A stretch of DNA of 34,844 bases, from contig CAILUT010000057.1 of the NCBI GenBank assembly GCA_903837495.1, positions 1 through 34,844 on the forward strand, given 5' to 3'. Every line of letters starts with the position of its first letter. Position 1 is the stretch's first letter. The stretch comes from an uncultured Flavobacteriales bacterium (lineage in GTDB: Bacteria; Bacteroidota; Bacteroidia; CAIKAF01). Below, piece after piece: positions 1 to 34,844 of this stretch. The notes under the pieces were generated by a model. It had not been told where the DNA came from. It saw nothing but the letters and a program-made list of their open reading frames with translations, and did not search any database. A program made the position numbers and the translations under genes.

Positions 1-1
1 A

Positions 2-610
2 TTAAAACAGCTTAAATCCAACAGATATCTCCCAGTTCGCATTTTTTAAGCCTGCATTCGGTTGCTCATTAAATTGCCGGCTGCCCAAATTGTTCGACAA
101 ACCCCAATGGTAACGCAAATCAAAGGTCAATTTCCAAATGTCCACCCCGGCTCCTGCTTGAATGCCCGCACCCATTTCATTAAATCGCCCCTCTTGAATT
201 ACCGACAAAGTCTGATCCACAGCATCTACCCGATTGCCAAATTGATAAAAGAAATACGGTCCGGCATAGGCCCGAATGTTCAACAATTTAAAATCCACAA
301 ACTTATACCCAAACAAAACAGGCATCATCAATCCTTGATGCCGAGCTTGATAAGCCACTCCATCAAAGGTAAAATCTCCACCCACCGCCGAATAAAGGAG
401 TTCCGGTTGAACGTAAAATTTCTGTACGTTGATGCGACCAAATACTCCAACCCCAAAACCCGTGTAATAATCCCCAGCATAGTCGGGCAAACTGCTGCTA
501 AGCGTGTTCACATTAATACCCACCTTGGCTCCAAAATCAAAGGGCTTGGGGGGGGCTTGAGCCATTAAGAATGCGGGGAAACTCAACAAGAAAAAAGCAA
601 TGCGTTTCAT
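2..610 (-). CDS. Outer-membrane beta-barrel protein, PorT-like
   Basis: This is a 202-residue protein starting MKRIAFFLLSFPAFLMAQ, a clear Sec signal peptide cut after the AQ. The rest alternates short amphipathic strands and turns (for example FGAKVGINVNT, GFGVGVFGRINVQKFYVQPELLYS, WEISVGFKLF) and ends in an aromatic residue. That is the usual look of the small PorT / outer-membrane protein beta-barrel family of Bacteroidota. It should sit in the outer membrane; no substrate can be read from the sequence. The ATG at 610 is preferred over upstream in-frame codons because the signal peptide starts there. The stop is only two bases from the left edge, so its downstream context is unseen. The next gene upstream on the same strand ends 45 bases away, so the two may be co-transcribed. 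Confidence 0.8.
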   Translation of the reverse strand: MKRIAFFLLSFPAFLMAQAPPKPFDFGAKVGINVNTLSSSLPDYAGDYYTGFGVGVFGRINVQKFYVQPELLYSAVGGDFTFDGVAYQARHQGLMMPVLFGYKFVDFKLLNIRAYAGPYFFYQFGNRVDAVDQTLSVIQEGRFNEMGAGIQAGAGVDIWKLTFDLRYHWGLSNNLGSRQFNEQPNAGLKNANWEISVGFKLF

Positions 611-655
611 ATTGTTTATTTTAGAACGAATGTAGGCCAAAAACCTTGCCAAGCT

Positions 656-1942
656 TTAATTACTAGGCAATATTTCTGTTTTTACCGACCCAAAACCCAC
701 TCGAACGCCTGGTTTTTCGCAAAAAGCCCGCATTTCCACCACATCTCCGTCTTGCAAAAAACCCCGCTCCACCCCTTCGCCAATTTGCAAAGGCTTGCTG
801 CCCTTCCAGCTTAATTCAAGCATGCTGCCAAACGAATCAGGACTGGGCCCACTAATGGTTCCCGAGGCACATACATCTCCTATCTGCATGTTGCAGCCCC
901 CCACAGTGTGGTGTGCCAGTTGCTGTGCCATGGTCCAGTACAAATACTTAAAATTGGAACGGCAAACCGTTGCCGGCGCTAAAGCTCCCGCCTGTATATC
1001 CACAAACAATTGAATATCGTAAGTTCCCCGTTTTTTCTCCTTTAAATAGGGCAACACTTCCGTATCTTGAACAGGTGCTTCCGTTCGAAAGGGCTGCAAG
1101 GCATCCATTGTAACCACCCAAGGCGACATGCTGCTGGCAAAATTCTTAGCCAAAAATGGCCCCAAAGGTACATACTCCCATTTTTGAATGTCTCGCGCCG
1201 ACCAATCATTAAAAAGAACCATTCCAAACACATGCTCCTCGGCCTCGTCAACCAATACCGATTCGCCAAGCGCATTGGACTTTCCAACCACAAAAGCCAT
1301 TTCCAATTCAAAATCCAACAACCGACTTGGACCAAACACAGGAACCTGGGCCCCCTCAGGCAAGGTTTGCCCTTTTGGCCGGCGAATGGGGTACCCTGAT
1401 ACCACAATAGAGCTGGCTCGACCATGATAGCCCACCGGAATGTGTTTCCAGTTCGGCAGCAATGCCTCGCCATCGGGCCTAAACATTTTTCCCACATTGC
1501 TGGCATGCTCCATGCTCGAATAAAAATCGGTGTAGTTTGAAATTTCAACCGGCAATAAAAACGCCAAGAGCGACTGGGGTATTAACACTTTTGATAAATC
1601 CTTGCGCGATTGCAATTCCTGATTCTTCGAATTTAAAAGGGCCAACAACCGATGGCGAACGTATGTCCATGCGGGCCTACCTAAAGCAATAAATGCATTC
1701 AGCGAATGCCCACGAAAAGGGTTCTTTTTCGCCTTCAATTCGGGGAAAAACCCCTTCTTGTACAGTCTGCTCAAATTTAAAACATAATCGCCCACCGCAA
1801 CAACCACGGCCGTTTCGCCCTTGGGAAGCCGAGCTACACCATAGGGAAGATTGTGCAAGCTAAAATCAGAATCCGGTGAAATCTCGATCCACGATTTTTC
1901 TGGAACCAAAAAAGAGGGTGTTGACATTCTATCGATTTTCAT
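656..1942 (-). CDS. fahA: Fumarylacetoacetase (fumarylacetoacetate hydrolase)
   Basis: The enzyme hydrolyses fumarylacetoacetate to fumarate and acetoacetate, the last step of tyrosine and homogentisate breakdown in the cytoplasm. The 428-residue product has the family's N-terminal domain (KSWIEISPDSDFSLHNLPYGV) and C-terminal catalytic domain. Metal-ligand candidates are D139 (TDFYSSMEHASN), E212 and E214 (FELEM) and D246 (NDWSARD). Each lies exactly 13 residues after the ligand known in mouse FAH (D126, E199, E201, D233), which strongly supports the assignment. GCNMQIGDVCASGTISGP is a further family block. An upstream TTG at 1948 is in frame, but ATG 1942 is more likely; ATG 1927 is also possible and better matches the usual N-terminus. 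A TACCTTTG box ends three bases before ATG 1942. No other tyrosine-catabolism gene is visible nearby. Confidence 0.95.
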   Translation of the reverse strand: MKIDRMSTPSFLVPEKSWIEISPDSDFSLHNLPYGVARLPKGETAVVVAVGDYVLNLSRLYKKGFFPELKAKKNPFRGHSLNAFIALGRPAWTYVRHRLLALLNSKNQELQSRKDLSKVLIPQSLLAFLLPVEISNYTDFYSSMEHASNVGKMFRPDGEALLPNWKHIPVGYHGRASSIVVSGYPIRRPKGQTLPEGAQVPVFGPSRLLDFELEMAFVVGKSNALGESVLVDEAEEHVFGMVLFNDWSARDIQKWEYVPLGPFLAKNFASSMSPWVVTMDALQPFRTEAPVQDTEVLPYLKEKKRGTYDIQLFVDIQAGALAPATVCRSNFKYLYWTMAQQLAHHTVGGCNMQIGDVCASGTISGPSPDSFGSMLELSWKGSKPLQIGEGVERGFLQDGDVVEMRAFCEKPGVRVGFGSVKTEILPSN

Positions 1943-1945
1943 ACT

Positions 1946-1953
1946 CAAAGGTA
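1946..1953 (-). promoter_or_regulatory. Putative -7 box (TACCTTTG) for fahA
   Basis: TACCTTTG on the minus strand matches the Bacteroidota -7 consensus TAnnTTTG and ends three bases before ATG 1942. A transcript would start at or next to that ATG, so translation would be leaderless from 1942 or have about 15 leader bases from ATG 1927. No good TTG -33 element is seen at 19-base spacing. Confidence 0.45.
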
Positions 1954-2050
1954 CCTATTTTCCATGGTAAGCCACCCTGCAATTCATGCCTACCTCTTTC
2001 CTTAAACATATTTTCCACCTCTAACCGCTGGGTTTATTTTAACCGCTGCC

Positions 2051-2058
2051 TATCTTTG
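2051..2058 (+). promoter_or_regulatory. Putative -7 box (TATCTTTG) for the heptose operon
   Basis: TATCTTTG is a full match to the Bacteroidota TAnnTTTG box and ends four bases before the ATG at 2063. The predicted transcription start falls at the start codon itself. The kinase's conserved N-terminus begins right at this ATG, so a later start is not available. The -33 TTG is not evident. Confidence 0.5.
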
Positions 2059-2062
2059 AGCC

Positions 2063-3040
2063 ATGATTATTAGCAGAACACCCTTCCGAATTAGTTTTGT
2101 AGGCGGTGGTTCAGATATGGCCGCATTTTATGAACGCCACCCCGGTGCCGTACTTAGCACGTCCATTAATCAATACATGTACATCTCCTCGCACAAGTAT
2201 TTCGAGCCCGATAAAATACGGGTTAAATACAGCGAAACCGAAACCGTATCTGCGGCAGCCGATTTAAAACACCCCATTCTGCGGGTCCTTCTACAGCGGT
2301 TCAATTTGAACGGAATCGAAATCAGCTCCATAGCCGACGTTCCTGCCGGAACCGGCATGGGCAGCAGCAGCGCATTTACTGTTGGATTGCTCCACAACCT
2401 GCATGCCGAAACCGGAAAGATTCCGAGCAAACAAGAACTTGCCGAACAGGCCTGCCAAGTTGAAATCGAAGAATTAGGCGAACCCATCGGAAAGCAAGAC
2501 CAATTCGGTGCGGCCATGGGCGGTCTGAATATTTTTCGTTTTTTGCCCAACGGAACCGTCCTTACCGAACCCCTGACTCTAAACCCCGAACTTCAACAGG
2601 AACTGGATTCCAACCTCCTCATGTTTTACACAGGAAATCAACGCAAAGCGTCTAGCATCCTGGCCGAACAAAAGAAAAACGTAACCCAAGAAGAACGCTT
2701 TCAATCCTTGAAAGAAATGACCGCCCTCGTAGATGTTCTGGCAAACCATCTGCGCGACGGAAACATCGACGCCATGGGAACCCTGCTTCACCAAAACTGG
2801 GAAATGAAAAAAAGCCTGGCAGGCGGAATCAGCAATCCCTTGGTGGACCAAGCTTACGAATTGGCACTGAAAAATGGAGCCACCGGCGGCAAACTGTTGG
2901 GAGCCGGCGGCGGAGGATTCCTTCTGTTTTACTGCCCCAAACCAGCTCAATCTAAACTCCGTCAAGCCCTTTCAAATTTACGTACCTTTGATTTTGGCTT
3001 CGAAAAAGAAGGAACCACCCTCATTTATCCCGCCCACTAA
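2063..3040 (+). CDS. hddA: GHMP-family sugar kinase, probable D-glycero-alpha-D-manno-heptose 7-phosphate kinase
   Basis: This 325-residue cytoplasmic kinase probably phosphorylates heptose 7-phosphate at C1 on the route to GDP-D-glycero-alpha-D-manno-heptose, used in surface glycans. Visible GHMP features are the N-terminal SRTPFRISFVGGGSD, the ATP-binding block PAGTGMGSSSAFTVGLL at about residues 94-110, EIEELGEPIGKQDQ at about 133-146, and the C-terminal GATGGKLLGAGGGGFLLFY at about 272-290. The start is fixed by the conserved N-terminus. A GmhA-like isomerase gene follows after 15 bases, which favours a heptose substrate over other GHMP sugars. The later steps, a GmhB-like phosphatase and an HddC-like guanylyltransferase, are not in the window. 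Related kinases acting on other sugars cannot be fully excluded. Confidence 0.82.
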   Translation: MIISRTPFRISFVGGGSDMAAFYERHPGAVLSTSINQYMYISSHKYFEPDKIRVKYSETETVSAAADLKHPILRVLLQRFNLNGIEISSIADVPAGTGMGSSSAFTVGLLHNLHAETGKIPSKQELAEQACQVEIEELGEPIGKQDQFGAAMGGLNIFRFLPNGTVLTEPLTLNPELQQELDSNLLMFYTGNQRKASSILAEQKKNVTQEERFQSLKEMTALVDVLANHLRDGNIDAMGTLLHQNWEMKKSLAGGISNPLVDQAYELALKNGATGGKLLGAGGGGFLLFYCPKPAQSKLRQALSNLRTFDFGFEKEGTTLIYPAH

Positions 3041-3055
3041 ACCAATCCGAAACCC

Positions 3056-3655
3056 ATGGATTTAACCCAAAACTATCTGGACACCCTCAAGGCTACGCTC
3101 GACCAGCTAGACCACAAACAAATTGATTCCATGATTGAGTTGTTTGGGTATGCCCAACGCGAACAAAAACAAGTTTTTACCTTCGGAAACGGCGGCAGCG
3201 GAGCCACCGCCAGCCATGCCGCCGGCGATTTTATTAAAGGAGCATCTTTCGGCTTAGAAAAACGCTTCCGAATGATTTGCCTAAACGACAACCTTCCTTC
3301 TATGATGGCCATTGCCAACGATACAGACTGGTCGCAAATCTTCATCGAATCCCTTAAAAACTACCTGAACCCCGGCGATGTTGTGATTGGAATATCTGGC
3401 AGCGGAAACAGCGAAAATGTAATCAAGGCCCTTCAATATGCCCAAAATAACCAGGCTAAAACAATAGCCATGTGTGGCTTTAAAGGCGGAAAAATTGCGG
3501 CTCTGGCCGACGTGGTAATTCATGCCAAAGTAAACGACATGGAAGTTGTCGAAGACGTGCACATGGCCGTCTTCAATGTGGTCAAAAAACACATGATGGC
3601 AAGGCTGCACTCCGAAAAAAGCATGGGCTCTACCTACGATGCCCGAATCCAATAA
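3056..3655 (+). CDS. gmhA: SIS-domain phosphosugar isomerase, probable sedoheptulose 7-phosphate isomerase
   Basis: The 199-residue protein is one SIS domain. It probably converts D-sedoheptulose 7-phosphate to D-glycero-D-manno-heptose 7-phosphate, the substrate of the kinase encoded just upstream. Visible motifs are FGNGGSGATASHAAGDF at about residues 42-58, the phosphate-binding GISGSGNSENVIKAL at about 112-126, and EVVEDVHMAVFNVV near 163-176, which carries the glutamate and histidine expected of GmhA enzymes. The length matches the family (about 190-200 residues). It starts 15 bases after the kinase stop and is almost certainly in the same operon. No clear terminator follows; the next gene starts 102 bases downstream behind its own -7-like box. 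Confidence 0.88.
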   Translation: MDLTQNYLDTLKATLDQLDHKQIDSMIELFGYAQREQKQVFTFGNGGSGATASHAAGDFIKGASFGLEKRFRMICLNDNLPSMMAIANDTDWSQIFIESLKNYLNPGDVVIGISGSGNSENVIKALQYAQNNQAKTIAMCGFKGGKIAALADVVIHAKVNDMEVVEDVHMAVFNVVKKHMMARLHSEKSMGSTYDARIQ

Positions 3656-3745
3656 TAGCTGACTTTACAGCAACCTGTTTTTCTTAAAAACCTTTCTTAA
3701 CACATTCTTCCCCCATTCCATTTGGGAATTAGCTACCTTTAAATG

Positions 3746-3753
3746 TACTTTTA
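3746..3753 (+). promoter_or_regulatory. Putative -7 box (TACTTTTA) for the barrel/lipoprotein pair
   Basis: TACTTTTA matches TAnnTTTG in all but the last base and ends four bases before ATG 3758. The bases between, GAGC, resemble the AGCC after the hddA box. This again predicts a start of transcription at the ATG. A second box, TACCTTTA, lies at 3734-3741 and would leave a short leader instead. Confidence 0.38.
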
Positions 3754-3757
3754 GAGC

Positions 3758-4648
3758 ATGAAAATCCCCTTGAGGCTGAGTTTCTTTTTGATTTTGATGC
3801 CCCTGATTGCAAACGCTCAGGCTCCTTTTCGCATTGGTGCCTATGGCGGAATTAACTTCAGCAACATCATGGTGTTAAACCGGCACTCTGTTTTGCAACC
3901 AACTCCAACGATTGTTGACCGCGAAGCCAAACAATACGAAGAGTGGTTTTCCCTTGACCACATGGGATTTCAGGCGGGCCTCATTTCTTTAATCGCTTTA
4001 AACGATCAGGTGTATTTGGTCCCCATGCTCCGCTATGCCCAACACTCGTTCCGCTACGATACCCGAATCCTATTCAACGATACCGCCTCGGCCGACCCCT
4101 TGGTAATGGACCAACGCTTCCGACAGCAATTTCAATATTTGCAGCTCCCCGTCATGGTTCGATGGGACATTTTGCCCAATGCCGTTTCTCCCTTTCTTTC
4201 CTTAGGTGGGTACATTGGCTTCCTAACAGGTGGAACCAAACAAGTGGACGAACGCTTTCTGCGCCAAAGCGAATTGCCTGCCCTCGATGACGACATCGGT
4301 TTCATTCGGGCCCATTCAGGCCCAGCCTCAAACCCGGTTTCAAATTTCGACGCCGGTGCCATGGGCGGAATTGGCGTTCGCTGGAGAACCAACGCCTTAG
4401 AAGTAGGATTCATGGCCGATTTTCGCTGGGGCTTAACGCCCCCCATTTTGGCCTCACGCAGATACGCCAATACCGAAGGTTGGGCCACTGGATATTTGGA
4501 CGTTTTCGATGAATTCGCCACCCAGCACATGGACCTTGGATTTTACATTGTTTTTGCTCCTGGCAATATCATTTCTGCCAGCCCAAGCAACTACGCCAAT
4601 TGCAGCTTCGGTCAAAAATCAAAAAAACGCAAACGCCTTATCCGATGA
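3758..4648 (+). CDS. Outer-membrane beta-barrel protein, PorT-like
   Basis: A 296-residue exported protein with signal peptide MKIPLRLSFFLILMPLIANAQ. The mature part begins APFRIGAYGGINFSNI and shows alternating hydrophobic strands (VYLVPMLRYAQHSFRYD, YLQLPVMVRWDI, AVSPFLSLGGYIGFLTGG, ALEVGFMADFRWGL, HMDLGFYIVFAPG), typical of Bacteroidota outer-membrane barrels. No plug or TonB-dependent receptor features are present. The C-terminus continues about 25 residues past the last strand into a basic tail (KKRKRLIR), which is odd for a barrel. That tail may exist mainly to carry the coding frame into the next gene, whose start overlaps this stop as ATGA. The overlap implies coupled translation with the lipoprotein, so the two may form one outer-membrane complex. 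The function is unknown. Confidence 0.8.
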   Translation: MKIPLRLSFFLILMPLIANAQAPFRIGAYGGINFSNIMVLNRHSVLQPTPTIVDREAKQYEEWFSLDHMGFQAGLISLIALNDQVYLVPMLRYAQHSFRYDTRILFNDTASADPLVMDQRFRQQFQYLQLPVMVRWDILPNAVSPFLSLGGYIGFLTGGTKQVDERFLRQSELPALDDDIGFIRAHSGPASNPVSNFDAGAMGGIGVRWRTNALEVGFMADFRWGLTPPILASRRYANTEGWATGYLDVFDEFATQHMDLGFYIVFAPGNIISASPSNYANCSFGQKSKKRKRLIR

Positions 4649-5823
4649 ACTTAAGCCGACTGCCTTTTGCCGCCCTGGGCCTGATGCTGGCCTGCTTCTT
4701 CAGCGCCTGCGTGGACGATGCCTTTGAGCCAGGAGATTCTTTCTTCCATATCCTCAACGACGACGTGGCACAAAAGGTCTTCCACCCCGAATCGGTTGCT
4801 CCTACCTCCGACGGCCTGGTCATGCTTTCCGCCACCGGACAATGGGACCCGCATTTGGCTTGGCTCGATGCCAATGGCGATTTTAGAGGCAACTGGACCC
4901 CACCCGCTTCGGTGATTCACCCCGCACACGGCTTTGTTACCCTAAATGGTCTCCCCCATTTTGTTTGCATGGACCGGGCCAGTCTTGCCCCCATTGTTTT
5001 CGCGGTTCAAGGCCCCGGACAAGCCGTAGAAGTTGCGCGACTCCCCGGAGGGCAATACCCCCTTTTCTTAGGAACCACCAACAACGGAAACCCCATGCTG
5101 GTAACCTACAACCGAAACTCCCGCCAAACCCTGATGCATGTGCTCAGCCCTTCCTGGGGAATCCTTCAAAGCAAAGCCTTCAACAATTACCAAGAAATCG
5201 ACAACATCATTTACGATTACCTAACCCGTGCCGAAATATACCCCTTCTTTGGAGGCCAAAACTCCAAAGGCGAATACTATTTCAACGGATTTGTGAATTA
5301 CAGCTACTCTTTTTTAATCTTAGACGGCAACCTAAATCAAACCGCCCTTTACCAAGGAACTCAATACAAGGGGGGAGTTGCCATGGCCATGCCCAGGGGG
5401 CAAGGTTGGTTGGCGCATCGCTTCTTAAACAACGACATGTACTTGAACCTAAATGCCCCCGTTGGCTCGGGAGTGTTTACCGCTCAAGACTTAGGCGGCA
5501 CCTATTTGTTTAATTGGAGACCCAAATCCCGGGTCTGCTTTAAAACACTTACGGTTCAAAACAGAGATTACACCGTTATAGGCTACAGTGGAACCGATGG
5601 GCAAATTCACCTTCAATTCTTAAGCCCACAAGACATTCCTGTGGTTACCTACGACCTTGGAAACAATGGCGTCTCTAGCATTGCCGATATGTATATTGAT
5701 GCAGACAATGGCATTGTTATCCTTGGTAAATTTATGATCGCCGGTCAATTTACCCGTCCGGGCGTTTTTAAACTGGACGCCGATGAAATTCTCCAATTAT
5801 TAAACCTGGAAGCAGAGGAATAA
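4645..5823 (+). CDS. Lipoprotein of unknown function, translationally coupled to barrel gene
   Basis: A 392-residue protein starting MNLSRLPFAALGLMLACFFSAC, with a lipobox (FSAC) placing the lipidated cysteine at residue 22. The following residues VDDAFEPGD are acidic. The start ATG at 4645 overlaps the stop of the upstream barrel gene (ATGA), and the signal peptide fits that start; an upstream in-frame TTG/ATG would add residues ahead of it with no function. The mature part holds repeated short hydrophobic strands separated by turns, with recurring patterns such as GNPMLVTYNRNSRQTLMHVLS and YTVIGYSGTDGQIHLQFLS. This suggests a beta-propeller or other all-beta fold, but I recognise no family. 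It should be anchored in the outer membrane beside the barrel. The convergent CAP gene ends 85 bases downstream. Confidence 0.78.
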   Translation: MNLSRLPFAALGLMLACFFSACVDDAFEPGDSFFHILNDDVAQKVFHPESVAPTSDGLVMLSATGQWDPHLAWLDANGDFRGNWTPPASVIHPAHGFVTLNGLPHFVCMDRASLAPIVFAVQGPGQAVEVARLPGGQYPLFLGTTNNGNPMLVTYNRNSRQTLMHVLSPSWGILQSKAFNNYQEIDNIIYDYLTRAEIYPFFGGQNSKGEYYFNGFVNYSYSFLILDGNLNQTALYQGTQYKGGVAMAMPRGQGWLAHRFLNNDMYLNLNAPVGSGVFTAQDLGGTYLFNWRPKSRVCFKTLTVQNRDYTVIGYSGTDGQIHLQFLSPQDIPVVTYDLGNNGVSSIADMYIDADNGIVILGKFMIAGQFTRPGVFKLDADEILQLLNLEAEE

Positions 5824-5908
5824 ACCCTTTTTTTCCTGCATCGCCCCAGCAGTTTGCAATGGAAAATTGCATCCTGATTTGCATGAAGGCAATCTGAATG
5901 CATTCAAG

Positions 5909-6490
5909 TCATTTTGCCGGATAGGCGAACAAGGTCGTTGCCCAAACCCAGCCATCAACAATCCGAAAAGCCGTACCACAGGTGGCATGGTCTTTTCCCA
6001 ACATATTCGCGTTGTGCCCAGGCGAATTTCTCCATTGTTCTAAAGCATATGCCGCAACCTGCTCTATCGATATAGAGGCCATATCATCTACATACGATTG
6101 CAAACAGTTCTCGCCACTCCATGAATAGGACAACTTGCTGCCCTGCAATACATAATTTAAACGGTCGCCCGGCTGAACTCCAGTAAATAAGGCATTCCGG
6201 GCTTTCTGCTCGTGGCTTAAACTTTCACCCAAGGCCATCCATTGATTGTGGTTGTGGGCCGCCAAAAAACAGGCCTCATTCCACGCCAACGCGGCTAATT
6301 TCTTTTCAGCTCGATAGGCGTTCATTAAGTCATGAAAACGTTTGGCCACAGCTCTTTCCGTTTTCAACATGGGGTCCACTTGAGCTTTTGATATATAATT
6401 CTGCAATTCTGCAAACCGATACAACTGCCCATTCAAAATGCCAATTCCAATACAAAAGCTCCATACCAAGCAGAAACGCAAATGTGTCAT
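5909..6490 (-). CDS. Secreted CAP-domain (SCP/PR-1-like) protein
   Basis: A 193-residue protein with an N-terminal hydrophobic signal (MTHLRFCLVWSFCIGIGILNG) and one CAP domain. Recognisable CAP pieces are FHDLMNAYRAEKKLAALAWN, AAHNHNQWMALGESLSHEQ, the WSGENC segment and ALEQWRNSPGHNANML near the C-terminus. The histidines in AAHNHNQW and SPGHNANM are the usual cavity histidines. Two cysteines (GENC and HATCGTAF) could form a disulfide. CAP proteins are secreted or periplasmic, and their bacterial roles are mostly unknown. ATG 6490 is chosen over a TTG nine bases upstream. The gene is convergent with the lipoprotein gene and divergent from the POT transporter gene. Confidence 0.87.
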   Translation of the reverse strand: MTHLRFCLVWSFCIGIGILNGQLYRFAELQNYISKAQVDPMLKTERAVAKRFHDLMNAYRAEKKLAALAWNEACFLAAHNHNQWMALGESLSHEQKARNALFTGVQPGDRLNYVLQGSKLSYSWSGENCLQSYVDDMASISIEQVAAYALEQWRNSPGHNANMLGKDHATCGTAFRIVDGWVWATTLFAYPAK

Positions 6491-6722
6491 TCTGTGCAAT
6501 TAATTTTATTTTCGGTTTAATAGAATTCCTTCAAAAATAAAGCCATTTTCGGGGTTTTTGTTTAAAACCTGCACATATTTCTAAAATAACACGTTAAAAA
6601 CCGCCGGCTTCTGGAATTCCAGCACCCAAACAACCCCGCCGCCAACCCGATATTGCAAGCCCATTTGGGCATCAAAAAACCTCTTTTTTTATCTCCCTTT
6701 TGCATTTAACCCAACCAACACC

Positions 6723-6752
6723 TTGGCGTAACGCAATTTTTATTTAGTTTAG
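6723..6752 (+). promoter_or_regulatory. Putative Bacteroidota promoter of the POT transporter gene
   Basis: TTG at 6723-6725, exactly 19 bases, then TAGTTTAG at 6745-6752, which matches the TTG-N19-TAnnTTTG consensus in all but one informative base. It predicts a leader of roughly 24 bases before ATG 6780. This is the best spaced -33/-7 pair in the window. Confidence 0.55.
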
Positions 6753-6779
6753 CCCACCAACAACAACAATAAAAAAACA

Positions 6780-8639
6780 ATGAATCCAGCGTATCAATTA
6801 ATGCTAATATCTTGGGCCGCCGTGGCCGTCTGGGTAGCCGTAGTTATATTCATGAACCGAAAAGTACACCCAAGGGCCCTTTTCGCCTTGTTTATGGTCG
6901 AATTGTGGGAACGGTTTAGCTACTACGGCATGCGGGCCATATTGGTGCTCTACATGACCTCTGAACTTATCAAAGGCGGTTTCGCATTCGACGACGCTAC
7001 TTCGTACGGCATTTATGGTGCCTACGGTGCCTTGGTTTACCTGACCCCAATTTTAGGCGGGGTTTTTGCCGACCGCATCATGGGTTTCAGAAAAGCCATT
7101 ATCTGGGGTGCCCTGCTTATGGCCGCAGGCCAATTTACCCTGTTCGCCGACAATCAAACTACCTTTTTCATCGGTTTGGCCTTGCTGGTCATCGGCAACG
7201 GATTCTTTAAGCCCAACATCAGCAGCATGATTGGGAAATTCTACCCCGATGGAGACCCCCGCCGCGACGGTGCCTTTACCATTTTCTACATGGGCATCAA
7301 CATCGGTGCCTTTTTGACTCCCTTAACCTGCGGCGCCATTGGCGAAATTGAAGGATGGAAATACGGCTTTCTTACCGCCGGCGTAGGAATGATGCTCGGA
7401 TTCGGCATCTTTATGTGGGCCCAAGCCAAAGGTTGGTTTGAATCCTATGGCTACGAACCCCAGGAACAAAAACCTATGCTGCAAGGCCTACCCAACAAAT
7501 GGCTTCCTTACATCACTACCGCTGTTATGGTTCCATTGGCTTGGTTGCTTATCAAGCAAAACGATGTGGTGGATATTGGCCTTGCCGTCCTTGCCATCTT
7601 AATTCTGGGCTACCTCCTTTTTCAATCCACAAAATACGAGCAGGTTCAAAAACAACGCATTTGGGTTATTGTCATTTTATTGCTCTTTACCACCGTTTTC
7701 TGGACCTTCTTTGAATTGGCAGGATCGGCAATGAACCTGTTTACAGAACGGAACGTCAACCGCAGTTTCCTTGGAACAAATATCCCAACCACCTTTTTCC
7801 AATCGGTAAACCCCTTGTTTATTATGCTGTTTGCACCCCTGTTTTCTTGGCTCTGGATTACCATGGCAAAATCAGGCAAGGAGCCTTCTGCACCCTACAA
7901 ATTTGCGCTGGGACTGGTGCTTCTCGGTGCTGGATTCTTAGTTCTAACCCTTGGTAAAGGCTATGCCATTGCCGGTTTGGTTCCTGCCTTTTTCTTGATT
8001 TTGTTGTATTTGCTCCACACCCTTGGCGAACTAACCCTGTCGCCGGTTGGACTTTCCTTGGTAACCAAGCTAAGCCCCGCCACCATTGTGGCTTTCCTTA
8101 TGGGCATCTGGTTTTTGTCTTCTTCCATTGCCCACCAAGCGGGCAAACACATTGCGAAACTAACTACGGTAAGCGAAAAGAGCATTGTGCAAAGTGCTGA
8201 ATTCACCGAATCGCTCAATGACCCGGCGTACAAAGCGCTGTTCGCCGACCCCACCTTTATGGCGAGCTTAGATTCGCTGAGCATTGAAAAAGCGCTTTCC
8301 GGTCCTACCGCCCTCAGCAATCTTAACAACCAAGGTTCTGCTTATACTTACTACCGCGACAGCGCTGTGGTGGCCGATGGCGAAGCAACTTCCACCACGT
8401 ATTTCTTGGCGCGCCGCGACAGTTCAGCCGCAGCGCTCATTCCCGATGCAGGCTCCAGCAACCCCGAGGCTCGAATTCAAGAAAGCCCCACCGGTCAAAT
8501 TGTAAGCAACCTTCGGCAACAATCCCTCTCTATCGGGCTCGGCGTGTTCCAAACACTTGGCTTTGTGGCTATTGGATGCGGAGGCCTACTCTTCCTTCTG
8601 GGGCCCATGGTTTCGCGCTGGATGCACGGAATTAAGTAA
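6780..8639 (+). CDS. POT/PTR2-family proton-dependent oligopeptide transporter
   Basis: A 619-residue inner-membrane major-facilitator protein that should import di- and tripeptides with protons. Family signatures are clear: ELWERFSYYGMRAILVLYM near residue 42 (the ExxERFxYYG motif), GGVFADRIMGFRKAI near 92, and the PTR2 block FTIFYMGINIGAF near 176. About 12-14 hydrophobic segments are visible. Usual members are about 460-520 residues. The extra length is mostly a soluble insert at about residues 460-585, rich in Ser, Ala and Asp, between the second-last and last hydrophobic segments. The neighbouring convergent gene encodes a dipeptidyl peptidase, a plausible source of its substrates. A well-spaced promoter lies upstream. 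The specific peptide preference cannot be read. Confidence 0.93.
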   Translation: MNPAYQLMLISWAAVAVWVAVVIFMNRKVHPRALFALFMVELWERFSYYGMRAILVLYMTSELIKGGFAFDDATSYGIYGAYGALVYLTPILGGVFADRIMGFRKAIIWGALLMAAGQFTLFADNQTTFFIGLALLVIGNGFFKPNISSMIGKFYPDGDPRRDGAFTIFYMGINIGAFLTPLTCGAIGEIEGWKYGFLTAGVGMMLGFGIFMWAQAKGWFESYGYEPQEQKPMLQGLPNKWLPYITTAVMVPLAWLLIKQNDVVDIGLAVLAILILGYLLFQSTKYEQVQKQRIWVIVILLLFTTVFWTFFELAGSAMNLFTERNVNRSFLGTNIPTTFFQSVNPLFIMLFAPLFSWLWITMAKSGKEPSAPYKFALGLVLLGAGFLVLTLGKGYAIAGLVPAFFLILLYLLHTLGELTLSPVGLSLVTKLSPATIVAFLMGIWFLSSSIAHQAGKHIAKLTTVSEKSIVQSAEFTESLNDPAYKALFADPTFMASLDSLSIEKALSGPTALSNLNNQGSAYTYYRDSAVVADGEATSTTYFLARRDSSAAALIPDAGSSNPEARIQESPTGQIVSNLRQQSLSIGLGVFQTLGFVAIGCGGLLFLLGPMVSRWMHGIK

Positions 8640-8655
8640 TTTCTCTTTTCTTAGG

Positions 8656-8796
8656 GCGGGCAACGGGCTTTCTCAGGTAGTCCGCAGGGCAAGGACACTT
8701 GGCCAGCGGGCTGCCCGTGGCTCCCAAGGTCGCCCGGGCCGCCTCGCGGCCAAGAGCCCTTGCCCTTTGCGTGCTACCTTGTTCAATCCCGCCCGC
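8656..8796 (-). repeat. 141-bp hairpin element, copy A
   Basis: A GC-rich 141-bp element between the convergent POT and S9B genes, 28 bp past the S9B stop and in the same orientation as that gene. Read on the minus strand, its ends are GCGGGC and GCCCGC. Inner pairs are GGTAG/CTACC, GGGCAAGG/CCTTGCCC and CTTGGCC/GGCCAAG, with an apical GCCCG/CGGGC stem. The central core GCGACCTTGGGAGC (plus 8720-8733) lies at the midpoint. GGGATTGA and GAAAGCCCG near the ends are shared with the other copies. Its stem sequences differ almost completely from copies C and E but remain complementary. Confidence 0.85.
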
Positions 8797-8824
8797 AGGC
8801 GTCCTCGAAAAATGGGGCGTACAT

Positions 8825-10978
8825 TTACTCAGTTGGCTTTCCCCCAATCTGCTTCATCAAAAATCCCGTCATTTTACGGTACAGGTGGCTGCGCGTATAT
8901 CCCCCATATATTCCATGGTTTTTGTCGGGATAAATAAACTGCTCAAAATCTTTGTTCTCTTTAATTAAAGCAGAACTCAGCTCGGCCGCATTTTGCCAGT
9001 GCACGTTGTCGTCGCCGCTGCCGTGAATCAGCAAAAAACCTCCCTTTAAATCGGCCGCCAACGAAATGGGCGATTGGGCATCAAAACCCTTGGGATTGGT
9101 TTGCAAGGTTCCCATGTAGCGTTCTGTATAAATATTGTCGTAAAACTTCCAGTTGCTTACCGGGGCCACCGAAATGGCCGCAGCCACTTTCCCCTTTCCT
9201 TTCAGCAAACACAGCGCACTCATATATCCTCCATAGCTCCAACCAAAATATCCAATCCGGCTTGCATCTACCCAGGGTTGCTTGGCAAACCAATCTACCG
9301 CCGCTAGTTGGTCGGCGGTTTCAATTTCGCCCAACCGACCATAGGTTACATCTCTAAAGGCTTTGCCACGGCCACCGGTCCCTCGATTATCTACACAGGC
9401 CACCAAAATTCCTTGGCTGGCCAAATACTGAAACCAGCCATAATTGGGGCCCATCCATCCGTTCAACACCTCTTGGCTGCCTGGCCCACCGTACACATAC
9501 ATCAGCAATCCATATTGCTTGTTCGGTGAAAAATCCGAGGGCTTTATTACAAAGGCATTCAATACACTCCCATCTGAACCCGGCACCTGAATAAACTCGG
9601 GTTTACTTAGCCTCCGTTCCGAATACTCCGCCTCAAAGTCTGAATTGTCCACAAGGTTCTTGTGTTTTTTTCCCTTCACAGAATACAAATCTGACCTGTA
9701 GGGCTTGTGCGCTTCACTGTGGGTAAACACCACGTAATCTCCACACAGCTCGGCCGTTTGCTGTCCGGGGGTTTCTACAAACAAACGCCGTTGACCTTTG
9801 GCATCCAATGCATACACTTTGGGTTCAATCGCACTGAATTCGGTCGAGGTATAAAACAAGGTTTTTGTTCTGGCATGGTAGCCCAGCACTTCTTTCACCT
9901 CCCAGTTTCCGGAGGTAAGCTGAATGTGCTGCCCTGTTTCCGGATTTACTTTGTACAAGTGCTTAAAACCACTGCGCTCCGAAGGAATAATAAACTCTTT
10001 GCTGTCGGGCAACATCTGAATGGGATCTGGAATTTCCAAGTAGGTGTTGCTGGAATCTTCGTACACCAGTTTTAAGGTGGCATCGTTGGGATTTACCATG
10101 TACAGCCAAAGGTGGTTTTGCAGGCGGTTTAAGCCCATTAAATACAACTGCCCCTGATTGTTCCAAAGCAGCCGGGGAGCATACTCCAAATGCAAAGGCA
10201 AGGAAATGCGTTTGGGTTGCCCTTCAGGCATTTCGCAGAGCATAAGTTCAACCCTTGAATTGGGCTGCCCTACCTTGGGGTATTTAAAGCGAACGTCTTC
10301 CGGGTACAAATTGCCCTTAAACATGGGCATGTGGAATTCCGGAACATTGCGCTCGTCAAAACGCAACCAAGCCAACCAACGGCCATCGGCCGAAAAGTCA
10401 AAAGCCTTTACCAGGGTAAACTCTTCTTCGTACACCCAATCGCCTGAACCGTGAATTATGGCGTTCTTCTCTCCGTCGGTGGTGATGGCCCGTTCGGTGG
10501 CATCGCTTAAATTTTTCAGATACAGGTTGTTCTCAAATTGATACACCAGGTGGCGGTTGTCGGGCGAAAAACTGGGATGCGAAATGGGCTTGTTGTTTGC
10601 AATAGGCTGGGCACGTCCCTCGGCTAAATTTGCCCAGTAGTACTTTCCTTTGCTTGAATACCGGTAAATGGACTCAATATTGCTGCCCAACAATACCCGG
10701 TCTTCGTTTGGGCTTAACTCATACGATTCCGGAAGCAAAGCCTGGCTTCCAAACGAAAAACGAAAGGTATCTACAGCCGTCTCCTTTTCAAAATGATACT
10801 TGATGAGTGCCTCCTCCAGTTCCAGGTAATGTTTCCCGTCCTTTAGGGAATGAAAACCTTCCGCCGATCCAGGGAAAAAAAGCGGGGACTCCCACACCTC
10901 GCTCAAGGGAAAGGAGGTTTGGGCATTCAAACAAAAGGGCAATAGAAAGAGCGAAAAAATAAAATGGGGTGCTTTCAT
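8825..10978 (-). CDS. S9B dipeptidyl peptidase (DPP IV-like)
   Basis: A 717-residue exported serine peptidase that should release dipeptides from peptide N-termini in the periplasm. It has a signal peptide (MKAPHFIFSLFLLPFCLNAQ), an N-terminal beta-propeller region to about residue 450 (including WVYEEEFTLVKAFDFSADG, which carries the Glu-Glu pair typical of DPP IV substrate binding), and a C-terminal alpha/beta hydrolase domain. The catalytic triad is Ser581 (GWSYGGYMSA), Asp656 (HGSGDDNVHW) and His688 (DKNHGIYGG). Length and order match Bacteroidota DPP IV. A convergent POT transporter gene lies on the other side of repeat copy A, consistent with peptide use as nutrient. A TATCTTTA box ends four bases before the ATG. 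Confidence 0.94.
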   Translation of the reverse strand: MKAPHFIFSLFLLPFCLNAQTSFPLSEVWESPLFFPGSAEGFHSLKDGKHYLELEEALIKYHFEKETAVDTFRFSFGSQALLPESYELSPNEDRVLLGSNIESIYRYSSKGKYYWANLAEGRAQPIANNKPISHPSFSPDNRHLVYQFENNLYLKNLSDATERAITTDGEKNAIIHGSGDWVYEEEFTLVKAFDFSADGRWLAWLRFDERNVPEFHMPMFKGNLYPEDVRFKYPKVGQPNSRVELMLCEMPEGQPKRISLPLHLEYAPRLLWNNQGQLYLMGLNRLQNHLWLYMVNPNDATLKLVYEDSSNTYLEIPDPIQMLPDSKEFIIPSERSGFKHLYKVNPETGQHIQLTSGNWEVKEVLGYHARTKTLFYTSTEFSAIEPKVYALDAKGQRRLFVETPGQQTAELCGDYVVFTHSEAHKPYRSDLYSVKGKKHKNLVDNSDFEAEYSERRLSKPEFIQVPGSDGSVLNAFVIKPSDFSPNKQYGLLMYVYGGPGSQEVLNGWMGPNYGWFQYLASQGILVACVDNRGTGGRGKAFRDVTYGRLGEIETADQLAAVDWFAKQPWVDASRIGYFGWSYGGYMSALCLLKGKGKVAAAISVAPVSNWKFYDNIYTERYMGTLQTNPKGFDAQSPISLAADLKGGFLLIHGSGDDNVHWQNAAELSSALIKENKDFEQFIYPDKNHGIYGGYTRSHLYRKMTGFLMKQIGGKPTE

Positions 10979-10982
10979 GGGT

Positions 10983-10990
10983 TAAAGATA
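10983..10990 (-). promoter_or_regulatory. Putative -7 box (TATCTTTA) for the S9B gene
   Basis: TATCTTTA on the minus strand is one base from TAnnTTTG and ends four bases (ACCC) before ATG 10978. It predicts a transcript with essentially no leader. No convincing -33 TTG is seen. Confidence 0.4.
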
Positions 10991-11090
10991 AGGCTCATTT
11001 GTATTTTGTTCGCCATGGAATGCCCGTTGAATTCTATGGCTGAAAATTAAATCCACAACCTACTTCCATTTTAGCGCCCAGGCAGTAAAA

Positions 11091-11114
11091 CAAAAAAGGG
11101 GGCTTTTGGCCCCC
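11091..11114 (-). terminator. Rho-independent terminator of the subtilase gene
   Basis: On the minus strand, GGGGGC pairs with GCCCCC around a five-base CAAAA loop (plus 11098-11114), followed by six T residues (plus 11092-11097). It begins 34 bases after the subtilase stop codon. Confidence 0.85.
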
Positions 11115-11148
11115 AAAAATTAGAAATCCATTAAAAAAAACGGCCAAA

Positions 11149-13407
11149 TCAATGCTGAACAATTAACCGTTGAACTTGGGTACTCCCTTCCGTTTTAAGT
11201 AAAACCGAATACGGACCCGATGCCAAATCTTTGGTGGGTATAGAAAGATCAAATTCACCTGCAATGGTTGATATGACCTTTTGCCAAACCACCTGACCAA
11301 GCGGATTCACAATTTGTATGGAAATTTGGCTTGGGGTGTTTAATTCACAATGCAAATTGAATGAAACATGGGCCGGATTTGGATGCAATGAGAATGTGGG
11401 GGTTGAGGGCATCGAATTGAGCCCTGTTGTATTTATTTGAACTGTTTTGCTGATTGAATTGCTTCCGCAGTTGTTGTTGACCGTTAGAGTAACCGTATAG
11501 TTTCCAGATTGAGCATAGTTGTGAATCGGGTTGGCCTGGGTACTTGAATTTCCATCTCCAAAATTCCAAAAATACGTGCTGGCATTTGATGCCCCATTCA
11601 CAAACGAAACCGTATTTCCTACAACGCTGTACTGATAATTTGCCGTAGGATTTGGCGTAACGCTAAGGCTTAATGTGTTGGTGTAGTTGTAGCAACCGCC
11701 TAGGGATTGCACATATACATAATAATTCCCCGGATTGCTTGCAAAATACGTAGCCTGATTGGCATTAGGTATGGGAGAACCGTTCCAATACCACTGATAT
11801 ATGGCATTAAAAGAGGATTGTGTGCTCAACTGAACACTGCTGCCCTGGCATAGAGTTGTAGCTGAAGCCGATAAACTTGGCAACATTTGGTTGCAAGCCT
11901 CTAAAAATGCGCAAGGAGCACACACCATGCCTGTTCCATAAAGAACATCATAGCCTGGGTCTCCTAAGTCAATAACCTCAGATTGAAGGATGGACCGAGC
12001 CTGAGCGGCAGACAAAAATGGATTGGCATCAAAAATGGCGGCCGCCACACCCGTAACCAAAGGAGCCGCCATGGAGGTGCCTTGCTCGTAACCATAGGTA
12101 TTTGAAGGCAGAGTAGATAAGAGCCCCCAATTGGTATTCAAATCCCCTCCTGGAGCTGAAACACTAATCCAATTCCCATAATTTGAATACCAAGCATCCG
12201 TCAAACCACCGCTGGAAGTCTTCCCTATCGCACTTACGGCAACCACATTGGTGTATGCTGCTGGATACATGGGACTAGAAGTAATGTCATTCCCCGCAGC
12301 TGCAATAGGTAGCTTTCCATTGTTCCAGGCTGTGTTTAACGCAGCTTCTTGTGCCGCATTTGGAGCATAAGAGCCAAAGCTCATGTTAAAGGTTTTCATT
12401 TTGGGACTTAATGCAAACGCGTTTATCGCATTGATCGTTGCTGAATTAAGGAAAGCAAGGCCTCCTTGGGATAAGGTAAAACCATCGGTTACTTTTGCAA
12501 AGACAACCGTATCGTTGTTAACCCCTGATATGCCAATATTGTTGTTTATTTTGGCCGAAGACAAACCAGTTACGTGTGTCCCGTGTTTTCCTAAAGAATT
12601 ATCCGGAGATGGATTGTTATCCTGGTTGGCATAATCGTATCCATAGCAAACCACATCGACTAAATCAGGATGATTATAATCGATTGCGTCGTCAATAACG
12701 CCTAATCTTTGGTTCGTTGGTTGACTTAAATAGCAGTACAAACTTTCGGCATGGATTTCATAATGCCCCCAACATTGCCCCATTAAATTCCAGGCAGGAT
12801 CGTTTGGATAACAGGTGTTTGAAACTATTTTAGGAGAAGGTTCGGCAAATTCAATCAAGTCCATCGTTTTGCACTCTTTGATTGCGGCAAGCAAATCTCC
12901 TTTATTGGGGCTTGGAAAAGAATACTCAGCAAATTGCTGAAGAGCGGGGAACATGGACGAGTCTAAAATTTGGTTCAAACCCAATCTACCCAAAAAAGCA
13001 ACAACTTGGGGATGGTTCAGGGGAGTTGATGGCTTAAATTGAATCAACAACCTATCCATGTAAACGTGCTCCCAATAGCTTGGGTTGTTTTCGTTTTCAA
13101 GGGCATACCAACGCCCCAAACTGCTGCTGGGTTTTTGTTCGACATCAAACACTTGAACATTTTTTCCTTGACCCATCACATCCGATGCGGATGTACGGCT
13201 ATTAAACTTCAGCCCCTGACCAACCTTAATATCCGGAAAATGCAATAGGCCCGGAACCGTTGTGTAGGGAGGCAAAACACTTGGATGTTCTTGCACTTTT
13301 GACACCGTATTCGGCCCTTGCCTACTTGGCTTTAAGGCGGGTTCCCATTTTTGAGCACTTAGCCCAAATGCAATAAATAAAAGAGGAAAAACAAATTGGT
13401 AACGCAT
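11149..13407 (-). CDS. Secreted subtilisin-like serine protease (S8) with PKD domain and T9SS sorting domain
   Basis: A 752-residue surface or secreted protease. It has a signal peptide (MRYQFVFPLLFIAFGLSAQ), a propeptide-like region, and an S8 domain with triad Asp239 (GVIDDAIDYNHPDL), His275 (KHGTHVTGL) and Ser445 (GTSMAAPLVTG). A bracket-like segment (WYWNGSPIPNANQATYFASN, about residue 545) resembles an Ig-like repeat. A PKD domain follows at about 580-660 (YFWNFGDGNSSTQANPIHNY) and a type A T9SS domain at the C-terminus (FSLHPNPAHVSFNL, LGQVVWQK, SGPYSVLLKTEG). It should be exported by T9SS and cleaved from its sorting domain at the surface. A strong terminator lies 34 bases downstream. 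It probably supplies peptides to the nearby peptide-use genes, but that is inference. Confidence 0.93.
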   Translation of the reverse strand: MRYQFVFPLLFIAFGLSAQKWEPALKPSRQGPNTVSKVQEHPSVLPPYTTVPGLLHFPDIKVGQGLKFNSRTSASDVMGQGKNVQVFDVEQKPSSSLGRWYALENENNPSYWEHVYMDRLLIQFKPSTPLNHPQVVAFLGRLGLNQILDSSMFPALQQFAEYSFPSPNKGDLLAAIKECKTMDLIEFAEPSPKIVSNTCYPNDPAWNLMGQCWGHYEIHAESLYCYLSQPTNQRLGVIDDAIDYNHPDLVDVVCYGYDYANQDNNPSPDNSLGKHGTHVTGLSSAKINNNIGISGVNNDTVVFAKVTDGFTLSQGGLAFLNSATINAINAFALSPKMKTFNMSFGSYAPNAAQEAALNTAWNNGKLPIAAAGNDITSSPMYPAAYTNVVAVSAIGKTSSGGLTDAWYSNYGNWISVSAPGGDLNTNWGLLSTLPSNTYGYEQGTSMAAPLVTGVAAAIFDANPFLSAAQARSILQSEVIDLGDPGYDVLYGTGMVCAPCAFLEACNQMLPSLSASATTLCQGSSVQLSTQSSFNAIYQWYWNGSPIPNANQATYFASNPGNYYVYVQSLGGCYNYTNTLSLSVTPNPTANYQYSVVGNTVSFVNGASNASTYFWNFGDGNSSTQANPIHNYAQSGNYTVTLTVNNNCGSNSISKTVQINTTGLNSMPSTPTFSLHPNPAHVSFNLHCELNTPSQISIQIVNPLGQVVWQKVISTIAGEFDLSIPTKDLASGPYSVLLKTEGSTQVQRLIVQH

Positions 13408-13523
13408 GGTATTTTTTTATGCAAAAGTGTAACTATACCTTTTGCAAGATTTGATTTTCTTTTTAGCGCAGGCATTTCCCTTCCTTTGCCCATTCAATTC
13501 CATTTAAACGCCCTGCCGCAAAT

Positions 13524-13554
13524 AAAAAAAGGGCGAACATGATCATGTCCGCCC
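13524..13554 (-). terminator. Rho-independent terminator of the Calx-beta gene
   Basis: A near-perfect palindrome at 13531-13554 (GGGCGAACATGA then TCATGTCCGCCC) lies 25 bases past the stop. The one mismatch becomes a G-U pair when read on the minus strand. On that strand it is followed by seven T residues (plus 13524-13530). On the plus strand the following bases are TTCTTTT, so some two-way activity is possible. Confidence 0.85.
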
Positions 13555-13579
13555 TTCTTTTGTTGCCAAATCTCTAAAA

Positions 13580-16249
13580 TCAATACACCGAAAGGCGAAG
13601 GCTTTGCCCTTGTTTGTTCGCAATCAAATACAAACCGGGGCGCAGGGTGTTGGTTTCAATCTGCAAACCGGAACCGCAGAACAAGGCCCGTCCCGTTAAA
13701 TCGTACAAGGTCCAGTCGCCCATGGGCTGTGAAAGTTGAACTTGGGTTCCTTTCGCCGCAGGGTTGGGATACAAGCGCGGGGCAGTGCCAGCTTGGTTTT
13801 GAATGGATTGCATGGGGAATACCAAGGTGGTGTCGGCCGTTAAACCCAAATTGTCGCTGGCGCGCAGCACCATGCTTTCGGCTACATCGTAGCGAAGGTC
13901 GCTGCGGCTTACGCAGGCGTTTACCGAGGCAATGGGACCCAAACCGCTGAGGCTGCTAAGGGTTCCTGTGCCTTGGGCTTTGCTAAAGCTCACATTGCGT
14001 GGGTCTTTATCGGCGTTTCCGTGTACATCTTCTGCGCAAACGGTGGCAGAGAAATCGGTGTTGATGGCCAATGGCTGACCAATGTTGCTAAATACCAGTT
14101 GGGTAGCCACAACATCGATGAGGTTGGCTGCGGGATCTGAACTGCCGCTGCTTGCTCCTGCCCACTGAGAAGAAGAACACAAGTTGCCCAGCAGCATGTT
14201 GTTGGTATTGAAAGAAATGTAAATTTGAGACTGGTCTAGAATTTGACCGTTGCTTAGCAGCGAAACCCGAAGCGACAAGGCCAAGGAATCGTCGTCGTTT
14301 GCGGCAACGTTTAACAAATCAAACACCAAGGAATCAGAGGAAACAACCCCATCGGCCAGTTTGGTGTTGCCAGAGAACAGGGCGGCGGCGGCAAAAACCA
14401 AATCAAAATCCCCTGCGGTATGTCCGTTTCCTTTTGAAAAGCCAGCCTTTAGCAGTTGGGTTGGCAGGTTGTCGAAATCGCCGTTGATTCCCCCGTCGCG
14501 CAGGTGAAACTCCATTATCTGGGCTCCATCGGTTGAGGTGGTTATGGAACCGGTGCTTAGAGAAGAAATGCTGTTTGTTCCAGAACTGGACAATAAAACC
14601 AGGTCGGTGGCGGTGGCAGGCAAACAGCCCACTACCAATGGTTCAACCGACATATTGTCAATGCCCAAGGCGTCGTCGCTGCCGGCTACGTTGAGGTCGC
14701 GCCAACGAATCCAAACGGTTTGACCGGGTTGGATAATTCCTAAGTTGGCTGCCGTGTCCGACACCAAAGTGAAGTTGGGGGCTTGGTTGCCATCCAAAGC
14801 CACGGCCACAGTATCCACATAGGGCGAACCAAAATTCAATGCAGGGAAGGAGGTCCAGGTTCCGGTATGCAGAGAGTCTGCATTGGTGCTAACCTGGAAG
14901 AAAAGGGTGTCGCCAAGTCCGTTGCCGCCGCAACGCCATTGCTCGCCGGTATAGCTCACTTTCAAGGCATTGATGGGTTGGCCGGTGTTGTTTTGAAAAC
15001 GAGCCCCTACATAAATGGTAGATACACTGCCGGTGGTTAAACCGCCAAGGCTGCGCTCTGTGATGCCTGTGGCTCCAAAACTGTACGTGTTTCCGCTAAA
15101 AGAGCTGCCGTTTTGGGCTCCGTATAGGTTGTCGGCGGCGCTTCCCAATTCATGAATATAAATGCCTCGTGGAAAGCGGCTGTTCGCATTTCCGGCGTTG
15201 CTTAAGGAGTCAAAATGTTCAATACCAAAAGGTTGATTCAAGGCGTTCAGGTGAATTTGAAAATCATTGTCAACCACAATCAGGGTGTCAGAGGTAGGGC
15301 TTCCTAGAGCCAAACCTGGAGAAAGGGTTGCAATGCCCACTACCATGGTTTCTGTTCCTTCGTTGAAATCGTCGTCGGAAATAGTCAGAACCGTTGAACC
15401 GGAAGTTTGCCCTGCCGCTATGGTGATGCTGGGCACCCAGCTTGCGTCTCCAGCCGTTACTCCAGCGCCCGACAAATTCAGGCCTATGGTTTCAGGGTTG
15501 CTAACTGGGTTGGCGGTGGTGGCGGTGATGGTAACTTGGGTTTGGGCACTTTCAAAAGCGGTATCGACCGACAAAGAAATTCCTACGGGTTCGCCGGCAT
15601 TGATAATACCAGAGGCTTGGAAGTTATCGATGGCAAACGAAGGCCGCGAACCGCTGCCGCTGGAGTCTTTAGAAATAAAGCGGAGTTGAACAAATGCCTG
15701 GTTGTTGCAAACAGGCGGTAGCACCACGGTTCTATTTTGGATATTTACACCCGCGTTACCCGTGGTTTGTGGGGTTAGGTTGTTGTGGTATTGGCTTCCG
15801 GGAATATCGGTAAAGTTGCCTGCATTCCCAATCCGGTATTGCAAACCTAAAACGTTGATGCGTTGGTTCGGGTCACGAATGGTCATGGCATCGTAGCTGA
15901 TGGTAATGTTGGCCAAGCCAGAGGTAACCAAGGCCGTAGCCAGGCCGTTGTTGCTGCTGCCGCTGTTTAAGAAACCTATTTTTTGTGAAAAATCATACAC
16001 GTTGTTCCCTGTACTTGCGGCGTTGCCCACGGTTAAAACGCGGTCGCCAGTAGGCGCTGCGGTTTGAAACGCTCCAGGTAGTACAGCCTGTGCCCAACCC
16101 ATCCAGCCTACAGGATAGGTAGGAGCCACCGTGTTATCAAAGTTCTCGGAATACGGCAACAATTGAGGGGTGGGATCGGTCTGCGCCTTCAAGGCACCGA
16201 AGAGGGAAAGGCAGAAAAAAGCAAGAGAAAGGGCAGAAAAATGTTTCAT
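13580..16249 (-). CDS. Large secreted protein with Calx-beta-like domain and T9SS sorting domain
   Basis: An 889-residue exported protein with signal peptide MKHFSALSLAFFCLSLFGALKAQ. Residues about 30-215 form a jelly-roll-like module (PYSENFDNTVAPTYPVGWMG at its start). A Calx-beta-like domain follows at about 220-330 (ISLSVDTAFESAQTQVTITA, TISDDDFNEGTETMVVGI). A second jelly-roll-like module (FGIEHFDSLSNAGNANSRFP) covers about 335-545. The C-terminus is a T9SS sorting domain (RLYPNPAAKGTQVQLSQP, LTGRALFCGSG, LRPGLYLIANKQG). No catalytic motif is visible. In Bacteroidota such architectures are surface adhesin-like or matrix proteins, sometimes fused to nucleases, but no nuclease domain is present here. 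A TATTTTTG -7 box at 16267-16274 would give a leader of about 14 bases. A strong terminator follows. Confidence 0.85.
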   Translation of the reverse strand: MKHFSALSLAFFCLSLFGALKAQTDPTPQLLPYSENFDNTVAPTYPVGWMGWAQAVLPGAFQTAAPTGDRVLTVGNAASTGNNVYDFSQKIGFLNSGSSNNGLATALVTSGLANITISYDAMTIRDPNQRINVLGLQYRIGNAGNFTDIPGSQYHNNLTPQTTGNAGVNIQNRTVVLPPVCNNQAFVQLRFISKDSSGSGSRPSFAIDNFQASGIINAGEPVGISLSVDTAFESAQTQVTITATTANPVSNPETIGLNLSGAGVTAGDASWVPSITIAAGQTSGSTVLTISDDDFNEGTETMVVGIATLSPGLALGSPTSDTLIVVDNDFQIHLNALNQPFGIEHFDSLSNAGNANSRFPRGIYIHELGSAADNLYGAQNGSSFSGNTYSFGATGITERSLGGLTTGSVSTIYVGARFQNNTGQPINALKVSYTGEQWRCGGNGLGDTLFFQVSTNADSLHTGTWTSFPALNFGSPYVDTVAVALDGNQAPNFTLVSDTAANLGIIQPGQTVWIRWRDLNVAGSDDALGIDNMSVEPLVVGCLPATATDLVLLSSSGTNSISSLSTGSITTSTDGAQIMEFHLRDGGINGDFDNLPTQLLKAGFSKGNGHTAGDFDLVFAAAALFSGNTKLADGVVSSDSLVFDLLNVAANDDDSLALSLRVSLLSNGQILDQSQIYISFNTNNMLLGNLCSSSQWAGASSGSSDPAANLIDVVATQLVFSNIGQPLAINTDFSATVCAEDVHGNADKDPRNVSFSKAQGTGTLSSLSGLGPIASVNACVSRSDLRYDVAESMVLRASDNLGLTADTTLVFPMQSIQNQAGTAPRLYPNPAAKGTQVQLSQPMGDWTLYDLTGRALFCGSGLQIETNTLRPGLYLIANKQGQSLRLSVY

Positions 16250-16266
16250 TTAAAAGGTATTTGGCT

Positions 16267-16274
16267 CAAAAATA
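16267..16274 (-). promoter_or_regulatory. Putative -7 box (TATTTTTG) for the Calx-beta gene
   Basis: TATTTTTG on the minus strand, a full TAnnTTTG match, has TTC (one base from TTG) exactly 19 bases upstream. It ends 17 bases before ATG 16249. It is followed by AGCC, as at the hddA box. Confidence 0.45.
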
Positions 16275-16343
16275 AGAATTTCAATCCGAAGGGGAATGTT
16301 AAGAAATGGTAAGCAAATGGGTAAGGCATGTGGGCATTGGGAA

Positions 16344-16895
16344 TTAAATCACATTGAATTCAATGACCGACAAAAAAGTATTGGGGCCGTTTGATTTTAA
16401 ACGGCTGGAAGCGGGAAGCCACAGGGGCAATTTCCCGCTGGGTCCGATGTTGGCGCAGTTGAAATTAAATGTGGGTTGGGGATTGCCGTAATTCCATTGG
16501 CTTCCTGTGCAATTGGTCGAGTTCCAGTGGTTGTTCGCATTAATGGCGTTAAATCCGGTGGTTTCGAGAATGAGAATGCTGCCATTGATGTGCATTTCGG
16601 CGGCGGTGTAGTTAAAGCGACCAGAAGACAAGGTGGTGGCGTTGAAATAGCTGCCACAATTTACCAGGCGGTTTACCCCGCTCATGTTCGAATTGCCGCT
16701 GTATTGAATGCAGGCATTGTAGTATTGCTCGAATCCGTAATAGCCAACCACCTTCCATACTTTTCCTGGGGGCACGGTATCTTCAATGGAACCCACCAAT
16801 TTAATTTGATTAAACTGAAGGCTACCTTGGGCCGACACCTGGGAATTTTGGCTAAAAAAGAGAAAAGAAAGAAGCAGAGTAAGGAGAAGTTTCAT
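16344..16895 (-). CDS. Small secreted protein of unknown function
   Basis: A 183-residue protein with a clear signal peptide (MKLLLTLLLSFLFFSQNSQVSAQ). The mature part starts GSLQFNQIKLVGSIEDTVPPGKVWKV and is rich in Asn, Ser and Gly, with four cysteines (NACIQ, VNCGS, TNCTG, FNCAN) that could form two disulfides. GKVWKVVGY followed by later LPLWLPASSRL resembles small beta-sandwich proteins seen beside T9SS cargo, but I recognise no family and see no sorting domain. The genes on either side are also minus strand. It ends 94 bases before the Calx-beta start, so co-transcription is possible. Hairpin copy B sits 90 bases upstream of its ATG. Confidence 0.65.
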   Translation of the reverse strand: MKLLLTLLLSFLFFSQNSQVSAQGSLQFNQIKLVGSIEDTVPPGKVWKVVGYYGFEQYYNACIQYSGNSNMSGVNRLVNCGSYFNATTLSSGRFNYTAAEMHINGSILILETTGFNAINANNHWNSTNCTGSQWNYGNPQPTFNFNCANIGPSGKLPLWLPASSRLKSNGPNTFLSVIEFNVI

Positions 16896-16985
16896 GGGAA
16901 TGCCCGCATTTATTGTTTATTCAAGCCTGTTAAGGTAGAAAAAACAAGCATGGAAAAAAAAGGGGGGAAAAGCGGAATGCGGCCT

Positions 16986-17126
16986 GCGGTAGGGATTGAA
17001 CCCAGTAGCTCGGCGGGCAAAAGCTGTACTGCTGCGCGCGCTGCGGAGGCGACCTTGGGAGCCCCCGCAAAGCCGCTGCAGCAGACAGGTTTGGCCGCCG
17101 ACTACGGGTGAAAGCCCGGCTACCGC
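16986..17126 (+). repeat. 141-bp hairpin element, copy B
   Basis: This copy lies between the small secreted gene and recQ, 16 bp past the recQ stop and in opposite orientation to recQ. The ends are GCGGTAG and CTACCGC. Inner pairs are GTAG/CTAC, CGGCGG/CCGCCG, CAAA/TTTG, CTGT/ACAG and CTGCTGC/GCAGCAG, with apical TGCGG/CCGCA. The core GCGACCTTGGGAGC is at 17049-17062, the exact midpoint. The end pair T-A replaces C-G of copies C, D and E, a compensatory change. Nine A residues follow within three bases of its end. Confidence 0.85.
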
Positions 17127-17142
17127 CACAAAAAAAAAGAAA

Positions 17143-19338
17143 TTAATTGCCCATATCGGAGAGAAACTTAACGCGAAGAACGCGGAGTTCTTCCTCGGAA
17201 TAGACGTCTCCGAATTCATCTATAAGTATTTGAATGTCTGCATCTTCCGAATCTCTGAGGAGTTCAAAAATGCCATTCATTTCTTCTTCTTCGGTCAATT
17301 TATTCACATAATAATCGAGGTCCAGTCGAATGCCTGCTTGCACGATGGTTTCGAGTTCTTGAATAAGTTCGGCCAGTTCGAGGTCTTTATTCCGGGCAAT
17401 GACATCGAGCGGAATTTTCCGGTCAATCGACTGAATGATAGCGACTTTAATGGCTGACTTATTGGCAACCGACTTAAAACCGAGGTCCATAGGTCGGTCG
17501 ATGTCATTGTCATCGACGTAATTGGAAATAAGTTCAGCAAAGGGTTTCCCAAATTTCATCGCCTTTCCTTCGCCCACTCCGCTGATGTGTTTGAGTTCTT
17601 CCATATTGATGGGATAGGCGGTGGCCATTTCATCGAGGGAAAAATCCTGAAAAACGACAAAAGGGGGCAAATTTCGTTGCCTTGCGATTTGTTTTCGCAG
17701 GTCTTTGAGCATTGCGAGCAGGGGGGTATCGAGGGCCGATCCGCCTTTGGCTGCGAGGGCTGAGGGGTCGTCGGAGTCGGAGGCATGGAAATTTCTTTCC
17801 TCGAAGAGCTCGATAGGGAAAGGGGCATCGATGAAATCGAGGGCCTTTTTTGAGAGCAGCAGGGTACCGTAGTGTTCGACTTCTTTGCTGAGGAAATCGA
17901 GGACCAGGGCTTGCCTCATAACGGCGAGCCAGTAGGTATCGGGGTGTGCATTTCCTTTTCCGAACTGGGGCAAATCGGTGTGTCGATAGGTTTCGGTGTG
18001 GTTGTTGCGTCGGCCTTGAATAACATCGAGGACCTGAGCCATTTTGTATTTGCCTTTCATGGCGAGCAGGGTATCGAAGAGGAGCAGAAGAGCATCTTTA
18101 GCGGGGAATGTATTTTTGGGGTGGGCGCAATTGTCGCACATTTCGTTGCAGCGGTTGGCCGGAAAAGTTTCGCCGAAGTAATGGAGCAGCGCTTGGCGGC
18201 GGCAGGCGCCGGATTCGGCGAAGGAAACGACTTCTTGGAGTAGGAGTTTGTGAATTTCTTGTTCGGCCAGGGGTTTTCCGGAGAGCAGTTTTTCGAGTTT
18301 CACCACATCGTTGTAGTCGTAGAATGCGACACAGATTCCTTCACCGCCGTCTCGGCCGGCGCGGCCGGTTTCTTGGTAGTAGCTTTCTAAGCTTTTAGGA
18401 ATATCGTGGTGAATAATGAATCGAATATCGGGTTTATCGATGCCCATTCCGAACGCGATGGTTGCTACGATTACATCGACTTCTTGGTGCAGGAATAAAT
18501 CTTGATTCAGGTTTCGGGTTTTGGTGTCGAGCCCGGCGTGGTAAGGAACGGCGGAGATGCCGTTGAGCTGTAGGAGTTCGGCCAGTTCCTCGACTTTTTT
18601 GCGGTTTTGGCAGTAAATAATGCCAGATTTGGAGGCATGAAGTCGAATAAAACGGATGATTTCTTTGTTTACTTCGACTTTGGGGCGCATTTCATAGTAA
18701 AGACTGGGTCGGTTGAAGGAGTCTTTAAAGAGCGTGGCATCGGTCATGCCAAGGTTTTTCAGGATATCGTGCTGAACTTTGGGGGTGGCGGTGGCGGTAA
18801 GCGCGATGATGGGAGCCCGGTCTATCTCTTCGATGATGGCGCGCAGGCGCCGGTATTCGGGCCGAAAATCATGGCCCCATTCTGAGATGCAATGGGCCTC
18901 GTCTATGGCAAAGAAAGAAACGTGCACCGAGTGCAGGAATTGGGTGTTTTCTTCCTTGGTAAGGGATTCGGGGGCAACAAACAGCATTTTGGTTTTACCG
19001 GAAACAATGTCTTGCTTTACCCGTTCCCGTTCGCTTTTCGAGAGGGAGCTGTTGAAGAAATGGGCTACACCTTCTTGTTCGCCGAAACCCCGGATGCTAT
19101 CGACCTGGTTTTTCATTAGGGCAATCAAGGGGCTTACAATGATGGCGGTGCCTTCGCTAACTAGGGCTGGAAGTTGGTAGCACAGGCTTTTCCCGCCGCC
19201 TGTGGGCATAATTACAAAGGTGTCGTTGCCTGCCAGCACATTTTCAATGATGGCTTTCTGCTGACCTTTGAATCGGTCAAATCCAAAAATTCGCTTTAAG
19301 GCGTCTTCGATTTCGGTAGATTGATCAACGTACGACAT
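17143..19338 (-). CDS. recQ: ATP-dependent DNA helicase RecQ
   Basis: A 731-residue superfamily 2 helicase for 3'-to-5' DNA unwinding in recombination and fork repair. Walker A is MPTGGGKSLCYQLPALV (about residues 42-58) and motif II is FAIDEAHCISEWGHDFRPEY (about 142-160). Motif VI is the QETGRAGRDG segment near 335. The zinc cluster CRRQALLHYFGE...CNEMCDNC is at about 379-405, then a winged-helix RQC domain, and an HRDC domain at about 535-600 (LLAMLKDLRKQIARQRNLPP). The last 130 residues form a helical tail rich in acidic residues, usual for Bacteroidota RecQ. ATG 19338 is chosen over a TTG seven codons upstream. It is divergent from the 1236-residue PKD gene, and hairpin copy B follows its stop. 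Confidence 0.96.
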   Translation of the reverse strand: MSYVDQSTEIEDALKRIFGFDRFKGQQKAIIENVLAGNDTFVIMPTGGGKSLCYQLPALVSEGTAIIVSPLIALMKNQVDSIRGFGEQEGVAHFFNSSLSKSERERVKQDIVSGKTKMLFVAPESLTKEENTQFLHSVHVSFFAIDEAHCISEWGHDFRPEYRRLRAIIEEIDRAPIIALTATATPKVQHDILKNLGMTDATLFKDSFNRPSLYYEMRPKVEVNKEIIRFIRLHASKSGIIYCQNRKKVEELAELLQLNGISAVPYHAGLDTKTRNLNQDLFLHQEVDVIVATIAFGMGIDKPDIRFIIHHDIPKSLESYYQETGRAGRDGGEGICVAFYDYNDVVKLEKLLSGKPLAEQEIHKLLLQEVVSFAESGACRRQALLHYFGETFPANRCNEMCDNCAHPKNTFPAKDALLLLFDTLLAMKGKYKMAQVLDVIQGRRNNHTETYRHTDLPQFGKGNAHPDTYWLAVMRQALVLDFLSKEVEHYGTLLLSKKALDFIDAPFPIELFEERNFHASDSDDPSALAAKGGSALDTPLLAMLKDLRKQIARQRNLPPFVVFQDFSLDEMATAYPINMEELKHISGVGEGKAMKFGKPFAELISNYVDDNDIDRPMDLGFKSVANKSAIKVAIIQSIDRKIPLDVIARNKDLELAELIQELETIVQAGIRLDLDYYVNKLTEEEEMNGIFELLRDSEDADIQILIDEFGDVYSEEELRVLRVKFLSDMGN

Positions 19339-19670
19339 ATTCTTTTTACAGGCCTTCAACTACTTAACTTCAAAAATTGGCTTTGGCCACCCAGCACCAA
19401 AACTTTGTTCTAAGATATAAAGATTTAATCAAAGTGGAAGGAAGAAAGGATGCGATTTATTAACAATTTAGAAATACTTCTGTGCACTCCATGACGAACT
19501 GGGTTGATTGAAAGTAAAAAAAGAAAAGACAGAACCCTCCTTTTGGCGCAAATTTGTTAAAACCTACACAAGTGTGTTAATATTTTATAATTTTTTTATC
19601 TTAGAGCCACAAATTATGTAATCCATTGATTTAAAAGCCTTCTATTTCCCTACAAATACCCCCTAAGCCC
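19339..19670. promoter_or_regulatory. Divergent intergenic region of recQ and the PKD gene
   Basis: This AT-rich gap of 332 bases contains no convincing small gene. It holds the same box, TATCTTAG, on each strand: minus at 19410-19417 for recQ and plus at 19597-19604 for the PKD gene. The minus box has TTC 19 bases upstream. The plus box is followed by AGCC. Predicted leaders are about 70 bases for each gene. Confidence 0.4.
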
Positions 19671-22600
19671 ATGAACACTTCATTCCTAAAATTTTTCATT
19701 GCGGCCACCTTGTTTGCCTCGGCCGCGGTACATGCACAATGTCCGAGCATTACAGGAAACACCTCGCCTACCTGTGGACAAACCACCACTCTGACTGCCA
19801 GTGGAGGAAGCAACTATCAATGGTTTAACAACAACCAAGGTACGGGCAACCCACTGAGTACTTCGGCGAATTTTACGACACCCCCCATCACCACTTCAAC
19901 CACCTATTATGCTGCATCGCCTGGGGGATTAAGCAACGTAAGCGGTTTTACCAGTTGCTATGCGACCAACAATTGGTCGGTCAATCAGACTGGAAACGCG
20001 AACGGCAGCGTAAACACGGGAAATGCCCCAACAAGCATTGTATTGACTGGTCCGAATAGTGTAAGTGCGGGCGTTTATACCCGGTATCAAATCACCATCC
20101 CCGCCACCGGAACCTTGTCTTTCAACTGGAGTGTTCAGCACAACGATTGCTGCAGCTTCGATTATTTTGGCTATACTTTAAACGGAGCCAACACGGCCTT
20201 AACCTACAGCAGCCAAAGTGGATTCACCAGCATCGCCGTAACGGCAGGTTCAACCTTTGCATTTACCGGATATACGGTTGATGGCTGCTGCGGCACCTTT
20301 AACGCCACCATTTCCAATTTCACGGCACCTTGCCAAAGCCTATGCTTCACTCCGGTTACGGTAAACCCCAGCCCCATTGCCGCACCGGTAATCGGATATG
20401 TGGGCAATTCTGTTTTGTGTACCGGCACCACGGTTACCCTAAACACCAATCAAAACTCGGGCATTACTTGGAGCACCGGTGCGAATACGCCTACCATTAC
20501 GGTAAACACTCCCGGCACCTACAGCGCCACCTATACCGATGGAAACGGCTGTACCAGCAATTCTTCAACTCCTGTTACCTTGAATTTGTTCCCTGGCCCC
20601 AGCGCTCCCTCCATCATCAATTTAAATCCCTTGAGCGGTTGTGCTTACGACACCACCTTTTTGCAAGCCAGCTTAATGGCGGGGATTACTTGGAGCAGCG
20701 GAGACACAGGCCAAACCGTTCCGGCTATTGTGCAGGGCACCTATACAGCGACGGTTACAGATGTCAATGGCTGTATTTCTCCGCCCTCCAATGCCTTAAC
20801 CGTAACGGTTAACCCTGCCCCCATCATTGCCTCGGCCAGCACCCCCGACATCTGTTTGGGCTTGCCTACTCCGTTTAATGCCAACGTCCAACTGGGCAAC
20901 ACGAACAATGCCAGCATCAGTTCGGTGGCCTGGACCTTTGGCGACAACAACACTGGAAACACCTTAAACAGTCCGCACACCTACGCCAACACTGGCAGTT
21001 ACCCGGTTGGTTTGATTGTAAGTACCAACCACGGTTGTTCCGACACCTTGCTAACCACCGTTTTAGTCAATCCCAAGCCTTTGATTTCAAGCACCAGCGG
21101 TGCGGCCGTTTGCCATACCAATGCCACCTTGTTCAATCAAAGCACTACGGTTTCGAACGTAAACGGAGCGCAGATTAATGGATACGCCTGGACGTTTGGC
21201 GACGGAAATCAAAGCAGCCAATCGGCCCCCAACTACAGCTATGCCCAACCCGGCAGCTACTCGGTTCAGGTGATTGCATCGACCAACCAGGGCTGCTTAG
21301 ACACAGCTACCCTCAACGCCTTGGTGCATCCCAATCCGGTGCTGGGTTCGGTTTCCATTCCCAGCGGTTGCCAAGGAGCCGCCACCGCTTTAAACACCTC
21401 GGCCAGCGTGGCCAACGTGAACGGCGCTGTGATTTCTTCAACGGTTTGGACCTCAGGAGACGGAGGCAATGCCAACGGACTGCAAACCACCTACAATTAT
21501 GCACAACCCGGCAGCTACTCCGCGTTTGTAGTAACAACCACCAACCACGGCTGTACCGATACTGCCTTTGGAACGGCGGTGGTGAATCCTAGCCCCCAAA
21601 TCAACAGCACCACCTTCCCCGATGTGTGCTTTGGAGCTCCAACCCTATTCCTACAGAACTCTTCGCTATCCAATGTGAATGGAGCCCAGATTACCGGTTA
21701 TTTCTGGACTTTTGGTGATGGAACTACCAGCCCTTCGATGAATCCGACCAAAACCTATGGTTCGACCGGTGCATTTCCCGTGAGCTTTACCATCAACACC
21801 AACCAGAACTGCCCTGCGGTGTTCCAGGACACGGTGTTGGTAAACCCCTTCCCCGTCATCAGCGGCATTACCGCAGCCGATGTGTGCCAAGGCACGCCCA
21901 GCAACTTTGTTCAAAACAGTTCGGTGCCTCCGGTCAACGGCTCGGTGGTGAATGCCTACCAATGGCATTTTGGCGGAGGCAACACCAGCACCCAAGCCAA
22001 TCCATCGTTCACCTATGCCAATCCAGGCACCTATAATGTGAACTTAACGGTGAGTACGAATTATGGTTGCAGTGCCTCTTCGAGCGGTCAGGTGGTTGTG
22101 AATCCCAACCCTGTAATTTCGAGCATGTCGGTGGGCGATGTATGCCTAGGAAACGGCAGTGCTTTCTCGGCCTCGGCCTTTGTTGCTCCGGCCAACGGAT
22201 CGGTAATTAGCGGCAGCAACTGGAATTTGGGCGATGGAAACCAATCGGCACAAACCAACTTTAGCCACACCTATGCCAATGCGGGGCAATATGTAACCAC
22301 GCTAACCTTTACCAGCAACAACGGCTGCAGCACCTCGCAATCCATAACCACCCAGGTTAATCCCAATCCAGTTGTTGCTTCGGCCTCGGTCAACACTGTT
22401 TGCCAAGAAGCATTTAGCCCCTTTACCTCATCGGCATCGGTTCAGAACATCAACGGAGCTGTAATTTCAGGATACCAATGGGATTTTGGCGATGGAAATC
22501 TGGGCAGCAGCGGCAACCCCAACCACGTGTATGCCAACTATGGAAACTACAACTGGAGTGTTACCGTCAGCACCAACCACGGTTGCACCGACGTATTTAC

Positions 22601-23381
22601 AGGAAGCACGACCATCTTGCCCAAGCCACAGGCGGCCTTCACCTTGCCCGACCATTGCCGAGGCACCTTGATGCCCATTACCAATACATCTAGCATTGGT
22701 TCTGGCAGCATCGTTGCGACCCAATGGAATACCAGCACGGGGATGAGCAGCACCATGCAGGTACCCAGCTGGTTCTTCCCAAATGCCGGAAACTATACGG
22801 TTACCCTTATGTTGACCAGCGATTTGGGTTGCAAAGACACCCTGACTCAAAACGTGCTGGTTACCGATTTGATCAACTCCAACTTTAGCCCCACTTTATT
22901 GACTACGAACACGGTGCATTTCTTGCCCGACACCTTGGATCCGTATTTGAACTACTTCTGGGATTTTGGCGATGGAACATTTAGTTACGACATCAATCCC
23001 CAAAAGTTGTTCTTTTTCGCTGGATTGTACACGGTTTGCCTGACCATTACCGACAATGGCTGTTCAAGCACGACCTGCAACCCTGTTCAGTTGAACGTGG
23101 CGGGCGGTTTAGACCAAGCCGGAAACTGGAAAACCAGCATTTATCCCAACCCCTTTGATGCGGAGTTGAGCATAGGCTTGAGTGGATTAAGTCAGCAGGC
23201 AGAATTGCGCCTGCGCGACCTGAGCGGAAGGGTATTGGTGCAGCGTACGGCTCAGCCGATTTCGGGAGAACTGTTGTTCCAGTTAAATGGGAATGACATT
23301 CAAAACCTGCCTGCCGGCATGTACGTGGTAAGTGTAGATACCCAAGAGGGTAGCCAGCACTTCCGGGTGCTGAAAAAGTAA
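19671..23381 (+). CDS. Giant surface protein with nine PKD-like modules and T9SS sorting domain
   Basis: A 1236-residue exported protein with signal peptide MNTSFLKFFIAATLFASAAVHAQ. Residues about 25-85 form an Ig-like unit (ITGNTSPTCGQTTTLTASGG). About 90-235 is a unique region with a Cys-Cys pair (HNDCCSFDYFGYT, DGCCGTFNATI), and about 236-382 holds two more Ig-like units. Nine PKD-like modules of about 82-88 residues follow (about 383-1142), each with a W-x-FGDG-type turn and ending near V-NP. Seven contain a conserved Cys pair (for example ICLG and HGCSD). Module 8 has lost the FGDG turn (WNTSTGMSS). The C-terminus is a T9SS domain (SIYPNPFDAELSIGLSG, LPAGMYVVSVDTQ). It is probably an adhesin or matrix protein. 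A strong terminator follows 20 bases later. Confidence 0.92.
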   Translation: MNTSFLKFFIAATLFASAAVHAQCPSITGNTSPTCGQTTTLTASGGSNYQWFNNNQGTGNPLSTSANFTTPPITTSTTYYAASPGGLSNVSGFTSCYATNNWSVNQTGNANGSVNTGNAPTSIVLTGPNSVSAGVYTRYQITIPATGTLSFNWSVQHNDCCSFDYFGYTLNGANTALTYSSQSGFTSIAVTAGSTFAFTGYTVDGCCGTFNATISNFTAPCQSLCFTPVTVNPSPIAAPVIGYVGNSVLCTGTTVTLNTNQNSGITWSTGANTPTITVNTPGTYSATYTDGNGCTSNSSTPVTLNLFPGPSAPSIINLNPLSGCAYDTTFLQASLMAGITWSSGDTGQTVPAIVQGTYTATVTDVNGCISPPSNALTVTVNPAPIIASASTPDICLGLPTPFNANVQLGNTNNASISSVAWTFGDNNTGNTLNSPHTYANTGSYPVGLIVSTNHGCSDTLLTTVLVNPKPLISSTSGAAVCHTNATLFNQSTTVSNVNGAQINGYAWTFGDGNQSSQSAPNYSYAQPGSYSVQVIASTNQGCLDTATLNALVHPNPVLGSVSIPSGCQGAATALNTSASVANVNGAVISSTVWTSGDGGNANGLQTTYNYAQPGSYSAFVVTTTNHGCTDTAFGTAVVNPSPQINSTTFPDVCFGAPTLFLQNSSLSNVNGAQITGYFWTFGDGTTSPSMNPTKTYGSTGAFPVSFTINTNQNCPAVFQDTVLVNPFPVISGITAADVCQGTPSNFVQNSSVPPVNGSVVNAYQWHFGGGNTSTQANPSFTYANPGTYNVNLTVSTNYGCSASSSGQVVVNPNPVISSMSVGDVCLGNGSAFSASAFVAPANGSVISGSNWNLGDGNQSAQTNFSHTYANAGQYVTTLTFTSNNGCSTSQSITTQVNPNPVVASASVNTVCQEAFSPFTSSASVQNINGAVISGYQWDFGDGNLGSSGNPNHVYANYGNYNWSVTVSTNHGCTDVFTGSTTILPKPQAAFTLPDHCRGTLMPITNTSSIGSGSIVATQWNTSTGMSSTMQVPSWFFPNAGNYTVTLMLTSDLGCKDTLTQNVLVTDLINSNFSPTLLTTNTVHFLPDTLDPYLNYFWDFGDGTFSYDINPQKLFFFAGLYTVCLTITDNGCSSTTCNPVQLNVAGGLDQAGNWKTSIYPNPFDAELSIGLSGLSQQAELRLRDLSGRVLVQRTAQPISGELLFQLNGNDIQNLPAGMYVVSVDTQEGSQHFRVLKK

Positions 23382-23401
23382 TGCTTGCTTAGTGAAAAGA
23401 G

Positions 23402-23433
23402 AAACGCCGGGCATTTTGTCCGGCGTTTTTTTT
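23402..23433 (+). terminator. Rho-independent terminator of the PKD gene
   Basis: AAACGCCGG pairs with CCGGCGTTT around a nine-base loop (GCATTTTGT), with eight T residues at 23426-23433. It starts 20 bases after the stop codon. The first 86-bp repeat unit begins immediately after the T run. Confidence 0.92.
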
Positions 23434-23904
23434 GAAAGGCGTTATGAAGGGTTGCCACGAATGTTGTGATTTCCTGGCTAAATTGACATGGCCCTTATAA
23501 TCCATGATTTTTTAAAGGCATTATAAGGGTAGCCACGAATGCACGAATGTTGTGATTTCGCGGCTAAATTGTCATGGCCCTTGTAATCCATGATTTTTGA
23601 AAGGCGTTATAAGGGTAGCCACGAATGCACGAATGTTTTGATTGCCTGGCTAAATTGTCATGGGCCTTATAATCCATGATTTTTGAAAGGCGTTATAAGG
23701 GTAGCCACGAATGCACGAATGTTGTGATTTCCTGGCTAAATTGTCATGGGCCTTGTAATCCATGATTTTTGAAAGGCGTTATAAGGGTAGCCACGAATGC
23801 ACGAATGTTTTGATTTCGCGGCTAAATTGTCATGGCCCTTGTAATCCATGATTTTTGAAAGGCGTTATGAAGGGTAGCCACGAATGCACGAATGTTTTGA
23901 TTTT
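23434..23904. repeat. 86-bp tandem repeat array, five units plus a partial sixth
   Basis: Units start at 23434, 23513, 23599, 23685, 23771 and 23857. Units 2-5 are exactly 86 bp. Unit 1 is 79 bp because it lacks eight bases (GCACGAAT) and gains one. Unit 6 stops matching near 23904. Each unit carries GCCACGAATGCACGAATG (except unit 1) and an inverted repeat, TTATAAGGG near its start and CCCTTATAA near its end, with AGCCA/TGGCT inside it. Variants such as CCCTTGTAA keep pairing through G-U. No open reading frame with a gene-like composition crosses the array. It starts directly after the PKD gene terminator. Confidence 0.95.
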
Positions 23905-23964
23905 GGGGTTAGATTGGCGCAAGGAAGCTGAGCCGCGGGGAGCTTAAAAGAATGGCAACAAAGA

Positions 23965-24034
23965 ACTACCCACTACCCACTACCCACTACCCACTAATAA
24001 CTACCCACTAATAACTACCCACTAATAACTACCC
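23965..24034. repeat. 7-bp satellite, ten units of ACTACCC / ACTAATA
   Basis: Four ACTACCC units run from 23965 to 23992, then three copies of the 14-bp pair ACTAATA-ACTACCC to 24034, for ten perfect 7-bp units in all. A partial ACTA follows. The two-step structure suggests one 7-bp expansion and a later 14-bp expansion. It lies between the main 86-bp array and a detached unit of that array. Confidence 0.95.
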
Positions 24035-24041
24035 ACTAAAA

Positions 24042-24107
24042 AGCCACGAATGCACGAATGTTTTGATTTCCTGGCTAAATGGTCATGGCCTTCGTAATTA
24101 TTGATTT
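24042..24107. repeat. Detached partial unit of the 86-bp repeat
   Basis: The stretch from AGCCACGAATGCACGAATG to the final GATTTTTA matches the 86-bp unit from its eighteenth base onwards, with several substitutions (for example GTCATGGCCTTCGTAATTATT). The leading GAAAGGCGTTATAAGG is replaced by the end of the 7-bp satellite. The inverted repeat is therefore incomplete here. Confidence 0.85.
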
Positions 24108-24191
24108 TTAAAACCGCCTGGAAAAGGAGCCTAGAAGAGGCTGACACATGGGTCGGCCCCAACAATACCACACGCCAAACGGACAGGAGTC

Positions 24192-24333
24192 GCGGCAGGG
24201 ATTGACGCAACTACCCCGCAAAGGCCGAAACGGCTGCCGGCCCATTACCGGCAGAGCGACGTGAGGAGCTACTGCCGGGCCTGGGCTGGCCCGTTTTCGG
24301 CCTGCGGAGTAGTGCGGAAAGCCCGGCTGCCGC
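24192..24333 (+). repeat. 142-bp hairpin element, copy C
   Basis: This copy lies between the repeat array and purL, 16 bp past the purL stop and opposite in orientation to it. The ends are GCGGCAG and CTGCCGC. Inner pairs are CTAC/GTAG, CCGCA/TGCGG and GGCCGAAA/TTTTCGGCC. An apical hairpin has CCGGCAG pairing with CTGCCGG around AGCGACGTGAGGAGCTA. The core GCGACGTGAGGAGC is at 24256-24269, exactly the midpoint. It is closely related to copy E. Confidence 0.88.
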
Positions 24334-24349
24334 GCAAAGGCCACGAAAA

Positions 24350-26596
24350 TTACCCCAACCAAGTACTCAAATGGGTGGCATCCCATTGCATTGCATCTTC
24401 AAGGCTATGCCATTTTTCCCCATCAAAGGACAGATGTTCGCCCCCAGTTTCGCCCAAATAAAGGGCTGGGACCTCCAATTCGGCCAAAAGATCCACAACG
24501 GCATCTTCGTTTTCATCCAATATGGAAACCACTACCCTGCCCTGGCCTTCGCCAAACCAAAACGCATCGGGCCGTATGTCGTCGTCTGAATACACTTCAA
24601 ATCCGGTTTTGCCTGCCAAGGCCGATTCTTTCAAACATTGGTATAGGCCTCCCTCCGACACATCGTGGGCCGACAGAACCAAGCCCTGCTGAATAAGCCC
24701 AGAAATGCCTTTTTGCAGTTGAACTTCTTGGTCTAGATTAAAATAGGGCGCCGGCGATTTGGATATTTTATGCCATTCGCGCAGGTATTCAGAGCAAGAA
24801 AAATCGGGAGTAACCATTCCCACCAACAGCAATTTGGCTTTGGTTGAGGGAAATGCGAGGCCGGTGTGTTGTTCGAGTTTATCGAGCACGCCCAGCATGC
24901 CAATAGAGGGACTTGGGGCTACCGGAAAAACCTGTTCCCCTTCGCGGTATTGATTGTAGAAGCTCACATTGCCACCCGTAACCGGGGTTCCCAGGGCCTT
25001 GCAGGCTTTGCCCATTCCCTTAATGGCGCCTACAAATTGCCAATAGGCTTCGGGGTTGTAGGGGTTTCCAAAATTCAGGCAATTGGTAATGGCTATGGGC
25101 CGAGCTCCAGAGCAAACGATGTTTCGGGCCGCTTCGGCCACGGCCATCATGGTTCCTTTTTCGGGGTTGGCTTCTACGTACAACGGATTTACATCTACGG
25201 TCAAGGCCAAGGCCGATTCGGTTTCTTTCACCCAAACTATGGCTGCATCCGAAGGTTTGCGCGTGCTTAAGTTGGCCGTACCAATCATGGAATCGTACTG
25301 CTGGGTAATCCAATGCTTGGGCCTTAAATTGGGCGTGCTGCTCAGGCAGTCGGCCACGGATTTTAAGTTTTTAGGAATGGGGAGTTTGCCCGGAATCACC
25401 TCGTTTATTTCTTTTACATAAGCGGGTTGAGCCATTTCGCGTTCGTACACGGGGGCTCCGCCGCCCAGCACCAACATCGAAGCGGGGAGTTGAGCCACCA
25501 AATCGGCACCAAAGAAAAAATCGAGTCGGTCGTCGGAAACCACTTCACCAATCAGGGCACAGTTTAGGTCCCATTTTTCGAAGATGCTATGAATCTGGGC
25601 TTCATGCCCTTTTTTGCCCACCACCAGCATGCGTTCTTGCGATTCAGACAGCAACAGTTCGTAGGGCTGCATATTGCCCCCTCGGGTGGGCACTTTGTCT
25701 AAATGAATGCGCATGCCGCTGCTGCCTTTTTCTGACATTTCGGCTGTGCTGCAAATAATGCCTGCGGCGCCCATGTCTTGAATTCCAATGGCGTGGCCGG
25801 CCTCAATCAATTCTAAGGTGGCTTCCAGCAGCAGTTTTTCTTGAAAAGGGTCGCCTACCTGAACCGAGGGCAGCTGTTTGGAACTTTCGCCCGACATTTC
25901 GGCCGAGGCAAAGGAGGCGCCGTGGATTCCGTCTTTCCCGGTGGCTGAACCCACGATAAATACGGGGTTTCCCGGCCCGTAGGCAATGGCGCTCATCACT
26001 TTATCGTGGGCCACAATGCCGGCCGACATGGCATTTACCAGGGGATTTTGGTGGAAAGAAGAATGAAAAAAGGTTTGTCCCGCCACGGTAGGTACGCCAA
26101 AGGCATTGCCGTAATCGCCAATGCCTTTTACCACTCCTTTCACCAACCATTGGGTTCGGGACTCGGCGGGATCGCCAAAAAATAGGGCATTCAATTGAGC
26201 AATGGGCCGGGCGCCCATGGTAAAAATATCGCGGTTGATTCCTCCAACGCCGGTTGCGGCACCCTGATACGGTTCAATGGCGCTGGGGTGGTTGTGGCTT
26301 TCAATTTTAAAGGCACAGGCAAGTCCATGCCCAATGTCAACTAGGCCGGCATTTTCTTTTCCAGGTTCGGCAAGCAAGCCCTTTCCCTCTCGCGGCAAGG
26401 TTTTTAGCCAACGAATGGAATTTTTATAGGAGCAATGTTCGCTCCACATGCCCGAAAATGCGCAGAGTTCGGTAAAATTGGGTTGCCGCCCCAAACCTTG
26501 AACAATAAGGTCAAACTCTGAGGGCAAAAGGCCCAGTTTTACAGCGGTTTCAGCAGTGGGCATGGGAGCTCCGTCGGAAGGAACAGATTGAGGCAT
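24350..26596 (-). CDS. purL: Phosphoribosylformylglycinamidine synthase subunit II
   Basis: The 748-residue cytoplasmic enzyme makes formylglycinamidine ribonucleotide from FGAR, ATP and ammonia (step four of purine synthesis). It is the small type, so it needs separate PurQ and PurS, which are not in the window. Key blocks are FSGMWSEHCSYKNS near residue 45, the active-site IESHNHPSAIEPYQGAATGVGG near 97-118, DMGAAGIICSTAEMSEKG, and in the second half the AEAARNIVCSGARPIAITNCLNFGNP stretch. SAHDVSEGGLYQCL marks the C-terminal ATP-like domain. ATG 26596 (MPQSVPSDGAP) is chosen; the TACCTTTG box at 26611-26618 lies 14 bases upstream and would exclude the longer frame. Hairpin copies C and D flank the gene. 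Confidence 0.96.
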   Translation of the reverse strand: MPQSVPSDGAPMPTAETAVKLGLLPSEFDLIVQGLGRQPNFTELCAFSGMWSEHCSYKNSIRWLKTLPREGKGLLAEPGKENAGLVDIGHGLACAFKIESHNHPSAIEPYQGAATGVGGINRDIFTMGARPIAQLNALFFGDPAESRTQWLVKGVVKGIGDYGNAFGVPTVAGQTFFHSSFHQNPLVNAMSAGIVAHDKVMSAIAYGPGNPVFIVGSATGKDGIHGASFASAEMSGESSKQLPSVQVGDPFQEKLLLEATLELIEAGHAIGIQDMGAAGIICSTAEMSEKGSSGMRIHLDKVPTRGGNMQPYELLLSESQERMLVVGKKGHEAQIHSIFEKWDLNCALIGEVVSDDRLDFFFGADLVAQLPASMLVLGGGAPVYEREMAQPAYVKEINEVIPGKLPIPKNLKSVADCLSSTPNLRPKHWITQQYDSMIGTANLSTRKPSDAAIVWVKETESALALTVDVNPLYVEANPEKGTMMAVAEAARNIVCSGARPIAITNCLNFGNPYNPEAYWQFVGAIKGMGKACKALGTPVTGGNVSFYNQYREGEQVFPVAPSPSIGMLGVLDKLEQHTGLAFPSTKAKLLLVGMVTPDFSCSEYLREWHKISKSPAPYFNLDQEVQLQKGISGLIQQGLVLSAHDVSEGGLYQCLKESALAGKTGFEVYSDDDIRPDAFWFGEGQGRVVVSILDENEDAVVDLLAELEVPALYLGETGGEHLSFDGEKWHSLEDAMQWDATHLSTWLG

Positions 26597-26610
26597 ACAA
26601 AAACTTTGGA

Positions 26611-26618
26611 CAAAGGTA
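26611..26618 (-). promoter_or_regulatory. Putative -7 box (TACCTTTG) for purL
   Basis: TACCTTTG on the minus strand is a full TAnnTTTG match and ends 14 bases before ATG 26596, giving a leader of about ten bases. If used, hairpin copy D (26710-26850) would lie upstream of the transcript, not in it. Confidence 0.45.
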
Positions 26619-26709
26619 GCCGATTTCTTACACTGCACGATTGAAAGCGTACAGCAAAAATGGGTCAACGGGCAAAGTCCTGCTGTGGTTTTATTGTTGG
26701 TTTATGGGG

Positions 26710-26850
26710 GCGGCAGGCGGGCTTTCCGGGCTACTCCGCGGTTGCCGAAAGGCTGGCCCAGCTGGTTTGCGGGGGCTCCTAACGTCGCCTCCGCACCTAG
26801 CGGGCCAGGCTTCGGCAGCCTTGCGGGGTAGCCTCGTCAATCCCTGCCGC
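26710..26850 (-). repeat. 141-bp hairpin element, copy D
   Basis: The only copy between divergent genes, in the same orientation as purL and 113 bp upstream of its ATG. Read on the minus strand the ends are GCGGCAGG and CCTGCCGC. Inner pairs are CTACCCCGC/GCGGAGTAG (one mismatch), then GCCGAA/TTCGGC and TGGCCC/GGGCCA. The apical pair is TGCGG/CCGCA around a core, GCGACGTTAGGAGC, at plus 26775-26788. The stem sequence differs from copies C and E, while the base pairing is preserved. Confidence 0.87.
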
Positions 26851-26947
26851 TCTCAACGAAAATCCAAGGCAAACCCATGGGGCCGGCTCCAAAAAGGGGC
26901 AATTGTGTACCTTCGTCTGTGGGCAATGTCATTTAACCCCCTACCGA

Positions 26948-27895
26948 ATGTCCAAGTATCAAGATAGCTATAGAGTCTTTTGCGCCGAGCAGACCGATTT
27001 GTCGGTGTTTGCCCAGCCCTGGTGGCTCGATGCCGTTTGCGGAGAAACCGGCTGGGAGGTGCAGTTGTGGCAAACCGACAACCAAATACAGGCCGCTTTG
27101 CCTTATCGAAAGGTAAAGAAATGGGGCTTAACCCGCTTTGAAATGCCGCCTTTAACCCCCTTTTTTCCGTTGATGGTAGTCAACCGACAGCCTAGGGACA
27201 TGCACCAACGGCTTTCTTTGCAAAAAAAAGGCATTGAGGCTTTGCTGAGCGGGCTGCCCAGCTGCCATGCCCATGAATTGCGGATGAGTCCTGAAACGGA
27301 GTATGTCTTGCCATTTTATTGGCATGGATATGCCTTGCAGACGCGGTACACCTTTCGGATTTTTCCGAACGAAAACCATGTGCCCTCGGCTCAGGCCAGG
27401 AAAAACATTCGAAAAGCCGAAGAGCTTGGGATTGGGATCGAAGAACTGGAATCAACCGAAGCCTTGCTGCAGATAGTGCAGGCGCCGTTTGAGCGTAAAA
27501 AAATAAAAAGTCCGTATTCCAATGAAGTTCTTCGGCGTGCGATAGACGAAATTAAAAGCCGTGGGGCGGGTTTTTTGGTGCAGGCCAAAGACAAGGAGGG
27601 CCGGGTGGTATCGGCAGCGGCTTGTGTGAGCGATTCTCAGGCTTGCTATTTGATATTGGGGAGTTCGACGGAAGAGGGGCGGAGGCAGAATTCGGAGTAT
27701 TTGCTGTACGATGCTTGCATAAAGAAAGCCCAATCGATGGGGTTGATTTTCGATTTTGAGGGCAGCATGTTGGAGGGCATAGAGGCCCGCAACCGGGCCT
27801 TTAATGCCAGGCCGGTGGCTTACACGAGCGTGCAGCGTTTTGGGCCTAGGTATTCGTTTTTGTTGGGGTTAAAGGGGTTGTTGGGGAGGGGGTAG
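26948..27895 (+). CDS. GNAT/FemAB-like acyltransferase-fold protein
   Basis: A 315-residue cytoplasmic protein starting MSKYQDSYRVFCAEQTDLSVF. It has AQPWWLDAVCGETGWEVQLW near residue 22, then an ALPYRKVKKWGLTRFEMPPL block, then a second half with VVSAAACVSDSQACYLILGSS, EYLLYDACIKKAQSMGL and FDFEGSMLEGIEARNRAFNA. These match the two-lobe layout of Bacteroidota GNAT proteins related to FemAB (acetyltransf_6 type), which often modify surface polymers or peptides. The acceptor cannot be read from the sequence. ATG 26948 is the first ATG that fits the domain start; an upstream TTG in frame adds an unlikely leader. The gene is convergent with the glycine-rich gene, with only 11 bases between the stops. 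Confidence 0.72.
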   Translation: MSKYQDSYRVFCAEQTDLSVFAQPWWLDAVCGETGWEVQLWQTDNQIQAALPYRKVKKWGLTRFEMPPLTPFFPLMVVNRQPRDMHQRLSLQKKGIEALLSGLPSCHAHELRMSPETEYVLPFYWHGYALQTRYTFRIFPNENHVPSAQARKNIRKAEELGIGIEELESTEALLQIVQAPFERKKIKSPYSNEVLRRAIDEIKSRGAGFLVQAKDKEGRVVSAAACVSDSQACYLILGSSTEEGRRQNSEYLLYDACIKKAQSMGLIFDFEGSMLEGIEARNRAFNARPVAYTSVQRFGPRYSFLLGLKGLLGRG

Positions 27896-27906
27896 TTGGG
27901 TGGAAA

Positions 27907-29193
27907 TCAATACGAGATTTTCACTTGTCCGTGGCCCGTTCTACCCCCAGTTGATGTGGAGGCATTTGAGGTTGAATAGGACCCGTGGCCACCTATGTAA
28001 GACGAGCCTCCGCCACCCGCTTGATGGGAGAATCCGCAGGCTCCACCATACCAGCCACCACCACCACCACCTACCCATCCAACCGTAATGTTCATGTCGG
28101 CATTGGCCCCTTGGCCAAAGCTGCCATTTTGCCCACCGGTCCCGCCGCTGTTTTGATTTCCGCCTGTGACATTACCGTAGCCAGAACAACCTGCGTTTTG
28201 CCCAGTGGTACCCCCGCCGTGGCCACCGGTGCAGCTTCCGTTGTTGGTAGCTCCACCGCCGCCGCCGCCTACCACCACCCTGTGGTTCAGAGTTTGTCCA
28301 CCCAGCCGCACATCTGAAGCACCACCACCGCTGCCTGCCATGGATGCGCTGTTCCAAGAATATCCATAACCTCCTCCATTAAAAGCGGCAGAGCTATATC
28401 CGTTGGCAGGCACGGCCGGCCCTTCTTGGCCCACATAAATATAAACGGTTTCGCCGGGAGTTACTGGGAAGGTCGCTACGGCATAGCCACCTTGCCCCCC
28501 CGCATATGTACCCGTCCACCCTGCGGCACCCCAACATTCCACGATTAAGGAACAAACCCCTGCTGGAACTGTCCAGGTTTGTGCCGAACCTGAATAATTA
28601 AAGGTTTGACTGGCATTTTGAACAGAGCAAGATGAAATAACAACCTGAACGGAATCGGAAGCTGAACATCCGTTGGCATCTGTAACGGTTAAAACGGCAG
28701 AATAGGTTCCTGTTGAGCTCCAGGTAATGGAAGGAGAGGAAGCGCTGGAGGTAGATGGGCTACCGGAGGCAAAGGTCCAAGCGTAGGTGCTGCCCTGGAC
28801 GGGATTGGCGACATTCAGAACAACAGGAGCATTTGCAGATCCAACGGGATTGGCGGGTGAAATTGCTGCAGAGGGCAATTGAGTACAGTTGCATTGCAAG
28901 GTTCTCCAACCGGCTGCGAAGTACGATTCCACGCATTGGGTGGTGGTATTGTAAATGACCAAGCCAACGGCCGGCGAATTGATGTTGTTGCGTTGGGCAG
29001 TGCTGAGCCGAGGAAGAAGAAAGCCCTTGTTGGTAAAATCAACATCCAGACCTGCTGATGCATGTGGCAGTCCGGGGTTGGCTCCGATAAGCACCCCTTG
29101 GGCTTGTATTTCATTGCAAGCGAAAAAAACACCAAGGGCTATTAAAAAAGCACTTTTAAAAATAAGCTTAAAAAAAATTACGCTTGAATTCAT
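27907..29193 (-). CDS. Secreted glycine-rich protein with PKD domain
   Basis: A 428-residue exported protein. The N-terminal hydrophobic stretch (MNSSVIFFKLIFKSAFLIAL, then VFFACNEIQAQ) is a signal peptide ending at AQ. Residues about 35-95 form a Bacteroidota-type module (ASAGLDVDFTNKGFLLPRLS, VGLVIYNTTTQCVESYFA) resembling phage-tail-like secreted proteins. A PKD-like domain lies at about 105-185 (AWTFASGSPS, CSASDSVQVVIS). The second half starts FNYSGSAQTWTVPAGVCSLI and becomes a glycine-rich domain with long GGG and GGGG runs, ending HGQVKISY, similar to glycine-rich domains of the ALK-type group. No T9SS sorting domain is visible, so its export route beyond the inner membrane is unclear. 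A TAAATTTG box lies 25 bases upstream of the ATG. Confidence 0.75.
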   Translation of the reverse strand: MNSSVIFFKLIFKSAFLIALGVFFACNEIQAQGVLIGANPGLPHASAGLDVDFTNKGFLLPRLSTAQRNNINSPAVGLVIYNTTTQCVESYFAAGWRTLQCNCTQLPSAAISPANPVGSANAPVVLNVANPVQGSTYAWTFASGSPSTSSASSPSITWSSTGTYSAVLTVTDANGCSASDSVQVVISSCSVQNASQTFNYSGSAQTWTVPAGVCSLIVECWGAAGWTGTYAGGQGGYAVATFPVTPGETVYIYVGQEGPAVPANGYSSAAFNGGGYGYSWNSASMAGSGGGASDVRLGGQTLNHRVVVGGGGGGATNNGSCTGGHGGGTTGQNAGCSGYGNVTGGNQNSGGTGGQNGSFGQGANADMNITVGWVGGGGGGWYGGACGFSHQAGGGGSSYIGGHGSYSTSNASTSTGGRTGHGQVKISY

Positions 29194-29218
29194 AAGCAAT
29201 TGTAAGGGTTAGTTAAAT

Positions 29219-29226
29219 CAAATTTA
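29219..29226 (-). promoter_or_regulatory. Putative -7 box (TAAATTTG) for the glycine-rich gene
   Basis: TAAATTTG on the minus strand is a full TAnnTTTG match, ending 25 bases before ATG 29193. A TTG lies 21 bases upstream, two more than the usual 19, so the promoter is only moderately supported. Confidence 0.4.
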
Positions 29227-29291
29227 GCAATAAGTTAAAGGGGATTTCAAGCTAGCTTTAAATTTTGTTCGGTTAAGGCCTTGAGCCGCCT

Positions 29292-29433
29292 GCGGCAGGG
29301 ATTGACGCGGCTACCCCGCAAAGGCCGAAACGGCAGCTGGTCCTTGACCAGCAGAGCGACGCGAGGAGCTACTGCTGGGCTTGGGCCAGCCCGTTTTCGG
29401 ACTGCGGAGTAGCCCGGAAAGCCCGGCTGCCGC
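29292..29433 (+). repeat. 142-bp hairpin element, copy E
   Basis: This copy lies 48 bp past the lspA stop in opposite orientation. The ends are GCGGCAG and CTGCCGC. Inner pairs are GCTAC/GTAGC, CCGCA/TGCGG and GGCCGAAA/TTTTCGG with a short mismatch. An apical CCAGCAG/CTGCTGG stem surrounds AGCGACGCGAGGAGCTA. The core GCGACGCGAGGAGC is at 29356-29369, exactly the midpoint. Compared with copy C, the apical stem CCGGCAG/CTGCCGG is replaced by CCAGCAG/CTGCTGG, a matched change on both sides. Confidence 0.88.
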
Positions 29434-29481
29434 CCCCAGAAAAAGGTGAAAAAATCCAATGATTGTCAAAAGGCAGCAACC

Positions 29482-30072
29482 TTAGGTTTTGCGCTTCGCT
29501 TCCGGCTCCTTTTTCTTGAAAAAAGAAAACACCAACATGCAGCCGACTCCGACCGAGATGCAGGCGTCGGCGAAGTTCCAAATGGGGGGAAAGATGAGCT
29601 GTCCGCCCATGGATTCGGGCCAATGCACATTGAACAAAAACATATCGACCACTTTTCCTTGCAGCCAGGGCGCATATCCCGTTTCTGGAAAGGCGGTAGC
29701 CACAAAAAAGCGGCTGCTTTCGCTGAACAGCTGACCGTAGGCAACCGAATCAATAATGTTGCCAAGGGCGCCGGCAAAAACCATGGCTAGGCCGACCGAC
29801 ATTAAATTCATGGGGCCCTTTTTCAGCATGTCGTACAGCAGGTAAAAGATTCCACCGACTGCCAGCAGGCGAAAAAGGGTCAGGGCTATTTTACCGGCTT
29901 CTCCGCCAAATTCCAATCCCCAGGCCATGCCATTGTTTTCGATAAAATAAATTTCGAGCAGATTGCCCAGCAAGGGGAAACCTTCGCCAACAAGCATGGT
30001 TGTTTTAACCCATATTTTAATGAGTTGGTCAACCAAAATCAATCCCACAATCAATCCCAGCGTTTTTTTCAT
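29482..30072 (-). CDS. lspA: Lipoprotein signal peptidase (signal peptidase II)
   Basis: A 196-residue inner-membrane aspartic peptidase that removes signal peptides from prolipoproteins after lipidation, so it would process the lipoprotein encoded at 4645. Four hydrophobic segments are visible. The catalytic aspartates are D108 (GALGNIIDSVAYG) and D169 (IWNFADACISVG), and IENNGMAWGL is the family's NxGxxWG-like block. The length is slightly above the usual 160-170 residues because of a loop after D108 and a basic C-terminus. It starts three bases after the DksA-like stop, so it is the third gene of the ileS operon. Confidence 0.95.
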   Translation of the reverse strand: MKKTLGLIVGLILVDQLIKIWVKTTMLVGEGFPLLGNLLEIYFIENNGMAWGLEFGGEAGKIALTLFRLLAVGGIFYLLYDMLKKGPMNLMSVGLAMVFAGALGNIIDSVAYGQLFSESSRFFVATAFPETGYAPWLQGKVVDMFLFNVHWPESMGGQLIFPPIWNFADACISVGVGCMLVFSFFKKKEPEAKRKT

Positions 30073-30075
30073 GGC

Positions 30076-30465
30076 TTAGTCGCGGCGGTTGGGCGCGTTT
30101 TTGGCTTCAATGCTTAGGGTGGCATGAGGTACGGCACGCAGGCGTTCTTTGGGAATGAGTTGCCCGGTGGCCCTGCAAATGCCGTAGGATTTGTTTTGAA
30201 TTCGAATCAAGGCATTTTCGAGGTTGGCGATGAACTTTTGCTGCCGTGCGGCGAGTTGCCCGATTTCTTCTTTGCTAGACACTTCGGCTCCGTCTTCCAT
30301 CAGTTTGAAGGTGGGCGAGGTGTCGTCGGTGGTATTTCCGTCGCGATGGGCGAAGGTTTCTTTAAGCAAGTTTAATTCCTTGCGAGACCGTTCTAAAATA
30401 CGTTCAATCAAGACGCGGAACTCTTCCAGTTCTTGGTCGGAATAGCGGACTTTTAAATCAGACAT
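30076..30465 (-). CDS. TraR/DksA-family protein with reduced zinc finger
   Basis: A 129-residue cytoplasmic protein with a coiled-coil-prone N-terminal helix pair (about residues 10-85) and the C-terminal block YGICRATGQLIPKERLRAVPHATLSIEAK. DksA proteins bind the RNA polymerase secondary channel and change promoter use during starvation. The usual four-cysteine zinc finger is reduced here to one cysteine (ICRATG) and a histidine (VPHAT), so zinc binding is doubtful. Bacteroidota members with this reduced finger are known, so it is probably not a defect. It sits nine bases after ileS and three before lspA, a common order in this phylum. Confidence 0.88.
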   Translation of the reverse strand: MSDLKVRYSDQELEEFRVLIERILERSRKELNLLKETFAHRDGNTTDDTSPTFKLMEDGAEVSSKEEIGQLAARQQKFIANLENALIRIQNKSYGICRATGQLIPKERLRAVPHATLSIEAKNAPNRRD

Positions 30466-30474
30466 AGGGTTGGT

Positions 30475-33400
30475 TTAAGCGGATTTTTCAATACAAATAC
30501 CTGCACGCAAATCTCCTTCAAGTTCAACTTCGGTAGCCAATCCAGCCTCATTTGAGGGGCCGGTTTTAAGCTCCAAGGCCAAAACTTCGGTGCGAATATA
30601 GTGATTATTAGCCTGAACCGCATTTTGTATTTCGGCCGAACCGTAAATCCAGAGGCGGATTCGGTCGCCCACATCCAAGCCAGAATCTTTGCGTAGGTTT
30701 TGAATGCGGTTCACCAAATCGCGGGCGGTTCCTTCGGCCAAAAGTTCAGGGCTCAATTGCAGATCTAGGGCTACCGTTAAGGGGCCGTTGCTAGCGACTT
30801 GCCAGCCGGGCAGATCTTGGGACCGAATTTCGACATCGTCTTTGAGCAATTCGACGGTTCGGCCCTGCGGCAAGGAGAGGGAACAGCTGCCTTTGCTGTT
30901 CAATTGTTGAATATCGACTTGGCGTAGGTTTTCTATGGCTTGTGCCACCTCTTTCATGTCTTTTCCGAACCGGGGCCCTAGCTTTTTAAAATCGGCTTTG
31001 GCCTTCAACACCATCCAATCTCCGGGTTGGGTATGCAATTCAAGGGTTTTCACGTTTACCTCGGCCTTAATGATGTCTGAAACCCGTTCTAAGGCTGCAG
31101 ATTGCCTTAAATCTAAAACCGGAATCAAAACCCGTTGCAGGGGCTGCCTTACCCGAATTTTTTCGGATTTTCGGATGGATAAAATCAGGCTGCAGGCCAT
31201 TTGAGCCAGCTCCATGGCGTATTCCAGCTCGGGATTCAGGAATTCGGTCAGTTCTTTTGGCCAAGTGGCCAAATGCACCGAGGAGGGGCTGCCCGTCAAA
31301 TCGCGATACAGGCGGTCGCTGTAAAAGGGGGCCATCGGGGCCATCATCAAAGCCAGATAGCACAGCGAATGGTGCAGGGTATCGAAGGCCGATTGTTTGT
31401 CTTGGTCGTCGGCTTCTTTCCAGAAGCGGCGGCGTGAGAGCCGCAGATACCAGTTTGAAAGTTCGGTATCGGTAAAGGCATGCAAGAGTCGCCCGGCCTG
31501 GGTCAGGTCAAAGTCTTCGTAGGCGGCGGTAACGTCGCGGTGCAAGCTGCCTAACCTTGACAGCATCCAGCGGTCAAATTCCGAAGGATGTTCGGGCAGG
31601 CGGGGCATCCGAGGCGACAGGCCGTCCACATTGCTGTATAGCGCCAAAAAAGAATAGGTATTGTGCAAGGTCGAGAAGAACCTTCGGGCCCCCTCTTCAA
31701 GTCCGGCAGGATTAAACTTTAAATCGTCCCAAGGCGAGGCATTGGTGAGCATGTACCAACGCAGGGCATCGGCCCCATGCTGTTCAATGGCCTGAAATGG
31801 ATCGACGGCGTTTCCGAGCCGCTTGGACATTTTAAGGCCGTTTTTATCTTGAACCAAGCCGTTGGAAACAACGGTTTTAAAGGCCACCGAATCCATGATT
31901 CCTGCCGCAATAACATGCAGGGTAAAAAACCAGCCCCGTGTTTGGTCCACCCCTTCGGCAATAAAATCGGCTGGAAACGCATGGCCCGAGTCGATTTTCT
32001 CTTTGTTTTCGAAGGGGTAATGCCATTGAGCAAAGGGCATAGAACCGCTGTCAAACCACACGTCAATCAAATCGGATTCACGGCGCATGGGCATGCCCGA
32101 GGCCGAGACCAACACAACTTGATCTACCATAGGCCGATGCAAATCAATTTGGCCGTAGTCAACCTTTCCGTTTTGCAGGGCATAGGGGTTTTCGGTCATA
32201 AACCCAGCCTGCATAGAACGTTCAATTTCGCGGCTTAGTTCTTCGACCGAGCCGATGCAGATTTCTTCGGAGCCATCGTTGCTGCGCCAAATAGGCAGGG
32301 GGATTCCCCAAAACCGGCTTCGGCTCAGGTTCCAATCGATCAAATTTTCAAGCCAGTTACCAAATCTCCCCGTTCCGGTTGATTCCGGTTTCCAGCGTAT
32401 GGTTTTGTTTAAATCGAGCAATCGGCTTTTTAAGGCTGTGGTTCGAACAAACCAAGAGTCCAAGGGATAATACAAAATGGGTTTATCGGTTCTCCAGCAA
32501 TGGGGGTAGCTGTGTTCGTACTTTTCAATTTTGAAGGCCCGGTTGCGTTGTTTCAGCAGCACAGCAATGCGGACATCTACCGACTCGTATCCTTCTGCCT
32601 TTTGTTCGGCTGCCAGATAGGATTCTTTGACGTACTCCCCCGCAAAATCGGTAACCTGGGCGGTAAAACGTCCTTGTTCATCAACCAAAGTAAGGCTGCC
32701 AATTCCGTGTTGGGCGGCCACTTTAAAGTCGTCGCTGCCGAAGCTGGGAGCTATGTGCACCATTCCTGTTCCATCGGCCGTTGTAACGAAGTCGCCCGGA
32801 ATAATTCGGTAGGCATCGCCATTTTCAGGGCGAGCGTAATTGAAAAGGGGCTCGTAGTGTAGGCCGACCAATGCCGAGCCTTTAGCGCTGCCCAAGCGTT
32901 TCCAGGCCGGTTTTTTTTGGTTGGCTTCGGGTTCTTGGTTTTCCATTTCGGCGGCGAAGTAGTTTTCCAAGCGTTCTTCGGCCAGCCAAACACGAATGGG
33001 ATCGCGGGTATATGGATTTTGGGTTTCGACCAAAACATAGTTGATGTTGGGGCCAACGGCCAGGGCGGTATTTGAGGGCAAGGTCCAGGGCGTTGTAGTC
33101 CAGGCCAGGCAAAAATCAGAATCGGCCGTTTCTATCCCTTGTATTTGCTGCTTGGGAACCAACTTAAATTGAGCCACCAGGGTGGTGTCTTTCACGTTGC
33201 GGTAGGCGCCGGGTTGGTTTAATTCGTGCGAGGACAATCCGGTTCCGGCAGCTGGGCTGTAGGGTTGAATGGTATAGCCTTTGTAGAGGAGTCCTTTGTT
33301 GTAAAACTGCTGCAAAATCCACCAAACCGATTCCATGTATTTGGGGTCGTAGGTAATGTAGGGGTTTTGCATGTCAACCCAATAGCCCATGGCATCGGTC

Positions 33401-33801
33401 AACTTTTGCCACTCCCCGGTAAAGCGCATCACCGCTTTTCGACAGGCGGCGTTGTAGTCTTCGATACTGATGGTTTTACCTATGTCTTCTTTGGTCAGGT
33501 TCAATTCTTTTTCCACCTGCAATTCAACGGGCAAGCCATGGGCATCCCAGCCGGCCTTGCGCAGCACCCGAAATCCTTGCATGGTTTTGTAGCGGCATAC
33601 GGCATCTTTGATGGCACGCGCCATAACATGGTGTATGCCGGGCATGCCGTTGGCCGATGGAGGCCCCTCAAAAAAAGTGAAATCTCCCCCGGTTTTATTC
33701 AGAGAGGCTTGAAATGTATTCTCTTGATTCCAGTGCGCCTGAATCTCTGCCTGAACTTGCGGCAGGTGCAAACCTGAATGCTCCTTAAATCGTACGCCCA
33801 T
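30475..33801 (-). CDS. ileS: Isoleucyl-tRNA synthetase, long Bacteroidota type
   Basis: A 1108-residue class I aminoacyl-tRNA synthetase that charges tRNA-Ile in the cytoplasm. The HIGH-like signature is GMPGIHHVMARAIKD (about residue 50) and the KMSKS-like loop is KMSKRLGNAVDP (about 655). The CP1 editing domain carries AWTTTPWTLPSN near 230. The anticodon-binding region follows and the C-terminal extension is long. The size and the KMSKR form fit the eukaryote-like IleRS group, whose members are often less sensitive to mupirocin, though resistance cannot be concluded here. ATG 33801 is chosen over a TTG three codons upstream. A TATATTTG box ends six bases before the ATG. It heads the operon with the DksA-like gene and lspA, and is divergent from parE. 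Confidence 0.96.
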   Translation of the reverse strand: MGVRFKEHSGLHLPQVQAEIQAHWNQENTFQASLNKTGGDFTFFEGPPSANGMPGIHHVMARAIKDAVCRYKTMQGFRVLRKAGWDAHGLPVELQVEKELNLTKEDIGKTISIEDYNAACRKAVMRFTGEWQKLTDAMGYWVDMQNPYITYDPKYMESVWWILQQFYNKGLLYKGYTIQPYSPAAGTGLSSHELNQPGAYRNVKDTTLVAQFKLVPKQQIQGIETADSDFCLAWTTTPWTLPSNTALAVGPNINYVLVETQNPYTRDPIRVWLAEERLENYFAAEMENQEPEANQKKPAWKRLGSAKGSALVGLHYEPLFNYARPENGDAYRIIPGDFVTTADGTGMVHIAPSFGSDDFKVAAQHGIGSLTLVDEQGRFTAQVTDFAGEYVKESYLAAEQKAEGYESVDVRIAVLLKQRNRAFKIEKYEHSYPHCWRTDKPILYYPLDSWFVRTTALKSRLLDLNKTIRWKPESTGTGRFGNWLENLIDWNLSRSRFWGIPLPIWRSNDGSEEICIGSVEELSREIERSMQAGFMTENPYALQNGKVDYGQIDLHRPMVDQVVLVSASGMPMRRESDLIDVWFDSGSMPFAQWHYPFENKEKIDSGHAFPADFIAEGVDQTRGWFFTLHVIAAGIMDSVAFKTVVSNGLVQDKNGLKMSKRLGNAVDPFQAIEQHGADALRWYMLTNASPWDDLKFNPAGLEEGARRFFSTLHNTYSFLALYSNVDGLSPRMPRLPEHPSEFDRWMLSRLGSLHRDVTAAYEDFDLTQAGRLLHAFTDTELSNWYLRLSRRRFWKEADDQDKQSAFDTLHHSLCYLALMMAPMAPFYSDRLYRDLTGSPSSVHLATWPKELTEFLNPELEYAMELAQMACSLILSIRKSEKIRVRQPLQRVLIPVLDLRQSAALERVSDIIKAEVNVKTLELHTQPGDWMVLKAKADFKKLGPRFGKDMKEVAQAIENLRQVDIQQLNSKGSCSLSLPQGRTVELLKDDVEIRSQDLPGWQVASNGPLTVALDLQLSPELLAEGTARDLVNRIQNLRKDSGLDVGDRIRLWIYGSAEIQNAVQANNHYIRTEVLALELKTGPSNEAGLATEVELEGDLRAGICIEKSA

Positions 33802-33807
33802 GTGTTC

Positions 33808-33815
33808 CAAATATA
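33808..33815 (-). promoter_or_regulatory. Putative -7 box (TATATTTG) for the ileS operon
   Basis: TATATTTG on the minus strand is a full TAnnTTTG match, ending six bases (GAACAC) before ATG 33801. The predicted leader is about three bases. No T-box-like leader can therefore be present if this promoter is used. No clear -33 TTG is found. Confidence 0.48.
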
Positions 33816-33895
33816 AAGGCCGAAGGTAGCAAATTGTAGGGGGTTTGGCAAGGCAATGCCCCGAAAGGGCAGCATGTGTATCTATGAAAAAGCCC

Positions 33896-33903
33896 TATCT
33901 TTG
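33896..33903 (+). promoter_or_regulatory. Putative -7 box (TATCTTTG) for parE
   Basis: TATCTTTG is a full TAnnTTTG match and ends three bases (GGC) before ATG 33907. At 19-base spacing the -33 position reads ATG, one base from TTG. It predicts a leaderless transcript starting at the parE ATG. Confidence 0.48.
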
Positions 33904-33906
33904 GGC

Positions 33907-34844
33907 ATGGCACAGCAATCAGGAAATTATTCGGAAGACAGCATACGCTCGCTCGACTGGAAAGAACACATTCGCCTACGTCCGGGCATGTACATTGGCA
34001 AATTGGGCGATGGTTCATCGGTGGACGACGGCATTTACATTCTTCTTAAAGAGGTGATTGACAATTCCATCGACGAATACGTCATGGGAAATGGACGCAG
34101 CATCAAGGTAAAAGTGCAAGACGGGGGAGTTACGGTTCGCGATTATGGTCGGGGAATACCCCTGGGCAAGGTAATTGATTGCGTGTCAAAGCCCAACACA
34201 GGAGCCAAGTACGATTCAGAAGTATTTAAAAAATCGGTCGGCCTAAACGGGATTGGCACCAAAGCGGTAAATGCCTTGTCCTCGTTTTTTCGAGTTCAAT
34301 CCATTCGAGATGGGCAATCAAAAGTTGCCGAATTTGAACAAGGCAACCTGCGGCGTGAAGAAGACCTAAGCGAGGTAAAAGAACGCTCCGGAACCTTGGT
34401 GCATTTTGTGCCCGATGCGGCTATTTTTTCAAACTACCAATACCGTCCGCAGTACGTTGAAAAAATGCTGTGGAACTATGCCTACTTGAACACCGGCCTG
34501 ACTTTGAACCTAAACGGCCAAGACATTCGTTCTGAGAACGGATTGGTGGATTTGTTGAACAACGAGATTTCAGGAGAAATTCTGTACCCCATTGTTCACC
34601 TTAAAGGCGAAGACATTGAGGTGGCGATTACCCATGGCAATGCCTATGGCGAGGAATATTACAGCTTTGTGAACGGGCAATACACCCCGCAGGGGGGCAC
34701 CCACCATGCTGCATTTCGCGAGGCCTTGGTGAAAACCATTCGGGAGTTTTTTAAAAAAGACTTTGATGCCGCCGATGTGCGGAGTTCCATCATTTCAGCC
34801 ATATCTATTAAGGTGATGGAGCCTGTTTTTGAATCGCAAACCAA
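33907..34844 (+). CDS. parE: DNA topoisomerase IV subunit B, partial (cut by right edge)
   Basis: The first 312 codons of a GHKL-type type II topoisomerase ATPase subunit, which drives decatenation of daughter chromosomes with ParC. Visible motifs are [23 protein letters not shown] (Mg/ATP-binding Asn), [12 protein letters not shown] (ADP-ribose-binding DxGxG), [15 protein letters not shown] and [10 protein letters not shown]. The window ends at ESQT, just before the lysine expected in the QTK loop that contacts ATP. The N-terminus [20 protein letters not shown] and [17 protein letters not shown] are of the Bacteroidota ParE type rather than GyrB. The start is the only ATG ahead of the domain; an ATG at 33884 is out of frame. 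The gene is open at the right edge and no stop is seen. Confidence 0.93.

Follow-up and report, generated by a model that had tools for sequence, protein, structure and literature searches.

REP and BIME sequences, together with the TnpA-REP (RAYT) genes associated with them, constitute the 'REPtrons' (PMC6006769), and a range of REP families has been catalogued (PMC3733652). In these systems a small nuclease gene is flanked by repeats, gene-less copies of which are dispersed over the intergenic regions, either singly, in inverted pairs or in clusters, with the type of repeat following the subclass of the enzyme and the distribution being patchy. The repeats described here share each of these habits, but whereas the enzyme of REPtrons is of the HUH Y1 type, that encoded by the flanked gene in this case is a PD-(D/E)XK family protein, GxxExxY, which is already named and modelled (TIGR04256; Pfam PF13366, PDDEXK_3); likewise, REP are GTAG- or GGAG-footed palindromes, whereas the unit here is a tandem heptamer. 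MITEs and terminal-inverted-repeat elements are also comparable, in that inverted pairs with short interiors occur beside rarer gene-bearing copies and are sometimes nested, but here only the ends, and not the interiors, are common to different copies. The STRR of cyanobacteria are heptanucleotide repeats arranged in tandem between genes, as are the repeats of this study, although their sequences differ.

The window analysed is a 34,844 nt stretch of DNA from an uncultured Flavobacteriales bacterium, the genome of which is referred to as G000. Tandem Repeats Finder identifies a tandem array at 23456-23903, with a period of 86 bp, 5.2 copies and 94% matches; the whole array spans 23437-23916 and is comprised of four exact 86 bp units with truncated units at its ends. 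The features of the locus are as follows.

23402-23433, plus strand: intrinsic terminator belonging to the gene upstream (19671-23381) and shared by congeners G002, G003 and G005
23437-23515, plus strand: unit 1, 79 bp, with half a core (GCCACGAATG at 23454-23463)
23516-23601, plus strand: unit 2, 86 bp, core at 23532-23549
23602-23687, plus strand: unit 3, 86 bp, core at 23618-23635
23688-23773, plus strand: unit 4, 86 bp, core at 23704-23721
23774-23859, plus strand: unit 5, 86 bp, core at 23790-23807
23860-23916, plus strand: unit 6, cut at about 23916, core at 23877-23894
23965-24039, plus strand: ACTACCC-type tandem heptamers, a second repeat family of this genome
24042-24112, plus strand: isolated copy, 87% identical to the unit, core at 24043-24060
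17040-17132, 24191-24338, 26708-26850 and 29291-29435: copies of a G+C-rich repeat of around 145 bp
27873-29507, no strand assigned: site at which G005 has its only GxxExxY gene, flanked by the same core; G000 instead has a 430 aa Gly-rich ORF (27907-29199)

The original prediction, of an array in which units 2-5 (23516-23859) are exactly 86 bp long, beginning directly after a terminator T run within a gene-free gap, proved accurate: the array starts where the T run of the hairpin at 23402-23433 ends, and the gap between the surrounding genes extends over 23381-24350. The first unit carries one CACGAATG where the others have two, and the separate copy at 24042-24112 lies beyond the array as originally delimited. 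The further claim that each unit folds back on itself stands for only some of them. Pairing of TTATAAGGG with CCCTTGTAA, allowing for G-U pairs, is present in units 2 and 5, but the outer-arm pairing is broken in units 3 and 4, which have GCCTT, and unit 1 has TTATGAAGG; RNA folding z-scores for units 2-5 are, in order, -4.2, +0.7, -1.7 and -2.6. Of the two sets of arms, the orthologous array of the sister genome, G005, retains the inner AGCC/GGCT set and not the outer one. The fold of the whole 86 bp unit could not be upheld as the defining feature, as the length and remainder of the unit vary among arrays (70, 86, 87 or 89 bp); the constant part is instead an 18 bp core. No match to Rfam was found in the window at the curated threshold. 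A CRISPR array was rejected, since entire 86 bp units are 92-94% alike rather than consisting of constant repeats with unrelated spacers, and when integron attC arrays were considered, no cassette genes were found between the units.

A search of the 2.5 Mb genome of G000 for the core, GCCACGAATGCACGAATG, allowing two mismatches, gave 110 matches, while the same search with a reversed control pattern returned none. These copies form around 39 clusters, many of them at contig ends, and 13 of the 21 clusters that could be interpreted are located in gaps between convergent genes. When the clusters are set out in register, most share a TTA or similar triplet and the core, after which the sequences differ, and the tandem unit is 70, 86, 87 or 89 bp long depending on the cluster. 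Allowing one mismatch, the sister genome harbours 147 copies and four other congeners have none. More broadly, among the matches listed by a scan of public genomes, the core occurs in many Bacteroidota and in a few records of other phyla; the 'cacgaat'-type repeats originally mentioned for other Bacteroidota intergenic regions are therefore real. Within the phylum, CACGAATNCACGAAT is carried by 19 of 296 sampled genomes, reaching 35-98 copies in some and often occurring as inverted pairs 25-145 bp apart. The interiors of inverted pairs of the core differ between copies, and no target-site duplication was evident at the one site compared.

It had been argued that the absence of copies elsewhere and of variation in copy number would point to a local neutral duplication. 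A search for single units in this genome and its relatives recovered the core more than 100 times in G000, and again in the sister species and across the Bacteroidota, while the number of units in the array differs between G000 and G005; the repeat is therefore more than a local neutral duplication. Other arrangements of the core were also encountered. For instance, arrays with 28-29 bp spacing are present in other Bacteroidota (loci L079, L104, L105 and L120), reaching 16 copies in L120 and lying on both sides of a GxxExxY gene in L079. At three further loci (L415, L416 and L424), inverted pairs of CACGAATT enclose pairs of ACATAG, CGCAGAT and CACAGAT words, an arrangement resembling the nested insertion of elements that differ in word type.

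A neighbouring 772 aa protein was used to anchor the locus in all congeners. The sister genome is colinear with the window, in inverted orientation, and has an array of six 87-88 bp units at the same place, directly behind the same terminator, whereas G002 and G003 have this terminator without an array and thus represent empty sites. Hence the array dates from the ancestor that G000 and G005 have in common, unless it was lost from the others. In a comparison of these two species, identity is 99% for the core and just 66% for the remainder of the unit, less than the approximately 85% of the surrounding DNA; within each species, units are 92-93% alike outside the core. The units have therefore been homogenised separately in each species, with the core alone being held constant. 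At the end of the sister array (L352), GAAT is repeated around ten times (GCCACGAACGAATGAATGAATG...), which looks like slippage of the core into a tetranucleotide repeat.

An association with RAYT was tested for. No PF01797 (Y1, RAYT-type) transposase was detected in G000 or G005, while five control genomes were positive, and the core was found within two mismatches at none of 50 RAYT loci drawn from motif-bearing genomes, congeners and others; where RAYT loci were inspected for repeats, the palindromes present were different ones, such as AGCTCCGTAGGAGCG. Membership of the REP/RAYT class was accordingly rejected. The RAYT genes of congeners G001 and G004 (L248 and L249) are flanked by clusters of AGCTCCGTAGGAGCG, which at L249 forms a tandem array of around 18 copies at 25-26 bp spacing.

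That GxxExxY genes occur among repeats of this type, a link that the original description did not anticipate, was taken as a starting assumption and prompted a test of the neighbouring genes. When ORFs beside exact copies of the motif in other genomes were scanned with no selection for GxxExxY, PDDEXK_3/GxxExxY was the most frequent Pfam and NCBIfam family, at five of 90 ORFs, and in 115 motif loci the distance between a GxxExxY ORF and a motif was 0-110 bp in all six cases. The reverse test identified GxxExxY genes in 58 genomes with the TIGR04256 model, disregarding repeats, and compared inverted matches between the two flanks of each gene (score of at least 14) with those obtained when flanks were swapped between genes. 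Inverted flanks were found at 38 of 63 genes, against two expected, and direct similarity between flanks was also raised, to a lesser extent (21/63). At least two copies of one of 18 listed heptamer words were present at 66 of 71 GxxExxY loci, in comparison with six of 50 RAYT loci and six of 70 displaced windows. As the list of words had been derived from the same GxxExxY loci, it was also applied to 45 held-out genes; a listed word was present at 31 of these, and inverted flanks at 30 of 44 against 0.5 expected. The pattern extends to other phyla (Verrucomicrobiota, Acidobacteriota, Ignavibacteria and one unclassified bacterium), in which 27 of 42 genes have inverted flanks, against 0.8 expected; at locus L438, for example, CACCACAGAGGCACAGAGGACGCAGAGAT precedes the gene and AATCTCTGTGTCCTCTGTGCCTCTGTGGT follows it. 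The genes in these samples are not fully independent, as relatives recur and the removal of duplicates extended to identical proteins alone, yet every sample shows a large effect. The brackets of small GxxExxY nuclease genes, mostly inverted relative to each other, consist of a 7-8 bp word in short direct repeats. The word found in the array, CACGAAT, flanks a GxxExxY gene in G005, G242, G280, G260 and G224 and at six loci of other genomes. Per genome, the co-occurrence of gene and repeat is moderate (11/16 versus 9/41, p 0.0014) and confounded by genus, and a CACGAAT-clade gene is missing from several of the genomes that carry the motif. In the open-access literature searched, GxxExxY is mentioned by two papers, one of them in an unrelated context, and neither the CACGAAT motif sequences nor any link between GxxExxY and repeats was found; a repeat class flanking GxxExxY genes clade by clade in several phyla is apparently undescribed, with a prior description elsewhere being possible.

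The type of heptamer follows the phylogeny of the nuclease, each clade having its own word. On a tree of 77 genes the word type changes 24 times, in comparison with 50 for shuffled labels (none of 200 shuffles being as low), and all 15 CACGAAT genes, six of which were found through the motif and nine of which were not, fall within a single clade of 20 genes (SH-aLRT 96), the other members having CACAAAT, CACAGAT or CGCAAAT. Similarly, a tree of 122 genes requires 33 changes against 75 when shuffled, and the smallest group to contain all CACGAAT genes has 27 rows, some with CACTAAT, CGCAGAT, CGCAAAT, CACAAAT or CACAGAT. Proteins of the CACGAAT clade conserve a D...E-[IV]-K pattern (ADFV..KIILE[IV]K) of the kind typical of PD-(D/E)XK enzymes, making it plausible that they are catalytically active. 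An AlphaFold model of this clade's GxxExxY protein, built from six rows, has a mean pLDDT of 54 and is too poor to inform catalysis, and a sequence search of solved structures with the protein gave no significant match.

Within the genus of the window, the distribution of gene and repeat is uneven. The TIGR04256 model detects no GxxExxY gene in G000. The single such gene of G005 belongs to the CACGAAT clade and lies approximately 3.9 kb from the array orthologous to that of the window; its TAG stop codon is followed at once by TTAGCCACGAATGCACGAATG, although its own inverted bracket is degenerate, with a score of 17. The corresponding position in G000, at 27907-29199, is a variable site adjoining a conserved gene, and no target-site duplication or clean gene insertion was found there. 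The Gly-rich ORF that occupies it also appears to be present in G003 and is absent from G002. The GxxExxY gene of congeners G001 and G004 belongs to a different clade, and a search of 15 genomes for CACAGATNNNCACAGAT gave 12 matches, every one adjacent to that gene; dispersal of this CACAGAT word had been predicted, but was not found. Since the flanking word has not dispersed in G001 and G004, possession of the gene is not in itself sufficient.

Genes of the short, multicopy four-helix-bundle family PF05635, mostly from the same genomes, provide a comparison. None of 29 PF05635 loci has two copies of a GxxExxY word, and they have inverted flanks of their own kind (15/29 versus 1.8 expected, at a score of at least 12), formed of words that differ from those at GxxExxY genes. 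The only PF05635 gene of G000 (L477, C24:4545-4862) has ACTACCC-type tandem heptamers on both sides, the same repeat that adjoins the array at 23965-24039, which suggests a second pairing of gene and repeat. Heptamers of the ACTACCC type were observed at 16 of 38 G000 loci examined. The G+C-rich intergenic repeat of around 145 bp (GCGGCAGGGATTGACG...CGGAGTAG..CGGAAAGCCCGGC) is present in at least four copies in the window, one of them partial, and also in G002, G003 and G005, with no Rfam match.

We read the system as REPtron-like but with an unrelated nuclease, lying outside REP/RAYT, given that the Y1 enzyme was looked for and is missing. The array is probably a local amplification, without the gene, of a repeat family associated with a nuclease, with spread in the manner of RAYT and REP as the likely mechanism. 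By analogy, the nuclease would recognise its own clade's word, in this case CACGAAT, as found in GCCACGAATGCACGAATG, and cut at it, with repair then copying repeat-bearing DNA to new, tolerated intergenic sites, such as those just behind terminators. Gene-less copies, whether single cores, inverted pairs or tandem arrays, could spread in this way through intergenic regions, while unequal exchange would make existing copies grow or shrink, so that the arrays of one species come to resemble each other and to differ from those of another. The nuclease would have been present in the ancestor shared with G005 and subsequently lost from G000, where the persistence of the array in the absence of a GxxExxY gene counts against this explanation. 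The more general proposal, put forward tentatively and at slightly less than even odds, is that GxxExxY proteins are sequence-specific nucleases that recognise the heptamer of their own clade and drive widespread, non-HUH, REP-like selfish repeats in at least the Bacteroidota, Verrucomicrobiota, Acidobacteriota and Ignavibacteria, with separate repeats of this sort for the unrelated PF05635 family.

The main rival is a form of homing, in which some other route accounts for the spread of the repeats, and the GxxExxY gene, as a passenger, is copied into pre-existing heptamer repeats that its nuclease cuts, making these targets and not products. Retention of over 100 copies by a genome without the gene would fit this account, as would the motif-bearing genomes that have no CACGAAT-clade gene; but in G001 and G004 the word is found only beside the gene, leaving no dispersed pool for it to have entered, and the recurrence in several phyla of inverted bracketing with one word per clade also makes this account rather unlikely. 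More doubtful still is that a host function, as nucleoid, gyrase or terminator-related sites or as structured RNA, maintains the repeats, with the nuclease association being secondary. A core that stays constant while the body of the unit drifts is what such a function might produce, and the position of the array behind a terminator, the frequency of convergent gaps among clusters and the better folding of some units than of shuffled sequences are all compatible with it, yet the core is missing from four congeners and most of the phylum, orthologous sites are empty, and the unit has neither an Rfam match nor a uniform fold.

The two remaining alternatives are both highly improbable. A REP/BIME family mobilised by a RAYT would have the same intergenic habit, with inverted pairs, clusters and patchiness between species, but this is countered by the lack of PF01797 in G000 and G005 and of the core at RAYT loci. 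Local tandem duplication of a unit with nothing special about it would, through plain unequal exchange, give unit numbers that differ between species and units homogenised within them; such exchange is likely to be the way in which the array grew, but the 110 dispersed copies of the core, in around 39 clusters with different unit bodies, refute neutral duplication as the full account.

In many environmental bacteria the intergenic regions contain recurrent words such as CACGAATnCACGAAT, CACAGAGnCACAGAG and CGCAAAGnCGCAAAG, at which many of the G000 contigs also end. The tie to a nuclease gene, with one word per clade, provides these repeats with a probable cause and an uncharacterised nuclease family with a probable substrate. 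If this is true, then a second, unrelated enzyme fold would have reached the REPtron way of life.
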